Origin: Thermococcus cleftensis
Lineage (GTDB): Archaea; Methanobacteriota_B; Thermococci; Thermococcales; Thermococcaceae
Length of the DNA stretch: 64,000 nt
Direction: 5' to 3'
Assembly: GCF_000265525.1 (NCBI RefSeq)
Contig: NC_018015.1
Span: forward strand, 1,648,322-1,712,321
Part shown: piece by piece, positions 1 to 64,000 of the stretch
Layout of the letters: every line of letters starts with the position of its first letter
Position numbering within the stretch: position 1 is the stretch's first letter
The notes under the pieces: model-generated
What the model saw: the letters and a program-made list of their open reading frames with translations, nothing else
Databases searched by the model: none
What the model was told of the DNA's origin: nothing
Translations under genes and position numbers: made by a program

Positions 1-310
1 TGACGGTCAGGGGACGGCTTGAGACGTTCCTCATTCCGATCCGGAGGAGGGCCTCGACGCCTTCGTTCAGCTCTGGAGGTGCTTCAAAGATGAAGCCCTC
101 ACGGAGAACCCTTCTGATGTCCTGCCTTCTTGGAGGCATCTTTACGGCCGGCGGCCGCTTGGGGGCGGTGCCTCCCTCGAGCAGGCGGATTATCGTGGGC
201 AGGAAGATGAACAGGGCCAGGACTAGTCCAAACTTGCCCAGGAAGTACACGAGGAATATGGAAATAAAAAGACGACGAACGAAATCCGCCTCCCGGGAGC
301 GTGGGTGCAT
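1..310 (-). CDS. Partial membrane protein, C-terminus outside window
   Basis: The frame is open from an ATG at 310 to the window edge (about 103 residues seen). The start overlaps the stop of the upstream gene as TAATG, and a GAGGAGGT ribosome binding site lies inside that gene's end, so the two are translationally coupled. Residues about 13-43 form one long hydrophobic stretch, enough for one or two membrane passes, followed by a Pro/Arg-rich linker and a soluble part. The last visible residues (a glutamate-rich helix, then VSSRPLTV) suggest a beta-rich domain starting. I do not recognise the family. Coupling to an exported beta-propeller protein suggests a shared cell-surface role, which is inference. 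Confidence 0.7.
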   Translation of the reverse strand, partial: MHPRSREADFVRRLFISIFLVYFLGKFGLVLALFIFLPTIIRLLEGGTAPKRPPAVKMPPRRQDIRRVLREGFIFEAPPELNEGVEALLRIGMRNVSSRPLTV

Positions 311-2385
311 TACCTCCTCACCCTCCGGTGGAGCAGTGCCGGAAGCAGTGCGGGAATAGCGAAGAGCCCTGGCCCGCAGATGCCACCGCCGCCCTCCTTG
401 GTCTGCGTCTCGGTCTCAACATCGCCGAAGTTGCCCATTTCAAACTCCTTCAGCTTCTCCTCGCTCAGTCCTCCGGTTCTTGCCTGGGCCAGTATCTCGC
501 TGAGTGCCTTCTCCCCGTTCTTGCCCACGTTTTCCAGTGCAGCCCTTGCATTCTCCGCCAGCTCCTTCGCACCCTTCACGTCACCGTCCTTGAACTTCCC
601 GGCCGAGTCGAGGAGTGGATCAACGTAGTTCCAGAGGCGGACGTCCTTCCTCCAGTACTCGTCCACGACCGCCGCGGCTCCATCAGCCGCATCGAACAGC
701 TCCTTCTGCTCTCCTTCCAGCTTTCCGCTCATGGACACCGCCTTTCCGAGGGCGTCCTCCAAGTTCCCAGATTTGTAGCTCTCCTCAACGGGGCTTACGT
801 CGATGCCCCCTTTCGACAGTATGGCCGTATCATACTGGACCCAGAACTCCCTGAATGCGGTTATCCACGCCTCAAGAGCCTTATCCCTCGCGGCCGCGTA
901 GTTTCCGTTAAGGTATTCCTGCCTCGCCTTCTCAAGAATGGGCCCCGCGAGGTCCGCGCTGTATCCAAGCCCGTTCATCTTGTCAATCAGTTCCTCCGTT
1001 TTCTGAATGGCGTAGCTGGACACCTCGCGCAGGTAGCCCTCAGAGGGCTGGAAGTTGATCTCCTGGCCGCCGAGTCTGTATTTTTCCATCGATACCTGTG
1101 GGCTGGTGGTAGTGGTGGTGACCGTTCCGGTTGGGGTCTCTATCTCGGACCTCTTCTCCAGGGTCAGCGTCACCGTTTCGCTCTCTCCCAGATCCAGGGT
1201 AACGGTCGTTTCGTTCGAGTAGTAGCCCTCCATGCTCACCGTGATTTTGTATTTTCCTGGATTGATAGTCAGGCTGAGCGGCGACGTGCCCTTATAAACA
1301 CCGTTTATGTAAACCTCGGCCCCGCTTGGGTTGGTCTTCACCGTGAGGACCGCGTAGTTGAAGTTGAAGAAGCCGAGCTTTTCTCCCCCTGCGGCCAGGT
1401 AATCGGCCTTTTCCGTCCCGGCCACGGAGTTCGTGTTGCCAAGGTCGTAGAAGTTCACAGATGAGCCGTCCTTTATCGTCAGTACCTCTACTCCTTTATC
1501 GGTCGCGATTCCGACGTAGTGGAGCGTGACCGCCAGGTTCTTGGGGACACCTCTGGTCGCCTTTGACCATTCAACGTTTCCGTTCCTGTCCGCCAGGTAA
1601 ACCTTTCCGTCCGAGGTAAGGATCGCTATGTACTCCCCGTCCGGGGTGAACTCCAAGTCGATGACGTTTGGAACCGTCAGCTTATCGCGGAACGTCCCGT
1701 AGACGTCGAGTATCCAGACCCCGTCCTTTCCGCCGGCCGCTATCAGGGAGTTGTCCGGGCTTATTGCCAGGGCCTCGAAGTTCCTGTCGGCGCTGGAGTC
1801 GGCGTAGGGGTCGTACTTCCACCCTTCGGTTCCATCGGCCCGGTAGTAGATGACCTTGTCCCCCGCTACGACTATTGCTTTGTCCGCGAATCCAACCGAG
1901 TAGCCGACCTCTGCCGCCATGGCAACCCCGCCTGTGGTCTGGGTTTCGGGAAAGCGCAGGAACGTCAGCTTTCCGGTGTATCTGTAGGCCTCAACGCTGA
2001 AGAGCGTCCCCACGACGAACCTGTCCCCCGAAGCGGCCAGGCTCTCTATCTTCCCCTTCGTGTCAGTGCTCCAGAGGAACTCTCCGCTGGAGGCGTTTAT
2101 CACGTAGACGTCCTTCTCTCCTGCCCCCACCACGTACTTCATGTCCGGCGAAACCGCGAGGAGTTTGATGGCCTCAGGCAGTTCCGTGTGCCACACCTCG
2201 GTTCCGTTCCGGTCGAAGAGGTACACCCCATCTTCCACCCCTGCGAATATCGCCCTCCCGTCCGGGGATATGCACACCGAGTAAACTCCGATGCCCTTCG
2301 TCCAGGTGGGTGCAGCTGCAGTTGCTAGGGGGGACAGAAGGGCAAGTATCATGCCCAGGGCCACGATAAATCCTGCGTGCCTCAT
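310..2385 (-). CDS. Secreted beta-propeller/PEGA protein with CGP-CTERM anchor
   Basis: 691 residues. The start is ATG 2385 because it follows GGTGAT and opens directly into a signal peptide (MRHAGFIVALGMILALL, Ala-rich cleavage region); a longer upstream extension lacks these. Residues about 25-340 carry repeated blade-like motifs (ISPDG, WSTDTKGKIESLA, LYADRNGNVEW-like), as in PQQ/WD40-type propellers. A PEGA domain follows at about 345-410 (NPSGAEVYINGVYKGTSP). Then come a Thr-rich linker and a helical region. The protein ends with a Gly run, ICGPG, a hydrophobic stretch and HRRVRR. This is the CGP-CTERM signal, known in Thermococci as a processing and membrane-anchoring tail. Ligand unknown. 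Likely displayed on the outer cell surface. Confidence 0.85.
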   Translation of the reverse strand: MRHAGFIVALGMILALLSPLATAAAPTWTKGIGVYSVCISPDGRAIFAGVEDGVYLFDRNGTEVWHTELPEAIKLLAVSPDMKYVVGAGEKDVYVINASSGEFLWSTDTKGKIESLAASGDRFVVGTLFSVEAYRYTGKLTFLRFPETQTTGGVAMAAEVGYSVGFADKAIVVAGDKVIYYRADGTEGWKYDPYADSSADRNFEALAISPDNSLIAAGGKDGVWILDVYGTFRDKLTVPNVIDLEFTPDGEYIAILTSDGKVYLADRNGNVEWSKATRGVPKNLAVTLHYVGIATDKGVEVLTIKDGSSVNFYDLGNTNSVAGTEKADYLAAGGEKLGFFNFNYAVLTVKTNPSGAEVYINGVYKGTSPLSLTINPGKYKITVSMEGYYSNETTVTLDLGESETVTLTLEKRSEIETPTGTVTTTTTSPQVSMEKYRLGGQEINFQPSEGYLREVSSYAIQKTEELIDKMNGLGYSADLAGPILEKARQEYLNGNYAAARDKALEAWITAFREFWVQYDTAILSKGGIDVSPVEESYKSGNLEDALGKAVSMSGKLEGEQKELFDAADGAAAVVDEYWRKDVRLWNYVDPLLDSAGKFKDGDVKGAKELAENARAALENVGKNGEKALSEILAQARTGGLSEEKLKEFEMGNFGDVETETQTKEGGGGICGPGLFAIPALLPALLHRRVRR

Positions 2386-2399
2386 TGTTATCACCAGCT

Positions 2400-2411
2400 C
2401 TATCGGCTCAT
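2400..2411 (-). promoter_or_regulatory. Three-codon mini-ORF in leader of the propeller gene
   Basis: On the minus strand a strong GGAGGTG ribosome binding site is followed by ATG AGC CGA TAG, which ends 14 bases before the ATG of the propeller gene. The main gene has its own GGTGAT site starting just after the mini-ORF stop. It may be chance, or a translational coupling device. Confidence 0.3.
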
Positions 2412-2460
2412 ATCGACACCTCCGCTGATTATATCCAGGGTTGGCTGATTTGACGTTTTT

Positions 2461-2478
2461 AATCAAAAAACGCAAAAA
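2461..2478 (-). terminator. T-rich terminator after the coiled-coil operon
   Basis: Directly after the stop of the 2479 gene the minus strand reads two T-runs (TTTTTGCGTTTTTT) without a hairpin, the usual form of archaeal intrinsic termination. It separates the operon from the propeller gene, which has TATA-like ATTAAAAAC and GATATAATC sequences just downstream. Confidence 0.5.
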
Positions 2479-3093
2479 TCAAAGCTCTTCCAGCCAGTCC
2501 TCCTTCCTCTTTGTCCTCTCTTCACCGGTCACCTTCTCGGCGGCAGCGTCAGGCTCCAGCTCGCCCTCCTTTACAGCATGTATCGTCCTCATTATCTCCG
2601 CCAGCTCCTCGTCCTCCTCGAACTCAACGCCGGTCCCGATGGTCTGGTCGGTCATTCCGAGCATTCTGTTGAGGTTCTCGTTGAAGTTCTGGGCGTCGAG
2701 CTGCATCTCGGTAAGGTGGCTTTCGAGCTCCTCGGGCGACATTCTCTTCAACAGGTCCCAGGTGGGTGTGCCCCTGAGTATGCTCTCGTTCTCCTTGATT
2801 ATCACGAGGTTGCTGATGAGCATCAGCTGCTTGTTGAGGGCCATGTGGGTCTTCTGGAGGTTCTTCTTGCGCTGGTTGAGGGTCTTTATCTTCGTCGCTA
2901 TCGTCAGCTCCTCGCTCTTGGTTCTTGCCTTTTTGGCTTTTTCAAAGAGCCTCGCTATCTCCTGGTCTATCGAGGCTATCTCCTTCTCCACCTTCTCTAT
3001 CTGGTACTCCAGCTTGATCTGGCTCTCCCTGAGCTTTGGAAGGGGTATGTCAAGGGGGTTCTTCTTTCCAAAAAAGCGGGAGAGGACGCTCAT
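2479..3093 (-). CDS. ESCRT-III/Snf7-like coiled-coil protein A
   Basis: 204 residues. The N-terminus is short and basic (MSVLSRFFGKKNP). Two long charged helices fill residues about 20-100 (KLEYQIEKVEKEI, TKIKTLNQRKKNLQKT), then comes a SPEELE-LTEMQLDAQNFNE segment, and the C-terminus is acidic (EFEEDEELAEIMRTI). This order, the net charge switch and the size match ESCRT-III/CHMP proteins, which polymerise on membranes, but I see this only by eye. It overlaps its upstream paralogue by 4 bases, so the two are co-translated and probably form a heteropolymer pair. There is no MIM-like C-terminal motif I can be sure of and no Vps4-type ATPase nearby. It could instead be a generic coiled-coil protein. 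Confidence 0.6.
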   Translation of the reverse strand: MSVLSRFFGKKNPLDIPLPKLRESQIKLEYQIEKVEKEIASIDQEIARLFEKAKKARTKSEELTIATKIKTLNQRKKNLQKTHMALNKQLMLISNLVIIKENESILRGTPTWDLLKRMSPEELESHLTEMQLDAQNFNENLNRMLGMTDQTIGTGVEFEEDEELAEIMRTIHAVKEGELEPDAAAEKVTGEERTKRKEDWLEEL

Positions 3094-3689
3094 AGCTCCT
3101 CGTCCTCCTCGAGCCTGCGGTCTATGGAGACGACCTTCTCGGCGACGTCCTCAACGTCAGCCTCTCCTGCCTCGACCTGGCTCCAGGCCTTCATGAGCTC
3201 CCGCTCGGTCTGGTCCTCGGTCTCCTCGAACTCCGCAACCTCCATCTCGAAGACCCTGTTGAGGCTGTCCACCATCTCGTCGAACTCCTTGCCGTCGAGG
3301 TTTATCTTTATCAGCGCCTGCTCCAGCTCCTCCGGCTCGACGCTGTTGAGCTTCTCCCAGACCCCGGTCTTCCTCAGCTCCTTCTCGTATTTCTTCACGA
3401 TTATCAGATTCTTTATGAGGGTGTACTGCTTCTGGGCAGTGGTGAAGTCCTTGAGCTTGAGCTTCTGCTCCATGTCGAGGCTCTTGATTTCCTGGGCGAG
3501 CATCTTCTTCTTGAGCTTGTCAGCTCCGATTCCCTCCTGGAAGAGCTGCTTCTTCCTCTTTTCAATCTGGTTGATGTCCTTCTTGAGCCTCTCGAGCCTG
3601 TTCCTCAGCCTTATCTCCTCGGCCTGAAGCTCCCTCAGCGAGAGCTTTTCGATGGTGTTCTTCCTTCCAAACATATCACGTATTTTCAT
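3090..3689 (-). CDS. ESCRT-III/Snf7-like coiled-coil protein B
   Basis: 199 residues, paralogous to the next gene: the same start pattern (MKIRDMFGRKNT), the same basic helical hairpin (residues about 18-100), the same 'LIKNLIIVKKYEKELRKTG' segment matching 'LISNLVIIKENESILRGTP' in the partner, a SVEPEELEQAL/EPEELE segment, and an acidic tail ending in LEEDEEL. A GGGAGGTG ribosome binding site precedes ATG 3689. It sits third in a four-gene operon and shares an ATGA overlap with protein A. The tandem paralogue arrangement recalls CHMP-type subunits that co-assemble. Function on membranes or DNA is inference; some genomes label such proteins simply as coiled-coil or chromosome-assembly proteins. 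Confidence 0.6.
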   Translation of the reverse strand: MKIRDMFGRKNTIEKLSLRELQAEEIRLRNRLERLKKDINQIEKRKKQLFQEGIGADKLKKKMLAQEIKSLDMEQKLKLKDFTTAQKQYTLIKNLIIVKKYEKELRKTGVWEKLNSVEPEELEQALIKINLDGKEFDEMVDSLNRVFEMEVAEFEETEDQTERELMKAWSQVEAGEADVEDVAEKVVSIDRRLEEDEEL

Positions 3690-3731
3690 TTTTTCACACC
3701 TCCCACGGGAAGGAAAGATGAAACCGTCAAA

Positions 3732-5579
3732 TCAGAGGAACCCCTCCTTGACGAGGACGTAGCCGACGCCCTCGACGAACTTGGTTATGTAGCCCTTCTC
3801 CTTTGACAGCTCGTGGAACGCCCTCTTCACGACCTCCTCGGCGAAGTGCTCCAGGGCCTCCTCCAGCCTCACGTAGCCCCTCATTATTATCTTCTCCTCC
3901 AGGAAGTCCTTGACCTTGGCGAGAAGCTCCTCGTCCCTCTCAAGGCGGAGCATCGGCTCGAAGGCTCTAGCATATTCGTCGTGCGGGTTGTATATCAGCT
4001 CGCCGCTCTCAAGGTCGAGCAGGGCTAAAGAGACGTTCTCGGATATGAAGTTCCTGTGGAAGTCGCCCGAATTGACGTAGTTTGCTATCCTCCTCTCGAA
4101 GCCCGTTGGGGAGGCAACGAGGAGGACGATGCGGCCGTTCTTGGCCTCATCACGGGCATCAACCAGGAGCGCGTTGATATCTGCCAGCTCGAGGGGGTCG
4201 GTGTCGAAGCCGACCTCGGCGTAGCGCTCGGACCTTCCATAGAAGAGCGCCTTTACGGTTATCTCCTCCTTCTTTCCGAGGAGCTTCTTCTCCTTGAGCC
4301 TGACCTCCACCAGTCTGTTGTCGGGGACGTTCTTGAGGTCCCTCTCGCTCAGCTTTCCTGCGTAGGCGCTCTTGTCGAAGGTCTTCCTCTCCTCGACGGA
4401 CTCCACCTTGAAGGTCCTGCCCAGGAGCTTCACCTCGTCCCTGAACTTGCTCCTTATCCTCCCGACGAAGTTCATCTCGAGCATTCTCGCCTCGTCGAGC
4501 CTGACGAAGCGCGAGCCCTTCTCGACCTTGCCGGCCAGGCTCATTACCTCCTTTATCCGCCTGGTCACCTCGTCCTCCTTTTCCTTCAGCTCAAGCTCCC
4601 TCTTCCTGAGTTCCATTTCCTTTTCCTTGAGCTCAAGCTCCTTCCTCCTTATCTCGGCCTCCATGGCTTCAATGCTAGCCATCATTTCCCTCTGCATTCT
4701 GTCGAGCTCTGCCTCGAGGGTTCTCCTTGCCTCCTCGTCCTTCATTCTGCTTATCTCCTCGATGAGCCTCTGCCTCTCCTCCTCGAACTGTCTTCTCATC
4801 TCCTCCTTCTCCTGAATGAGCCTCGATATCTCGGCTTCCTTCGCGGTTTCAAGCCTTCTCCTGAGCTCTTCTTTCTCCCTCTCGAAGTTCCTGCGCATAT
4901 CCTCCATCTGTCTCCTCAGCTCCTCCATCTCCCGCTCTTTAGCTTCTAGTCTTCTCTGGTACGTTCTCTCCACTGCCTGCGTCTCCTCTCCGGCCATCGT
5001 GAGGAAGTCCCTGAACCAGTCGAAGCGCATCGTCGCCTCGGCTATGGCCGCGTTTATCTTGCTCTTGTAGGAGTCCCACTTGGTCTTGAGGAACCCCCTC
5101 AGGGGAAGCTTTATCGAGGGGTCGTTGAGGGCATCGTCAATCCACCTGTCCACGCCGTGGTAGTACTCCCTGAGGAGGCCAAGGACGTTGTTATCCCTGT
5201 GCATTATCTTCTTCATTATGTCCTCCTTGGAGTATATCTCGAAGACGTTGTAGCGTAGAACCCTCTCGAGGGCCTCCAGCTCCCTGTCCCTGTACCTCCT
5301 GCTCGCCGGCAGGTAGGTTTCCCCGTTCTGCCTGAAGCTCCAGGCGAGTATGGCCAAAGCTCCCTCGAACTTGCCCCGGAAGTGCATGTCGAGGTCCTTC
5401 AGGAACTCGCCGCACTCCCCGTCGAGGTAGCGGTCGTAGTTCTCCTCTATCTGGAGCCAGAGCCTTTCCCTTCTGGAGAAGCTCTCCACGCCGATGTCGA
5501 GGCCCTCCTTCAGGACGCGCTCGGCAGGCTTCAAAAGCTCCTTAACACAGTCGGTTCGTCCTTCCTCAAATACCCCCAT
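3732..5579 (-). CDS. Long coiled-coil protein of the ESCRT-III-like operon
   Basis: 615 residues. ATG 5579 follows GGGTGGT and sits one base after the TGA of the upstream gene; an in-frame ATG 11 codons earlier would run into that gene. Three parts can be seen: an N-terminal alpha-helical domain (about 1-190) with no recognised motif, a very long Glu/Arg/Lys heptad coiled coil (about 195-340, repeated EMEELRRQ/EELRRRLE/KELELKEKE units), and a C-terminal mixed domain (about 350-615) containing a FYGRSERYAEVGFD-like strand region and a terminal winged-helix-like stretch ending YVLVKEGFL. No Walker motif is present, so it is not an SMC protein. It probably scaffolds or recruits the two small coiled-coil partners. 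Confidence 0.75.
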   Translation of the reverse strand: MGVFEEGRTDCVKELLKPAERVLKEGLDIGVESFSRRERLWLQIEENYDRYLDGECGEFLKDLDMHFRGKFEGALAILAWSFRQNGETYLPASRRYRDRELEALERVLRYNVFEIYSKEDIMKKIMHRDNNVLGLLREYYHGVDRWIDDALNDPSIKLPLRGFLKTKWDSYKSKINAAIAEATMRFDWFRDFLTMAGEETQAVERTYQRRLEAKEREMEELRRQMEDMRRNFEREKEELRRRLETAKEAEISRLIQEKEEMRRQFEEERQRLIEEISRMKDEEARRTLEAELDRMQREMMASIEAMEAEIRRKELELKEKEMELRKRELELKEKEDEVTRRIKEVMSLAGKVEKGSRFVRLDEARMLEMNFVGRIRSKFRDEVKLLGRTFKVESVEERKTFDKSAYAGKLSERDLKNVPDNRLVEVRLKEKKLLGKKEEITVKALFYGRSERYAEVGFDTDPLELADINALLVDARDEAKNGRIVLLVASPTGFERRIANYVNSGDFHRNFISENVSLALLDLESGELIYNPHDEYARAFEPMLRLERDEELLAKVKDFLEEKIIMRGYVRLEEALEHFAEEVVKRAFHELSKEKGYITKFVEGVGYVLVKEGFL

Positions 5580-5580
5580 C

Positions 5581-6096
5581 TCAACCACCCGCGAAGAGCT
5601 TAAGCTCTTCATCTATCCTTTCGGCGAGAAAATCAACGGCATCGCCGTAGCCTTCAATCTCCAGGGTTACCTTTGTCCTTCCGTTTCCTTCGATGGTGGC
5701 CCTTATGGTGGCCCTTCCCTTTCTGGTGTACACGCTGTAAACCTTCGCCTCGTTTTCTGAGTGGGAATAGCCGGCGTTCATCTTGGAGAGCAGGTAGTCG
5801 ATGAACCTCTCGACGACCTTCCTCTCCTCGCCGATGGTGTATTCAAGGGTCCTCCTCTTTGCCCTGACCCTGTTCTCGACCCTCTTTGCGCTGTACACCT
5901 CGACCTTCTCCTCGGCGTTGCCCTCAAGCCTCGAGAAAAGCTCCTCCAGGAACTCCTGGGGCTCGTCCGTTTCGATGTAGAAAACCACCCCTCTGGGCTT
6001 TTTCACGGTGGCTCGTGAGGACCATTTGTCCAGAAGATAGTCTATGCGCTTTCTCTCGGCATCGTTATCGTACGTGACGAAGATTATGTAGCCCAT
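5581..6096 (-). CDS. Uncharacterised protein, first gene of the coiled-coil operon
   Basis: 171 residues from ATG 6096; GTG 6105 is an alternative, and the GGTG between them fits either poorly. The N-terminal half (MGYIIFVTYDNDAERKRID, then a VVFYIETDEPQEF strand-helix) looks like a small alpha/beta domain. The second half alternates strands and helices (YTRKGRATIRATIEG, KVTLEIEGYGDAVDFLAE). It resembles a lipid- or ligand-binding SRPBCC-like or ferredoxin-like fold only vaguely, and I cannot name a family. The stop codon is one base before the next start, so it is co-translated with the long coiled-coil protein. Confidence 0.7.
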   Translation of the reverse strand: MGYIIFVTYDNDAERKRIDYLLDKWSSRATVKKPRGVVFYIETDEPQEFLEELFSRLEGNAEEKVEVYSAKRVENRVRAKRRTLEYTIGEERKVVERFIDYLLSKMNAGYSHSENEAKVYSVYTRKGRATIRATIEGNGRTKVTLEIEGYGDAVDFLAERIDEELKLFAGG

Positions 6097-6127
6097 ACGC
6101 ACCACTGCGATGGATTAGTCGTTCATC

Positions 6128-6136
6128 TTATTTAAA
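6128..6136 (-). promoter_or_regulatory. TATA box of the coiled-coil operon
   Basis: The minus strand reads TTTAAATAA about 30 bases before the GTG/ATG starts at 6105/6096, giving an almost leaderless transcript. It is the only good promoter upstream of the four genes. Confidence 0.55.
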
Positions 6137-6358
6137 GTTTTCTCCGATTTGGAGGATACTCTGTGCCTCTGTAATGCCCTTGACTGGATTTAGCTGGCTC
6201 ATTCATAACGAAGTTTTACCGTGTTTGGCGGACCGCTGGAACCTCCCGTGGTGATGTTGCGTTTCCCAGACGTTAGGGCGTTATGGAATAAATGGTTTTC
6301 GCCCCATGAAAAGTTCAACCGTTATCGTGTCCCAAAACAAATAAATACGTTCCGAGAG

Positions 6359-6366
6359 ATATAAAA
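6359..6366 (+). promoter_or_regulatory. TATA box of the pentapeptide channel gene
   Basis: ATATAAAA lies 43 bases before the ATG at 6409, giving an expected transcript start near 6385-6390. The rest of the 312-base divergent gap (6097-6408) holds no gene I can recognise. Confidence 0.5.
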
Positions 6367-6408
6367 CCGCCCTTCGCACTCCACCCACAGCTTTCCGGGC
6401 TGGTGTCC

Positions 6409-7542
6409 ATGAGGTGCGTCCACAGCTACCGCCACAACCCCATCAAGGAGTGCCCCCGAGAGGCGGCAGAGGATTCGGCATTCTGCCCGTTCCATGAGCC
6501 GGTTGGGGGAAAGGACTTTGAGAGGGCTGACCTCTCTGGCGAGGATCTGGAGGAGGCCTACCTCTCGGGCGCCAACCTGAGAAAGGCCAACCTCGAGGGG
6601 GGCAACCTCCGCCACGCCGACCTCAGCGATGCCGACCTCTCCCACGCCAACCTCGCCTGGGCACACCTGGAGGGCTCGGATCTAAGCGGCGCCAACCTCT
6701 CCCACGCCAGCCTGAGCAGTTCCCGCCTCGAGGGCGCTGACTTAAGCGGAGCGAAACTCATTCACGCCGACCTTTCCCTCGCGAGCCTTGAGAACGCCAC
6801 CCTTGCCAGCGCTGACCTCCAGGGTGCGGAGCTCTACGGGGCAAACCTGAGCGGGGCGAACCTCTTCAGCGCGGACTTCAGGGGTGCGAAACTCTACGGA
6901 GTCTCCTTAACCGGCGCCAAGAACCTGCGCTACGCGAGGTTCGACGAGATCGTCGTTGAGGAAGTCATCGGCGACCGGCTCGCTCGGCAGGGTAAGTATT
7001 CGGAAGCCCTCGAATCGTACAACCGGGCGATAGACGTCTACCTCCTCCTCAAGAAGCTCTTCGCGGAACAGGGAATATACGAGGCCGCGAGCAGGTACTC
7101 CATAGGCGAGTGGCGCGTTCGCGGGAAGATTCAAAGACTGGCCCACAAAGCCCTGGGACGGGCGCACGTCGAGGCGTTTCTTCCGCTTACGGCGAGGTTC
7201 AGGAAGAGGTGGCTGGCGTTTCTTGAGGGCCACCTCCGCTGGCTCGCCAACCGCTTTCTCTGGTACATCTCCAGCTACGGTGAGAGTCCCTGGCGGGTCT
7301 TCCTGACAACGGTGGGGGTTATACTCGCCTACGCCGCCCTTTACAGCCATCTCGGCGCGGTTGAGGGAGCGGGAAGCTTCGCGGAGAACCTCTACTTCAG
7401 CGTGGTCACCTTCACAACCGTCGGCTACGGCGACTACGTTCCAAAGCCCGGCTACCACCTCTTAGCCGTGAGTGAGGCCTTTCTTGGAGCGTTTATGATG
7501 GCCTTCTTTGTCGTCGTGCTGAGCAGGAGGGTGATAAGGTAA
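6409..7542 (+). CDS. Pentapeptide-repeat potassium-type channel
   Basis: 377 residues from ATG 6409 (GGTG seven bases upstream; GTG 6403 is in frame). Residues about 5-32 hold a Cys/His cluster (CVHSYRHNPIKEC, CPFHE) that may bind metal. About 38-175 are pentapeptide repeats (A-D/N-L-S-G pattern), which fold as a right-handed beta helix. A helical linker follows. Two membrane helices in the last 100 residues flank a pore loop with the filter TVGYGD, diagnostic of K+ channels of the Ion_trans_2 (2TM) class. The repeats are probably a cytoplasmic sensor or assembly domain. It converges with the kinase gene, 6 bases apart. Ion selectivity is inferred from the filter. Confidence 0.85.
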   Translation: MRCVHSYRHNPIKECPREAAEDSAFCPFHEPVGGKDFERADLSGEDLEEAYLSGANLRKANLEGGNLRHADLSDADLSHANLAWAHLEGSDLSGANLSHASLSSSRLEGADLSGAKLIHADLSLASLENATLASADLQGAELYGANLSGANLFSADFRGAKLYGVSLTGAKNLRYARFDEIVVEEVIGDRLARQGKYSEALESYNRAIDVYLLLKKLFAEQGIYEAASRYSIGEWRVRGKIQRLAHKALGRAHVEAFLPLTARFRKRWLAFLEGHLRWLANRFLWYISSYGESPWRVFLTTVGVILAYAALYSHLGAVEGAGSFAENLYFSVVTFTTVGYGDYVPKPGYHLLAVSEAFLGAFMMAFFVVVLSRRVIR

Positions 7543-7548
7543 AAGAAG

Positions 7549-10542
7549 TCAGACCTTTTCAAATCCCACCCTTATCTTGTGCACTATTATCTCGGCCTTC
7601 TCCACGAGTTCCTGCGGAATGTTGAGGTTTTCCTCAAGCCTGAACTTGACCTGCTCGGCAAGCTTTTGAACTTCTTCCTTAAGTTCGCCCTTAACGTAGA
7701 ATGCCAAATCGCTCGCGTACTTGTAGGCCTCTCCGGCGTTGTTGGTCTTCAGGTTGATGAGGAGAAGCTCCGTCAGGTAGTATTTTGCCCTCCCAACGTC
7801 GCCGAGGGTCTTGCTCTCCTTCAGGCTCTCCGAGTAAGTCATGTTCAGGACTCCTGCTAAATCACGCTGGAGCTCTTCGATGGACTGATAGCGCTCTTCC
7901 CTCCTCTTGGCGAGCATTCTCATGATTATCGGCTCTACCTCCTTTGCCGCCGGGTTCAACTGGCTCGGCGGAACGGGGTCGTCCTTCAGGATTCCCATCA
8001 TCACCTGGCTCAGCGTGCCTTCGAAGGGAAGTTTGCCGGTGACCAACTCGTAGAAGATAACGCCGAGCTGGTAGATGTCGGTTCTCTCGTCCGTGTGCCC
8101 GTACTTTTTATCAATCTGCTCCGGGGCGGCGTAGTATGGGGTGAAGCTTGCCGTGGTCGTCGCGCTCGTGCTCTCCTCTAAAACCTTGCTCAGCCCCCAG
8201 TCTGAGATCTTTGGTAAACCGTTCTTCAACAGAATGTTGCTCGGTTTTAAGTCCCTGTGGACAATCTTTTTTCCGTGAGCATACTTCAAAGCCTCGGCGA
8301 TGTTGAAGACGATTAAGGCGGCCTCATCAACCGGCAGGGGCTTCTGGAGTCTCGCGAGTGAGCTCTCGCAGTACTCCATTTCAAGGTATGGAACGGGAAG
8401 GACGTTCACGTCGTAGAGTTCGACGATGTTCGGGTGCTTGAGGTGCAGCCAGTTGGTAATTTCTCTTACAAAAGCCCTGCCAACTGCCGGATCAAGAGTC
8501 TTCGGGATTTTAACGGCCACGATTTTGCCGTCCTTTCTCTTCGCCTTGTAAACCCTCGCGAAACCGCCCTCGCCGATGTACTGGAAGTCCGAGTAGAACT
8601 CTTGGAGAGCCTCAGCTGGGTTGAGGATTGGGGTTCTCCCAAGGGCCGAGGGGGTCACCGCTGCCGCGCCCATCTTGGCCGTCTTAGTGACCTTGACTGG
8701 CACGGTCTTCGTGAAGGAGCCTTTGTCGGAGTTTACGTTGATGATGAAGTCGAAGTCGCCAATGAACTTGGGCTTCACGGTGATGCTATCGCCTATCGTC
8801 CTGCTGGGCTTGACGCGTGGGAAGTTCACCTTCTCCTCGCTCAGCTCGAAGTAGTCGGAGTTTTCGCTCAGGTCGACGGTAAGGGAGATGCCCTCAGAAA
8901 AGCGGTTGGTGACGAGTATGGAAACTCGCTCTCGGCCTTGTGGGGCATCTCGGTTGGAACGTCGAGCTTGAGACTCTCCTTCAGAAGTTCGAGCCTCTGC
9001 TTCTCCTCCGTGAGCTTAATCTTTTCTTCAATCTTTGAAGTGTCGGTGTTCAATGCCCTTGCAATGCTTAACGCCTCACTGTAAAGCCTGAGCGCTTCAG
9101 TGTAATTGCCGCCTTCAAAAGCCGAGTCCCCTTTGGCGATGAGATTCTCCATTCTCATTTTAAGGGAGTCGAGCTTCTCCTCTAATTTTCCCTCAACGTT
9201 GATGGATTTGGCAATGGTGAAAGCTTCATTAAGAACTCTTACTGCCTCGCTGTATTCTCTCCTCTCCATCAACTCGTCGGCTTTTGCAAGAAGCTCATTA
9301 AGCCTTGAAGCCTGCGTCTCTCTGTTCTCCAAAGCTTTAGCACGCTCGATTTTCTCTTTTACAATTTTAGATTTCCCAAGAACCTCGGCCAACAGTAATG
9401 CGGATTCGTAAGTTTTGATGGCCTCATCGAACTTCTTCTCGGAGAGTAGTTCATCGCCTTTGGACATGATGGCGGCAAGCTCACCCTCGGCTTCCTCCAG
9501 GATTTTTTGAGCTTTCTCTCCGATTCCTTTGATATCCCCGGCGAGCTCAAGTGCTTTCCTTGCATTTTCAGCGGCTTTCTCACGAGGGGCGTTTTCGGAC
9601 TGTCTTAATAATCTCAGTGCTCTCTTGATATCAAAGATTTTTTATTGAGTGCCCTAACCTCTGGAAGACGATTCAGAGCCAGAGCCAGTTCATTAAGCTT
9701 GACGAGGGCACTTGATGCTTTGTCTAGTTCAAGCCTGCTAACGAGGTTTTCAATCCGCTTAACCTCTTCTGTAAAGTATTTCCCAATCTCTATGATTTTT
9801 CCTCAGCGAGGGCAGCTTTTTTGGATGATCTACTTTTAGGGCTAAATTATAGGCCTCCCTATATTTGGCCAGTGCATTCAAATAATTCCTCCTCTTCAAA
9901 GCGTTCTCGGCCTCATCGAGTAAGGAGTCAACTTTAATTCCATCTCCAAGTTTTCTGATCTCAGTATCATTGCCCAAAGTCTCGGCCAGTGGAAGAAGTC
10001 TGTCGAGCTCGTCAATGGCTTTTAGGTACCATCCTCTACTTGCGAGTCCCTTGGCCTCAGAAAACATCGCCATTTGGAGCAATGGCAATCGAGTTAGCAT
10101 AATCATTTTTGCTTCCGCCATATGTTTTCTGCCAATTCACATTACCATTCTCATCCAAACGAAGGACCCAGACATTAGCTTCAGAACCAAATAAATCTCT
10201 AGCTCCATAGTAGCCTGCCACTATAATATCTCCATTCAAAGCAATAGCAACTGAGGTAGCTATATCATAGTCAGAGCCGCTGTAAGTTTTCTGCCATTTC
10301 ACGTTCCCATTCTTATCCAACCTGAAAACCCAAACGTCCTTTTTGCCAGCGCTGAAGCTTTTAGTGATGCCTGCGACTATAATATCACCATTATCTGCAA
10401 CAACAACCGCGTAAGCCACATCATCACCGCTCCCGCCGTAACTCTTAACCCACAACGGCCCGGGGCTTTCCTCCGCTTTGGCCAGGGGTAAAATCATTGC
10501 GAGAATCAGGAGCGCGATTAGGAACACCGATGCCCTCTTCAT
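7549..10542 (-). pseudogene. Broken beta-propeller/TPR-like/Ser-Thr kinase gene
   Basis: Reading from ATG 10542 (GGTGGT site): signal peptide (MKRASVFLIALLILAM), then propeller-type repeats (SGSDYDIATSVAIALNGDIIV). These stop abruptly at GDVF near 10056, and an alpha-helical TPR-like region continues in another frame (AKGLASRGWYLKAIDEL). Three A-runs (9817-9822, 9796-9800, 9638-9643 as T on plus) each lack one base. The frame then stays open through helical repeats to about 8930, where one more base is missing, and continues into a beta domain and a Hanks-type kinase (7549-8829): GEGGFARVYK, VAVKIPK, HRDLKPSN, DWG instead of DFG, and APE. The kinase motifs are intact. It is either a decaying receptor-like kinase gene or an intact gene with base-calling errors; the propeller truncation is not explained by single bases. 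Confidence 0.75.
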
Positions 10543-10779
10543 AGCACCACCCGTCTTACTATGGCGTCGGAGAATAAGAGGGTTTCGGCTCTGCTGTTTG
10601 GAGCGGGTGGCCATAACTTGCGGTGCCCTTGGAGTTTTATACTCCGTAAGTATTATACCCGTCAAACATAAATTGAAAATCCCGAATTGTCGATCGGTAA
10701 CCGGCCGGTCTTTATAAATATGTGGCGATTGCCATTAGGCAAGACTTTATAAACCCTTGCCGAACTGCGTTCCGCAAGG

Positions 10780-10787
10780 TATATAAG
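10780..10787 (+). promoter_or_regulatory. TATA box, leaderless ATPase transcript
   Basis: TATATAAG is 22 bases before the ATG at 10809, and no ribosome binding site lies between, so the mRNA is probably leaderless. Two more TTTATAAA boxes occur at about 10710 and 10746. Confidence 0.5.
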
Positions 10788-10808
10788 CAAAGACGCCCAT
10801 CAAATACC

Positions 10809-12017
10809 ATGTTCGACCTTGAGGAGTACAACCCCTGGTGGGTTCACGAGGAAGACCCGGACGTCGAGGAGTGGAGGGACTTAGAGTACCGCTACGTCCC
10901 CTCGTGGATAGGTGAACTCTCGCTCGAACCCTTCTCGGTGAACTTCCTCGTTGGACCGAGAAGGGTCGGCAAAACCCTCGGGGTGAAGCTCCTCATAAAC
11001 AAACTCCTCAGGGGAAGAGAAAACCCCTACGAAATCTTCTACTACGACTGCACGATGCTCGACGACCAGAACGACCTCTCTGCTGTTCTCAAGACTTACC
11101 TGAAGCTCAGAGAGGCCAAAGGGATAAAAAGCTCCCTCATCTTCCTCGACGAGGTTACCTCAGTCCGGAACTGGTGGAAGGCCATCATCGACCTCATAAA
11201 CCGGAAGAAGCTTAAGAATGACGTGGTCACGGTGATGGGCTCCGTCTCGGTCAACCTCGACAGGGCAGTTGGATACTTCTCCGGGAGGAGAGGTAACGGT
11301 AAAGTTCTTGAAATAATGCCCCTCGGCTTCAGGGACTACTACCGCCTTCTGACGGGCGTTGATGACTACTTCGAAGGAAAGGGCCAGGACGCCTTCGAAA
11401 GCTACCTTAAAACCGGCGGCTACGCGGCTTACCTGAACAAAAGGATCCGGAAGAGCGACATAGTGGGCGCACTGAAGGCCGACCTCAGGAGCCTGGAGAG
11501 AGAAAAGGATCCAGAAATCGCGAGGGAGATCTTGGGGGCGATCATATCCAAGGCGCCAAGTCCCCTCTCGTACCGCGAGCTCGGTGAAGATGCCGGCGTC
11601 AACAGGGACACCGTGAGGAGCTACATATCGGTTCTCTCCGAGCTTAAGGTACTTCTGGAAATACCCTTCTCCCAGTGGGGGAAGGAAGTCGTCCCAAAGA
11701 AGAACCGGAAGTTTGCAATCAGGGACCCGTTGATGGCAAGGGCGTTTGCAGAGTGGAGCCGCGTTAAGATTGATGAATCGGTTCTCTACGAGTGGACCGT
11801 CCAAGAGCACCTCTACCGGAGGTTCAGGAAGGTGTATTACTTCCGGAGCGACAACTACGAGATAGATGCCGTTGTGCCGGGCATGAGAGTTGAGGTGAAG
11901 TCCGGGAAAGCAGGAGGCAGGTATCCAAGAGATGTCATCGTGCTCGGTGGAAATGAAGTCCCACAGTTCCTCTATGGAATAGAGTACAGCCACGTCATTG
12001 AGTACGGTGAGGTCTAG
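10809..12017 (+). CDS. Archaeal AAA ATPase with nuclease-like C-terminus
   Basis: 402 residues from ATG 10809. Walker A is VGPRRVGKTLGVKLL (about residue 47), Walker B is SLIFLDEV, and VVTVMGSVSV looks like sensor 1. A winged helix lies near 255-310 (SYRELGEDAGVNRDTVRSYI). The C-terminus has the D-x(8)-ExK arrangement of a PD-(D/E)XK fold (EIDAVVPGMRVEVKSG). This is the AAA_14/DUF4143 family, common in multiple copies in Thermococcales, often next to toxin-antitoxin or mobile loci. The cellular role is unknown. Two further ATPases of similar type are at 23132 and 40790. Free-standing with its own promoter. Confidence 0.8.
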   Translation: MFDLEEYNPWWVHEEDPDVEEWRDLEYRYVPSWIGELSLEPFSVNFLVGPRRVGKTLGVKLLINKLLRGRENPYEIFYYDCTMLDDQNDLSAVLKTYLKLREAKGIKSSLIFLDEVTSVRNWWKAIIDLINRKKLKNDVVTVMGSVSVNLDRAVGYFSGRRGNGKVLEIMPLGFRDYYRLLTGVDDYFEGKGQDAFESYLKTGGYAAYLNKRIRKSDIVGALKADLRSLEREKDPEIAREILGAIISKAPSPLSYRELGEDAGVNRDTVRSYISVLSELKVLLEIPFSQWGKEVVPKKNRKFAIRDPLMARAFAEWSRVKIDESVLYEWTVQEHLYRRFRKVYYFRSDNYEIDAVVPGMRVEVKSGKAGGRYPRDVIVLGGNEVPQFLYGIEYSHVIEYGEV

Positions 12018-12102
12018 TCACAGAGTTTTCTCTTTGCCTAACTCAATCCCCGACCAATCGCCTTTATAAACCCCCGCTCCCTTCTTGCCCCAGGTGAGAG
12101 AG

Positions 12103-13998
12103 ATGGGAAGGCCGGTCTACCTCGGCAGGGCTTACATAAACTGGTGCGAGAAGTGCAACGTCCCGCTCATCGGTGACAGCTGCGCCCTCCACGGGAAGGA
12201 GAGCGTTTTCAGGCTCAACATCACCCCTCCCGGCGACCTGCGCTTCGCCTTCAAGAGGGACATTGAGCTGATCCGCTCGATATTCCAGGAGCACTACGGC
12301 GTCGACGTGGGCGAGATTTTCGATGGCAAGATCGTCCTCCTCAACAAGACGCCCGGAGAAGATGACTCCTACGAGATAATCCTCGACGGCTACGTCTTCG
12401 GCTGGATACGCTTCGACCCGCTGGAGCTGAAGTGGAAACCCGGCCTGAAGGTCGAGGGAGCAACTGCCCTCTGGAAGCGCTTCGGGAAGGCGATGAAGAA
12501 GTGGATAGTCGTCGATGATGGTGCCATAGAGCCGATCCTTAACGGCTCCAACCTCCTGCCCGTTGGTATAATCGAGGCCGAGCAGAGCATAAGGAGAAAC
12601 GACGACGTAATACTGGTCTCCGAGAGCGGTGAGGTCATCGCAACGGGCATAGCGAAGAAGGATTACTCTGGACTCACCAGCAGGGAGCGCGGAACCGGCG
12701 TCAAGGTGAGGAGGCAGAGAAGCATCAACTACCGCGAGGGAAGGAAGGCCACCATGGAGGACGTGCTGAGGGCCAACTCCATCGAGCTTGAGAGGAAGGT
12801 GATGGAAGCGAGGCGCTTCATGAGGAAGGTCTCCACCCGCTACTCCGACCTCCCGATAGCCGTTGCCTTCTCGGGCGGGAAGGACAGCTTGGCCGTTCTT
12901 GGTCTGGCGCTGGAGGAGTTCGGCGACGAGGGTTTCACCGTCTTCTTCAACAACACGGGCATAGAGTTCCCGGAAACGCTTGAATACGTCGAGGAGCTGA
13001 GGAGGGAGCTTGAGCCAAAGGGGATTAAGTTCATAGTTGCCGATGCCGGCGACGCTTTCTGGCGCGCCCTTCACGTCTTTTCCCCGCCGGGCAGGGACTA
13101 CCGCTGGTGCTGTAAGGTCACCAAGCTCGGCCCGATAACTCTATCCATCAAGGAGAACTACCCGAAGGGCGTCCTCATGTTCGTCGGCCAGAGGAAGTAC
13201 GAGAGCATAAAGAGGTTCAAGCAGCCGAGGGTCTGGAAGAACCCCTGGGTGCCGAACGAGACAGGGGCATCGCCGATATTCCACTGGCGCGCGCTGGAGG
13301 TCTGGCTCTACATCTTCAGCAGGAACCTTAAGTACAATCCGCTCTACGAGGACAGGCTTGACAGAATAGGCTGTTTCCTCTGCCCGAGCGCCTCCCTGGC
13401 TGAGATATACACCCTCAAGGAGGAGAAACCCGAGCTGTGGGCCAAGTGGGAGGGCGAACTCAAGCGCTGGCAGAAACGCTTTGGAATGCCCGACGAGTGG
13501 ATAACCTACGGCTTCTGGCGGTGGAAGAAGCTGAGCAAGGGCGAGAAGGCGATAGCGAGGGAGCTGGGCGTCGAGATACTGGAGGAGCGCTCGTGGGAGC
13601 CAGTAAAGTATTCAATGGTGGAGAACGATGACGGCACTTTCACCGTCCGCTTCAACACCATCGTGAACCTGGAGAGAATCAGGGAAGTCGCCCCGATCCT
13701 CGGCGAGGTTGAGGAAGGCGAAAACTACATAAGGGCTGGAAAGGTTACATTCAGACCGGACGGGGCTTACACGGACGACTTCAACGAGGGAGTGCAGGCC
13801 TATTACCTCGTCAAGAGGGCCTACGAGTGCGTTGGCTGCGGCGTCTGCGTCGGCAAGTGCCCCGAGAATGCCCTCAGCATTGACCCGAGGAGCAAGAAAA
13901 TCCTCGTGAACCCCGAGCTCTGCACCCACTGCAGGGAGTGTATGGACGTATGCCCGCTCCTGAAAATCAAAAACCCGGAGGAAGGAAGCCAGCTCTAA
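12103..13998 (+). CDS. PAPS reductase-like protein fused to PUA and ferredoxin domains
   Basis: 631 residues from ATG 12103 (GGTGAGAG site). Domains in order: an N-terminal Cys cluster (CEKCNVPLIGDSC), a PUA-like domain at about 130-195, a PP-loop ATP pyrophosphatase core with AFSGGKDSLAVL at about 253-265 and the PAPS-reductase Cys pair RWCCK, and a bacterial-type [4Fe-4S]x2 ferredoxin domain at about 575-625 (CVGCGVCVGKCPENA, CTHCRECMDVCP). The family is known as an archaeal fusion whose substrate is not settled. PUA plus PP-loop suggests RNA thiolation as much as sulfate reduction. It overlaps the next gene by 49 bases. The TATA box TTTATAAA at about 12061 gives a short leader. Confidence 0.85.
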   Translation: MGRPVYLGRAYINWCEKCNVPLIGDSCALHGKESVFRLNITPPGDLRFAFKRDIELIRSIFQEHYGVDVGEIFDGKIVLLNKTPGEDDSYEIILDGYVFGWIRFDPLELKWKPGLKVEGATALWKRFGKAMKKWIVVDDGAIEPILNGSNLLPVGIIEAEQSIRRNDDVILVSESGEVIATGIAKKDYSGLTSRERGTGVKVRRQRSINYREGRKATMEDVLRANSIELERKVMEARRFMRKVSTRYSDLPIAVAFSGGKDSLAVLGLALEEFGDEGFTVFFNNTGIEFPETLEYVEELRRELEPKGIKFIVADAGDAFWRALHVFSPPGRDYRWCCKVTKLGPITLSIKENYPKGVLMFVGQRKYESIKRFKQPRVWKNPWVPNETGASPIFHWRALEVWLYIFSRNLKYNPLYEDRLDRIGCFLCPSASLAEIYTLKEEKPELWAKWEGELKRWQKRFGMPDEWITYGFWRWKKLSKGEKAIARELGVEILEERSWEPVKYSMVENDDGTFTVRFNTIVNLERIREVAPILGEVEEGENYIRAGKVTFRPDGAYTDDFNEGVQAYYLVKRAYECVGCGVCVGKCPENALSIDPRSKKILVNPELCTHCRECMDVCPLLKIKNPEEGSQL

Positions 13999-14903
13999 TC
14001 GGGCTAGTCCTTTCTCTTCTCGTCCTCCTTGTCCTTCCGACGGCGGGGGCGCAGGACTACAGCTACGAGATAAACGCCTACGCCGTCTATTTTGATGTCG
14101 TCTCCCCAGATAACGTCCAGGAGACGGTGGAGATAGACCTAACTGCCCACACTAACCTCAGCGGGTACGTCATATACACCGACTACCCCGTCGAGAACCC
14201 CCACGCGGTCATCGAGCTTGAAACCGGGGTGCAGGCCATAAACGTCACCGTTCGGGAGGTCCTCGGCGGGACGAACGCGATTTACATGTCCTTCCCAACC
14301 CTCGGCCCAGGCGAGAGCGCGAGGATACGGCTGACTTTCACCACAAGAGGAATGATAACCGAGAGCGACGGCAAGGAGCAGTTCACCTACTACGTTCGCT
14401 TCAGCCAGCCTGTTGGGCTGTTCCACGTGCAGCTCGTCGTTCCGAGGGGCTACGCCGTGCTGTCCCCAATCATACCCTCCCCCGACAAGGTGGAGAGCTC
14501 CACCGAGAGGCTTCTCCTGGAGTGGACCAGGCGCGATATTCGCCCGGGCGACGAGTTCTACTTCATAGTTGGATTCTCCGGTGAGATGGCTGTTCCTTCA
14601 AGTCCATCGCCGCTTCTTTACGCTGGAGTCTTCCTGGCCGGCCTGCTGGTGGGCGGCGGCTCCGTTTACGGCTATATCCTTTACCGCGAGAAGAAGCGCG
14701 AGGAGGAGAAGACCCACCTGCGGAGCGACGAGGAGAAGATACTCGCCCTGCTGAAGGAGGGCCCGGTTCTCCAGAGTGAACTCGCCGATAAGCTCGGCGT
14801 TTCAAAGGCAAAGGTCAGCATAATCCTCCGCGAGATGGAGGAGAAGGGCCTCATCACGCGCGTGAAGGAGGGAAGGACCTACAGGGTCTTCCTGAGGGAG
14901 TGA
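13950..14903 (+). CDS. Membrane-anchored winged-helix regulator
   Basis: 317 residues from ATG 13950; GTG 13938 is also in frame, and both lie inside the preceding gene. A signal peptide/anchor at about 17-34 is followed by an extracellular beta-rich domain (about 38-210), one transmembrane helix (PLLYAGVFLAGLLVGGG, about 222-240), and a cytoplasmic winged helix (EEKILALLKEGPVLQSELADK, KVSIILREMEEKGLI). This one-component topology (sensor outside, DNA-binding domain inside) is recurrent in Thermococcales. The target is unknown. Overlap with the PAPS-reductase-like gene suggests shared transcription. Confidence 0.8.
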   Translation: MPAPENQKPGGRKPALIGLVLSLLVLLVLPTAGAQDYSYEINAYAVYFDVVSPDNVQETVEIDLTAHTNLSGYVIYTDYPVENPHAVIELETGVQAINVTVREVLGGTNAIYMSFPTLGPGESARIRLTFTTRGMITESDGKEQFTYYVRFSQPVGLFHVQLVVPRGYAVLSPIIPSPDKVESSTERLLLEWTRRDIRPGDEFYFIVGFSGEMAVPSSPSPLLYAGVFLAGLLVGGGSVYGYILYREKKREEEKTHLRSDEEKILALLKEGPVLQSELADKLGVSKAKVSIILREMEEKGLITRVKEGRTYRVFLRE

Positions 14904-14969
14904 GGCAGAACCGGTCAAGTTCATTTTACCAATGGTTAGAATATAGTACAGTCGAGTTTACATTTTCCT

Positions 14970-15011
14970 TTTGAAAGCCTTGTCCTTTAGGGCGGGTGAA
15001 GGTCAGCTGGC
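14970..15011 (+). mobile_element. Possible right-end relic of an IS200/IS605-type element
   Basis: TTGAAAGCC followed by TCCTTTAGGGCGGG and GAAGGTCAG resembles the GC-rich stem-loop at the right end of TnpB-carrying IS200/IS605 elements in Thermococcales. No tnpA or tnpB remains. A weaker relative is at about 61143. This is recognition by eye only. Confidence 0.3.
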
Positions 15012-15388
15012 CCATACTGGATTTGCAAGCGTCTTGGGCGTTGAGGATATCTGCTACAGAGTCGAAAACATAGTGGCGGTGGAACTTATGAGGAGGGAGT
15101 ACTACATAACTCTCGACGGAGGTTCAATACTGGGACGGTAGAAAGGACGGGGTTGATTTCGGGGTTTCGAAGGGGTTCAATGTTATTTACAGGTCAGTTA
15201 CGACGTTGATGATCCTTGACAGGGAACCGCGAAATTAATGCCCTCATACGTGCCTCAGAGTCTTTGAAGTGTAAAAAACTGACCGTTGTGACATGGATTA
15301 CGAAGACGTTCGCCAGATTGAGGGAAAGACCGTTAGGTTCGTTCCCCTCTGGCGCTGGCTTCTCGGGAAACCATTTTTTACTACTTAA
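15005..15388 (+). pseudogene. Decayed gene fragments, family unknown
   Basis: Short protein-like stretches appear in changing frames: AHTGFASVLGVEDICYRVEN followed by a stop at about 15140, then GFNVIYRSVTTLMILDREP up to a stop at about 15237, then an ATG at 15293 giving MDYEDVRQIEGKTVRF-VPLWRWLL and a stop at 15388. The codon usage of each piece looks genic, but none has a complete start-to-stop frame. The rest of the 594-base gap (14904-15497) holds the IS-like relic and a TTTAAATAT promoter at about 15447. Confidence 0.35.
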
Positions 15389-15497
15389 TTTTGTGCATAT
15401 ATAACGATGCCTCAAATTTGTACGCTGGTAACTATAAAGCAAAAAGTTTAAATATCTTAGTTACAAGGTAACTTTAACTATTCCTTGGGGGGAGCGA

Positions 15498-16268
15498 ATG
15501 CAGAGCTATGTAGTGTGGTTTGTTGTACTTTTGGTGATTGGAGCAACGCTTCAAGGGGCAAGTGCAACCAACTATACTAGCCAGCCAGAGATTCACACCT
15601 ACCAGGTATCAGTGAATGGCCAGATGATTCACATAACAGTAAAAAATGGGATGGTTTCCATCCCAGATACACCAGGGATAGACAGGAAGAGGGTTTTTAT
15701 GGCTGTTAACAACTACTTTGCAGAACTTCATAGACGTGCTTCTGCAAAGAATGCTATTTCTGGATCTAGTTCTCCTGAAAGTATTACTGAATGGTACGGC
15801 CCGGACTTTGACTATAGGGAGAACAAAACATTCAGCATTCCGGGCGAAGGTGACGTTTATATTTCTGCATATGCATATCTTAATATCGAGAAAGATCAGT
15901 TTTCAGTAGTTAGTGTTGGAGGATACTCCTCAGGAGCTAGCTGGTTGGAGCCTTATGACTACTGGTGGTCTCAAAGTTATCCTGCAGAGACGGCCTCACT
16001 GAGTATCGAACTAAAGTTTGTAGGCATAAGTGTAAGCGTCTCAGTCCCATTGGGAGCAGGTTTCACCGGGAACTCTGATACGGCAACATATTCAGGAGTA
16101 CTCCACGATACTGATTACATAGGGAGGAATTACTCTGACATAGAAGCGGCTTCAACTTGGGGAATATGGAGGATAGAAGACCATACCCTCAGCTCGTTCT
16201 ACTTTGGAGGAACGGAATTTTACGATCAAGGTGCCAATTTATATAAAGTCAGGGGGAGTGGAAGTTGA
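15498..16268 (+). CDS. Exported protein of unknown family
   Basis: 256 residues, ATG 15498 after GGGGGGAG. Residues 1-23 are a signal peptide (YVVWFVVLLVIGATLQGASA). The mature part is rich in Ser, Tyr, Gly and Asn, has NYT/NYS sequons, and shows a beta-sandwich-like alternation (SIELKFVGISVSVSVPLGAG). I do not recognise it. The stop overlaps the TTG start of the next gene (TTGA), so the two exported proteins are translated together and probably work together. Codon use and base composition are clearly AT-richer than in neighbouring operons, which suggests later acquisition. Confidence 0.75.
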   Translation: MQSYVVWFVVLLVIGATLQGASATNYTSQPEIHTYQVSVNGQMIHITVKNGMVSIPDTPGIDRKRVFMAVNNYFAELHRRASAKNAISGSSSPESITEWYGPDFDYRENKTFSIPGEGDVYISAYAYLNIEKDQFSVVSVGGYSSGASWLEPYDYWWSQSYPAETASLSIELKFVGISVSVSVPLGAGFTGNSDTATYSGVLHDTDYIGRNYSDIEAASTWGIWRIEDHTLSSFYFGGTEFYDQGANLYKVRGSGS

Positions 16269-18082
16269 AACGAGCACTTTCTCTTTTTTTAATTTTCGTT
16301 CTAGTTGGGGGAGTATCTACTGGTATCTATTATTATAAAAATCCTGCCTCGGAAATCAATACACCAGAAACTCCCTCAGGGATACACTGCACTGACCAAA
16401 CTTTAAACCTCTCGGCGTTTCTGGGGGGAGAGTGGATAGACTACACGATTAAGCGGCTGAACCTCGCTAAATGTCCCGATGGCGGGTTCACCGAGATCGT
16501 GGATACAATCACTCCTGACCTGCACTCAACTTATTATTTCGTGGCCACCCTTTGGATAATCAATGAAACACCTTCCAACCGAGTCCAAACGATAGTTTGG
16601 CTCCATACTCAGGAAGAGAACTTATTTAAAAATGCCTCGAAGGCAAGGTATGGGTTTAGAAATTTATACCATGGAGTCATGGCCCTAAAAATGCTGAACT
16701 CAACTCCTAGAGACTCGGATAAAATTATAGATTTTGTTCTGAGTGCCAAAAGGGAAAATGGTGCCTTTGTGTATGATGGCCTTGACGTGACAGAACAGGC
16801 GATTGAGATACTTCACATTCTCGGCTACAACGTCAGCAACTTGGACGATACTGCGGGGTATGAGTTCACAAAATTCAAGAACTTAAGCCTGCCCCCTGAG
16901 GGCGATAATCTCAGGGCATTAAAGTTTGTTTCAGAGTTTAACAGATACACAAGAACAATGGATTTGCTCGGGATCAACTATACTACAACACGGGAGTATA
17001 AGGAAGATGTGTCATTCATACGAAATATGTCCCAGAATATCAGTACCATTTTAACGATAAATCCCCCACTCTTTTTGGTGGCAGATTTGGCCCAGGCATT
17101 GAGGGAGAATGGTCTTATGGAGGCTAACATTTCAGAAGCCATTTACACGTATGTCAAATCACATGAACTTCCCGATGGAGGATTTAATTTATTTGGGAAG
17201 GACTATGGTGAGTTTCAGGGTACGTATTATGCTGTGAAGGCCATTGTACTAGCGGGGAAAAAGCCCGACAATAGAACAATAAGCTTTGTTCACAGTTGGG
17301 AAAGTCCCCTTGGTGGGTTCGCCTTCACCTTCCAGAAGTTTGGAGATCCTGTACTTACATATATGGGTGTTTACGTGGCTGAGAAACTAGGGATGGATCT
17401 TAATAGGGCTACGATCAGGAAGTACCTGGAAAACGCTCTCCATAATCGGAGGCCATACTCCCAAGATGATCCTAATCCTCTGTATTATGTTTATCTAACC
17501 TATGAGAGACTCAACTTGACTATGGGGCAAAATGACAGAGAGTACCTAAAAAACGAGACAGTCAGGCTAATGAAACTTTATTCCAGTGGTCGAGTTGATT
17601 CAATCCTTTATGATCCAAGTTGGATATCACTTATTAGACTTGGGAATGCGCTTGGAGTAACATTTAGTTCAAAAACCAAAGCGGATCTGGTTAATGTTAT
17701 ACTCTCAAAGCGGAATCCTGATGGGACATTTGGAACCTATAAAAACGACACCCCAATGACTCTTTTCCAGACTGTAAACGCGGTTGTACTGCTTCATGAG
17801 CTCGGATACGATTACAGAGATGACAAAACCATCCAGTATCTCAACAGCCTGATGCACGATGGAGGCTGGGGAGGGCCTGATCTGTACAACACTTTTGGAG
17901 CTGTACAGGCACTAATTTACATGAATTACTGTCCAAAAGACATTAGTGACATAATAGCTTTCCTTCGTTCCTTGAAGTATAAATACGGTGGATTTAACTT
18001 TTATCAGGGAAGCACTTCGTACGGTGGTCTCCAAGAAACATACCTTGCCCTTAGAATTTTAGAGTTGCTGGGTGCAACGTGA
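16265..18082 (+). CDS. Exported prenyltransferase/squalene-cyclase-like repeat protein
   Basis: 605 residues from TTG 16265, preceded by GGGGGAG inside the upstream gene. An N-terminal anchor or lipoprotein-like signal (ALSLFLIFVLVGGVSTG) leads into an alpha/alpha-toroid. Repeated D-G-G-F/W motifs (CPDGGFTE, LPDGGFNLFG, PLGGFAF, HDGGWGGPDL, KYGGFNF) spaced 45-60 residues apart are typical of the prenyltransferase/squalene oxidase repeat superfamily. The DxDD catalytic motif of true cyclases is absent, so it is more likely a binding or structural toroid, as in alpha-2-macroglobulin-like or protein prenyl-binding relatives. Many N-x-S/T sites fit a surface glycoprotein. Confidence 0.75.
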   Translation: MKRALSLFLIFVLVGGVSTGIYYYKNPASEINTPETPSGIHCTDQTLNLSAFLGGEWIDYTIKRLNLAKCPDGGFTEIVDTITPDLHSTYYFVATLWIINETPSNRVQTIVWLHTQEENLFKNASKARYGFRNLYHGVMALKMLNSTPRDSDKIIDFVLSAKRENGAFVYDGLDVTEQAIEILHILGYNVSNLDDTAGYEFTKFKNLSLPPEGDNLRALKFVSEFNRYTRTMDLLGINYTTTREYKEDVSFIRNMSQNISTILTINPPLFLVADLAQALRENGLMEANISEAIYTYVKSHELPDGGFNLFGKDYGEFQGTYYAVKAIVLAGKKPDNRTISFVHSWESPLGGFAFTFQKFGDPVLTYMGVYVAEKLGMDLNRATIRKYLENALHNRRPYSQDDPNPLYYVYLTYERLNLTMGQNDREYLKNETVRLMKLYSSGRVDSILYDPSWISLIRLGNALGVTFSSKTKADLVNVILSKRNPDGTFGTYKNDTPMTLFQTVNAVVLLHELGYDYRDDKTIQYLNSLMHDGGWGGPDLYNTFGAVQALIYMNYCPKDISDIIAFLRSLKYKYGGFNFYQGSTSYGGLQETYLALRILELLGAT

Positions 18083-18171
18083 CTTGTTTATTTTTCTTTG
18101 CCCAGGTCCAACTTTTTGGATATACACCAACTTTATAAACCGCTCCCCTCCTCTTCCCTCTGGTGAGAGAC

Positions 18172-18786
18172 ATGGAAGAGTATTTCATCTGTCCAGAGTG
18201 CGGTAGCGATGACGTTGAAGTCATCAAGGAGAGGGGGAGAGAGCTCACCCTCCGCTGCAATGAGTGCGGCAACGTCTGGATCATAACGCTTCCCAAGCTC
18301 GTGAAGGTCCCGCTCATCGTCAGCAAGCACGAGAGGAGCTTTAAGAGCGAGGTCGAGCTACCGGAGGGCGAGGAGATAAAGGTCGGCGACATCGTCGAGA
18401 CCGAAGACGATGAGGTCAGGATTACTGGAATAGAGCTTGAAGGAGACAAAAGGGTGAACAAGGGCAGGATAGGGGAGATAAAGGCACTCTGGGGCGAGAG
18501 CCTCACCTACCCCAAGGTCATCAAGGTGTCCATATACCTGCCGAAGGGAGTAACCCAGGCCTTCAAAGTCAAGGTGCCGCGCGATGAAGAGTTCGTCGTC
18601 GGTGAAGTTCTGGAAGTCGGGGGCTACACCTTCAAGGTCGAAAAGATAAAGACCGAGCGGAAGATGCTCCACCACGGGAAGGCCAGGGCGGACGAAATAG
18701 TGGCCATAATGGGCCACCAGATCCCGCGCGCGAGGGCGAGGAGGAGTCTGGAGATATACCGGGGCTACTCTAGGGAGTCCGGCTGA
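18172..18786 (+). CDS. HVO_0476-family zinc finger protein
   Basis: 204 residues from ATG 18172 (GGTGAGAG site; GTG 18163 is also in frame). The N-terminal zinc ribbon is CPECGSDDVEVIKE...CNECGNVW, followed by two OB/beta-barrel-like halves with repeated 'VGDIVETEDDEVRITGIE' and 'VGEVLEVGGYTFKVEKI' motifs and a basic C-terminus (QIPRARARRSLEIYR). The family is conserved in archaea and is thought to bind RNA; the exact role is unknown. The promoter TTTATAAA is at about 18132. It stands just before the ribosomal protein cluster. Confidence 0.8.
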   Translation: MEEYFICPECGSDDVEVIKERGRELTLRCNECGNVWIITLPKLVKVPLIVSKHERSFKSEVELPEGEEIKVGDIVETEDDEVRITGIELEGDKRVNKGRIGEIKALWGESLTYPKVIKVSIYLPKGVTQAFKVKVPRDEEFVVGEVLEVGGYTFKVEKIKTERKMLHHGKARADEIVAIMGHQIPRARARRSLEIYRGYSRESG

Positions 18787-18937
18787 TGTGGCCGGCGGTG
18801 ATGAGTCTTCTTTTCCTTTCTGACCCCTTAGGGAATGAAGAGCTTGGCCGCTGCTGATATCGAAATCCTTTTAAAGCCTCCCCCGGATTCGAGCATGCAA
18901 AACCAGATGAACGATGAGGATTCCGGAGGGATGAAAG

Positions 18938-19309
18938 ATGGCGAAGCCGAGCTACGTGAAGTTTGAGGTTCCCCAGGAGCTTGCCGAGAAGGCCCTCGAG
19001 GCCGTTGAGATCGCTCGCGACACCGGAAGGATAAGGAAGGGCACCAACGAGACCACCAAGGCCGTCGAGAGGGGCCAGGCCAAGCTCGTTGTCATCGCCG
19101 AGGACGTTGACCCAGAGGAGATAGTTGCCCACCTCCCGCCGCTGTGCGAGGAGAAGGAGATCCCGTACATCTACGTTCCGAGCAAGAAGGAGCTCGGTGC
19201 CGCCGCCGGGCTCGAGGTTCCCGCCGCGAGCGTTGCCATAATTGAGCCCGGCAAGGCCCGCGAGCTCGTTGAGGACATCGCTATGAAGGTCAGGGAGCTC
19301 ATGAAGTGA
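18938..19309 (+). CDS. rpl7ae: Large subunit ribosomal protein L7Ae
   Basis: 123 residues, full length for the family. The K-turn-binding signature is present ([27 protein letters not shown]), then [14 protein letters not shown]. In archaea L7Ae is a component of the 50S subunit and also a core protein of box C/D and H/ACA sRNPs and RNase P. It follows GGGATGAAAG, with an upstream TTTTAAAG TATA box at about 18870. It heads the conserved L7Ae-S28e-L24e-Ndk cluster. Confidence 0.97.
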
Positions 19310-19386
19310 GCTCCTTTCCCCTTCATTCCATAGAAAGGTTTAAGTTCATCTCTGCGAGGGGATTTCTAGGTTAAGGGGTGTGAGAA

Positions 19387-19599
19387 ATGAGCGACGAAGG
19401 ATACCCGGCTGAGGTTATCGAGATAGTCGCCAGGGCAGGAGTCACCGGTGGCGTTACTCAGGTTAAGGTTAGGGTTCTTGAGGGCCGCGACAAGGGCCGC
19501 GTCATAAGGAGGAACATCAAGGGCCCGGTCCGCGTCGGCGACATAGTCATACTCAGGGAGACCGAGCGTGAGGCTAGAGAGATCAAGAGGAGGAGGTAA
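19387..19599 (+). CDS. rps28e: Small subunit ribosomal protein S28e
   Basis: 70 residues with the OB-fold sequence [20 protein letters not shown] and the basic C-terminus [12 protein letters not shown] 30S component near the mRNA exit. GGGGTGTGAG precedes ATG 19387, and a TTTAAG promoter element at about 19338 may serve this gene separately from rpl7ae. Two bases separate it from rpl24e. Confidence 0.97.
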
Positions 19600-19601
19600 A
19601 G

Positions 19602-19805
19602 ATGGCTCGCTGGAACGTCTGCTCCTACTGCGGAAGGGAGTTCGAGCCGGGAACCGGCAAGATGTACGTCAGGAACGACGGCAGAGTGCTCTTCTTCTGC
19701 TCCAGCAAGTGCGAGAAGTACTACTTCATGGGCAGGAACCCCAGAAAGCTCAAGTGGACCAAGGCCTTCCAGGAGGCAAGGCTCCAGAGGGCCAAGAGGA
19801 AGTGA
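19602..19805 (+). CDS. rpl24e: Large subunit ribosomal protein L24e
   Basis: 67 residues. The zinc-binding C-x2-C...C-x3-C pattern is complete ([22 protein letters not shown]), followed by the typical RNPRKLKWT. It starts two bases after the rps28e stop with the GGAGGT site in the end of rps28e, so the two are translationally coupled. Confidence 0.97.
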
Positions 19806-19894
19806 GCCCTTTCTTTTCCTTACCTGTTTTGGTGCTTTTCTAGACCCTCCAAAAAACCTATTAACCACCCGGCCAACTACCTCTGGTGTTGCCA

Positions 19895-20419
19895 ATGGCG
19901 GACAGGAGGATAGAACGGACTCTCGTCATACTGAAGCCCGACGCCGTCGTCCGCGGACTGATGGGCGAAATCATAAGCAGGTTTGAAAAGAAGGGTCTCA
20001 AAATCGTTGGAATGAAGATGATATGGATCACCCGCGAGCTGGCGGAGAAGCACTACGAGGAGCACAGGGGCAAGCCCTTCTTCGAGCCGCTCATCGACTA
20101 CATCACCAAGGCCCCGAGCGTCGTCATGGTGGTCGAGGGCAGGTACGCCATAAGCGTCGTCAGGAAGATGGCGGGGGCGACCGATCCAAAGGACGCCGAG
20201 CCCGGAAGTATAAGGGGCGACTACGGTCTTGACGTTGGAGATGCAATCTACAACATAATCCACGCCTCCGACAGCCCCGAGAGCGCCGAGAGGGAGATAA
20301 ACCTCTACTTCAAACCTGAGGAGCTCTTCGAGTACTGCAAGGCCGCTGACTGGTTCTACCACACCCACGCAAAGGGTAAGAGAGAGTATCTCGACAGCAT
20401 GGACTGCCTTGAGCGTTAA
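19895..20419 (+). CDS. ndk: Nucleoside diphosphate kinase
   Basis: 174 residues; it transfers gamma-phosphate between NTPs and NDPs. ATG 19895 is used (GGTG six bases upstream; TTG 19886 is too close). Family motifs: [35 protein letters not shown] and the phospho-histidine segment [12 protein letters not shown]. The C-terminus is longer than in bacterial enzymes, as usual for Thermococcales. It ends 4 bases into the convergent membrane protein gene. In related genomes ndk is followed by infB; here the membrane protein gene intervenes on the other strand. Confidence 0.95.
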
Positions 20420-21231
20420 ACTGCCACGTCAATCTTCCTCTTTCTTTTCCTGAGAAACTCCCTGTACTCCCTTGCGACTCCCGGGCACGGGGCGGGTTGC
20501 CCCTTTGTAACCAACGCGGCGCCGATGAGCGTGGATATGTAAGCCGTCGCCAGGCCTGCTATAACGGTGATGTCTCCGGGAGGCAGTAACACGGCAAGAA
20601 GTGGCAACAGGGAAACGAGAAGCCCCGTGGCTTTTCTTAAGCTTGAGGGCTTTCCGGCGCGCTTCATGCACTCCACGAGCTCCCTGGCCCTTGGGAACTC
20701 CCTCAGCGTCCTGCCGCCTACAATGACTGCGCCCCCAATTACGGCACCCATCAGGCTGTCCTCATCGGTCAGGCAATCCCCAATCTCCTGCGGACACGGC
20801 TTCACGTTTAGTCCTCTCAGGGGGTTTTTCATGGATAGCGCGACCACGATGCCTATCAGGGCAATCCCGACTGCAAGAAATCCCCGCCAGAACTGGGACG
20901 CCAGGGCGACCCCGAGGGAGATGTAGGGCAGCGAGATAAAGCTGATCTGAATGAAGTCGTCGATTCTCAGTCCTTTTCTTGTCCTGAGCTCCACATACGT
21001 CAGGGCTATGATCAGTCCCAGGAACGTTTCGGTTCCCGCAGTGAATTCCGGAGAACCCTCTATTGAGACATTGGGGCCGGCGAAGGGCCCGAGCTCCTGG
21101 AGAGCGAGGGCGTAGGTTATGAGCGGAACCCCCGTGATGGCGATTAGGGCCTCGCTGGCCTTTCCGAGGAGCTTCCCCAGAATGAAGGCCACGGGGATTC
21201 CTACAATCACTCCCATTGCGAGCGCTATCAT
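20416..21231 (-). CDS. Multi-pass membrane protein, unknown family
   Basis: 271 residues with about seven hydrophobic segments: 1-20, 28-48, 70-85, 95-112, 117-135, 160-178, and a pair at 205-245. A Cys/Asp-containing loop ([19 protein letters not shown]) and a basic cytoplasmic tail ([15 protein letters not shown]) stand out. I do not recognise the family and see no transporter motif. The gene stands alone between ndk and infB, opposite in direction to both. Confidence 0.75.
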
Positions 21232-21325
21232 TCCACCACCGGAGAGGATTACTATGGTGGCTTTTAATCCTTGCGTCCGAACCCTTTAAAAGCCCACGCC
21301 TGAGTTAGGCTTAGAGGTGAGGAAG

Positions 21326-23119
21326 ATGAAGAGGATTAGGCAGCCCATAATAGCGGTTCTCGGTCACGTTGACCACGGAAAGACCACTCTCCTTGACAGG
21401 ATAAGGAGAACCAACGTCGCTGGAAAAGAAGCCGGCGGAATAACCCAGCACATAGGTGCCACTGAAGTTCCCATCGAGACGGTCAAGCAGCTCGCAGGCC
21501 CGCTCATCAAGCTCTGGAAGGGCGAGATAAAGCTCCCCGGATTGCTCTTCATAGACACCCCCGGTCACGAGGCCTTCACGAGCCTGCGCGCGAGGGGTGG
21601 AAGCCTGGCGGACCTTGCGGTTCTCATCGTGGACATCAACGAGGGCTTCCAGCCGCAGACCATAGAGAGCATCGAGATCCTCAGGAAGAACAGGACGCCT
21701 TTCATCGTTGCAGCCAACAAGATAGACAGGATAAAGGGCTGGAAGGTCGAGGAGGACGAGCCGTTCCTGGTGAACATCAAGAAGCAGGACCAACGCGCCG
21801 TTCAGGAGCTTGAGACAAAGCTCTGGGAGCTGATAGGCAAGTTCTACGAGATGGGCTTCCAGGCCAACCGCTTCGACCGCGTCCAGGACTTCACGCGCGA
21901 ACTGGCGATAGTTCCCATTTCAGCCAAGTACGGCATCGGCGTTCCAGAGCTCCTCGTCCTTATCGCGGGTCTCAGCCAGAAGTACCTGGAGGAGAAGCTC
22001 AAGATCGAGGTTGAAGGACCGGCCCGCGGCACGATCCTCGAAGTCCGCGAGGAGCTCGGCCTCGGAACCACCATAGACGTCATAATCTACGACGGGACGC
22101 TCAGGAAGGACGACACGATAGTCGTTGGCGGCAAGGACAAGGCGATAGTCACCAAGATACGCGCCCTGCTAAAGCCGAAACCGCTGGACGAGATTAGGGA
22201 CCCGCGCTTCCGCTTCGACCAGGTTGAAGAGGTCACCGCCGCCTCGGGAATAAAGATAGCCGCCCCGGGCCTTGAGGAGGCCCTCGCTGGCTCGCCGGTC
22301 ATCGCCGCAAGGAGCGAGGAGGAGATCGAAAGGGCCAAGCAGGAGATCCTGAGTCAGATACAGAGCGTCGTCATAAGCACCGGTAAGGTCGGCGTCATAG
22401 TCAAGGCCGACACCCTCGGCTCGCTCGAGGCCCTCAGCAAGGAGCTGAGCGAGAAGAACATACCGATAAGGAAGGCCGACGTTGGCAACATCAGCAAGAC
22501 GGACGTGATGGAAGCTTTGAGCGTCCGCGAGGAGGACGAGAAGTACGGCGTCGTCCTCGGCTTCAACGTCAAGGTGAACGAGGACGCTGCAGAGGTTGCC
22601 AAGGCCAAAGGCGTTCCAATATTCACCGGCAACATCATCTACAAGCTCATCGAGGACTACGAGGCCTGGGTCAAGGCGGAGGAGGAGAAGAGGAAGCGCG
22701 AGCTACTCAAGAACGTCACATTCCCCGGCGTCATACGGCTCTACCCGGACGAACGCTACGTCTTCAGGCGCAGCCACCCGGCCATAGTCGGCATCGAGGT
22801 GATTGAGGGCAGGATTAGGCCCGGAGTGACGCTCATCAAGCAGAACGGCCAGAAGGTCGGCGTCATCAAGTCCATCAAGAACAAGAACGACTTCGTCCAG
22901 GAGGCCAAGAAGGGCGATGCCGTTGCGATAGCGATTGAAGGTGCCATCGTCGGCAGGCACATACACCCGGGAGAGACCCTCTACGTCGATCTGAGCAAGA
23001 ACGACGTCATAATCCTTGCCAAGCAGCTCAAGAACGAGCTGGACGAGACGGACATAAAGGCGCTGAAGATGACGGCGAAGGTAAAGGCCCAGGGGGACCC
23101 GTTCTGGAAGGCGGTTTGA
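21326..23119 (+). CDS. infB: Translation initiation factor aIF5B/IF2
   Basis: 597 residues from ATG 21326 (GGTGAGGAAG; GTG 21317 is closer to the site and less likely). GTPase motifs: G1 GHVDHGKTT (about 12-20), G3 DTPGHEAF, G4 NKIDR. Then follow domain II, the coupling domain III and the C-terminal initiator-tRNA-binding barrel. It promotes subunit joining and Met-tRNAi binding. In some Thermococcales the gene carries an intein in the P-loop region; here the G1 loop is continuous, so the site is empty. The TTTAAAA promoter is at about 21285. Confidence 0.97.
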   Translation: MKRIRQPIIAVLGHVDHGKTTLLDRIRRTNVAGKEAGGITQHIGATEVPIETVKQLAGPLIKLWKGEIKLPGLLFIDTPGHEAFTSLRARGGSLADLAVLIVDINEGFQPQTIESIEILRKNRTPFIVAANKIDRIKGWKVEEDEPFLVNIKKQDQRAVQELETKLWELIGKFYEMGFQANRFDRVQDFTRELAIVPISAKYGIGVPELLVLIAGLSQKYLEEKLKIEVEGPARGTILEVREELGLGTTIDVIIYDGTLRKDDTIVVGGKDKAIVTKIRALLKPKPLDEIRDPRFRFDQVEEVTAASGIKIAAPGLEEALAGSPVIAARSEEEIERAKQEILSQIQSVVISTGKVGVIVKADTLGSLEALSKELSEKNIPIRKADVGNISKTDVMEALSVREEDEKYGVVLGFNVKVNEDAAEVAKAKGVPIFTGNIIYKLIEDYEAWVKAEEEKRKRELLKNVTFPGVIRLYPDERYVFRRSHPAIVGIEVIEGRIRPGVTLIKQNGQKVGVIKSIKNKNDFVQEAKKGDAVAIAIEGAIVGRHIHPGETLYVDLSKNDVIILAKQLKNELDETDIKALKMTAKVKAQGDPFWKAV

Positions 23120-23131
23120 GTTCTCGGATTT

Positions 23132-24526
23132 CTATCCTTTCTCCTTGAAATCCTCCAAGTCCCAGACGAGCCAGCCTTCAGCTCTCAGCTCTTTTTTCCC
23201 CTCTAAACTCTTGGCCACCAGCCCATAGTTCTTCCCCCAGTCCTCCAAGCCAACAAGTCCTGCCTTTCTCTCCAAATCCTTCAAAATCCCCCTAGCCTCC
23301 CTCTCGCTCAGCTCCTTCCACTTGACTTCAATGAGCAAAGCCCTCCTCCCCATCTCGTTCAGGGCCAGCAAATCAATCTCCTCGCCTTTTCTCCACCAGC
23401 GGCCGAGCTTCGTGAAGCGGAACCCCGTGAGCCTTAAGAAAACTTCCGGAATCCTGATGAGTTTCCCGAAGACGGAACCCATGTAGGCGTTAAAGTCGCT
23501 CTTCGAGCGCTCCCAGACTTCCTCCGCCAGTCCTGCCTCAAGATAGCCCTTGTTCGGCAGCACGTAGCGGAACCAGAAGGCGAAGTAGTTGTCGGCTATC
23601 GAGTACAGCCCTCTCTTGCTTGCTTCCTTAAGCGTCGCGGTAACGGGAACCTCCCTCTCCACAATTCCGAGCCTCTGGAGAACGGCTAGGTACTTCGACA
23701 CGAGGCTCTTGTCGAGTCCGGTGGAGTTCACTATCTCCCCGAACCTGCTCCTTCCGCTCGCTATGGCCTGGAGTATCGCGAAGTAGTTGGCCGGTTCGCG
23801 GAGCTCCTCGCGGAGCAGAAACTCCGCCTCCTCGTAGAGGAAGGCGCCCTTCGAGAGTACGTTTTCAACCACGTTCTCGTCGAAGCCCTTTTTCGGGTCG
23901 AACTGGAGCAGGTACGCCGGAATTCCCCCAGTGATGCCGTACACTTTCACAATGTTCTCAACGGTGTAGCCGGGCAGAAACTCCCCGATGTGGAAAAAGG
24001 GAATCTCGGTTAAGCGCCACTGCCCGGTTCTCCTTCCGTAAAGGGGGCTTTTGTAGGCCAAAACCTCGCTTTCCATCGCCGAAACGCTTGAACCGCAGAG
24101 GATAAGCATTATCCTTGTCTCAGACAGCTTCAGGTCCCACGCCTTCTGAAGGAGCGAGAGGACCGGGCGATGGTGCTCGATTAACAGGGGAAACTCGTCG
24201 ATTATCAAGATTACCTTCTCGTCCCCAATCCTTTCGGCGAACGCCATGAGGAGCTCGTCTACGTCCTCAAAGGTCACCTTCCCGAAGAGCCTGTCCCCGA
24301 GGAATTCCGACAGGAGTCTCTGGAGCTCCCTCAGGTTGTCACGGTAAGGCCTCTCCGTTGCCAGGAAGTAGACGTGTGGCTTATCCCTTGCGAAGTGCAG
24401 CAGCAGTTCGGTCTTGCCGATTCTCCTCCTGCCATAGATCACAAGGAACTCGGCCCTATCGCTGGAGTATGCCCTCTCAAGGAACTCCAGTTCGCGTTCC
24501 CTGTCTATGAACTTTTGTCTACTCAT
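23132..24526 (-). CDS. Archaeal ATPase with PD-(D/E)XK-like tail (DUF234 type)
   Basis: 464 residues. Walker A is VIYGRRRIGKTELL (about 30-43), Walker B is VILIIDEFPLLI, and MLILCGSSVSAM is a sensor region. A winged-helix part lies at about 255-300 (SRFGEIVNSTGLDKSLVSKYL). The C-terminal EEIDLLALN...ALLIEVKWKE is a PD-(D/E)XK nuclease-like signature. It belongs to the archaeal ATP_bind_2/DUF234 ATPases, which are numerous in Thermococcus. The biological role is unresolved. ATG 24526 has a TTTAAA box upstream (about 24548) and little leader. Confidence 0.85.
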   Translation of the reverse strand: MSRQKFIDRERELEFLERAYSSDRAEFLVIYGRRRIGKTELLLHFARDKPHVYFLATERPYRDNLRELQRLLSEFLGDRLFGKVTFEDVDELLMAFAERIGDEKVILIIDEFPLLIEHHRPVLSLLQKAWDLKLSETRIMLILCGSSVSAMESEVLAYKSPLYGRRTGQWRLTEIPFFHIGEFLPGYTVENIVKVYGITGGIPAYLLQFDPKKGFDENVVENVLSKGAFLYEEAEFLLREELREPANYFAILQAIASGRSRFGEIVNSTGLDKSLVSKYLAVLQRLGIVEREVPVTATLKEASKRGLYSIADNYFAFWFRYVLPNKGYLEAGLAEEVWERSKSDFNAYMGSVFGKLIRIPEVFLRLTGFRFTKLGRWWRKGEEIDLLALNEMGRRALLIEVKWKELSEREARGILKDLERKAGLVGLEDWGKNYGLVAKSLEGKKELRAEGWLVWDLEDFKEKG

Positions 24527-24585
24527 GAGTATAATACTCGCGTTTCAACTATTTAAAAGTTGCGGGAGCAATGTCCGTTAGATAG

Positions 24586-25848
24586 TTACCCTTCCCTCAC
24601 GAGCTCCACCACGGCCTCAACGTGCGGCGTGTGCGGAAACATGTCCACCAAGATCGCCCCTTCAACGCGATAGGCCTTCGCCAGGTGGTTCTCGTAGTCG
24701 AGTTTAAACGCCCGCGGATTGCAGGAGACGTAGATGATTCTCTCAACGCCGCTCTTCACCAAGAGCTCACCCGCTTCCTTCAGCCCCCTCCTCGGCGGGT
24801 CGACTATGACCGTGCCGTAGTCTCCAATCCGGGCCTCCTCCGCCCTGCCGACACGGAAAGTGGCGCTAACGCCGTTCAGTTCGGCGTTCCTGTTGGCCAT
24901 CTCCACCGCGAAGGGGTTCGCCTCGATTCCCTCAACCGAAAAGCCCCTCTTCGCTAGGTAAACGCCGAACGTTCCGACGCCGGAGTAGAGGTCGAGGACC
25001 TTTTCACCCTCGGCGAAGCCCTCAACCGCCCTGAGGAGCAGCTCAAGCGCATAGCTGTTGGTCTGGAAGAAGCTGTTGGGGTGAATGAGGTAGGTAACGT
25101 TCCCGATGCGCTCGCGTATCAGCTCCTCCCCGGAGACGTGAAGCGGCTCGCCCCTCGGGTCGTCCCTTTCATCGGCCTTGACGCTCCAGTAGATGGAATC
25201 GGCGAAGGAGAAATAATCTACGAAGGCCTCCAGAACTTCCTCTGAAGGCCTGACGTGGGCGATGAGGTTCACCATGACCTCGCCCGTGAACTTGCCCTCC
25301 CTGACCTGGAGGTAATGAACCTCGCCGCGTTTTTCCCTCAAATCCCATGGCTTGAGGCCTGTTTCAGCTAAAAACTCTCTCAAAGCGCGAAGATACCCGC
25401 GCGTCCTCTTCGAGAAAACCGGGCACTCTGAAAGCCCAACGACGCCGAGCGGATTTCCGTACTCCTTGAGGCCGATTCCAGCGGTTGTAACTATGAAGTT
25501 GCTCACGTTCCTGAAGCCCCATATCCTCGGCGAGCCCCTGGTCTCGGCGCTTATCCCGGTTATCCGCTCGAAGAGCTCCGCTTTGAGTTTCAGCTGTTCC
25601 TTATACTTCATTCCCTGCCAGAGGCAGCCGCCGCATTTACCGAAGTGCCCGCATTTAGGGGTTGCCCTGAGCGGGGAGGGTTCTAAAAGCTCAACGTCCC
25701 GGGCGATTAACCTTCCAAACCGCCTTTTCGTTGATTTAACCCGAACGCTGTCGCCGGGGTAGGCGAAGGGAACGTGAACGGTTTTGTTCCCTGCGTGAAG
25801 AAGGCCGAGGCCGTCGTCGCTCAGGGTCTCTGTTCTTCCTTTCAGCAT
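24586..25848 (-). CDS. RNA 5-methyluridine methyltransferase (RlmD/TrmA-like)
   Basis: 420 residues. ATG 25848 is chosen since GGTGAG is 8 bases upstream; GTG 25854 is too close. An N-terminal TRAM domain precedes an iron-sulfur cluster motif ([13 protein letters not shown]), then a Rossmann SAM-binding fold ([15 protein letters not shown]), DPPRRGL, and the catalytic loop YVSCNPRAF with the nucleophilic Cys. It methylates C5 of uridine in tRNA (U54) or 23S rRNA using SAM. Thermococcales carry two such paralogues of different specificity, and I cannot decide which this is. Divergent from the glyoxylate reductase gene. Confidence 0.88.
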
Positions 25849-25908
25849 GTCCACTGCTCACCGTCAGGGTTTTTATATCCCTCGCATACCATCGATGGGG
25901 GTGGGAAC

Positions 25909-26913
25909 GTGGAGCCGAGGGTTCTCATCACGCGCTCCATTCCCGAGAACGGCATCGAGATGCTGAGGAAGCACTTTGAGGTCGAGGTCTGGGAGGACGA
26001 GCACGAGATTCCGAGGGAGGTCCTGCTTCGGAAGGTTAAAAATGTGGACGCCCTCGTTACAATGCTCAGCGAGCGGATTGACGCCGAGGTCTTCGATGCG
26101 GCGCCGAGGCTGAGGATCGTGGCGAACTACGCCGTCGGCTACGACAACATAGACGTCGAGGAGGCCACTAGAAGGGGAATATACGTCACCAACACGCCCG
26201 ACGTCCTCACTGACGCCACCGCTGACTTCGCCTGGGCTCTTCTGCTCGCCACTGCCAGGAGGCTCGTTGAAGCCGATCGATTCACCCGCTCCGGCGAGTG
26301 GAAGAAGAAAGGCGTCGCCTGGCACCCGCGCTGGTTTTTGGGTTACGACGTCTACGGCAAGACCATAGGGATAATCGGCTTCGGCAGAATCGGTCAGGCG
26401 GTGGCGAGGCGCGCCAGGGGCTTCGGCATGAAAATCCTCTACAACTCAAGGAGCAGGAAGCCAGAGGTAGAAAGGGAGCTCAACGCGGAGTTTAAACCGC
26501 TGGAGGAACTCCTTAAGGAGAGCGACTTCGTGGTCCTGGCCGTTCCCCTCACGAAGGAAACCTACCACCTGATAGGCGAGCGGGAGCTTAAGCTAATGAA
26601 GAGCACGGCGATACTGGTAAACATCGCGCGCGGTAAGGTCATTGATACCAGCGCGCTCGTTAAGGCCCTCAAGGAGGGCTGGATTGCCGGAGCTGGTCTG
26701 GACGTCTACGAGGAAGAGCCGTACTACAACAAGGAGCTCTTCAGCCTGAACAACGTGGTTCTGACCCCGCACATAGGCAGTGCGACCTTTGGGGCCAGGG
26801 AGGGAATGGCGGAGCTCGTCGCTAAGAATCTCATAGCCTTCAAGAACGGTGAAGTCCCGCCGACTCTGGTCAATAGGGAAGTCCTAAACGTCAGGAAGCC
26901 GGGCTTTGATTAA
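25909..26913 (+). CDS. gyaR: Glyoxylate reductase (2-hydroxyacid dehydrogenase)
   Basis: 334 residues from GTG 25909, after GGGGGTGGG. It aligns by eye along its whole length with the T. litoralis enzyme, including [49 protein letters not shown] (NAD-binding), [14 protein letters not shown] (catalytic Arg region), and [12 protein letters not shown] (catalytic His). It reduces glyoxylate to glycolate with NADH and probably acts on hydroxypyruvate. The promoter TTTATATC is at about 25871. Its last 4 bases overlap the convergent VapC gene. Confidence 0.93.
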
Positions 26914-27323
26914 AGGAGGACAACTTCCACCCCTATCTTTTCCGCGACCGTCCCCTGCTTCCTGTCGCAGGTGACTAGCGTGGCGTGGAGTTTCTCCGCC
27001 TGCGCTATGAACAGGGCATCGTAGATCGCTATTCCGTGCTCAACGCTCAGCTCGAAGGCCCGCCTCAGGTATTCCCGGTTCTCCTCGATAGTGATTACCT
27101 CCTTGTCGGCGAGGAGCTCAAGCGCCTGGAGGAGCTTTTCACCTTCCTCTTGGCTGAGATTTCCATAAACCTTCACGTTCTTCCAGATCACGTTGGCGGT
27201 CTCGGTGAGCAGTATCTCAACAGCGTGGGGGTTCTCGTCTGGCTGGAGGTAGGGTATCACGTCCTTCCAGCCCTCCTCCTTGAGGAGGAACTTGCAGAGG
27301 GCCGAGGTGTCAATGACCCTCAC
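26910..27323 (-). CDS. vapC: PIN-domain ribonuclease toxin (VapC)
   Basis: 137 residues from GTG 27323 with a GGGAGG site. PIN-fold acidic residues can be seen: VIDTSAL (Asp 4), ETANVIWKN (Glu), [11 protein letters not shown] (Asp) and VTCDRKQ (Asp). VapC toxins cleave tRNA or rRNA and are held in check by the partner. It overlaps the vapB gene upstream by 14 bases, the usual antitoxin-first order. Confidence 0.85.
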
Positions 27324-27537
27324 GGTCCTCCCTCACGAGTCTCCTTGACGTTCCCTCCGGCACCCCAGGGAGGGACTCAACGAGCTTGATTACCTCCTGG
27401 AGCGTCCTCTTCTTCTCTTCTTCCTCGATCTTTCTGCGTATGAAGTCCCTTATCTCCTCGCTCCAGTTGATGTCGTACTTTTCCATCTCGCGCTTTAGCT
27501 CGGGTGGAACCCGAACGCTCACGACGGCGGACTTCAC
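27310..27537 (-). CDS. vapB: Antitoxin VapB
   Basis: 75 residues from GTG 27537; GGTGA lies nine bases upstream and the TATA-like TTAAATTTG about 36 bases upstream. An N-terminal ribbon-helix-helix (SAVVSVRVPPELKREMEKY, then WSEEIRDFIRRKIEEEE) would bind the operator, and the C-terminal tail (LVESLPGVPEGTSRRLV) would block the toxin. A longer frame from 27579 includes the promoter and is unlikely. Confidence 0.8.
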   Translation of the reverse strand: MKSAVVSVRVPPELKREMEKYDINWSEEIRDFIRRKIEEEEKKRTLQEVIKLVESLPGVPEGTSRRLVREDREGH

Positions 27538-27657
27538 GTGGTTCACCAAAAGGGTATTGTGCACTACAAATTTAAGCATTGTGTATTACACTGGATCGTT
27601 TCCGGGCGATGATGACGACACCCTCGCCTGACCCGTGATGAGCTGGACCCGTGCCTG

Positions 27658-27845
27658 AGCCTATCTGAGAACGGAGAGCTCGGGAACATCGTCGAAGTCT
27701 ATGTCGAACGTCGCTATCTTCCTGTTCCATTTAGAACGCAGGCTGCCACTATCTGTGCATCTTTCGGAGTTTTTCGACGTCCTCCCCAGCGGGAACTCTA
27801 ACCGTTATTCCCCCATACCTCACCGTTTTAGACTTACGGCGTTGA
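27658..27845 (-). pseudogene. Relic of a second VapBC pair
   Basis: The minus strand at about 27770-27840 reads SKTVRYGGITVRVPAGEDVE-KLRK, an antitoxin N-terminus. It runs straight into PKDAQIVAACVLNGTG, and, after one missing base, KIATFDIDFDDVPELSVLR and a stop at 27661, the C-terminal end of a PIN domain (the last Asp cluster). The middle of both genes is deleted. The remaining parts of the 27538-27905 gap hold no recognisable gene. Confidence 0.55.
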
Positions 27846-27905
27846 AATCCTGAAGTACCTCGAATGGACCTCGTAGAAGTCACGTTCCAGCCCCGATCAT
27901 CTCCA

Positions 27906-29147
27906 TCACTCCAGTGGTTCCCTTCCGTAGCGCAGGAAGTTCAGATAGCTCTCGTCCTCGCCGACGATGGCGCTGAGGATTGCATCAACGTAGGCGTCGA
28001 ACTCCCTCTTCTTGATGACGACCGAGTGATGGGCGTACTCAAGGGGAATCACATACTCGTCCTCGGCCACAGAGAGGAGCTTTGCCAGCGTCTCCTCGAA
28101 GTCCTGCTTTTCGGGCACTTCAAGGAGGTAAATTAACCCGCCGTCGGCGAAGCGAATGTACGCTGGCCTTATCCTCGCGTCCACGATGTTGTTTTTCTCG
28201 TCAAGCACAAGAATCTCGCGGAGGTTCGGGAACATGCCGTGCTCCATGAGGTCAAGGATTAGCTTCGCCAGCCTGTCCTTGGGTCCCTTCCGGTAGGAGA
28301 AGCGCAGGTAACCGCTCTTCCCCGTGAGGGAAGCGACCACCGGCGTGTCCACCATTATTGGAACTTTCTTCAGTCTTTCCCTCTCTGCAACAGTCTGTAT
28401 AACGTCGGAGCGGTAGAAGGTCTTCGCTATCGAGGCTATCTCGCCGTCAAGGAGCCTGTCGAGGGCGTGGAGGTACTCAAGGTATTCGAATAGGACGATT
28501 AAGTTCTCTGTGTCACCGACCCACCAGAGGTTCCTCTTCAGGCTTTTCGAACCCTTCTCCATGAGTATCTGGAAGATGCTCTTGCCCTCCCTCCCGCGCG
28601 CGAGCAGGGAAGGACCTGAGATGACGCCCTTCCTGAGTTCTCTCCTCCACTCCTTCCATTTGATGTTTAAAGCGTCAAGGAAGTCCAGCGAGGCCTCAAG
28701 CAGGTTCCTCCCGTGGGTGGAGTAGAGCTTCTGAGTCGTCGAGTTGGCGTAGCTCGGCGGTCTTATGAGGGCACCGCTTATCGTGCCGTCCATGAGAACT
28801 AGGTCGGCCTTCTCGGCTATCATCGCACCCATTCTCTTCTCGAGGGTGTCCATGTGGACCCTTATCCTGTCGTCGGCGTTGCTGTAGGGGAACAGCGCCC
28901 CGATGTCGTTCCAGTAGTAGAGGTCATTCCCCACTGCCGAGGCCGAAACCGCGTAGATTATTGCCCCGCTCAGCCTCTTTGCCATTCTGCTCCCATCGAC
29001 GGCGTAAACGCTCGCCTTTTTGGGTTCGGGAAGGCTCTCCCACTCGTAGTGCTTCCTCACGAGGGGGACGAGCTTTCCAAGCTCTCCCCTGCTCTCCTCA
29101 AGGAAGCGCTTGATTTCCTCAAGGTGCCTGTCGTCAATACGCTCCAA
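27906..29147 (-). CDS. nurA: 5'-3' nuclease NurA
   Basis: 413 residues. The family's Mn-binding acidic motifs are present: VYAVDGSRM (about 48-56) and [13 protein letters not shown] (about 115), with [11 protein letters not shown] downstream. NurA is a toroidal dimer that degrades DNA 5'-3' together with the HerA translocase and resects double-strand breaks with Mre11-Rad50 in archaea. The start overlaps rad50 by 14 bases; the four genes herA-mre11-rad50-nurA are in the classical order. Confidence 0.93.
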
Positions 29148-31794
29148 TGCTCTCCACCTCCACCCTGCTCTCCCCGCCTGCGTTGGTGACCCTTATCACG
29201 TAGTCCGCCGCGTCCTTCAGCTCCTCGTCGTGGGAGACTATGATGACCTGCGGTATCTTCCTGAGCTGGCTGGATATGATTTCCACCAGCTTCTTCCTCC
29301 TCTCCTCGTCGAGGAACGGCGTCGGCTCGTCGAGTATCAGGAGCTCAAGGTTGCGCACCTTGTAGAGCGACAGGGCAAGGCGGAAGGCCAAGCCGAGGGC
29401 TATCCTCTCACCCCCGCTGAGGAACTCGATTCCAACCTCGTTGCCAGCGTAGAGAATCCTTAGCTCAATCCTTTCCTTTCCGTACTTTTTCTCGCGCCTC
29501 AGCTTAACCCCCTGATACTTGCCCTCGGTCATCTCCGAGAACAGCTCTCCCGCCAGCTTCTGGACCTCCTCAAGCCCCCTGAGTTCCTCCTCCGCCTTGA
29601 GCCTTGCCACCTTTTCCCTGAACGCCGTCACGTCCGCGAGGGCTCTCTCCACCAGCTCGAGCTCCTTTTCTGCCTCCCGTATCTCCCCGAGCTTCGCCCT
29701 GAGCTCGTCGATGAGCCTCGCCACCTCGTTCCTCAGCTCCTTGGCTCCTTCAAGCTCAGCCCTCGTTCTCTCGAGGGCCTTTGAGGCCTCCACGTAATCC
29801 TTCTCTGCCCTCCTGAAGTCTTCCTCGGAAAAGCCTTCCCTCGCCCTCTCGAGCTCCCTCTCAATCTCCTTCAGCTTTTCTTTCAGCCCGGCTATCCTCT
29901 TCTCGGCTTCCTCCGCCTTTCTTCTCTCCATCTCCAGCCGCTTCTCGATGGTTCTGGCCCTTTCAGGCACGCCCCTCAGCGACAGGAACTCCCTGTGAGC
30001 CGGTTCCAGCTCCTTGAGCCTGTTTTCGACCTCATCAAACGAGACGAAGCCCCCCTTCCTGAGCCGTTTGAGCAGGTTACTCCTCCGCTCTTCGAGTTCC
30101 TTCAGCTGGTTCTCCACCCTTTCCTTTTCTCCTCTGAGTCCTTCCAGCTCTTCAAGCTGACTCTTCAGGCTCCGGATTTCCTTTTTTATGCCTATGAGTC
30201 TCTCTTTCGTCTCCTCAAAGAGCAGAGCGTCCCTTTCTAGCTCCTCGATGTTCAGCTCCTTCAGCTTCTCTTCGACCTCTGCCAATAGCTCGGCGGTTTT
30301 CTTGAGGCGTATGAGCTTAGCTTCGCCCGACAGGATTTTCTTCAGCTCCCTTTCCCTCTCGGACAGCTTCTCCAGATCCCTCTCGAGCTTCCGGATTTCA
30401 CTATCTATGCGTGAGATTTCGGTCTCGTACTCCCGGAATATCTCGTCGCCCTCGTGCTCGCCGATGGGCCTGCGGCATAGGGGACATATCTTCGCCCCCT
30501 CGAGCCTCTCTATGTTGCCTTTCAGCTCTGCCTTCTTACCCCTGAGCGAGGCTATCCTCTCCCTTATCCCCGTCGCCTCTTCCCTGATTAGTTCAAGATC
30601 TTCCTTGGCCTTCTCAAGTTTTCTTAACTCCTCCTCGAGCGTTTCGATGGTGTGGCCGGCCCTTTCGAGCTCCTTCCTGTACCTCTCGGCTTCCTCCACG
30701 AGGCGGAGTGCCCTCTGGTAGAGGCGGTGGCGCTCTTTGAGCCTCTCGTACTCCTTCCTCGCTGAGCTTTCCTCCTTCTCCAGCTCCTCAAGCTTTTTCC
30801 TTAGCTCCTTTTCCCTCTCCAGGCGCTCGTCGATTCCCCTGAGCTTCTCCCTGAGGGCCGACGTCTTGACGTCGATCCTTGACAGCTCGTCCTTCAGGCT
30901 GAGGAGCTTCTTGAGTTCCTCGTACTCCTTCTCAACTGGCTTCAGCTCCTCAAGCCTCTTGAGGGCCTTTTCAAGCTCCCCCAGCTCCTTCTCCAGCTCC
31001 CCTATTCGCTTGCCGTGCTCCTCCAGGAGCCTCATCTCGCTCGCTATGGACTTCTCGGTGAGGGCCTTCCTCTTCTCCAGCTCTCCTATCAGTTCCTTTC
31101 TCCCCCTCAGCTCACCGTAGAGTTTCTCCAGCCTCTCCACTTCCGAGGACAGCTTCCTCTCTTCTTTCCTCAGCTCGCTTATCTTCCTAAGCGTCTCGCC
31201 GAACCTCCTCTCCGCCCCGGCCAGGCTCTCCTCGGTTTCCTTCTTTCTTTCGATGAGCTTCAAGAGGCTCTCCTTTCTCCTCCTGAGCTCCCTCATCACG
31301 TCCGCCGCGTTCCTCTCGGCGTTCTCGTAGTCCTCGATTCCCAGAACCTTGCGGAGGACCTTCTCCATTACCTCGCGGTTGGTTATTATGCCCTCTATCT
31401 CGCCCTGGCGTATGTAGAGGGCGTTGGTGTAAACCTGGAGCGGGTAAACGTTTCTCTCCACCCACCTGGCTATGTCCGAGCTCTTCTCGGCTATGAGCCG
31501 GCCGTCCTCCAGCAGCTCGTTCTTCTTTGTGGTCCTCGTTATCTGGTACACCTTTCCCCCGTGCTCGAACTCAAGGGTCAGGGAGAGCTCGCCCTTGCCG
31601 ACCCTCGTGTTGGCCTTGAGGTAGCCCCTCGGAAAGCTCGGGTGGCCGAGGTAGAGGGTGGCGAAGATTGCCTCCAGGATTGAGCTCTTTCCGGCACCGT
31701 TCTGGCCGACTATGAGGTTTATCCCATCGCTGAACTCGACGATGCTCTTCTTGTGGGCCCTGAAGTTTTGAATCTCTATCCTCCTGACCCTCAC
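29134..31794 (-). CDS. rad50: DNA double-strand break repair ATPase Rad50
   Basis: 886 residues. N-terminal Walker A is GQNGAGKSS (about 32-40). Two long antiparallel coiled coils flank the zinc hook [11 protein letters not shown] (about 434-444). The C-terminal half has the ABC signature [18 protein letters not shown] and Walker [15 protein letters not shown] with the D-loop. It forms the Mre11-Rad50 complex that tethers and processes DNA ends. The start overlaps the mre11 stop by 4 bases (ATGA). Confidence 0.97.
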
Positions 31795-33188
31795 GGCTTA
31801 CCCCTCCTCAGCCAGGCGTCGAGGCTCGACGGTTTGGCCGGCCTGTGCACCTTGGGCCTCCCCATCTTTTTTCCATCGTCACTCTCTCCCCCCTTGTGGG
31901 ATTCTTTTTCCTCCACCTTTTTGGGGGACTTTCTCTCCACCCCCGGCCTCTGTTCATTTCCCTGACTCGGCTTCTTCTGGGGCACCGGGATCCCCGCCCG
32001 GTATTTCTCCATCAGCCAGTCGAGGAACTCGTCGAGAGAGCTTGAGAATTCCCTGGGCTCGGCCCTGAGGTGCATCAACAGCTCCCGTTCCCAGTCCGTG
32101 AAGAGTTCCTCGGCGGTGACGGTTTCCTTCGAGATTATGGCTTCACCCGTTACCCTGCTCCTGAAGGTGTAGTACTTTACGCCCGAATCCTTCAGCAGGT
32201 CACCGAACTCGGCCAGGCTTATCCCGCCCTTCACGGTGCCCTCTAAGTAGATGACGGCTATTGCTTCCTTCGGAATCAGCGAGGCAACCTCCTCCACCTT
32301 CCTCCTGAGCTCGGCCTTTGAGCTTCCGGCCACGCGGATTGAGTAGAATGGCCTGGCATCAACCTCGACAAACTCCGGCTGGAAGTCCTCGACTATGTAG
32401 AACCCCTTAACTCCGTCGCGGTTCTCCCTTACCCTGGGCTTTTTGTCCCTCTCGCCGTAGCTTATCAGGTGGCTGGCTTCCCTCACATCGGTTCTCTCCA
32501 GAGAGCCTGGATAAGCCAGAGGCCCGCTCAGGCCGGTCTGGGACGGCTCAGCGACCCGTCTCACGTGAATGTGGCCGAGGGCGTAGTAGGAGAAGCCGTC
32601 GGGGAGTTCGCTCAGCTTGAGGTCGAAGGCGTCCTGGTAGGGGGTGTCCTTTGAGAGATAATCCACCGCCTGGTGGAGCATCAATATGCCGTCGCTCCCC
32701 TTGAAGAGCGCCCTCAGCACGTTGGTGCTTCCCCTTATGAGCTGCCAGCGCGTGTGGTGTCTCAGACCGTGTATTCTGAGGCCCCCAACCTCGCCCCATA
32801 CCAAATAACGGTCCCCGATTCTCCTGCTCCTCAAGAACTCCCCGTTCCCGGGTTCACGCCTCAGCCCGACGGTGTTGATGAGGCCGAGGTGCTCGAGTAG
32901 GTCGAAGACCGAAGCCTCTCTTATCGTTTTGTCGTGGTTGCCTTCTATGGCGAAGACTGGGACTCCCTTCTTCTTAGGGATCTCAAGGATTTCTATGGCG
33001 TCGCGCAGGGTTCTCGGCGAGGGCCTGCTCACGTGGAAGAGGTCGCCGGCGATGAGTACGAAGTCCACCCTCTCCTTTACTGCCCTATCCACCGCCTCGC
33101 GGAACGCCTTGACGTAATCCTCGTAGCGGAAGGGCTGGTTGAACTGCTCCCTTCCGAGGTGAACATCTGCTATGTGCGCGAACCTCAT
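31791..33188 (-). CDS. mre11: DNA double-strand break repair nuclease Mre11
   Basis: 465 residues. Calcineurin-like phosphodiesterase motifs: [47 protein letters not shown]. Together they bind two Mn ions for 3'-5' exo- and endonuclease activity. The capping domain follows at about 230-330. The last 90 residues are low-complexity and basic ([19 protein letters not shown]) and end in a conserved-looking [12 protein letters not shown], likely the Rad50-contact tail. It begins 9 bases after the herA stop. Confidence 0.96.
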
Positions 33189-33197
33189 TCTAACACC

Positions 33198-34865
33198 TCA
33201 CAGCGGAAGGGCCGCTATGGCCTCCTCCTCGCTGACATCTTCCTCCTTCCCCTCGAGCCACTCCTCCACTATGTCTATATCCCCGCCGCCGTAGTGTCCC
33301 TTGAAGTCCCTCTCGAAGCTGTATATCTTGACCATCGCGGGAATCGTTATGGCGTAGCCCACTATAACCGCCTCTCCGACGCCCAGCGATGCTATGTCGC
33401 TCAGCAGGTCCTCGCTTATCTGCTCGCTCGCCTGCTGAACATAGCGCTGGTCGTTCGGCTCGACGAGCTTGAGGATTATCTTGGTGTTTGTCTGGCTGAG
33501 TATGTCGTCGTCGAGCTTCTTCGGCCTCTGGGACACTATGCCCAGACCGACGCCGAACTTCCTGCCCTCTCTCGCTATCTTGCCGAGCCACAGCGTTGCG
33601 GGGTTCTTCTCGCCCCTCGGCGCGAATATGTGGGCCTCCTCAACTATAACCAGGACGGGCTTGGTGAGAGCAGGATACGCCTCCGAAACTTCCCGCACCA
33701 GGTTCCTGTCGCCGGTTCTTGAGCCCTTGACGTAGTCGATGCGGTTCTTAAGGATTCCGCGGAGGACGAAGCTCGCGAGGGTTATCATCTGCTCCTCCTC
33801 CATTCCGCTGAGGTCTATGACGTTCACCATTCCGGGCCTTATCTCGCTGAGCACATTAACTGGGCTGATGAACTCGCCGAAGTTGGCCCTAAGCTCGCTG
33901 AGGTAGTCCTTGAGCCTTATCAGGGCTTCCAAATCCCTTGCCTGTATTTTTCTGGGCGTCTCGATGCCCTTCTCGTCGTAGTAGTGGATTATCTTGTCGT
34001 CGGTGTTCTCGTATATTCTTATCCACTCCTCTATCTTGTCCTCCATCGCGTGAATGAAGGGCATTCCGCCGACGACCTTGCCTTCTCTTCTCATCTCCTC
34101 CCTCACGGTTCTGTAGACCAGTCCGAGGAAGCGCCTCTGCAGGCTGGCGTTTTCTGCTATGCCGAGGAGCGTCGCGAACTCGCTTAGCCTTATCCTTCCG
34201 GGGTCTATGGTGGCCTTTATCGGGTTCACCCTCGCTCCCGGCCAGCTGAGCTTCTGGTACTCGCCGTGCGGGTCGAGTATCACCACAGTCGCGTTCACGT
34301 TGCTCACCAGCTCTTTGGTGAGAACCGCTATCGTGTTGGACTTGCCGGCTCCCGTAACGGCCAGGACTGCGAAGTGCCTGGAAACGAGCCTGTTTGCGTC
34401 GAGGCGAACCTCTATGTTGCTCCTCGCGATGAGCTTTCCAATCCTGAGGTGTCCATTGGCAAAGATTCTCTCCAGGTCCTCGTCCCTCGCGAGGTAAACC
34501 CTCTCGCCCGGCTTTATGGGGACGCGGTTCGGGGCTGGCTTCGTCAGGAACTCCCCGTCCCTCGTTCTCAGGACGCCGAGGACCTTTGCTGTTGCGAGGA
34601 TTTCCTCGCTCTTGTCAAGGATTCCGCGGGAGAAAACGTTGACTGTTTTTTCCACGTAGTCATAGCTTCCTCTGCCTGCCTCCATGAGCCAGTTAAGGTT
34701 TCTTATCGATTTAAGGAGCGCGAGAACCTCGTCGCCCTCTCTGTTCCTCACCACAAGAAACTCTCCAAAGCGGGGGAGCTCGTTCCTCGGGTTCACGATG
34801 AAGGTGAAGTGGTCGGTCGTTGATTCGCCAAACACTATTCCAACAGAGCCGTTCCGGGCCTCCAT
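33198..34865 (-). CDS. herA: Bipolar DNA helicase/translocase HerA
   Basis: 555 residues. An N-terminal HAS barrel (GSVGIVFGESTTDHFTFIV) precedes a RecA/FtsK-type ATPase core: Walker A AVTGAGKSNTIAVL (about 172-185), Walker B PVLVIVEEAHIFAP, and an arginine-finger-like segment in the C-terminal part (SQRPKKLDDDILSQTNT). It forms a hexamer that pumps DNA into NurA. First gene of the operon. ATG 34865 has a GGTGG-type site (AAGGTGGTAAT). Confidence 0.96.
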   Translation of the reverse strand: MEARNGSVGIVFGESTTDHFTFIVNPRNELPRFGEFLVVRNREGDEVLALLKSIRNLNWLMEAGRGSYDYVEKTVNVFSRGILDKSEEILATAKVLGVLRTRDGEFLTKPAPNRVPIKPGERVYLARDEDLERIFANGHLRIGKLIARSNIEVRLDANRLVSRHFAVLAVTGAGKSNTIAVLTKELVSNVNATVVILDPHGEYQKLSWPGARVNPIKATIDPGRIRLSEFATLLGIAENASLQRRFLGLVYRTVREEMRREGKVVGGMPFIHAMEDKIEEWIRIYENTDDKIIHYYDEKGIETPRKIQARDLEALIRLKDYLSELRANFGEFISPVNVLSEIRPGMVNVIDLSGMEEEQMITLASFVLRGILKNRIDYVKGSRTGDRNLVREVSEAYPALTKPVLVIVEEAHIFAPRGEKNPATLWLGKIAREGRKFGVGLGIVSQRPKKLDDDILSQTNTKIILKLVEPNDQRYVQQASEQISEDLLSDIASLGVGEAVIVGYAITIPAMVKIYSFERDFKGHYGGGDIDIVEEWLEGKEEDVSEEEAIAALPL

Positions 34866-34960
34866 ATTACCACCTTGAGTTGATTTTTTCCTGCGGGAAC
34901 AAAAACCTTTCGATGGTCCCTGGCGGAAGAGCTTTATAAGTCCCCTTCCAACCAGGAACC

Positions 34961-36481
34961 ATGAGAATCCTCCTCGTCACGGGAAGGCTCGCCGAGCCAC
35001 TCGTTAGAAAGTACGGGCAGGGCTACGACGTCTTCGTCACGCCGGTCAGCGTTGCGGCATTCCTGACGCCCGAGACGATAGTCCGTTACCTGAAAAAGGG
35101 AGGCATAAAGAGCGAAGATTACGACCTCATTATCATTCCTGGCATGGTCAGGGGTTCCGCTCAGCCCATCGAAGACGAACTCGGAATCCCTGCATTCAAG
35201 GGGCCGAGGAACGCGATGGACATTCCTCAGACGCTGAAGGCGATTGAAAACGGCTTCAAACTGAGCAAAGAGGTTCCCGCGGACAAGCTCTTCTCCTTCG
35301 ACGGGCTCAAGAGGGTCGAAGACATCAGGAACAGAACGAAGGATAAGCGCTACATTGAGAAAGCCCTCAAAAAGCCCTGGAACGTTCTCATCGGAAACCT
35401 TCCGGTCGGAAGGGACTTTCCTGCGAGGATACTTGGCGAGGTCGTCGATGCCCCAAGGCTCGGAGTTGAGGGGACGATTGAGAAGGCCCTCCACTACCTC
35501 CGCGAGGGAGCCGATATAATCGACATTGGAATGATAGCGGGCGAGACGAACCCTGACTTCGTAGAGCTAATCCCCGAAATCCGCGAGGAGCTTAAAGAGA
35601 ATGGCTTCGACGTTCCAATCAGCTTCGACTCGCTCAGCACGGCCGAAATCGAGAAAGCTCTGAGCTACGCCGACCTCTTCCTGAGCGTTGATGCCGGCAA
35701 CCTTGAGGATCTCGTAACTGAAAAGCCCGTCGTTTTAATCCCGACCAACCAGAGGAAGGGATTCTTCCCGGCCAAACCGGCTGGGAGGGTCGAGTTCCTT
35801 GAGAGGTTAAAGGAGAGTGCCCTTGACATCGGCTACAAGGCGGTGATTCCGGATTTAATACTCGAGCACGTCCCCCACCTGACGCGCTCGATAACGGCCT
35901 TCCAGCTCTACCGCGAGAGGAATCCGGACGATGTTCTTCTGGCGGGGGTTGGAAACGTGGTTGAACTCTACGACGCCGACAGCGTTGGGATGAACGCCCT
36001 GCTCGCTGGAATCGCGAAGGAGCTTTCAATAAACCTGCTCCTCACAACGGAGACGAGCGCAAAGGCGAGGGGTTCTGTAAGGGAGCTTAGGAGGGCAATA
36101 GATATGAACCTCTTTGAGATGCCGAAGGATCTGGGCTTCGACCTGCTGATTTTGAAGGAGAAGAGAAGCCCGGTGTGGAGCTTCGAGCCCGCTGAAAAGG
36201 TCGTCGAGGCGAGGGAAAGGCCGGTGGGGCTTGAGCCGGTCTACTTCCGCATCTGGGTCGAAAACGGAAGGATATGGGTGAACGCCCACAGGGGAACCAA
36301 AGCAGTTCTGACGGTAGTCGGAGACGAGCCAAACGCGATAATCGACACAATTCTGGGGCACTTTGAGATAAGCCCGAGGCACGCCTTCTATCTCGGCAGG
36401 GAGCTTGAGAGGGCCTACACGGCACTGAAGCTGAGGAGGAGCTACGTCCAGGAGGTCGAGCTTTTCCCGGACTTCTACTGA
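34961..36481 (+). CDS. Dihydropteroate synthase-like archaeal protein
   Basis: 506 residues. The N-terminal domain (about 1-150) is an archaea-specific alpha/beta part. Residues about 160-400 are a TIM barrel like pterin-binding enzymes (HYLREGADIIDIGMIAGETNP, DVPISFDSLS, LSVDAGN). The C-terminal domain (about 410-506) is specific to the family (EVELFPDFY end). The family is known as dihydropteroate synthase-related in archaea that make methanopterin-like or folate-like cofactors; the exact reaction is not settled. The TATA box CTTTATAAG at 34930-34938 gives a near-leaderless transcript at ATG 34961. Confidence 0.85.
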   Translation: MRILLVTGRLAEPLVRKYGQGYDVFVTPVSVAAFLTPETIVRYLKKGGIKSEDYDLIIIPGMVRGSAQPIEDELGIPAFKGPRNAMDIPQTLKAIENGFKLSKEVPADKLFSFDGLKRVEDIRNRTKDKRYIEKALKKPWNVLIGNLPVGRDFPARILGEVVDAPRLGVEGTIEKALHYLREGADIIDIGMIAGETNPDFVELIPEIREELKENGFDVPISFDSLSTAEIEKALSYADLFLSVDAGNLEDLVTEKPVVLIPTNQRKGFFPAKPAGRVEFLERLKESALDIGYKAVIPDLILEHVPHLTRSITAFQLYRERNPDDVLLAGVGNVVELYDADSVGMNALLAGIAKELSINLLLTTETSAKARGSVRELRRAIDMNLFEMPKDLGFDLLILKEKRSPVWSFEPAEKVVEARERPVGLEPVYFRIWVENGRIWVNAHRGTKAVLTVVGDEPNAIIDTILGHFEISPRHAFYLGRELERAYTALKLRRSYVQEVELFPDFY

Positions 36482-36765
36482 AGGTTCTGCATCGCCGGCT
36501 TCCTGAACAGCTCGTCCAGCTCGGCCCTCCTTGCCCTAACCTCCTCGTACAGCTCACCGATTTCCCCGTTCTCGGGGTACTTCAGCTTTAGGCTCATGAG
36601 CAGGCCCTCAAGGAAGCTCAGGACCGAGAGCCGGACGTAGTCCTCTCCCTTCTTGCTCTCCAGACCCTCGTTGAGCTTCACGAAGGAGTCAAGCCTTGCG
36701 ATGAGGGCATCTTCCCCGAGCTCCTCCAAAAGCGCCCTTACCCTCTCAACCTCCTCGACTTTCAT
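36475..36765 (-). CDS. Small helical protein, unknown
   Basis: 96 residues, nearly all predicted helix from the heptad-like Leu/Glu/Arg pattern (ERVRALLEELGEDALIARL, GELYEEVRARRAELDELF). It starts inside the tatD stop (ATGA overlap) and converges by 7 bases with the dihydropteroate synthase-like gene. It is probably a Thermococcales-specific DUF protein, which I do not name with confidence. Co-transcription with the TatD-type hydrolase is likely. Confidence 0.7.
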   Translation of the reverse strand: MKVEEVERVRALLEELGEDALIARLDSFVKLNEGLESKKGEDYVRLSVLSFLEGLLMSLKLKYPENGEIGELYEEVRARRAELDELFRKPAMQNLQ

Positions 36766-37526
36766 CTTCCCACCTCCAGACCAAAGAACTCAACGGCGTT
36801 TTTCTCCGTTACCTCCTCGGCTTCATCGAACTCAATTCCCTGAAGCCTCGCTATCCACTCAACCGCGACCTTCACGTTGCACGGAACGTTCCTCTGCCCC
36901 CTTACGGGGCTCATGTAGGGGCTGTCCGTCTCGACGAGGAGGTGATCGACCTCTATGGCCCTCGCAACGGCCTGCACCTCGGGTATGAAAACTACTCCGG
37001 TGTTAATCCCTACGACGTGGCCGTTCTCGATGATTTCCCTCGCGAGCTCGACGCTCCCTGCGAAGGAGTGGAAGTACGCCCTAACCCCGGCCCTCTGGAC
37101 GAGCTCGAAGGCCTCCCTTTCGGCTTCTCTAGCGTGTATCACAACCGGCAATTTAAGCTCGATCGCAAGTTCGAGGAAGTGCCTGAAAATCCCCCTCTGG
37201 TTCTCCCTCTGCCTTTCGTTTTCCGCGTAGTGGTAGTCGAGGCCTATCTCTCCCACCGCCACTATCTCGTCCCCGTGCTCAAGAATGAACTCCCCCACCC
37301 TCTTCACCTTCTCCCAGTTGCCCCTCCTGGCCTCGTTCGGGTGGTAGCCGAGGGTTGGAAAGACGAAGCCGAAGTAGGGCTTTAACAGCCCCCAGCTCTT
37401 CCAGACGTGGGCTTTTCTGTATTCTGTGATGGAATCCACGACCGCCCTCAGCTCTCCCCTGCACTCCTCGATTATGCGTGGCGCGTCCTTCTTGTAGAAC
37501 TCGAAGTGGGCGTGGGCGTCTATCAT
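36762..37526 (-). CDS. TatD-family metal-dependent hydrolase
   Basis: 254 residues from ATG 37526 (GGTGACC site); a 19-residue longer version lacks a site. Metal ligands can be seen in order: DAHAHFEFY (HxH), VGEIGLDYH (Glu), VIHAREAE (His), YFHSFAGS (His), LVETDSPY (Asp). TatD proteins are 3'-5' DNases or related hydrolases acting in DNA repair and degradation. It shares a promoter region with the divergent ferritin-like gene. Confidence 0.88.
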   Translation of the reverse strand: MIDAHAHFEFYKKDAPRIIEECRGELRAVVDSITEYRKAHVWKSWGLLKPYFGFVFPTLGYHPNEARRGNWEKVKRVGEFILEHGDEIVAVGEIGLDYHYAENERQRENQRGIFRHFLELAIELKLPVVIHAREAEREAFELVQRAGVRAYFHSFAGSVELAREIIENGHVVGINTGVVFIPEVQAVARAIEVDHLLVETDSPYMSPVRGQRNVPCNVKVAVEWIARLQGIEFDEAEEVTEKNAVEFFGLEVGR

Positions 37527-37600
37527 GGTCACCGGTTTCCCGGGGGATAGAAAAGCTTTTCCGTTGTTCGAATAATTAACCAACGGGAGGTTCTGATAAC

Positions 37601-38572
37601 ATGGAACCCAACATTAGTAACACGGATCTCATGGTGGGAGTCGTCGAGGCCTTGAGATCCAAGTCCCCAAAAGAGCTTTTGAGCTACGCCATATTCAATG
37701 AGGAGGAAGAGGCAAAGTACTACGCCAGACTTGCCGAGAAGGCGGGTAGAGTTAGTGTGAAGGCCCTTTTTCTCAAGATGAGTGAGGAAAGCCGGAAACA
37801 CCGCGACTGGCTCTACCGCCTCTTCAAGAAGTTATATCCCAACGAAGAACCCACCAAGGTCGATGCCCCTTCCGTTGAGGTTGCACCGTTCTATCCCGAG
37901 TTCGAGAAAGTTGGGGATTACGTCTCGGCCTTGGAGTACTGCATGAAGAGCGAGCTCTTTGCCAAGAAGACGTACGAGCTGCTGGCCAGTGTCGCCGACG
38001 ATGAAGACACAAGAACCCTTGCCCTCAGCCTCGCGGCAATGGAGGAGGAGCACTATCAGGCTATAAGAAAGATGTACGAACTCATAGTATCCCTTGAGGA
38101 GAAGAACCTGTCCCCTGCATCACTGAAACCGGGAGGGTACCTCTTCACCGATGATCTCAAGGCCAGGTACTTCCTCCTCGACCTTCCATCGTGGACTCCT
38201 CTCATCGCCGTGATCAGGGAAAAGCCGGAGGTTTTCTTGGAAATGTTCATGGACAGAAAGATTGAGGTCATCTGGGTCACCAAAACTGATTCGGACCACT
38301 CGATTCGCCCGGAGGCCTTTCCTGCCCTCAAGAAACGGTTATGTCAGTTCCTGCGAGAGAGTGCGAAGGACGGGAGATACGGGGCCGTTTTCATTCAGAA
38401 CCTCGGCTACATCGCCCTCGAGCTGGGCTTCAAAAGCGCTGTGGACATACTCATCTACCTAAAGGACTGCGCCCTTCTCCACGGCGGCTACCTGATCGTA
38501 TCCGCGGTAAAGGAAGCCTTCGAGCCGAGGGAGTGGGCACTCCTGACGTCTGAACTCACGGTGGTGTCCTGA
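37601..38572 (+). CDS. Rubrerythrin/ferritin-like domain fused to DUF835
   Basis: 323 residues. Residues about 20-165 are a ferritin-like four-helix bundle with repeated iron-ligand-type motifs (NEEEEAKYYARLAEKAG, SEESRKHRDWLYRL, KSELFAKKTYELLA, MEEEHYQAIRKM). Residues about 175-323 match DUF835, a Thermococcales-enriched domain also seen in signalling-type proteins (YLFTDDLKARYFLL, VFIQNLGYIALELGFKSAVDIL). Iron or peroxide sensing is plausible but inferred. ATG 37601 has no strong site; TTGTTCG-AATAATT upstream suggests a short leader. Confidence 0.8.
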   Translation: MEPNISNTDLMVGVVEALRSKSPKELLSYAIFNEEEEAKYYARLAEKAGRVSVKALFLKMSEESRKHRDWLYRLFKKLYPNEEPTKVDAPSVEVAPFYPEFEKVGDYVSALEYCMKSELFAKKTYELLASVADDEDTRTLALSLAAMEEEHYQAIRKMYELIVSLEEKNLSPASLKPGGYLFTDDLKARYFLLDLPSWTPLIAVIREKPEVFLEMFMDRKIEVIWVTKTDSDHSIRPEAFPALKKRLCQFLRESAKDGRYGAVFIQNLGYIALELGFKSAVDILIYLKDCALLHGGYLIVSAVKEAFEPREWALLTSELTVVS

Positions 38573-38578
38573 GTCCGG

Positions 38579-38824
38579 CTAGAGCTTCCTCGTCTCCCAT
38601 ATTACCGTCCCGTCCCGCCTAACCACCTGGAGTATGCGGTGGTATGGAATCTGGGCATCGCCGACGAAGAAGTAACCGTGCCCCAGTTCTATCATTCCCA
38701 CGGGAATCTTCTTTATATTCCCGTAGGCCCCGCGATGTTCGATTACGATGTAGTAGTCCCCTTCGTCCTCCCTCGGGTCGTACTTTATCTTGGCCAGAAC
38801 CTCCTTCACAGTCCCCTTTCGCAT
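38579..38824 (-). CDS. UPF0248/DUF504-family protein
   Basis: 81 residues from ATG 38824, overlapping the TGA of the upstream gene (TGATG) with GGGTGGC as ribosome binding site; a start three codons earlier is less likely. The sequence RKGTVKEVLAKIKYDP and PYHRILQVVRRDGTVIWE is typical of this small archaeal family (80-90 residues). It is possibly RNA-related, with no proven function. Coupled to the MBL hydrolase gene. Confidence 0.8.
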   Translation of the reverse strand: MRKGTVKEVLAKIKYDPREDEGDYYIVIEHRGAYGNIKKIPVGMIELGHGYFFVGDAQIPYHRILQVVRRDGTVIWETRKL

Positions 38825-39543
38825 CAGAGCCACCCCAGGATTTCATCGATGTTCTCTCTCCAGTCCTTTATGACCCAGCCGTGTCCAGGAAGGCCGAAAT
38901 CAACGTCGTAATCCCTGAGCCTTTCGAGGCTCTCCTGAAGTTTCCAGCCGTTCCCTGTCGGCAGATCCACCCTGCCTACGGTTCCCTTGAAGACCGTGTC
39001 GCCGGTGAACATAACCCTCGTCTCACCATCGTCGAGGTAGAGGCACGAACTTCCCGCCGTGTGGCCGGGCGTGTGAATCAGCTCAAGCTCCAGTGAGCCG
39101 ACCTTGAGCGCATCGCCCTCCCTCATGTGGAGATCAACCTTCTGCGCCTCGAACCTCCTCCCGTAGGAATAGGCCAGAATCACGTAGTCGTCTCCCTTCT
39201 CCAGCGTTTTTGCGGTAACCTCGTGGGCGGCGAAGAGAACCTCAATGCCCTTCCCCTTCAGCCAGTCCGCCAGGGCCATGTTCCCGCCCACGTGGTCGAA
39301 GTGCTCGTGGGTGTTGAATATCGTGACCCTCTCAACGCCGTTGAGGAGGCCTTCCCTCTCCCAGATTTCAGCGTAGACGTGCCAGTTAACGCCGGTGCCG
39401 GTGTCCACTACGAGGGCCTCCCTCCCGTCCCTCACAAGGTAAACGTTGGAGTCCCAGCCTATGCCCCTCAGCATCGTGGTGTGGGGAGGAATCTCAACGG
39501 GCACTATATCGCGGGGGAACTCCTCGATGGGGCTTATTCTCAT
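38824..39543 (-). CDS. Metallo-beta-lactamase-fold hydrolase
   Basis: 239 residues. The zinc-binding signature is THEHFDHVGGN (about 78-88), with later ligands HTPGHTAGS (His) and FTGDTVFKG (Asp). Glyoxalase II-like hydrolases of this size act on thioesters or other hydrolysable bonds; the substrate is unknown. It starts at ATG 39543 (the upstream sequence GGGGGTGAAAGC gives a good site) and heads a two-gene operon. Confidence 0.87.
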   Translation of the reverse strand: MRISPIEEFPRDIVPVEIPPHTTMLRGIGWDSNVYLVRDGREALVVDTGTGVNWHVYAEIWEREGLLNGVERVTIFNTHEHFDHVGGNMALADWLKGKGIEVLFAAHEVTAKTLEKGDDYVILAYSYGRRFEAQKVDLHMREGDALKVGSLELELIHTPGHTAGSSCLYLDDGETRVMFTGDTVFKGTVGRVDLPTGNGWKLQESLERLRDYDVDFGLPGHGWVIKDWRENIDEILGWL

Positions 39544-39675
39544 GCTTTCACCCCCAAATGGGCTCGAGGGAGGACCGCGTCATCACCCATCAGGAGGGAT
39601 GAATCTCTTCATCGCCCACGTTAGTTCGAGGTGGGGTTTATAAACTCACCCTCCAAAACCTATTAGGTGACCCAA

Positions 39676-40731
39676 ATGAAAACCGAGAGAGCGAAGGAGA
39701 TACTCCTCCAGCTTTTAAAGATACCCTCCCCCTCCGGCCAGGAGGACAGGATAATGCTCCACATCATGGAGTTCCTTCACAGGCTCGACTACGACGTGAG
39801 GATAGAGAGCGACGGCGAGATAATAGACTTGGTCGTGAACCCGGACGCTGACCTCTTCTACGAGGTGCACGTGGACACAATACCGATCCGCGCCGAGCCC
39901 TTCGTGAGGGGCAACATAATCTACGGCACCGGCTCGAGCGACATAAAGGGGGGAGCCGCGGCTATACTCCTCATGCTGGAGAACCTCCGCAGGGAAGGGA
40001 AGGAACTCAACGTCGGCATAGTCTTCGTCAGCGACGAGGAGCTGGGCGGCCGCGGGAGTGCGCTCTTCATGGAGAGGTATAAACCAAAGATGGCGGTAGT
40101 GCTTGAGCCGACCGACCTGGAGGTTCACATAGCCCACGCGGGCAACATCGAGGCCTACTTCGAGGTGGACGGTAAAGAGGCCCACGGAGCGTGCCCCGAG
40201 AGCGGGGTGAACGCGATAGAGGAGACCTACAAGATGCTGGAGGAGATGAAGAGGCTCGAGCCCTTCAAGGCCAGGGGCGAGTTCTTCGACCCTCACATCG
40301 GAATCCAGGAGCTGGTCTGTGAGAACCCGGTCTACCTGATCCCAGCCCTCTGCAGGGGAAGGCTTGAGGCGAGACTTTTACCAGAGCAGGAGGTAGAGGA
40401 CATACTCGACCTGCTCGACCCGATATTCGACGAGTACACGCTGAAGTACGAGTACACCGAGATATGGGACGGCTACAAGCTCGAACCGGACGAGGAGATA
40501 GTCCAGCTGGCGAAGAAGGCGATGGAAGTCACGGAGATAGACGAGTTCGGCGGGATGAGGAGCTGGACCGATGCCATAAACTTCATGTACAACGGAACCA
40601 GAACCATAGTGTTCGGCCCCGGCAACCTCGACATCTCCCACACCAAGAACGAGCACATCGACGTGAGGGACGTGGTTACCGCCAGCGAGTTCCTGAAGGC
40701 CCTCAACGAGATTTATGGAAAGAGCGGGTGA
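39676..40731 (+). CDS. M20-family metallopeptidase/deacylase
   Basis: 351 residues from ATG 39676 (GGTGACCCAA; the upstream in-frame start lies before the site). Two-metal motifs: EVHVDTIP (His, Asp), GTGSSDIKGG (bridging Asp), SDEELGGRG (Glu base), VLEPTDLEV (Glu) and the C-terminal HTKNEHI. A dimerisation/lid domain lies at about 160-260 (GKEAHGACPESG). ArgE/DapE/CPG2-like enzymes remove acyl groups or dipeptide ends; the substrate cannot be decided from sequence. Possibly Thermococcus-type N-acyl-amino-acid or LysW-linked deacylation. Confidence 0.85.
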   Translation: MKTERAKEILLQLLKIPSPSGQEDRIMLHIMEFLHRLDYDVRIESDGEIIDLVVNPDADLFYEVHVDTIPIRAEPFVRGNIIYGTGSSDIKGGAAAILLMLENLRREGKELNVGIVFVSDEELGGRGSALFMERYKPKMAVVLEPTDLEVHIAHAGNIEAYFEVDGKEAHGACPESGVNAIEETYKMLEEMKRLEPFKARGEFFDPHIGIQELVCENPVYLIPALCRGRLEARLLPEQEVEDILDLLDPIFDEYTLKYEYTEIWDGYKLEPDEEIVQLAKKAMEVTEIDEFGGMRSWTDAINFMYNGTRTIVFGPGNLDISHTKNEHIDVRDVVTASEFLKALNEIYGKSG

Positions 40732-40763
40732 ACCTTCTCTTCCCATCACCTTTTTAAGGAAGG

Positions 40764-40788
40764 CCCCCCACCAGTTACTGGTGGGGGG
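40764..40788. repeat. Palindrome A before the ATPase gene
   Basis: Arms CCCCCCACCAG and CTGGTGGGGGG (11 bp, perfect) around TTA, directly before ATG 40790. The right arm contains the gene's only ribosome binding site (GGTGG), so the RNA hairpin would hide it. A second copy of the core lies just after the stop codon. Confidence 0.85.
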
Positions 40789-40789
40789 T

Positions 40790-41854
40790 ATGCTCTTCAA
40801 CCCGAGGCCGAAGACCAGAAGGGAGGAACTGTACGACAGAAGAGATGAGCTTGAGCGTGTCGAGGACGGCCTGAGGAAGGGCCTTGGCCTCGTTACGATC
40901 CTCGGAATCAGGCGCCTTGGAAAGAGCTCACTCCTGAACGTTGCCCTGAATGAACTCCCCTACGGGAGCGTCAAGATCGACGCGAGAAAGGTCTATTCCG
41001 AGTTCGGCAATGTGCCGAGGGAGGCCCTGGCAAAGCTCATCCTCGAGGGGTTCCTGAAGAGGTCGGGAAAGGAGCGGGCCAGGGAGCTAGCGAGAAGCAT
41101 CAGGGGCGTGCGCCTCCTTGGATTCGGAGTTGAGGTTGAGGTCGAGAGGGGAGTAAACCTCTACGACCTCCTTGAGCGCATAAACTCCCTCGGAGAGCGC
41201 TTTGTCATCGCGATAGACGAGGCCCAGTACCTGCGATTTTCGAATTCCCGCTACCCGGAGCTCATCGCGTGGGCCATCGACGAGCTTGAGAACGTGAGCT
41301 TTGTCCTGACGGGCTCGGAGGTTGGCCTGCTGGAGGACTTTCTGAGGCTTCATGACCCGGGCTCGGCGCTCTTTGGGAGGCCCCACCTGGAGATCAGGCT
41401 GAAGCGTTTTGAGAGGCACCAGAGCGTGGATTTTCTTGAGAGGGGTTTTGACGAGCTCGGCCTTAGGGTTTCACGGGAGGAGATCGATGAGGCGGTCGAT
41501 GAGCTGGACGGCATAGTCGGCTGGCTCACCCTCTACGGCTACAACCGCTACCTCGGGCTGGGCCACTCCCGGGCGCTCCAGAGGCTCAAGGAGGACGCCA
41601 GGAGGCTGATTCTGGCGGAGTTCTCCCGGCTGAGGGAGCTATCCCACCGCTACGAGCTGGCGATGCGGGCGGTGGCCAACGGGAAGCACCGCTGGAAGGA
41701 GATAAAGGAGACCGTGGAGATTCTTGAGGGGAAGAGGATAGACGACAAGAACTTCTCCAACGTCCTCAGCAACCTCGTCCGTTACGGCTACCTTGAAAAG
41801 ACCGTTGATGGCTACGTGATCCCCGACCCACTCGTGGAACTGGCTTTCAGATAG
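40790..41854 (+). CDS. Archaeal AAA ATPase flanked by palindromes
   Basis: 354 residues from ATG 40790. Walker A is ILGIRRLGKSSLLNVA (about 39-54), Walker B is FVIAIDEAQYL, and VSFVLTGSEVGLL is the sensor. A winged-helix C-terminus (KNFSNVLSNLVRYGYLEK) follows, and there is no nuclease-like tail. The start is dictated by GGTGGGGGG four bases upstream. TATA box TTTTTAAGG is at about 40751. The gene is bracketed by copies of the same palindrome, which makes it look like an independent cassette. Role unknown; relatives are numerous in Thermococcales. Confidence 0.85.
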   Translation: MLFNPRPKTRREELYDRRDELERVEDGLRKGLGLVTILGIRRLGKSSLLNVALNELPYGSVKIDARKVYSEFGNVPREALAKLILEGFLKRSGKERARELARSIRGVRLLGFGVEVEVERGVNLYDLLERINSLGERFVIAIDEAQYLRFSNSRYPELIAWAIDELENVSFVLTGSEVGLLEDFLRLHDPGSALFGRPHLEIRLKRFERHQSVDFLERGFDELGLRVSREEIDEAVDELDGIVGWLTLYGYNRYLGLGHSRALQRLKEDARRLILAEFSRLRELSHRYELAMRAVANGKHRWKEIKETVEILEGKRIDDKNFSNVLSNLVRYGYLEKTVDGYVIPDPLVELAFR

Positions 41855-41859
41855 GGGGG

Positions 41860-41876
41860 CCACCAGTTACTGGTGG
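41860..41876. repeat. Palindrome B after the ATPase gene
   Basis: CCACCAGTTACTGGTGG, identical in core to the copy at 40764-40788, and followed by GGGGG as there. It starts 5 bases after the stop codon. Confidence 0.85.
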
Positions 41877-41890
41877 GGGGGTTAAGGGTA

Positions 41891-41942
41891 CCAAAAACCC
41901 CGGAAAGTGGAACCCTTTCCTGCATGGAACCGGGGGTTTTGG
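41891..41942. repeat. Imperfect inverted repeat downstream of ATPase gene
   Basis: Arms CCAAAAACCCCGG and CCGGGGGTTTTGG (12 of 13 paired) around 26 bases. It may act as an RNA hairpin, terminator-like structure, or element end, next to palindrome B. Confidence 0.55.
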
Positions 41943-41995
41943 GGGCCCGTCGGGACTTCGAAAACCTTATCTCCAATAGCGATGAAGTTTGAGGG

Positions 41996-43034
41996 GTGGT
42001 GGCTTTGTCACTTCTGGCCTTGACCGGGATGTTCATATTTGGGGGGAAGAAAAAAAGGAAGACCTTGGAAGAAGTACGTAAAGAACTGGCGAAGAAGTAT
42101 GGGCTGCCCGAAGAAGTTATAGACGGTATAATAGGCGCATACATATCATTCGACGGATATGTAGAGTTCATAAGGCAAATAGACCCGGAAAAAAACTATG
42201 AAAGGGTAAAAAAAACCCTTGCAGTTGATGAAATTGGCGACTCAAAACGTGCCAGAGCAATCCTTAACCATGAGTACCATTCTTACATTGGGAGAGAGAC
42301 CCAAAGTCACGGGGATACCATATACTCCACGGAGTGCTCGCTGTTCTTGTTGCAAACCATCTGGGCAAGGAACACGAAGATATCGGGTGGGCAATAGGTG
42401 ACGCAATATACGACTATCTCGTCATGAAAAACAAAAGCATAGAGGACATTGAAAAGAGGCCTTCAGAGTTCGCAAAACTTGTTGTGGAAAAATTACAGGA
42501 AAGAGAAATACTTGGACCATCGGTTGCCAAGTCCACCGAGCGCGCAATAAAAGAAGCGATTCCCCCCACGATAAAACTCATCAATAAAATGTGGCCAAAG
42601 GATCATGATGTCAAGCACCTGCGAGCAATGGAAGAGGCATTTTCATCGCAGACTAAAAATCCGCTAAGAACTCTAAAAGCCGCAGGAATAGACGTTACAA
42701 AAGAGGTCGAGGAGCTCAGGAATGCCATCGCAGAGATTACAGGAAAGAAGCCCAAGGCGAGGGGGAGCACCTCCAGGGGGTCGAGGAGAGGGCCAAGTCG
42801 AAACGCCCCGTAACCTCTGCCGGCCTTCCCCCCGAGCTCCTCGCCATCGTCAAGGCCCTCGAGTTCTCGGACTTCTCGGAGAGGGCGATGGAAAAGGCGG
42901 AGAAGGAACTCATCAGGCTCGTGGACGGGCTCCTGGAGGACGAGGCCAACGCCCCCCAGCTCTTCCACGCGGTCAAACTGCTGAGACTCGTGCAGAAGGG
43001 CGACGTCAAGAGCATCAAGAAGCTGGGAGGTTAA
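41996..43034 (+). pseudogene. Frameshifted gene of unknown function
   Basis: The frame starts near GTG 41996 (hydrophobic LSLLALTGMFIFGG, then KKKRKTLEEVRKELAKKYG), shifts at about 42315-42325 to VLAVLVANHLGKEHEDIGWA, and shifts again in the G5 run at about 42763 to a helical C-terminus (EHLQGVEERAKSKRPVT ... VKSIKKLGG, stop 43034). One missing base explains each shift. The reconstructed protein has about 345 residues, a short N-terminal membrane-like segment and long helices. His/Glu-rich HEYHSYIG and NHLGKEHEDIG could bind metal. I do not recognise the family. Base composition is AT-rich up to about 42720 and GC-rich after it. Confidence 0.65.
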
Positions 43035-43067
43035 CTACCCGGCGGCGCCCGAGCATTGGCGCGGCCC

Positions 43068-45845
43068 TCATGAACCCTCTTCCCCACCCTCTTCCTTCTC
43101 CTTCCTGTCCACCCAGAAGCGCCTCGTCCTTATGAACTGCCTCTCCCGCTCCATGAGGGCAACGAGGAGTGCCTCGCCCCGGTACTGCGCCAGAAGCCTC
43201 GCCGCAGTGTCCGGCCCGGTTCCGTAGCTGGCCAGTGCTAAAACTGCCTCGAAGCCGTAGGAATCCACGAGGTCCGCAGCTTTCAGCAGCTTCCTGTATG
43301 TCCTCTCCGCCCTCCTCTCCAGCGGCTTCCCATGGCGAACCTTCTCTAGGACGGGGAGAAACTCCTCCGCATCTATCGGGTGGGCAACCGCGAGCATCTT
43401 CGAGCCGCAGCGCGGGCACTGTCTTAGCTCTATGTTTTGAAGCCTCGCCACCCTCGTCCTCGAGTGCCACCCGCAGTTGGTGCACACTAAAACGACCTCG
43501 TGGTCGAGCAGTCTCTTCCTGAACAGCTCAAGTACCTCGTCCCTCTCCAGCGTCCCGCTCAGCAGGAACTCGCCGCCGACGGCCATGTTCAGCCGGGCAA
43601 GCGTTGAAGGCTCCTTCCTGAGAACCGTTTTCACCCTCATCGTGCCCCTCTTGAGCATCTCAAGGACGAGCTCTCCCTTTCTTACGTCAACCTTGTCGTG
43701 GTAGAGCTCGTTCAAGGTCTCGCGCTCAATCACCGTCCCCTCGAAGAGCCTCTCGACCTTCCTTATCTTTGCGTCCTTCCTCAGGGCCCCGAAGCGCTTC
43801 GCCACGTTCGTCATTCTCCACCGGTAGGCGTGGGAATCCCTCAGCGCGCGGGAGACTATAAACTCCAAACTCCCCGGCTCCTGGTAGAGGTAGCGCTTCA
43901 CCTCCTCAGGGTTCAGCTGGAAGGGCGTCTTGAAGACCACCGCATGCCCCTGGCTCCTCACGGAGAAGACCCTGCCGTAGCGCAGTATGAGGAGCGAGTG
44001 AACGAGCCGCCCGAGGGCCTCGTTGGCCCGGTTTCCAAAGTCCGCGTGGATTACCAGCGCTTTCGGCGTGCTCTCGACGACGATGTCGCGGTCGGTCGAG
44101 AAGGGCTCGTCCCTGATCTCGTCAAACGCCCTTCTCAGCTCCTCCTCGCTGAACTCCACCCCCTCCAAAAGCCCCTTCGCCTTCTCGAAGTCGAAAGCCA
44201 GCTCCCTCTTCAGCCTGCCGACGTCGAGGGCCACTCCAAAGGGAACGGGGATCATCTCGCCCTCCCAGCTCGGTATCGCGCTCTCCAGGCTCTTGCTCTC
44301 GCGGACCTTCAAAAGCCTCGCCTCGTCGTCGATCTTGAGCACGATCCAGCTCCGGCCGTTCATGACGAACTCCATGCCCTCCTCCAGGTCCATCACGAAG
44401 CTCTCATCGAGCCTTCCAATGACGTGTCCGCTCTTGGAATCGAAAACCCTCCACGAGACTTCGTCAGGAATCGTTGAGAGGTTCTCGTAGTAGTACTGGA
44501 ACGCGCCGCGGCGGAGATAAAGGAGACCGTTCTCCCCGTCGTAGCCTATGAGTCTCGCGTCCTCGAGAACCTTCAGAACGTCGAGGTAGTCGCTCCAGCT
44601 CAAATCCCTGTAAACGTAGGCCCGCCTCGCTATCTCGTAGGGCCTCTCGCGAGGAAGGCGTTTGTACTCGATGAGCAGGCCGACGATGAAGTGAGCTAAA
44701 ACGTCCAGCCCACCCATCGGCTCGACCGCCTCGAATCTGCCCTCAAGGGCGTGCTTCGCTATGACGAGGCTCTGGAGGTAGTCCTCGACGTTCGTCGCTA
44801 TGACGTAGCCCTCGCTGACCTCTCCGATTCTATGTTTTGCCCTCCCGACGCGCTGGACGAGCCTGTTCACCTGGCGCGGGCTCATGTACTGGATTACGAC
44901 GTCAACGTCGCCTATGTCTATGCCGAGCTCCATTGAGGACGTGCATATCAGCGCTTTAATCCTGCCCTCCTTGAGGGCCTTTTCGGCCTTGATTCTGGCT
45001 TCCCTCGAAAGCGAGCCGTGGTGAACCTCAACGGGCTTCCCCCAGGCCTTGAGGCGGTGCGCCAGAATCTCCGCGAACTGCCGCGTGTTGGTGAATATCA
45101 GAGCTTTCCCGTGCTCCTCGACGACCCCCCACAGGGCCCTCAGTCTAGAGGCTATCTCGGGCGAGACGCTCAGCTCCCGGGCGAGGTCGAGGTCCCTCCC
45201 CTCTGGTCTCGGGTAGAGAACGTGGAAGCGATAGCGCTTTTTCCAGTTCGGCTTGACTATTGTATCTGCTCCAAGCCACTCCATCACTTCCTCCTCGTTG
45301 CCTACCGTTGCAGTCATGCCTATTCTCCTGAAGTCGGCAATTTCGGCGAGCCTTTCAAGGTTCAGGAGGAGCTGTGCTCCCCTTTTGTTGTCCACCAGCT
45401 CCGCTATCTCATCGACGATGACGAACTTCACGTTCTCGAGGTGCTTCCTGAGGGATTTGACCGTCAGGATAACCCCCATCGTTTCGGGAGTGATTATGAG
45501 CATCTGCGGGGGATTCTTCGTCTGCTTTGCCTTCCTGTAGGCTGAAGTGTCGCCGTGCCTCACCTCTACGGTTATTCCAAGTTTCCTTCCCCACCATTCC
45601 AGCCTCTCGAGCAGGTCCCTGTTGAGGGCCTTGAGCGGTGCGATGTAGAGTGCAGAAATTGGTTTAAGTCCCCCTTCAAGGATTTCGTTGAATACCGGTA
45701 GAACTGCCGCTTCAGTCTTTCCTGAACCTGTGGGTGCTATTATCAGGACGCCCTTTCCTGAGCTAACCTCCCTGAAGGCGTCCTGCTGGAGCCTGTTGAG
45801 CCTTCCGAAGCGCTCCCTGATGGCCTTCCTGAGGAGGGGGTGCAT
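43068..45845 (-). CDS. Lhr-type superfamily 2 helicase
   Basis: 925 residues. Motif I is IAPTGSGKTEAAVLP, II is VIVDEIAEL (DEIA, not the usual DEIH), III is GMTATVGN, V-VI is CTSSMELGIDIGDVDVVIQYMSPRQVNRLVQRVGRAKHR. The helicase core spans about 1-420, then a winged helix and the Lhr-specific beta-barrel region, and near the C-terminus a four-Cys zinc motif (VCTNCGWHS, CPRCGSKML). Lhr enzymes unwind DNA/RNA hybrids and branched DNA during repair. It begins 3 bases after the PIN gene's end, so it may be the downstream part of that operon. Confidence 0.88.
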   Translation of the reverse strand: MHPLLRKAIRERFGRLNRLQQDAFREVSSGKGVLIIAPTGSGKTEAAVLPVFNEILEGGLKPISALYIAPLKALNRDLLERLEWWGRKLGITVEVRHGDTSAYRKAKQTKNPPQMLIITPETMGVILTVKSLRKHLENVKFVIVDEIAELVDNKRGAQLLLNLERLAEIADFRRIGMTATVGNEEEVMEWLGADTIVKPNWKKRYRFHVLYPRPEGRDLDLARELSVSPEIASRLRALWGVVEEHGKALIFTNTRQFAEILAHRLKAWGKPVEVHHGSLSREARIKAEKALKEGRIKALICTSSMELGIDIGDVDVVIQYMSPRQVNRLVQRVGRAKHRIGEVSEGYVIATNVEDYLQSLVIAKHALEGRFEAVEPMGGLDVLAHFIVGLLIEYKRLPRERPYEIARRAYVYRDLSWSDYLDVLKVLEDARLIGYDGENGLLYLRRGAFQYYYENLSTIPDEVSWRVFDSKSGHVIGRLDESFVMDLEEGMEFVMNGRSWIVLKIDDEARLLKVRESKSLESAIPSWEGEMIPVPFGVALDVGRLKRELAFDFEKAKGLLEGVEFSEEELRRAFDEIRDEPFSTDRDIVVESTPKALVIHADFGNRANEALGRLVHSLLILRYGRVFSVRSQGHAVVFKTPFQLNPEEVKRYLYQEPGSLEFIVSRALRDSHAYRWRMTNVAKRFGALRKDAKIRKVERLFEGTVIERETLNELYHDKVDVRKGELVLEMLKRGTMRVKTVLRKEPSTLARLNMAVGGEFLLSGTLERDEVLELFRKRLLDHEVVLVCTNCGWHSRTRVARLQNIELRQCPRCGSKMLAVAHPIDAEEFLPVLEKVRHGKPLERRAERTYRKLLKAADLVDSYGFEAVLALASYGTGPDTAARLLAQYRGEALLVALMERERQFIRTRRFWVDRKEKEEGGEEGS

Positions 45846-45848
45846 GGT

Positions 45849-46298
45849 TTAAGGGACAATCTTTACCTCTTGAACTTTACTGTAGTCTTTATCGAAGGTT
45901 GCAATGGCATCCACTCCCTTCTCCACGGCGGTGGCAAGTATCGTGGCGTCGTTTGGAAGGAGTGAGTACCTCCGTATGAATCCCCGTATGGCCTCCCAAT
46001 CGCTTGAGTCGGGGAGAATTTCTATCCCCAGGGCCTGCAGGACGAGTTCCATTCTGCTTAGGGGTTCCTCAAAGGGTCTGTATCCCTGTTCTCTCAGTAT
46101 CTCCTTGACCCTGTGATACGAACGTGCTCCAAACGTTACCTCGGCCGTTTTTCGAATCACCGCGTAGCTCAGCTCGTTCAGAACCGTGGCGCTGATGTAA
46201 AACTCGTAATCCTCCGACAGGATATCCTTCGCCCTTGGGGTTAGCTCGGTCTTGTAGAGGTAGTTGTACAGGACGTTGGTATCAAGGAGAACCCTCAT
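45849..46298 (-). CDS. PIN-domain toxin-like ribonuclease
   Basis: 149 residues from ATG 46298, the start that opens with the PIN core (MRVLLDTNVLYNYLY). Acidic residues: LDTN (Asp), VLNELSYAV (Glu), LLPNDATILATAV (Asp), ATFDKDYS (Asp). It overlaps the antitoxin-like gene upstream by 17 bases. Likely a VapC-type tRNA/rRNA nuclease. The longer frame from 46370 reads the antitoxin gene in another phase. Confidence 0.83.
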   Translation of the reverse strand: MRVLLDTNVLYNYLYKTELTPRAKDILSEDYEFYISATVLNELSYAVIRKTAEVTFGARSYHRVKEILREQGYRPFEEPLSRMELVLQALGIEILPDSSDWEAIRGFIRRYSLLPNDATILATAVEKGVDAIATFDKDYSKVQEVKIVP

Positions 46299-46485
46299 CG
46301 TGGAGCTCCCCCACGTACTTTTCCACCTCGCCGGCCTTTCCCTCGCCGAGTATTCCTGCCAGCCTCTCAACCAGCTCCTTTCTCGTGAGTATCCTGACCG
46401 TTATCGTGTCCCCCTCGTGGAGCTCCTTTCCGTCGATTATGATGAGCTCCCCCTTTCGGTACACCCCCGAGACTACCTCGGACAT
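46282..46485 (-). CDS. AF2212/DUF104-type antitoxin
   Basis: 67 residues from ATG 46485 (GGGGTGTGG). It opens MSEVVSGVYRKGELIIIDGKE and continues LHEGDTITVRIL, the short beta-barrel typical of DUF104 antitoxins, then a helical tail (RKELVERLAGILG) to clasp the toxin. The promoter on this strand (TTATAAAC at 46515-46522) is adjacent to the MFS gene promoter. Antitoxin-first, overlapping order supports the pair. Confidence 0.75.
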   Translation of the reverse strand: MSEVVSGVYRKGELIIIDGKELHEGDTITVRILTRKELVERLAGILGEGKAGEVEKYVGELHDEGSP

Positions 46486-46536
46486 ATCCACACCCCTTTG
46501 CAGTTCTTCCCCGGAGTTTATAACCCCTACCGCTAT

Positions 46537-46568
46537 CTTTATAAAGCGATATATCGTTCGATACATCG
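46537..46568 (+). promoter_or_regulatory. TATA box and double palindromic operator of the MFS gene
   Basis: CTTTATAAAG (46537-46546) is followed immediately by two 10-bp palindromes, CGATATATCG (46547-46556) and CGATACATCG (46559-46568), 2 bases apart. They cover the expected transcription start, so a dimeric repressor bound there would block the gene. Confidence 0.6.
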
Positions 46569-46577
46569 GTGGTAGGG

Positions 46578-48047
46578 ATGGAAGTGGTCAGAAACGGAGA
46601 AACCTACGACCTTAGCTACGCGAAGAAGGCGACCCTCGTGGTCGTCCTCCTGCCCCTCCTCGTCATGTACACTGAGGCAATGCTGACCCCAGCACTACCG
46701 ACGATACAGAAGGAGTTCGCCATCAACCCCAACGACGTCAGCTGGATTCTGACGATATACCTCCTCGTCGGAACGGTAAGTGCCGCCATATTCGGCAAGC
46801 TCGGGGACATGTACGGCAAGAAGAAGATGTTCCTCGTCGCTCTGGGCTTCTACACGCTCGGGGTTATACTCAACGGCTTTGCACCGAGCTTCGAGTGGCT
46901 CCTCTTCAGCAGGGCAATCCAGGGTCTCGGCATGGCAATATTCCCGCTCGCCTTCAGCCTCGTCCGCGAGGAGTTCCCGCCCGAGATGGTGCCCCAGGTT
47001 CAGGGGATGATAAGCGCGATGTTCGGTGTCGGTATGGTCATAGCCCTTCCGCTCGGTGCCTACGTCACCCAGCACTGGGGATGGCGCTGGACTTACCACT
47101 CGGCGGCACCGTTTGCTGTCATCATGTTCATCCTTGCGTGGAAAATCCTCCGCGAGAGCCGCTACGTAAACCCCGGAAAGCTCGACTGGCCGGGAGCGCT
47201 CTTCCTGGTCTGGGCCGTCGTTCCTGCCCTGGTTGCCGTCACGCGCGCTCCCAACATCGGCTGGACCGCGAGGGAGACGCTCGTCCTCTTCGCGCTCTCG
47301 ATAGTCGGTGCGGTTTTCCTCGCCCTCTGGGAGAGAAGGGCCGAGAACCCGCTCATCCCGCTCGACATTGTGACCTCCCGCAACCCAGCGATAGTAAACC
47401 TCGGCATAATGTTCGCGGCCTTCGGCATCTCGATGATGAGCCAGGCGAACACCTACATCTTCCAGATGAAGCCGCCCTACGGCTTCGGCAAGAGTATCCT
47501 TGAGAGCGGCCTGCTCATGACCCCGATGGCCGGCGTCATGCTGGTCATAGCGCCACTCGCAGGCAAACTGATGCCCAGGATAGGTGCGAAGCCTCTCGCG
47601 GTGACCGGCGCGCTGGTGGCGAGCTCCGGGCTCGCGGTTCTCGCCAAGTACGCCCAGCAGTTCCCCCCGAACCACCTCTGGGCCTTCGTGGCGGTGATAA
47701 CCTACGTTGGCGCGGGAATAACGCTGATGAACATCTCCTTCATCAACGTGCTCGTCTTCTCGGTTTCGCAGAGGGTCATGGGAATAGCGACAGGTGCCAA
47801 CAGCCTTTTCAGGAACTTCGGCTCGACGTGGGGGCCAGCTATCGCTGGAACCGTGATGAGCACCTACTACGTCCTCTTCCACCCGCCAGGGGCGCCCTCG
47901 TGGGTGCAGATAAAGATCCCGACGACGAAGGCCTACGAGGTGCTCTTCGGGACGTCGGCGGGAATATACCTCTTCCTCGCGTTGCTCAGCCTTGCCATCG
48001 TCGAGGTGATGAAGGGCGGGAAGATAACCGGGGATATGACCGATTGA
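46578..48047 (+). CDS. MFS transporter, 14-helix DHA2 type
   Basis: 489 residues from ATG 46578 (GGTGG site). Motif A is GKLGDMYGKKKMF after the second helix, motif C-like GMVIALPLGAYVTQHWGWRW is in helix 5, and about 14 hydrophobic segments follow the DHA2 pattern, with DPxxP-like ALLAPALPTIQKEF at the first loop (read here as TPALPTIQKEF). DHA2 proteins are drug:H+ antiporters in the cell membrane. The substrate is unknown. The operator suggests substrate-responsive repression. Stop at 48047 is 5 bases before the inverted leader repeat. Confidence 0.87.
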   Translation: MEVVRNGETYDLSYAKKATLVVVLLPLLVMYTEAMLTPALPTIQKEFAINPNDVSWILTIYLLVGTVSAAIFGKLGDMYGKKKMFLVALGFYTLGVILNGFAPSFEWLLFSRAIQGLGMAIFPLAFSLVREEFPPEMVPQVQGMISAMFGVGMVIALPLGAYVTQHWGWRWTYHSAAPFAVIMFILAWKILRESRYVNPGKLDWPGALFLVWAVVPALVAVTRAPNIGWTARETLVLFALSIVGAVFLALWERRAENPLIPLDIVTSRNPAIVNLGIMFAAFGISMMSQANTYIFQMKPPYGFGKSILESGLLMTPMAGVMLVIAPLAGKLMPRIGAKPLAVTGALVASSGLAVLAKYAQQFPPNHLWAFVAVITYVGAGITLMNISFINVLVFSVSQRVMGIATGANSLFRNFGSTWGPAIAGTVMSTYYVLFHPPGAPSWVQIKIPTTKAYEVLFGTSAGIYLFLALLSLAIVEVMKGGKITGDMTD

Positions 48048-48052
48048 GACCA

Positions 48053-48784
48053 CATTTTTGTCCATCGTTACACGGGGTCTTTTGAGTTTTTTCCTTCTTT
48101 TTTGAATCTAAGGCTTTACTTTTTTGTTTCAAGCGAATGAACGCCGAGAAAACTTAAAAAACCCAGAAGAAGACTTAAAACCTCCCCCCTAACTTTGAAA
48201 GCGCGGATAAAACAAGCGCGCTTCAAGCTTATCCAGGCGTTTTGAAAATTCTCCTCGGAGATGGGTGGAGTGATTTCTTCCCTGAATGCTTTTCTCAGCC
48301 AGAAGAGCCCTAAAACGGCTTTTCGCTTTTTTACGTTACATAGAAGTAAAACCGTGCACGCGTTTGAAAACAGAGCGTTATAACTCTTTTATAAACCGAG
48401 AAAGGCCCTGAAAATTCTCCCTCAGCTCGGAGGAGCGTTTTCTACCGTTTTCCAGACGGGCCCCAAACGGGGCTCTCTGCCGTCTCAGTTGAGCTTTCGG
48501 AGGCTTCGCGAGGGAGTCTGGTGGAGTGGTTTCCGCTGGTTAGCCTTTGTTTTCCCCGGGAGAGGTTTAGCCTGCCCCGCTGGTCCTCTCCCTGGCGTTA
48601 TCTCCTCCCCTGGTTTGTTGGGGCTTTTTCTTTCTTTTTCGGTTTTCTTACTATTTTGGATGGTTTGTGTTTGGAGTGTTTGGGGTTTTTGTTCTGGTGC
48701 TGTTTTCTGAACTTCTGGTAACCGCAAAATTTATATGGGGGTTTGGCGTTACTCTATTTGCTCAATAGGGCAAAAAAGTTAACC
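48053..48784 (+). repeat. CRISPR leader 1, inverted copy of leader 2
   Basis: This 732-base stretch matches the reverse complement of 61756-62487, which has exactly the same length. The array-proximal 165 bases differ at about two positions, the distal part at roughly one in five to six. It contains the TATA box AATTTATAT (48728-48736) for the array and no convincing gene. The whole 48048-48784 gap is this leader. Confidence 0.88.
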
Positions 48785-48973
48785 GTTTCAGAACCACATA
48801 ATGTTTGGAAACCTGAACACTACACGGCTGTAGTGAAGCTCTCCCTTTGCGCCCACGAGGCGGTTTCAGAACCACATAATGTTTGGAAACAGGTGCTCGA
48901 CGCTCTGTATCGGGCCGTCCACCTCGACCTCCTTCACAATCTCCCCAGTTTCAGAACCACATAATGTTTGGAA
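48785..48973 (+). CRISPR. CRISPR array 1, three repeats and two spacers
   Basis: 28-base repeats begin GTTTCAGAACC and end TTTGGAAAC, at 48785-48812, 48863-48890 and 48948-48973; the last is degenerate at its end, as expected distal to the leader. Spacers are 50 (48813-48862) and 57 bases (48891-48947). Transcription is on plus, from the leader at 48053. No cas genes lie in the window. Confidence 0.95.
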
Positions 48974-49024
48974 CTCCGTGGCCGGGGTAGCCCCGCCATA
49001 AGAGATTGATAAAAAGAGGGTGGC

Positions 49025-50161
49025 TTATTCTCCTCTGTATGCCCTCAGGTAGAGCTCCCTTATCTCATCCGGCTTCGGCTCGACGGGATTGAAGGCAACG
49101 AGCCCGTCGCGGTAGGCCTTCTCCGCCATCTCGTCCAGCTTTGCCATGAAAGTCTCCTCGTCAACGAGCTCGCTCAGCCTTGGAACGCCCGTTCTCTCGT
49201 TCAGCCCCCTGACGGCGTCAATGAGTTCCCTCCAGTCCCTTAAGCTGAGCTCCCTCGCTATCTCGTCGTAGCGCCTCCTCGCGTAGTCGCTTTTCGTGGC
49301 ATTGAACTCCATGACGTAGGGTAGGAGTATCGCGTTGAGGAGGCCGTGCGGACCAATCCACGCCGCCTTGTGGCTCATGGCATGGCAGAGGCCGAGGCGT
49401 GCGTTGAGAAAGGCTATGCCCGCCATCGTTGAGGCGTAGTGCATCCTCTCCCTCGCCTCCCCGTCGCCCTCCAGGCTCTTCTCAAGGAACCCAAAGACCG
49501 TTTTTATCGCTCTCATCGCCATCGCGTCGCTGAAGTCGCTGGCGACCTTTGTCGTGTAGGCCTCTATCCCGTGGACGAGGACGTCGAGGCCTGAGTTCCT
49601 CGCAACTTCCCTCGGCATCGTTTTTGGCAAACGGGGGTCGAGTATTGCCACGTCGGGCGCTATCTCCGGGGTCACTATGTTGTACTTAACGTCGCCCTTC
49701 TTGAGGACGCTGGCAGCGGATACCTCGCTTCCAGCTCCACTCGTCGAGGGAATCGCTATGAGCTTTGTTCTGAGCTTGGGAACGGGCTTGGGCTTTGAAA
49801 AGCGGTCTATGAAGGCTATCTCCTCGAAGTTCAGCCCGGGAGCGTCGTAGAAGACCTTCAGGGCTTTGGTGGTGTCTATCACGCTCCCGCCGCCGAGCGC
49901 CACCAGCAGATCGGGCTCGAAATCCTTCACCTTCGGAAGGAACTCCTCTATGACCTCGACGCTCGGCTCCGCTGGAAGTCCAGCTATCGAAAAGACCTCC
50001 GCCCCGGCCTCTCTTACGTAGTCCTCGGCCTCCTTCAGGAAGCCGTGCCTCTTCATCGAGCGTGAAGAGAGTATGAGAACGCGCTCGTACCCTCTGGCCT
50101 CCTTTGAGAGCCTTCGCAGGCTTCCCCCACCCTCGATGATTTTGGTTTTCAGCCAGAACAT
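49025..50161 (-). CDS. Iron-containing alcohol dehydrogenase
   Basis: 378 residues from ATG 50161 (GGTGCTC). It matches by eye along its whole length the known NADP-dependent iron alcohol dehydrogenases of Thermococcus (MFWLKTKIIEGGG start, LYLRAYRGE end). GGGSVIDTTKALKVF is the nucleotide-binding loop, NSGLDVLVHGIEAY and LCHAMSHKAAWIGPHGLLNA carry the iron-binding His residues. It reduces aldehydes or oxidises alcohols, likely in redox balancing during peptide or sugar fermentation. It is the first complete gene after array 1. Confidence 0.93.
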   Translation of the reverse strand: MFWLKTKIIEGGGSLRRLSKEARGYERVLILSSRSMKRHGFLKEAEDYVREAGAEVFSIAGLPAEPSVEVIEEFLPKVKDFEPDLLVALGGGSVIDTTKALKVFYDAPGLNFEEIAFIDRFSKPKPVPKLRTKLIAIPSTSGAGSEVSAASVLKKGDVKYNIVTPEIAPDVAILDPRLPKTMPREVARNSGLDVLVHGIEAYTTKVASDFSDAMAMRAIKTVFGFLEKSLEGDGEARERMHYASTMAGIAFLNARLGLCHAMSHKAAWIGPHGLLNAILLPYVMEFNATKSDYARRRYDEIARELSLRDWRELIDAVRGLNERTGVPRLSELVDEETFMAKLDEMAEKAYRDGLVAFNPVEPKPDEIRELYLRAYRGE

Positions 50162-50276
50162 GAGCACCACCAAGGAAACCTGTGCCCGAAGGCTTTTAAC
50201 GTTCTCGGAGGGTTTAACCACCGGTTTAAAACCTTCTGATTAAGAAATCCTTTAATCTGGGGACTCAATTTAGCAG

Positions 50277-50570
50277 ATGATGCTCGTTAAAGGCAAGGTG
50301 GTTGCAGAAAACGGCACGTTTCCATTTGAAGTACTGAAAACTGATGGGGGAGTATCGCTCCGGGTCGAGCTTTCCGGAGAACCTTTTGAGTATTCCACCG
50401 ACTGCAATTGCCTTGAGCCTTTGGAGCTCTTGGGCCTGCTCCTCCCCGCTTTGGAGGAAGAGATTGGCGAGATAAAGGGCGTTTTTGTTGAGGAGGTCGT
50501 TGAAGGAGAAAAGAAAGGAGTTCACTCCTTCCTGAAGAGCCTGCGCAGGTTCCTCTCAAAGGGCGGGTAA
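50277..50570 (+). CDS. Small protein of unknown function
   Basis: 97 residues from ATG 50277; a second ATG follows directly and the transcript is probably leaderless (TTTAAAACC box near 50224). A beta-rich N-terminus with a CNC motif (STDCNCLEPLEL) and an acidic helix (LLPALEEEIGEI) precede a basic C-terminal helix. It is not recognised. Its last 49 bases overlap the end of mtnA on the other strand, an unusually long convergent overlap. Confidence 0.55.
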   Translation: MMLVKGKVVAENGTFPFEVLKTDGGVSLRVELSGEPFEYSTDCNCLEPLELLGLLLPALEEEIGEIKGVFVEEVVEGEKKGVHSFLKSLRRFLSKGG

Positions 50571-51586
50571 ACGATGCCTCTGTCGGTTATTATCGCCGTC
50601 AGGTACCTGTGCGGCGTGACATCAAAGGCAGGGTTGTAGACGTCAACGTCGGGCGCAATTCTGCAGCCGCCGCAGGTGAGGACTTCCTCGGGCTTCCGTT
50701 CCTCGATGGGTATCTCCTTCCCGCTCTTGAGGCTCATGTCTATTGTCGAGAGCGGCGCTACCGTGAAGAACGGTATCCCGTGCTCCTTCGCGAGGACTGC
50801 CAGGGTGTACGTCCCAATCTTGTTGGCGAAGTCGCCGTTGGCCACTATCCTGTCGGCGCCGACGATGATGGCATCGACCTTCCCCTGCTGCATGACGAAG
50901 CCGGCCATGTTGTCGGCTATGAGCTTAAGCGGTATGCCATCGTAGTGGTACTCCCACGCGGAAAGCCTCGCGCCCTGGAGGACGGGCCTCGTCTCGTCCA
51001 CCCAGAGGAGCTTGAGCGTCCCATCGCGGTGTATCACCCTGAGAACCGCTCCAACCGTTCCGAGCTGGACCGTTGCCAAACTTCCCGCGTTGCAGTGCGT
51101 TAGAACGTTCCCTTCCGGAAGGGCCTCGGCACCGTAGTGGCCCATCCTGAGGTTGGCCTCGACGTCCTCGTCCGCTATCCTCTGCGCCTCGGCGACAATC
51201 ATGCTCTTAATCTCGTCGAGCGGGCTCTCAAGGTGCTCCTCGACGAGCTTCTTCACCCTGTTGAGTGCCCAGAAGAGGTTCACAGCGGTTGGCCTCGTGT
51301 TCTTCAGCCTGTCGTACGCCCGGTAAAATCCATCCATGAACTCATCCTTGGTTTTGGCTTTTGAAGTGTCGGCGTAGAGGGCCAGACCGAAGGCTGCTGC
51401 TGCACCTATTGCGGGCGCACCGCGGACCTTCATGGTGATTATTGCATCGGCAACTTCATCGACGGTTGTCAGCTCAATCATGCGAAACTCCCTTGGCAGA
51501 AGGGCCTGGTCTATCATGATGACCTTCCCGCGCTCATAGCGCACACTCCTCGGGAGCCTCGTGAGTTCCTCGGGCTTGTACCTCAT
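50522..51586 (-). CDS. mtnA: S-methyl-5-thioribose-1-phosphate isomerase
   Basis: 354 residues from ATG 51586 (GGTGGCTG; the GTG 51601 start is less likely). IF-2B-like Rossmann fold. Active-site segments: MKVRGAPAIGAAAAFG, VLTHCNAGSLAT (catalytic Cys), VGADRIVANGD (catalytic Asp), CGGCRIAPDVDVYNPAFD. It isomerises methylthioribose-1-phosphate to the ribulose form in methionine salvage. Thermococcales also have a ribose-1,5-bisphosphate isomerase in the same superfamily; length and HCNAG/GADRI favour MtnA. Divergent from the THEP1 gene by 61 bases. Confidence 0.9.
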   Translation of the reverse strand: MRYKPEELTRLPRSVRYERGKVIMIDQALLPREFRMIELTTVDEVADAIITMKVRGAPAIGAAAAFGLALYADTSKAKTKDEFMDGFYRAYDRLKNTRPTAVNLFWALNRVKKLVEEHLESPLDEIKSMIVAEAQRIADEDVEANLRMGHYGAEALPEGNVLTHCNAGSLATVQLGTVGAVLRVIHRDGTLKLLWVDETRPVLQGARLSAWEYHYDGIPLKLIADNMAGFVMQQGKVDAIIVGADRIVANGDFANKIGTYTLAVLAKEHGIPFFTVAPLSTIDMSLKSGKEIPIEERKPEEVLTCGGCRIAPDVDVYNPAFDVTPHRYLTAIITDRGIVYPPFERNLRRLFRKE

Positions 51587-51647
51587 CTCCACAGCCACCA
51601 CCCCAAAGGGTTTAAGGGAGGAGCTTAAATCTCCTTCGGTGGTTGAA

Positions 51648-52190
51648 ATGGTGCTAAGGATATTCGTTACCGGCCCGGCGGGAGTCGGGAAAACGACGCT
51701 GGTGGAAAGGGTCGCGAGGGAAGCCGACCGCTGGGGCTACCTCGTCGGTGGAATGATCACAAGAGAGGTGCGGAGGGGTGGAAGGCGTGTGGGCTTCAGG
51801 ATCACTGCCCTCGACACCGGAGAGGAGGGAACCCTGGCCAGCGTTAGAGGGACCTCGCACCTCCCGGGCGTTCCCTTCGGGAAGTACGTCGTCCACGTTG
51901 ACGAGCTTGAGCGGGTCGGCGTTTCGGCGATAAGGCGCGCCCTTGTTGAAGCGGATCTGATAGTCATAGACGAGATAGGCCCGATGGAGTACAAGAGCGA
52001 CGAGTTCGTCAGGGTCATCGGCGAGGTTCTGAAGTCCGAGAAACCGCTGCTGGCGGTCGTCCACAGGAAGATGGTCGATAAATTCCGTCCCCTTGGAAAG
52101 CTCTACACGCTGAGCGTTGAGAACAGGAACAGGGCCTTCGCTGAGGTGCTCGATGAAGTTATGAAAGAACTGAAGGGAGTCAGAGGTTGA
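51648..52190 (+). CDS. Nucleoside-triphosphatase THEP1
   Basis: 180 residues from ATG 51648 (GGTGGTTGAA). Walker A is FVTGPAGVGKTTLVERV, Walker B is LIVIDEIGPMEYKS, and GLRITALDTGEEGTLASV-like beta hairpins are family specific. It hydrolyses NTPs, with structural similarity to AAA+ ATPases and thymidylate kinases; the cellular role is unknown. It overlaps the convergent CBS gene by 11 bases. Confidence 0.9.
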   Translation: MVLRIFVTGPAGVGKTTLVERVAREADRWGYLVGGMITREVRRGGRRVGFRITALDTGEEGTLASVRGTSHLPGVPFGKYVVHVDELERVGVSAIRRALVEADLIVIDEIGPMEYKSDEFVRVIGEVLKSEKPLLAVVHRKMVDKFRPLGKLYTLSVENRNRAFAEVLDEVMKELKGVRG

Positions 52191-52713
52191 GGCTGTCCTT
52201 GCAGCTCTCACAGATCCACTTCTCGCCGCCCTCGATGTAGACCTTGTAGAGGGGACCGTACTGGCCGCAGAGCTCGCAGATGCCGTAGACCTCCGTCTCC
52301 TCGCTGGCTTCCTCCTCACTCTCACTATTGTACGCGTTGAGAGCAGCGAGAAGGTCCGCGGCGGTGACGAAGCCTATCGGCCTTCCGAGCCTGGTAACGA
52401 GGAGTCTTCTTATACCCTTGTCCATCATCTTGTCGATCGCGTCCTGAACCTCATAGTCGTCCTCGATGGTTATCGGGTTCTTCGTCATAACCTCCTCGAC
52501 CTTGACGGTCTTGGGATCTCTCCCCTTCGCAACGACCTTGTCGAGTATGTCGCGGTCGGTTATTATTCCAACGATTTCGTCGTCTTTAACAACAACCGCG
52601 CTTCCCACCTTGTTCTTTGAGAGAATCCTGGCGACCCTGTGGACGGTGTCGTCCGGCTTGACGATGACTGCCTTTCTCTTAACCACTTGTCCCACGGCTA
52701 TCCTAGGTGCCAT
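52180..52713 (-). CDS. CBS-pair protein with C-terminal zinc ribbon
   Basis: 177 residues. Two tandem CBS motifs cover about 8-130 (VHRVARILSKNKVGSAVVVKD, MMDKGIRRLLVTRLGRPIGFV). These bind adenylates such as AMP or ATP. An acidic linker leads to a zinc-ribbon-like end, ICELCGQYGPL and ICESCKDSLNL. The fusion could couple nucleotide sensing to nucleic acid binding, which is inferred. ATG 52713 has GAGGTGGTAAA upstream. Confidence 0.85.
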   Translation of the reverse strand: MAPRIAVGQVVKRKAVIVKPDDTVHRVARILSKNKVGSAVVVKDDEIVGIITDRDILDKVVAKGRDPKTVKVEEVMTKNPITIEDDYEVQDAIDKMMDKGIRRLLVTRLGRPIGFVTAADLLAALNAYNSESEEEASEETEVYGICELCGQYGPLYKVYIEGGEKWICESCKDSLNL

Positions 52714-52763
52714 TTTACCACCTCGCCAACCGGGGGTTGGGAGAGAAACTTAAAAAGCTTTCT

Positions 52764-53402
52764 TCATGCCCGACGCTTCAAAATGTACGAAACTAGAAGG
52801 AACGTTAAGATGAAGGTTACAATGGCCAGAAGGGCCGAAATCGCAGATGTGTGGGCTGTGGGTGCTGAAGGAAGCGCTGTGGCCTGGGTGGTGCTGGTGT
52901 TTGACACCACCGATACGAGCGATTTTCCGGGTGCGGACATCATGCTGATGTTTCCAATCTCGTACGCCGAATCCTTTCCAGATGCTCCCATGGGAGCCAG
53001 CAACCTGGTTGAAGCCGCGTAAACCCCCACAGAAACCAGTCCTGCTATTCCAAGGCTGATGACGTGGAGCCTTTCAAATCCCATGACCGGCTTTTTCTTA
53101 ACCTTTGCGACGCTCTTCCGCGGAACGAGGAGAATCGGCCTGTTGGAGGCTCGGTAAAGCTTGACCTCCTGGAGTCTCTTCCCGTACTTTTTTCCAGCCA
53201 CCTCAATCAGGCCAACCTTGAGCATCTTATCTACGTGGTACGACACGGTAGAAATTGGAAGGTTAAGCTCGCGCGCTATCTCGCTTATCGACAGCGCCCG
53301 GTCTTCAACGAGGTGGAGAATGGCTATGGCCTTATCGTTCATCAGAATCTGGGCCAGCTCCTTGGCTCTTTCGTCGTGAATGTCTATCGTCTCGTAGTCC
53401 AA
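52764..53402 (-). CDS. Membrane-associated ArsR-type winged-helix regulator
   Basis: 212 residues from TTG 53402, chosen because GGTGG lies five bases upstream and the TATA box (TTTAATACG) at about 53440 gives a matching leader. The winged helix is in the first 100 residues (ALSISEIARELNLPISTVSYHVDKM). Two hydrophobic segments at about 115-133 and 188-208 (VISLGIAGLVSVGVYAAS, AISALLAIVTFILTFLLVSYIL) flank a Ser/Thr/Ala-rich loop that would lie outside the cell. It is likely a one-component membrane-bound transcription regulator; the signal is unknown. Confidence 0.8.
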   Translation of the reverse strand: MDYETIDIHDERAKELAQILMNDKAIAILHLVEDRALSISEIARELNLPISTVSYHVDKMLKVGLIEVAGKKYGKRLQEVKLYRASNRPILLVPRKSVAKVKKKPVMGFERLHVISLGIAGLVSVGVYAASTRLLAPMGASGKDSAYEIGNISMMSAPGKSLVSVVSNTSTTQATALPSAPTAHTSAISALLAIVTFILTFLLVSYILKRRA

Positions 53403-53511
53403 GGGCGCCACCTGGAAGAAATACGGTGGGGCCGTATTAAAGGTTTTCACAACTTCAACCGCATTTGAAGCGTGCAGAAGAACCCGAAGGAAAAGGAAAG
53501 GGAACTCAAAT

Positions 53512-53787
53512 TCACGGCTTCTCGAGAACGATCTCGATGGTTGAGGTGTTGGCGGTCCTGCCGTCGGCGGTCGGGAGCTCCTCGGTGCCGATCCTGATCT
53601 CCTTGACCCTGACCTCTGGGAGGAACCTGTTCCTGACGATCTCAGCGACGTCGACGGCCCTGCTGATGGCCCTACCGCGAGCCTTAACGCTGACCTCCTT
53701 GGCGCCCTCGTTGAACTGGGTTATCACGGCGAGGACGTAGTTCATAACCGGCTTCTTTCCAATGTAGACGACGTGCTCCTCAGCCAT
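53512..53787 (-). CDS. albA: DNA/RNA-binding protein Alba
   Basis: 91 residues, typical length, from ATG 53787 (GGAGGTGCC). Family motifs [34 protein letters not shown] and [13 protein letters not shown]. It is an abundant archaeal chromatin and RNA-binding protein forming dimers, often regulated by acetylation at Lys near the N-terminus. TATA-like TTTAAC at about 53835. Confidence 0.97.
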
Positions 53788-53979
53788 TTCTGGCACCTCC
53801 GGAAGTTTTGTCGTTAGGCTATCGTGGCGTTTCAGTTAAATACTTTTCGGTCGTTAGATAGCGTTATTGGACACTCCTGTGCCTCCGATGCTCGAATCGA
53901 ATAGCCAATCTTGCTCCTTCAAATTAATGTCAAGCGAAAGATTTTAAGATTCAAAAATTGCCATAGACTTGGTGATAAG

Positions 53980-55335
53980 ATGGCCGTTCACCCGATCGAT
54001 TACCGCTATGGGAGCGAGGAAATGAGGCGCATCTGGGACGAGGAGAACAAGCTGCAAAAACTTCTGGACGTTGAGGCCGCACTCGCGAGGGCCCACGCGA
54101 AGGTGGGCAATATTCCGGAAGAAAGTGCACGGGTTATCTCAGAAAGGGCTAACACGAAGTGGGTCAAAGTGGGGCGTGTCAAGGAGATAGAGGCCGAAAT
54201 ACACCACGACATAATGGCCGTCGTCAAGGCCCTAAGCGAGGTCTGCGGTGAACACGGAAAGTACGTCCACCTGGGTGCCACTTCCAACGATATAATCGAC
54301 ACGGCCAACGCGCTCCTCATAAAGGAGAGCCTTGAGATAGTGGAGAAGGACTTGAAGGAGCTTCGCTCCATACTCAAACGCCTAGCCCGGGAGCACAGGT
54401 ATACCGTCTGCATCGGCAGGACGCACGGCCAGCACGCGGTTCCAACCACCTACGGCATGAAGTTTGCCATATGGCTCGATGAGATACAGAGGCACATAGA
54501 CAGGCTAGGGGAGCTGAAGGAAAGGGTTTTAGTCGGCCAGATGAGCGGTGCCGTTGGAACGATGGCGAGTTTTGGAGAGAAAGGCCCCGAAATACAGCGC
54601 CTCGTTATGGAAGACCTCGGCCTAAAGCCCGCCAGGATAAGCAATCAGATAATCCAGCGCGACGTCTACGCCGAACTTATGATGGTTCTGGCGCTCATTG
54701 CCTCAACACTCGACAAGATGGCTCTCGAAATAAGGAACCTCCAGAGGACCGAGATACTCGAAATCAGCGAGCCCTTTGGAAAAAAGCAGGTTGGCTCTTC
54801 GACCATGCCCCACAAGAGGAACCCGATAAGGAGCGAGAAGGTGAGCGGGCTCGCAAGGGTTCTCTACTCAAACGTTTTCCCTGCCCTGCTCAACAACCCC
54901 CTCTGGCATGAGAGAGACCTCACCAACTCCTCTGTTGAGCGTGTTATCCTTCCGGAGAGCTTTGTTCTGCTCGATGAGATGCTGAAGAGCATGAAGAAAG
55001 TCCTTGCAGGCCTTGAGTTCTTTCCGGAGAACATAAGGAGGAACCTGCACCTGACCAACAACCTTATCATGGCCGAGCCGCTGATGTTGAAGCTGACTGA
55101 GAGGGGCATGGGGAGGCAGGAGGCACATGAACTCGTTAGAAGGCTTGCCATGAAAGCGTTTGAAGAGAACAGGGACCTGATAGAGGTGGCTAAGGAGAGT
55201 AAAGACGTCAAAAAGTTCCTAAGTGAGAATGATTTCGAAAGCCTGAAGCCGGAGAACTACGTGGGAATGGCCCCACAGATAGTCGACAACGTAATCGCGT
55301 GGATAGAGGAGAAAGAGAAAAAAGAGGGCCTTTGA
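53980..55335 (+). CDS. purB: Adenylosuccinate lyase
   Basis: 451 residues from ATG 53980 (GGTGATAAG). Fumarase/aspartase superfamily signature SSTMPHKRNPIRSEKVSG, catalytic His region TSNDIIDTANALL and RTHGQHAVPTTYG. It cleaves adenylosuccinate and SAICAR in purine synthesis. The TATA box ATTTTAAG at about 53940 gives a short leader. No other pur genes are adjacent. After the stop a poly-T region (CCTTTGAGCCCTCTTTTTCC) resembles a terminator. Confidence 0.96.
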   Translation: MAVHPIDYRYGSEEMRRIWDEENKLQKLLDVEAALARAHAKVGNIPEESARVISERANTKWVKVGRVKEIEAEIHHDIMAVVKALSEVCGEHGKYVHLGATSNDIIDTANALLIKESLEIVEKDLKELRSILKRLAREHRYTVCIGRTHGQHAVPTTYGMKFAIWLDEIQRHIDRLGELKERVLVGQMSGAVGTMASFGEKGPEIQRLVMEDLGLKPARISNQIIQRDVYAELMMVLALIASTLDKMALEIRNLQRTEILEISEPFGKKQVGSSTMPHKRNPIRSEKVSGLARVLYSNVFPALLNNPLWHERDLTNSSVERVILPESFVLLDEMLKSMKKVLAGLEFFPENIRRNLHLTNNLIMAEPLMLKLTERGMGRQEAHELVRRLAMKAFEENRDLIEVAKESKDVKKFLSENDFESLKPENYVGMAPQIVDNVIAWIEEKEKKEGL

Positions 55336-55788
55336 GCCCTCTTTTTCCTTATCCGGGGCCCGTATTCTTTTTTCATACTCCCCGTCTTGTGGTGCAAGTT
55401 GATCCTCAGATTTTTGGGTGAAGATTTACTTTGATAAACAGGAATATATGTGTCCAAAAATTTAGAAGTTAAATTTAACATTGCCTTTTTTATTAAGTTT
55501 GTTTAATATAATGGATCTAAAAACTACTAATAATAATGTTAAATTCTGCTTATTTATTACCATCGATATAAAGTAATTCTCAACAAAATGTTCATCACTG
55601 TGCATGAGTGCGTGGTGAGAACAGCCGTCATTTCTAGCTACATGCATTTGTTCCCCTCACAACCCCTGAGAACAACCTGCGTGAAGTTTGTTGTTCAAAA
55701 GTACTCCTGACCCCCAAAAGTTTTCTGTGAGATCGGGCTTTCAGGAACCAAAAATTGGTTACAATTGAAGGTAGTGTGGAACTAACCG

Positions 55789-55996
55789 GGCTCCGGATTC
55801 CTCCGGGTAGCCGCATCAGAGACATTGACTTGAGGGACGGTGGTGCAGAGTCCTGTTAGGCCCTGCGATGAGTACGGGAGCTGAGTCTCGTGGCGTCCCC
55901 GTGTGCCCAAGTGGAACATTTAGGTTGCCTCCTGTGGGAGTTTAAATGTTCATAAGTGTCCATGAATTTTGGATATAAGGTACATTATATCCAAAA
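55789..55996 (+). ncRNA. Candidate structured RNA, family unknown
   Basis: Consecutive stems: GGCTCCGG/CCGGGTAGCC (55789-55812); a closing helix GGGACG (55834-55839) with CGTCCC (55894-55899) enclosing the hairpin GCAGAGTCCT-gtt-AGGCCCTGC (about 55845-55866); GAACATTTA (55914-55922) with TAAATGTTC (55943-55951); and a perfect 12-bp inverted repeat TTTTGGATATAA/TTATATCCAAAA (55967-55996). GC-rich islands in AT-rich surroundings are a known hint of ncRNA in hyperthermophiles. The strand is a guess. Confidence 0.35.
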
Positions 55997-56038
55997 CTTG
56001 TGTACATAACTGTATATTAGAATAGGTAAGATAATGGC

Positions 56039-56146
56039 GCGCAGGGCGTTGCAGTTTTCTGGTTGAGTCGCTCCGCATCAGAGCATTCATCACGTGAGTG
56101 GGTGTTTGGGTGCCGAATGTGCCATCTCTGCGCTCTGAGTGAGTAC
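56039..56146 (+). ncRNA. Second GC-rich unit related to the first
   Basis: It shares CCGCATCAGAG (56073-56083; first copy 55811-55821) and a downstream CTGCG...GAGTAC (56141) with the first unit. Its own closing helix is GCGCAG (56039-56044) with CTGCGC (56128-56133). The copies differ in the middle. It may be a diverged duplicate RNA or element ends. Confidence 0.25.
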
Positions 56147-56656
56147 CTCTATCAAAAGGCTACCCCTACCACGCCTTCCGTTTCTATCCTTTATGGGCTG
56201 AACACACTTATCTCAAATTGCACCATCTTTAATTGTAATCGGATATTGGTGTTAAAATACCGATCTTTTGACCATTATTCTAGGTTCTTGAGTAGCTAGT
56301 GTCGGGCTTGTGGCATCTGGCTGACATGTCTTAATGTGCACTTTTGGCCAATAATTCTTTTCCACAATAGTAAATTTTTTGGGATTTTTACATTTCTAAA
56401 TCGTATTTATTTGGCAATAATTTTTAGTGTATATACTGAACTTGTACATTAAATCAAAATTTTAAAATTTTAACAAGTTTAAGTTACATTTCAAAATATT
56501 TTAAGAATATGTCTCTTTTATCACGTAAAATCCAACTGAAAATTTTGAGAGAACCTCCCAACGAGAATTAGGCTTACCTAAAAAACAAAACGACCAAGAG
56601 ACCAGTCAAATGACCCAATAATCAACAGATAACAGATTTTTCCAAAAATTTAACCC

Positions 56657-57013
56657 TTACAGCTCTTCTTCGCCAGCATTTTTTGGGATCTCGTTTCCCT
56701 GAGGCAGGATTATCAGTTCCCTTCCTTCAACCAGCATTTGTGCAACCTTCTTTCTGGCCGAGCTCAAAGCCCTCCAGACTGTCCCCCTTGAGACACCCAT
56801 CTTCTTCCCTGCCTCTTCCTGGGTTAGCCCCTCATAGTCCACCAACCGAAGGGCCTCAAATTCCTCATACGTCATGAAAATCGGCGGTTTTGGCTGTCCT
56901 ACAGGGGGTAGGGCAGGATAGAAATGCCTAACTTGGGGGATAAACCCGATCATGCGCATCTTCCTTTTTCTGCCCCTGCCCCGGCCCCATCCAGGTCCCA
57001 TTCCCATCGGCAT
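56657..57013 (-). CDS. DUF134-family HTH protein
   Basis: 118 residues from ATG 57013; the TATA box CTATAAAG (57040-57047) leaves almost no leader. The N-terminus is Gly/Arg-rich (GPGWGRGRGRKRK). The sigma-70-region-4-like helix-turn-helix is YEGLTQEEAGKKMGVSRGTVWRAL (about 60-85), preceded by YEEFEALRLVDYEGL, characteristic of DUF134. Family members often lie near NifX/NifB-like iron-molybdenum cofactor genes, as here (58.8-60.3 kb). A regulatory role is likely. Confidence 0.85.
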   Translation of the reverse strand: MPMGMGPGWGRGRGRKRKMRMIGFIPQVRHFYPALPPVGQPKPPIFMTYEEFEALRLVDYEGLTQEEAGKKMGVSRGTVWRALSSARKKVAQMLVEGRELIILPQGNEIPKNAGEEEL

Positions 57014-57114
57014 GGCTATCAAAACCGGTACGGTGGTTTGCTTTATAGACTTTCTCCCTTCCGACCCAGTAACTGTTATAACCTGTGTTCCCCAAACGTA
57101 GCCTGGTGAGAGAA

Positions 57115-57573
57115 ATGACGTTCCGCATGGTTGAGAGAAAGATTGGCTGGCACAAGGATTTCGACAGCTCGCACTTCTTGGTTCTTCCCTACGAGAGCAA
57201 ATGTCTCCGGATACACGGGCACACGTACAATGTCGACGTCGAAATATGGGGCGAACTCAACGAGAACGGAATGATATTTGACTTCAACCATCTGAGCAAG
57301 CTTATAAAGCTCCTTGATCATCGAATCTTGGTAAGCGAGAGCTGGGTCGTCAAGAGAGGGGGGGACGTTGTTATCATTGAGAAGAACGGTAAGCGGCTGG
57401 AACTGCCCGTGGACGAGGCGGTAATCCTCGACAAGCCCAACGTCACCGCTGAGTACATAGCGGAGTGGTTCGCCGAAAGGATAGCGGAGAAGGCGGGAGA
57501 CAACGTGAAGCGCATAAAGGTTAGAATCTGGGAAGACCCCCGGAGCTACGCGGAGGTAACCCTTGAGAGATGA
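57115..57573 (+). CDS. 6-pyruvoyl-tetrahydropterin synthase/QueD-family protein
   Basis: 152 residues from ATG 57115 (GGTGAGAGAA). Zinc ligands DSSHFL (His) and RIHGHTY (two His), with the Cys of the KCLRIHGH motif that is typical of QueD-like 6-carboxytetrahydropterin synthases. ILDKPNVTAEYIAEWF and KVRIWEDPRSYAEV complete the fold. It probably makes the preQ0 precursor for archaeosine in tRNA, but a pterin role cannot be excluded. Divergent from the DUF134 gene. Confidence 0.85.
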   Translation: MTFRMVERKIGWHKDFDSSHFLVLPYESKCLRIHGHTYNVDVEIWGELNENGMIFDFNHLSKLIKLLDHRILVSESWVVKRGGDVVIIEKNGKRLELPVDEAVILDKPNVTAEYIAEWFAERIAEKAGDNVKRIKVRIWEDPRSYAEVTLER

Positions 57574-57592
57574 TTCGAGCTATGGAGGCAGC

Positions 57593-58165
57593 TTAGCAGT
57601 CCTTCTTTCGTTTTTCGAAAAGCGTTCTATCGATTTTGCATTTTCTGTAAACCTCCTCAAGCATTTCTCTGGCCTTCTCCTTAAGCTCGCTGAAATACTC
57701 CCCTCCAAAGGTTTCCTCCGATTCAATCGTTAGCAGGTAGGCGGTTTTCATGTATGCTGGACCTATCTCGCAGTCGAACCTTTCTGCAATCCTCCCCGCT
57801 ATGCCCACGAGATAGCCGACGAACGAGTGAAGGAGCCTTCTGTAGTCGTTCTCAAAGCCATGCTCGTTGAGCCAGCCCTTAAGGGTCAGGAAAATCTTGA
57901 ACGCGGGTACCTCTACGCTTTCGTCTCCATAGCGACGGTATCTGATGAGGAGGTACTGGAATATTGAGATCAGGAACCTTCCAACGTCCGCCTTCGTCCC
58001 GCCGTTTTCCTCAACGAACTCCTCAAACTCTCTCAGGCCGGTTTTTCCACTATCGAGGAAGGCTATCAGCAGAGCCCCGTAGGGGGTTGAGTACTGGGAG
58101 AAGTCAACCTCTTTGAATTCCGGAATCTCCGGGAAGATACGCATTATTGCTCTTTTTGTGTTCAT
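57593..58165 (-). CDS. Helical protein of unknown function
   Basis: 190 residues from ATG 58165 (GGTGAGAAA). Nearly all-helical, with motifs SQYSTPYGALLIAFLDSGKTG, LLIRYRRYGDESVEVPAFK and HSFVGYLVGIAGRIAERFDC. It lacks membrane segments and recognised catalytic motifs. The earlier in-frame ATG at 58339 would cover the PPC gene promoter. Divergent from the PPC-domain gene, 55 bases apart. I cannot name the family. Confidence 0.7.
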   Translation of the reverse strand: MNTKRAIMRIFPEIPEFKEVDFSQYSTPYGALLIAFLDSGKTGLREFEEFVEENGGTKADVGRFLISIFQYLLIRYRRYGDESVEVPAFKIFLTLKGWLNEHGFENDYRRLLHSFVGYLVGIAGRIAERFDCEIGPAYMKTAYLLTIESEETFGGEYFSELKEKAREMLEEVYRKCKIDRTLFEKRKKDC

Positions 58166-58220
58166 TTTCTCACCCAAACCGTTAAATCGGAAGAGGCTTA
58201 TTAGCTTTGAGGTGAATGGA

Positions 58221-58643
58221 ATGAGGTTTTCGAGGGGCAGGAATTTTCTGCTCAGGGTCCCCGAAGGGAAGGAGCTTCTGGGATTCATAAACGAGTTCGC
58301 GAGAAAAAACAACGTTCTGATCGGAACTGTCAGTGCCATTGGAAGTTTGAAGAACCCGAAAATCGGTTACTTTGACGAGGACGCTGGCGGGTACAAGGTC
58401 ATCGAGCTGACCGGCACATACGAACTGGTGTCCCTCACAGGCAACATAAGCGTAAAGGACGGCGAGCCTTTCGCCCATATCCACGTTGCCCTGGGAGACT
58501 CCGACGGTATGCTGTACGGAGGGCATCTCATTGAGGCTGAGGTCTTCGTGGCCGAGGTGTTCATGCAGGAACTCCTGGGTGAGCTCCTTGAGAGAAAGCC
58601 CCGGGAAAACGGCCTGAGCCTATGGGACGCGGTGGAACTTTGA
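58221..58643 (+). CDS. PPC/DUF296-domain protein
   Basis: 140 residues from ATG 58221 (GAGGTGAATGG). The domain is complete: RGRNFLLRVPEGKELLGFI, TVSAIGSLKNPKIGYF, AHIHVALGDSDGMLYGGHLIEA with conserved His residues, then EVFMQELLGE. Trimeric PPC proteins occur in archaea as stand-alone DNA-binding or ligand-binding proteins and are fused to AT-hooks in plants. Role unknown here. Confidence 0.87.
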   Translation: MRFSRGRNFLLRVPEGKELLGFINEFARKNNVLIGTVSAIGSLKNPKIGYFDEDAGGYKVIELTGTYELVSLTGNISVKDGEPFAHIHVALGDSDGMLYGGHLIEAEVFVAEVFMQELLGELLERKPRENGLSLWDAVEL

Positions 58644-58679
58644 TTTTTGTCCTTATTTATCCCTAAAAAACTTCGTTCA

Positions 58680-58740
58680 CATCAGCAGGTAGTGGCAGGT
58701 CAGTATCGCAAAAATCCCGATGAACTCAGGATATCAAGTG
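58680..58740 (-). pseudogene. Possible C-terminal relic of a membrane protein
   Basis: The minus strand reads YPEFIGIFAILTCHYLLM and a stop at about 58682, like a last membrane helix, with no frame continuing upstream. The rest of the gap 58644-58854 contains a GGAACC...GGTTCC hairpin (58749-58780) and nothing else I can identify. Confidence 0.2.
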
Positions 58741-58854
58741 CGACATTGGAACCTGGGTGGCAAACCCGGAGAGGGTTCCGCCCCGTGAGTCAGAATTAGC
58801 CATTTGAAGGCTCAAATTTTGAAAGTGCGTAGAAGGCTGAAAAGGAGGAAAAGC

Positions 58855-59322
58855 TCACCAGCCGCCGCGACCGTATCCTCCGCCTCTACCTCTTCCCATT
58901 CCACGACCCATGCCTCTTCCGCGTCTCATACCTCTGCCCATTCCACCGCCGTAACCGTCCATTCCTCCGGTTCCGCCTTGAATCCCAGGCTGGAGTTCGC
59001 CTCTGAGGAGAGCCGCAATGGCCTCCCTGACCGTCATGGTCGCTGGGGCAGAGTACATTCTTATCCCCGCCGCCTGAAGAACCCCGTAGGAGTTGGGGCC
59101 GAACTGGCCTGCTATAACCGCCTCGGCCCCCTGATCTATGGCGAACTGGGCCGCGGTAACGCCCGCTCCCCTCGGCTGGCTGTAACCGGGGTTCGGAACG
59201 ACCTGAATGCTGGTTATCTCGCCGTTCTCGACGTCAACTATTGTGAAAGTGGGGGTTCTTCCGAAGGCCTGGTTAACCCTGTCGTTGAGACCGCCGTTTA
59301 TGGTCGAAACTATAATCCTCAT
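58855..59322 (-). CDS. NifX/NifB-type cofactor-binding protein with Gly/Arg tail
   Basis: 155 residues (GGTGATGTGA before ATG 59322). Residues 1-108 are the Nitro_FeMo-Co domain: IIVSTINGGLNDRVNQAFGRTPTF, FAIDQGAEAVIAGQFGPNSYGVLQAAG, REAIAALLRGEL. The last 45 residues are almost only Gly, Arg, Met and Tyr. No nitrogenase is expected in Thermococcales, so the domain probably carries or senses an iron or molybdenum species. It follows the small membrane protein gene at 59378. Confidence 0.83.
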   Translation of the reverse strand: MRIIVSTINGGLNDRVNQAFGRTPTFTIVDVENGEITSIQVVPNPGYSQPRGAGVTAAQFAIDQGAEAVIAGQFGPNSYGVLQAAGIRMYSAPATMTVREAIAALLRGELQPGIQGGTGGMDGYGGGMGRGMRRGRGMGRGMGRGRGGGYGRGGW

Positions 59323-59377
59323 TCACATCACCTCCGATGGCTTTAGGTAACCCGAACTTAAAAAAGTTTGCATAAGC

Positions 59378-59611
59378 TCAAAATGGCCTTCCCCAGCCCG
59401 GGAAACGGGGCCTCAGGAGCGACCGCAGGATTAAAAGGGCCACGAGGCCGAGAGCGTACGGGGCGGCAACTATGAAGAGCTTGACCAGAAAGTACAGAAT
59501 TCCGATGAGGGAGAGCAGGTCGATTAGACCGTAGGCCCCGCCAAATGGAGAGAACCGGTATCGGATGCCTCCTCCAAATCTGCCGTAGCCCCTTCCCATT
59601 CCGCGTGGCAT
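59378..59611 (-). CDS. Small membrane protein with Gly/Arg-rich N-terminus
   Basis: 77 residues. MPRGMGRGYGRFGGGIRYRF precedes two hydrophobic helices (YGLIDLLSLIGILYFLVKLF and APYALGLVALLILRSLL), then RPRFPGWGRP. GAGGGTAG precedes ATG 59611. Same strand and operon as the two NifX-like genes, 31 bases after 59643. Possible membrane partner for metal-cluster handling, inferred from context only. Confidence 0.7.
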   Translation of the reverse strand: MPRGMGRGYGRFGGGIRYRFSPFGGAYGLIDLLSLIGILYFLVKLFIVAAPYALGLVALLILRSLLRPRFPGWGRPF

Positions 59612-59642
59612 TCTCTACCCTCCGAAAAGAAAAGTTAAAGGT

Positions 59643-60257
59643 TCACCACCAGCCAAAGAACCTGGAAAGCCATGCTCTCCTGCTTGGCTGGCCGGTCCAG
59701 GGGCAGTAGCCTAACCTCGCTCCCCAGCCTCTTCCACCTCTGCCCCAGCCTTTTCCTCTGCCTCTACCCCAGCCGCCACCGCGGCCCCAGCCCCTTCCCC
59801 AGCCTGGGCCGAAGCCGTATCCGTAGGCCGGATAAGGGGGGGTTGCGGTAGCCGCCGGGTAGGGCCCGTAAGTCAGAGTAGGCACAGTTCCCGGCGCGTT
59901 CTGGACAGGTACCGTCGTTGTCGGGGTGCTTCCGCTGGTGACAGCCTTTATGGCCTCCTCAACTGGTGTTCCCGGGGCGACCTGGTAGAGCTTTATGCCT
60001 GCAGCCTGAAGCGCTCCGAGTGCGTTCGGGCCGACCTGCGGTGCTATTATCGCTTCAACGCCCTCGTTGATCAGGGTCTGAACGGCCATTGGGCCAGCCC
60101 CACCACCTGCCATGGCGGCGCCGTTCTGAATGACCTTGCTGTTGGTGACGTTGCCGTTTTCGTCAACGTCCGCTATGAGGAAAGCCGGCGCCCTAGCAAA
60201 TACCGGGGCAACGGTGTCTTCAAGCCCTCCACCGTTGGTGGGTATCGCGATCCTCAT
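59643..60257 (-). CDS. NifX/NifB-type cofactor-binding protein with Gly/Trp/Arg tail
   Basis: 204 residues from ATG 60257 (GGAGGTGGTG). Nitro_FeMo-Co domain in residues 1-110 (AIPTNGGGLEDTVAPVFARAP, LINEGVEAIIAPQVGPNALGALQAAG). Then a Thr/Pro/Tyr-rich linker and a tail with many GWGRG repeats, ending SRFFGWW. First gene of a three-gene operon. Its promoter carries a perfect 14-bp palindrome. Confidence 0.85.
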   Translation of the reverse strand: MRIAIPTNGGGLEDTVAPVFARAPAFLIADVDENGNVTNSKVIQNGAAMAGGGAGPMAVQTLINEGVEAIIAPQVGPNALGALQAAGIKLYQVAPGTPVEEAIKAVTSGSTPTTTVPVQNAPGTVPTLTYGPYPAATATPPYPAYGYGFGPGWGRGWGRGGGWGRGRGKGWGRGGRGWGARLGYCPWTGQPSRRAWLSRFFGWW

Positions 60258-60276
60258 ATCACCACCTCCGGTATTT

Positions 60277-60300
60277 TGTGCATATGCACAGCATTTAAAG
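60277..60300 (-). promoter_or_regulatory. TATA box and 14-bp palindromic operator of the NifX-like operon
   Basis: On the minus strand CTTTAAATG (60292-60300) is the TATA box. Immediately downstream is the perfect palindrome TGTGCATATGCACA (60277-60290), where the transcript would start. A near copy sits in the same position before the NifX-like gene at 63429. Confidence 0.6.
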
Positions 60301-60362
60301 TTTTCGGTTTCCCTAACGGTGCCGTTAATAAGGGGTTGAGTGCAGGGGAGGGTGGTGGTGAT

Positions 60363-61109
60363 ATGCTCCTGAGGAGGGTAAAAAGGGAGGCGCTCAAGCT
60401 CGCCGGGGACCTTGAGCTGGTCGATTTTGGCTTCGCCCTACCCTACACGTGGGTTCTCGCCCGGGGGTCGGAGGGAAAAGCATTGGGGGTTGCGATGACC
60501 CTGCCCGAGGAGGTCCAGCGCTACACCAGCTCAATAAGCGAGCCGTCGCTTGAGGCTTTCATAGAAAGGGCCGACAGCCTTAACGTGGTCGAGCGGACCC
60601 TCGGTTTAGCCGCGATAAACGCGGTTTCGCAGTATTACATAGACCTCAGCGGTGCGGAGTGGGTCGACGTGCTCGACCTCCTCCCCGAGAAGGCGGGTAA
60701 GATAAAGATAGCGATGATTGGGAACATGCCTCCCCTGGTAAGGGAGCTCCGCGAAAAGGGGCACAGGGTGTACGTCTTCGAGAGGAACGCCAAGCTCTGG
60801 GACAGGGACACCTACAGCGACGCCCTTGAATACCACCTCCTCCCCGAGATGGACGCGGTGATAGCGAGCGCGAGCTGTCTCGTGAACGGAACAATAGACA
60901 TGCTCCTGGACAGGGCGAAGAAGGCCAGGCTCTTCGTCCTGACGGGCCCCACCGGCCAGCTCCTCCCGGAGTTCTTAAGGGGGAGCGGCGTTACACACCT
61001 GGCCTCGATGAAGGTCGTTGAGGTCGAGAAGGCTCTCCTGGGGCTCAAACTCGGCTCATTCAGGGGCTTTGAGGAGGGGAACAGGAAGTACGTCGTGGAA
61101 GTGGGGTGA
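60363..61109 (+). CDS. DUF364-family protein, putative heavy-metal chelation
   Basis: 248 residues from ATG 60363 (GGTGGTGGTGAT). The N-terminal half (RVKREALKLAGDLELVDFGFA) precedes an alpha/beta half with KIAMIGNMPPLVRELREKG, DAVIASASCLVNGTIDMLL and FVLTGPTGQLLPEFL, which matches DUF364, named for a putative heavy-metal chelation fold. It lies next to the NifX-like operon, divergently, consistent with metal homeostasis. The exact ligand is unknown. Confidence 0.8.
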   Translation: MLLRRVKREALKLAGDLELVDFGFALPYTWVLARGSEGKALGVAMTLPEEVQRYTSSISEPSLEAFIERADSLNVVERTLGLAAINAVSQYYIDLSGAEWVDVLDLLPEKAGKIKIAMIGNMPPLVRELREKGHRVYVFERNAKLWDRDTYSDALEYHLLPEMDAVIASASCLVNGTIDMLLDRAKKARLFVLTGPTGQLLPEFLRGSGVTHLASMKVVEVEKALLGLKLGSFRGFEEGNRKYVVEVG

Positions 61110-61137
61110 GCTCTCCGTTTTTATAATAGTGGGAACC

Positions 61138-61190
61138 ACATTTTTTGAAAGCCCCTTCCTTCAGGGCAGAGGAAGAGCCCAGAGATTGGG
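61138..61190 (+). mobile_element. Possible IS200/IS605-type end relic
   Basis: TTTTTTGAAAGCCCCTTCCTT-CAGGGCAGAGGAAG resembles the motif at 14970 and the TTTAGGGC ends of TnpB elements. It lies between the DUF364 gene and array 2. Only weak evidence. Confidence 0.22.
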
Positions 61191-61210
61191 CAAGAAAAAC
61201 AAATAGGAAC

Positions 61211-61755
61211 TTCCAAACATTATGTGGTTCTGAAACATCCTTGTAAGCAACAAAGCACACACGAAAAGTGACGTAGGTTTCCAAACATTATGTGGTTCTG
61301 AAACTCGAAGAAATCAGGAATACAATAGACGATTTCGACGAGCTCCCCGACATGTTTCCAAACATTATGTGGTTCTGAAACACCATAACTTAAAATGAAG
61401 CGTTCGGTAACGCTCAAACTGTTTCCAAACATTATGTGGTTCTGAAACCGGGGAGTGCGATAAGCTTCCTCAGTTTTGCTAAGGAGGTTTCCAAACATTA
61501 TGTGGTTCTGAAACGCGGATGAAGTTTGGAAGGCTATTAAAGAGGGTAAAATTAAGGGGTTCAGTATTGGTGGGTTTCCAAACATTATGTGGTTCTGAAA
61601 CTCGTGAAAGTTGATGGTAATGTAGGATTCTTCAACGGAGAGCGCCTCGGGTTTCCAAACATTATGTGGTTCTGAAACATCATTCCAAGCGAAATGTCAC
61701 CAACCAAGTTAGAGTTGATAACTGCTCGTTTCCAAACATTATGTGGTTCTGAAAC
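61211..61755 (-). CRISPR. CRISPR array 2, eight repeats and seven spacers
   Basis: On plus the repeat reads GTTTCCAAAC...GGTTCTGAAAC, so transcription is on minus from the leader at 61756-62487. Repeats lie at 61211-61236 (degenerate, distal), 61277, 61354, 61421, 61487, 61574, 61651 and 61728-61755. Spacer lengths from distal to leader end are 40, 49, 39, 38, 59, 49 and 49. The repeat is the same as in array 1. Confidence 0.96.
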
Positions 61756-62487
61756 GGTTAACTTTTTTGCCCTATTGAGCAAATAGAGTAACGCCGAACC
61801 CCCATATAAATTTTGCGGTTACCAGAAGTTCAGAAAACAGCACCAGAACAAAAACCCTAAACACTCCAAACACAAACCATCCAAAATAGTAAGAAAACCG
61901 AAAAAGAAAGAAAAAGCCCCAAAAAGTTAACGAGAAAGACAGCACCATGGAGAGGGCCATCGAGGCGGATTAAACGGTTCACAGGGAGAACAAAGACCAA
62001 CCAGCGGAAATCACTCCACCAGACTCCCGCGAAAAGCCTCCGAAAGCCCAACTGAGACGGCAGAGAGCCCCGTTTGAGGTCAGTCTGGAAAACGGTAGAA
62101 AATGCTCCCCTCGGCTAAAGGGGAATTCCCAAGGCCTTTCTATGGTTATATAGAAGTCATAACGCCCCGTTTTCAAACGTGTGCACGGTTTTACTTCTAT
62201 GTAATGTAAAAATGGGAAAATCTGCTTTAGCGTTTTTCTGGCCGAGAAAAGCGTTCAGGGAAGAAATCACTCCACCCATCTCCGAGGAGAATTCTCAAAA
62301 CGCCTGAATAAGCTGAGAGTATGCTTGCTTTGTCAGTGTTTTCAAAGTTAGGGAAGCTATTTGATGGTTTCATTTGGGTTTTTAAAGTTTTCTCGGCGTT
62401 CATTCGCTTGAAACAAAAAAGTAAAGTCCTGAATTCAAAAAAGAGGGGAAAAACTCAAAAGACCCCGTGTAACGATGGACAAAAATG
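61756..62487 (-). repeat. CRISPR leader 2, inverted copy of leader 1
   Basis: 732 bases, reverse-complementary to 48053-48784. TATA box AATTTATAT reads on minus at about 61804-61812. No gene is seen in it. The identical length of the two copies and identical outer ends (CATTTTTGTCCATCGTT) point to a duplication of a defined unit. Confidence 0.88.
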
Positions 62488-62512
62488 TTCAACCAAGTGG
62501 GGGGGTGCGGGG

Positions 62513-63046
62513 TTATACCCTCAGGAACTCCCACAGTCTCTTGAAGAACTCGGTCTTCCTCCCCTTTTCCGTGATGAAGTGGAGAACCTTCAGCTCCTCG
62601 GCGGTTTCGTCGTCTATCCCAGCCCTCCGGTTGGCCTCCCGTATGTTCTTGGACTCCGCGAGCGCTCTAACAATCCTCCAGCCGTCGGGGAGGAGGGAGT
62701 TGAAGTACTCCTTCAGCCACCTCCCGTCAATCGAGCGGACGAAGAGTTCTCCCTCCCTCGAAAGCCGGTAGTAGGTGTGGTGCTTGTGAACCTCGAAGGC
62801 CTTCTTGAAGCGCGCCTTGCTCCGCTTTATCGCGCTTCCGGGGTCGCGCTCTATCAGGCCGATTTCGAGGAGGTCGCCGACGGCGTCGTTGATTAGCTCC
62901 AGGGGGAGGCCGCTAACCTTGGCCATCATCTTCGCGTAGTCAACGCCCGCCCTCTTCAGGTGGGTCAGGACGTAGAGGTGAACTGGCAAGAGCTCAAAGC
63001 CTCGGTATGAACCTGGGCGTTCTCTCGGCGTACTGTCTCCACTCAT
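62513..63046 (-). CDS. DUF2250 winged-helix protein
   Basis: 177 residues. Residues 15-100 form a winged helix (LPVHLYVLTHLKRAGVDYAKMMA, LINDAVGDLLEIGLIERD) with a wing HHTYYRLSREGELFV. A helical C-terminal part (SKNIREANRRAGIDDETAEELK) follows. DUF2250 is a predicted transcription regulator family of Euryarchaeota. It overlaps the upstream methyltransferase gene by 53 bases, which is long, so a later start is possible, though none has a clear ribosome binding site. Confidence 0.75.
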   Translation of the reverse strand: MSGDSTPRERPGSYRGFELLPVHLYVLTHLKRAGVDYAKMMAKVSGLPLELINDAVGDLLEIGLIERDPGSAIKRSKARFKKAFEVHKHHTYYRLSREGELFVRSIDGRWLKEYFNSLLPDGWRIVRALAESKNIREANRRAGIDDETAEELKVLHFITEKGRKTEFFKRLWEFLRV

Positions 63047-63425
63047 CTCCGAACCTCTCCTCCAGGACTTTCTCCTCCTCGCCTATAAGCCCCACCACCG
63101 CGAGCCAGTAGAGTACGGGCAGGCCAAGCATGAAGCCGCCGATGACGAGCGAGAAGCCCGGGAGGATAAGGAAGCCCCATATGGAGTATATCGGGTGCCT
63201 GACCCTGGAGTAGCAGCCTCCCGTGAGGAGCCGCCCCTCGGAGTAGGCCCTTGAGACCTGGAGGTAGCAGAGGAGCCAGAGGACTATCCCAACGCTCAAA
63301 AGGACAACTCCCACACCTGGGAGCTGGAGAAAGGACTGGGGGAGCCTTGAGTCGAGGCAAAAAGCGAAGAGGGCGTAAGGGGCTGTAATTAGGAAGACCC
63401 TCGGCTCGATCCCCCAAAAGCGCAT
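62994..63425 (-). CDS. Isoprenylcysteine methyltransferase-like membrane protein
   Basis: 143 residues with four or five membrane helices. The ICMT/PEMT-type SAM-binding end is clear: YSRVRHPIYSIWGFLI and EEEKVLEERFGDEWRQYAERTPRFIPRL. Archaeal and bacterial relatives methylate small molecules or lipids in the membrane; no prenylated protein substrate is expected. Stop/start 3 bases from the NifX-like gene upstream, so likely one operon. Confidence 0.82.
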   Translation of the reverse strand: MRFWGIEPRVFLITAPYALFAFCLDSRLPQSFLQLPGVGVVLLSVGIVLWLLCYLQVSRAYSEGRLLTGGCYSRVRHPIYSIWGFLILPGFSLVIGGFMLGLPVLYWLAVVGLIGEEEKVLEERFGDEWRQYAERTPRFIPRL

Positions 63426-63428
63426 TGC

Positions 63429-63839
63429 TCACTCCTCTATCGGCGGTTTCTCGGCCTTCTTCGCCTGAACCTGCTCCCACAGTTCGTCGAAGTTCTCGAT
63501 GAGCCTCTGAAGGGCCACCTTTAAATCCCTCGTCCTCGTGAAGAAGGCCACCTTGTTGGTCTTGTCTCTGATGCGCAAGAAGTTCGGGCCCATCCTGAAC
63601 GCTGCCAGAACGTCAACGTCCAGGAGCTGGCTGACAACTGCCTTGAACTTCCTCGGGTCCCCGTGCCCCTCGTCGTGCTCCTCTTCAAGGTCCTTGGCCC
63701 TGTTGCGCCTCTTTTCAAGCAACTTAACACTTCCGTCCTCGCAGACCTCGTAGATCGCGAAGAACTCGGAGTCGCCGTAGTGGGCGTCTATGAGCTTCTC
63801 GTCGTTCTCCATTCCAAAGGCAACCTTCAGGCACCTCAT
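63429..63839 (-). CDS. NifX-like protein without Gly/Arg tail
   Basis: 136 residues from ATG 63839 (GGTGAT four bases upstream); in-frame ATGs further upstream are less likely. Sequence LKVAFGMENDEKLIDAHYGDSEFFAIYEV, KFKAVVSQLLDVDVLAAFRMGPNFLRI and DLKVALQRLIENFDELWEQV fits the Nitro_FeMo-Co fold. The C-terminus is Lys/Glu-rich. Divergent from a MinD-like ATPase gene, a pairing typical for Fe-S or cofactor carrier systems. The family assignment is by eye. Confidence 0.75.
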   Translation of the reverse strand: MRCLKVAFGMENDEKLIDAHYGDSEFFAIYEVCEDGSVKLLEKRRNRAKDLEEEHDEGHGDPRKFKAVVSQLLDVDVLAAFRMGPNFLRIRDKTNKVAFFTRTRDLKVALQRLIENFDELWEQVQAKKAEKPPIEE

Positions 63840-63851
63840 GAGCATCACCGT

Positions 63852-63876
63852 TTTGAGCGTATGCACAAAGCTTAAA
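63852..63876 (-). promoter_or_regulatory. TATA box and operator of the NifX-like gene
   Basis: On minus, TTTTAAGC (about 63868-63876) is followed by TGTGCATACGCTCA (63852-63865), 12 of 14 identical to the palindrome at 60277-60290 and in the same place relative to TATA. Confidence 0.5.
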
Positions 63877-63911
63877 AGCTTTTAGGCTGGCCTAATTCTG
63901 GAGGTGAGAGC

Positions 63912-64000
63912 TTGCAGATAGCGGTGAGCGGTGGGAAGGGAGGAACCGGAAAGTCAACGGTCGCGATAAACCTCGCGATAGCACTTGGAGAGCACTACGA
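63912..64000 (+). CDS. MinD/Mrp-type P-loop ATPase, partial
   Basis: Starts at TTG 63912 after GAGGTGAGAGC and runs off the window. QIAVSGGKGGTGKSTVAINLA contains the deviant Walker A motif KGGTGKST of the MinD/Mrp/ParA class, read here in pieces; the first 29 residues are visible. Next to NifX-like genes this class is usually an Fe-S carrier ATPase, often with an inserted ferredoxin. The full length is unknown. Confidence 0.85.
   Translation, partial: MQIAVSGGKGGTGKSTVAINLAIALGEHY

Follow-up and report, generated by a model that had tools for sequence, protein, structure and literature searches.

An ATPase_2 gene of Thermococcus cleftensis lies between two copies of a private palindrome, a putative operator at which the gene is probably gained and lost

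The ATPase_2 proteins (PF01637) are archaeal AAA+ ATPases of the SSO1545/PABY2304 type, and the ATPase described here belongs to the same family over its full length. For this family, our search of the open-access literature turned up neither genes with a private operator at each end nor empty sites. Three better known systems offer partial parallels. The origin box of Orc1/Cdc6 initiators is a dyad with a G-run; our ATPase resembles these initiators in its AAA+ and winged-helix composition and in its fold along the full length, and its proposed target is likewise a dyad with a G-run, but sequence identity to them is low (14–18%) and the target would be the promoter and the 3′ end of the ATPase gene itself rather than an origin. 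In integron cassettes and at Campbell-type att sites, one ORF and one repeat are exchanged with exact boundaries, while the resident promoter stays at the empty site. The unit described here is similarly made of an ORF and one repeat, has exact boundaries and leaves the promoter behind; it lacks an integrase, however, and its repeat would be the operator in the gene's own promoter. Toxin–antitoxin operons are autoregulated, carry a private operator at the promoter and are patchily distributed. Our unit shares with them the putative private promoter operator and the patchy distribution, but is a single gene in which no toxin or antitoxin partner was seen, and its operator is repeated downstream.

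The gene lies in a 64,000-nucleotide stretch of the T. cleftensis genome (hereafter the window; Table 1). The 17-mer CCACCAGTTACTGGTGG occurs exactly twice in the window, in the same orientation and without mismatches (40768–40784 and 41860–41876), and these are the only exact copies in the whole genome of 1,950,313 bases. Shuffled versions of the 64 kb gave a mean of 0.05 matches at up to three mismatches, and none of 100 shuffles reached four. The 5′ palindrome ends one base short of the ATG at 40790, and the 3′ palindrome starts five bases past the stop TAG (41852–41854), so that the sequence-only reading was right in placing the same palindrome directly at both ends of the gene. The arms that it gave as 11 bp in the 5′ copy measure 12 bp around a one-nucleotide centre (40764–40788), and the poly-G extension that it described on one side of both copies has to be amended for the 3′ copy, whose 8-bp arms are flanked by a G-run on both sides. 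It had also raised the prospects that the 17-mer might be scattered over many unrelated genomic locations or be absent around homologous ATPase genes; the genome scan, with its two exact copies, speaks against the former, and the palindrome was found around homologues. A genome scan with the 15-mer core and two mismatches returned three extra places, against eight per strand for a reversed control pattern, and no additional good sites that would indicate a wider regulon. A second inverted repeat (41897–41950, around AACCCCGG...CCGGGGGTT) directly follows palindrome 2 and is also found in the empty site of the nearest relative (G013).

Table 1. Coordinates, in the window, of the ATPase gene, its palindromes and its neighbours
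Feature	Position	Strand	Remarks
M20 peptidase (acetylornithine deacetylase family), left neighbour	39667-40731	+	Fixed left flank; in 88/94 genomes
TATA box of ATPase promoter (predicted)	40752-40757	+	TTTTAA, full TTWTAW match, ~34 nt before ATG
Palindrome 1 (promoter copy; 17-mer core 40768-40784)	40764-40788	.	12-bp arms, 1-nt centre; proposed operator
ATPase gene	40790-41854	+	354 aa; PF01637 ATPase_2, C-terminal winged helix; SSO1545/PABY2304-like AAA+ (STAND/Orc-like)
Palindrome 2 (17-mer core as direct repeat 3′ of the stop codon)	41860-41876	.	
Lhr-type helicase, right neighbour, convergent	43068-45845	-	Right flank in many genomes

The ATPase passes the family threshold of the PF01637 ATPase_2 profile (53.3 bits; gathering cut-off 33.2), and Pfam places an MCM_C-type wHTH at residues 285–337. 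Sequence matches over the full length were found in the PDB to 2qen (P. abyssi PABY2304; 8e-64) and 2fna (SSO1545; 4e-48), and the AlphaFold model (mean pLDDT 93.2) matched the same two structures in fold (Z 38.9, rmsd 2.3 over 338, and Z 37.7, rmsd 2.1 over 344, respectively). The next neighbours in the model search, at Z 16–22, were archaeal Orc2/Orc1-Cdc6, plant NLRs, CED-4 and TnsC. The match to archaeal Orc/Cdc6, including the DNA-bound structures 2qby and 2v1u, extends over the full length at 14–18% identity; the likeness is at the level of fold only, as no Orc/Cdc6 family was among the Pfam hits and NCBIfam gave no hit for the ATPase. Judged by its predicted structure, the protein is a STAND/Orc-type AAA+ ATPase. 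The PADLOC defence models gave no strong match (best 17.5 bits, E 4e-4, to candidate systems and partial). The ATPase is the only ORF with a family match between the repeats, where no transposase or recombinase was found, and the viral contigs and plasmids searched contained no relatives of it, though such absence is no proof. Further downstream, two overlapping ORFs of 133 and 159 aa (41996–42813) look like one protein with a frameshift near 42330–42400; homologous pieces lie at the matching position in G039 (71 and 92%), and none of them is above the Pfam cut-off.

The position of the palindrome relative to the predicted promoter bears on whether it acts as DNA or as RNA. A TTWTAW match centred 28–42 nt before the start codon was present in 82 of 108 homologous upstream regions and in 16 of 108 downstream controls, and the homologues share the order TATA box, dyad, start codon. 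In Thermococcus onnurineus, about 27 nt separate the centre of the TATA box from the transcription start, and the median leader length is 12 nt (PMC5316973). By this geometry, the transcript would start near 40781, in the right arm of the palindrome, so that the mRNA would lack the left arm and the hairpin would lie outside the message. The predicted fold has −26.2 kcal/mol (z −3.6) when both arms are included, and −8.9 kcal/mol (z +1.3) from 40781 on. The sequence-only reading had proposed an RNA hairpin that closes the ribosome binding site unless melted by heat or a ligand. The fold of such a thermometer or riboswitch would be very stable if the full palindrome were transcribed, but the TATA box predicts a start within the palindrome (on the T. 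onnurineus geometry), the clades differ in palindrome sequence at the same promoter position, and a search of Rfam over 40600–42100 gave no match at E up to 0.1. On the predicted start, the weak residual fold and the missing Rfam match, we regard the RNA hairpin as unsupported and sequestration of the ribosome binding site as extremely improbable.

The sequence of the dyad varies by clade (clades were defined by single linkage at 58% identity, and their numbers are our own), and many dyads have in common an inner AGT-N-ACT-type core and its spacing. That quite different palindromes occupy the same place in other ATPase_2 clades is what would be expected of protein-binding DNA. From these comparisons, the best-supported role of the palindrome is that of a protein-binding DNA operator, which is presumably bound by the ATPase's own winged helix. 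In clade 5 (L199–L205), the putative recognition helix (residues ~318–331) changes together with operator type, with three types among six proteins; since these are six sequences in three related groups, a recognition helix that tracks its operator is only suggested.

The M20 peptidase provided a fixed point for a survey of the locus, which covered 88 of 94 Thermococcaceae genomes and in which the palindrome was sought up to 220 nt from the peptidase stop. It was present, at 14 or more of 16 positions, in 35 of the 88 M20 loci and in none of 324 control windows (highest 11). Ten of these 35 loci are occupied by an intact ATPase, two hold a decayed one (G053, G055), four hold a reversed ATPase of another clade, and 19 have exactly one palindrome and no clade-3 ATPase. 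Together with G042, which is split across two contigs at the palindrome, this makes 11 of the 88 loci with an intact clade-3 ATPase between two palindromes; in all 11 the second copy follows the stop codon, in two cases with one or two changes. In G042, the assembly break between contigs C1 and C8 falls exactly inside the palindrome. The nearest relative of the window, G013, is empty: 57 nt on the left are 100% identical to the window, one palindrome follows, and the next ~75 nt are nearly identical to the window sequence past copy 2. A precise empty site, as is looked for in insertion elements, is present both in this comparison and at the 19 single-palindrome loci, and the search for empty sites that had been advised from the sequence alone was borne out. 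The TATA box is kept at most empty sites (16 of 17 scanned with a loose pattern, and G070 and G071 by eye).

At solo sites the palindrome is 94% identical, compared with 50% at the silent sites of M20, and these genomes have no cognate ATPase, suggesting either very recent loss of the gene or another use of the site. No good palindrome was found at the locus in 20 of the 55 genus genomes placed on the M20 tree. The M20–Lhr site looks like an insertion hot spot. In G041, G047, G067 and G060 (L128, L133, L118 and L136, respectively) it holds an ATPase_2 gene of a different clade in reversed orientation, which has its own palindrome (CCATACAGTATGG), adjoins a single palindrome of the window type and is a pseudogene in G060.

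The M20 tree comprised 55 genomes of the genus, with G062 and G066, both partial, and genomes lacking the peptidase left out. Placing the 11 intact occupied rows on this tree takes 11 changes, ten of them forced by well-supported branches, and no two intact carriers are sisters. At four-fold sites, identity of the ATPase exceeded that of M20 in G031–G029 (88 versus 52%, with Lhr at 55%), G061–G042 (95 versus 66%), G024–G042 (78 versus 50%) and window–G039 (95 versus 79%, with Lhr at 83%), while of the remaining pairs (55 were compared in all) most were near saturation in both genes. In G061–G063, by contrast, the right flank is 91% identical and the ATPases are 65–78% identical in DNA. The silent-site excess of the ATPase and the opposite pattern in G061–G063 indicate that lineages have exchanged the gene while its site stayed fixed. 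In G031–G029 the exchanged tract slightly overruns the palindromes on both sides, and the window–G039 pair shows a mosaic that takes in the 3′ half of the peptidase gene; a sharp jump in identity exactly at the palindromes was absent from window–G039 and was not exact in G031–G029. Since the tracts end near but not exactly at the palindromes, ordinary homologous recombination could be the carrier. The suggestion that the palindromes are the ends or target sites of a cassette is in part upheld, by the precise empty sites, the scattered distribution and the silent-site evidence for exchange. What the data show directly are the two private repeats, the precision of the empty sites, the scattered occurrence of the gene and an exchange younger than the flanks.

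The arrangement was also sought in the wider family. Among the ATPase_2 matches listed, with weaker paralogues covered in part, 117 loci were entered and 113 scored (two near a contig edge and two without a strong match were dropped), and 108 went into the TATA scan. The 80 nt before the start were compared with the 120 nt after the stop, and a direct repeat score of at least 12 was required. Direct repeats upstream and downstream were found in 36 of the 113 loci, which are related and do not represent 36 independent events, and in none of 1945 control comparisons between other parts of the same loci. Four clades each have a different private repeat at both gene ends: the 17-mer of the window; a repeat of the TAACTTACCCC type, 38 nt long; one of the TAACTTGCAGGGG type, 40 nt long, in which the downstream copy starts with the stop codon itself; and one of the TTTGGACATCCCCCATAATGGGG type. 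The recurrence of the arrangement with different repeats in other ATPase_2 clades is likewise directly established. Clades 2, 5, 6 and 7 have the palindrome upstream only. The clade-3 gene itself is found at other loci in another genus, with the upstream palindrome alone (G004, one G010 copy and G011), with a degenerate upstream palindrome (G007, G005) or with none (the second G010 copy), and never with a downstream palindrome, indicating that bracketing is not obligatory.

Besides the window's clade, two more of these four clades have empty sites with a solo operator, at other loci. They were seen at an RNA-ligase locus in G014 (promoter kept), G022 and G033, among the 30 of 52 matches (51 genomes) viewed, and at an HDAC-type locus in G051 (promoter kept), G043, G062 and G018, among the 30 of 39 matches viewed; those in G022, G033, G043, G062 and G018 are without a promoter. 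The window's own genome has a degenerate solo clade-1 operator at its RNA-ligase locus (L267), with no clade-1 ATPase adjoining. Outside Thermococcales, a bracketing repeat was found in two of 13 loci tested, clearly in L313 (Thermotogae), which has the same arrangement with yet another dyad, and more weakly in L320, where the repeat is not palindromic and the start is uncertain; L315 scored under its own control. In G080, of another genus, three dispersed CCACCAGTTTCTGGTGG copies occur in one genome (L328–L330).

The main rival to gain and loss of the gene at its operator sees in the palindromes a pair of purely regulatory operators, of which the downstream one serves DNA looping or a read-through block; there would be no dedicated mobility, and the empty sites would be passive deletions brought about by slippage or by homologous recombination between the short direct repeats. 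We give this a smaller though still appreciable chance. In clade 1, the downstream copies preserve half-sites and spacing although the bases within the spacer vary (L066, L179), which gives them the look of binding sites that are being maintained and not simply left over from recombination; the TATA box retained at most empty sites is what deletion would leave. Pure loss, however, does not explain why distant carriers have recent ATPase alleles in common at the same site, nor the G061–G063 pattern, which ordinary homologous recombination could add, and some of the solo operators elsewhere have no promoter. It is very unlikely, in our judgement, that the ATPase gene by chance split a bidirectional terminator or insulator lying between convergent genes: solo palindromes do sit between M20 and Lhr, which are convergent, and stay conserved where the ATPase is absent, but more than a third of the genus genomes on the tree (20/55) manage without a good palindrome there, the same palindrome also stands ahead of ATPase genes at unrelated loci of another genus, and the repeats of other clades behave likewise elsewhere.

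More would be asked of the ATPase if it were a minimal site-specific mobile gene, whose Orc/TnsC-like AAA+ product recognises its own operator and directs insertion or excision there by means of a host recombinase, the operator doubling as attachment site and resident promoter. The op-ORF-op versus op geometry with its exact boundaries, the independence of 11/11 occupied rows on the M20 tree and the landing of another ATPase_2 clade by the same palindrome in four genomes fit such a gene, as does the presence of TnsC and MuB among the fold neighbours, though that AAA+ fold is widely shared. We nevertheless think it rather unlikely, given that the unit has no recombinase or nuclease, that the viral contigs and plasmids searched contained no copies and that no copy in another genus has a palindrome on each side. 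Just as doubtful is its extension to a class of single-gene mobile modules, in which a clade-specific dyad would be promoter operator, only genomic target and attachment site at once. The gene would then insert promoterless beside a resident TATA-plus-operator landing pad that is left intact on excision, different clades would have different addresses, and the scheme would extend to Thermotogae.

On balance we favour, with some confidence, the explanation that the ATPase is a self-regulating STAND/Orc-like module whose own repeated operator is the site of the recombination by which it is gained and lost. The palindrome would be the private DNA operator of the ATPase, spanning the transcript start, and the winged helix of the protein, or of its multimer, would most likely bind it and repress the gene. 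The unit, consisting of the gene and one repeat, would be gained or lost via recombination between the two repeats; loss would leave exactly one operator at the empty site, usually with the TATA box, and the unit would move between species into the same site. The machinery is probably that of host homologous recombination, with an active role of the AAA+ protein possible. Thermococcales genomes carry many copies of ATPase_2 genes. A private operator on both sides of the gene, combined with the precise empty sites, assigns a defined DNA address to each clade, which makes binding target, autoregulation and movement directly testable. Should the operator double as attachment site, the ATPase gene would count as a mobile unit of unusually small size that encodes no recombinase.
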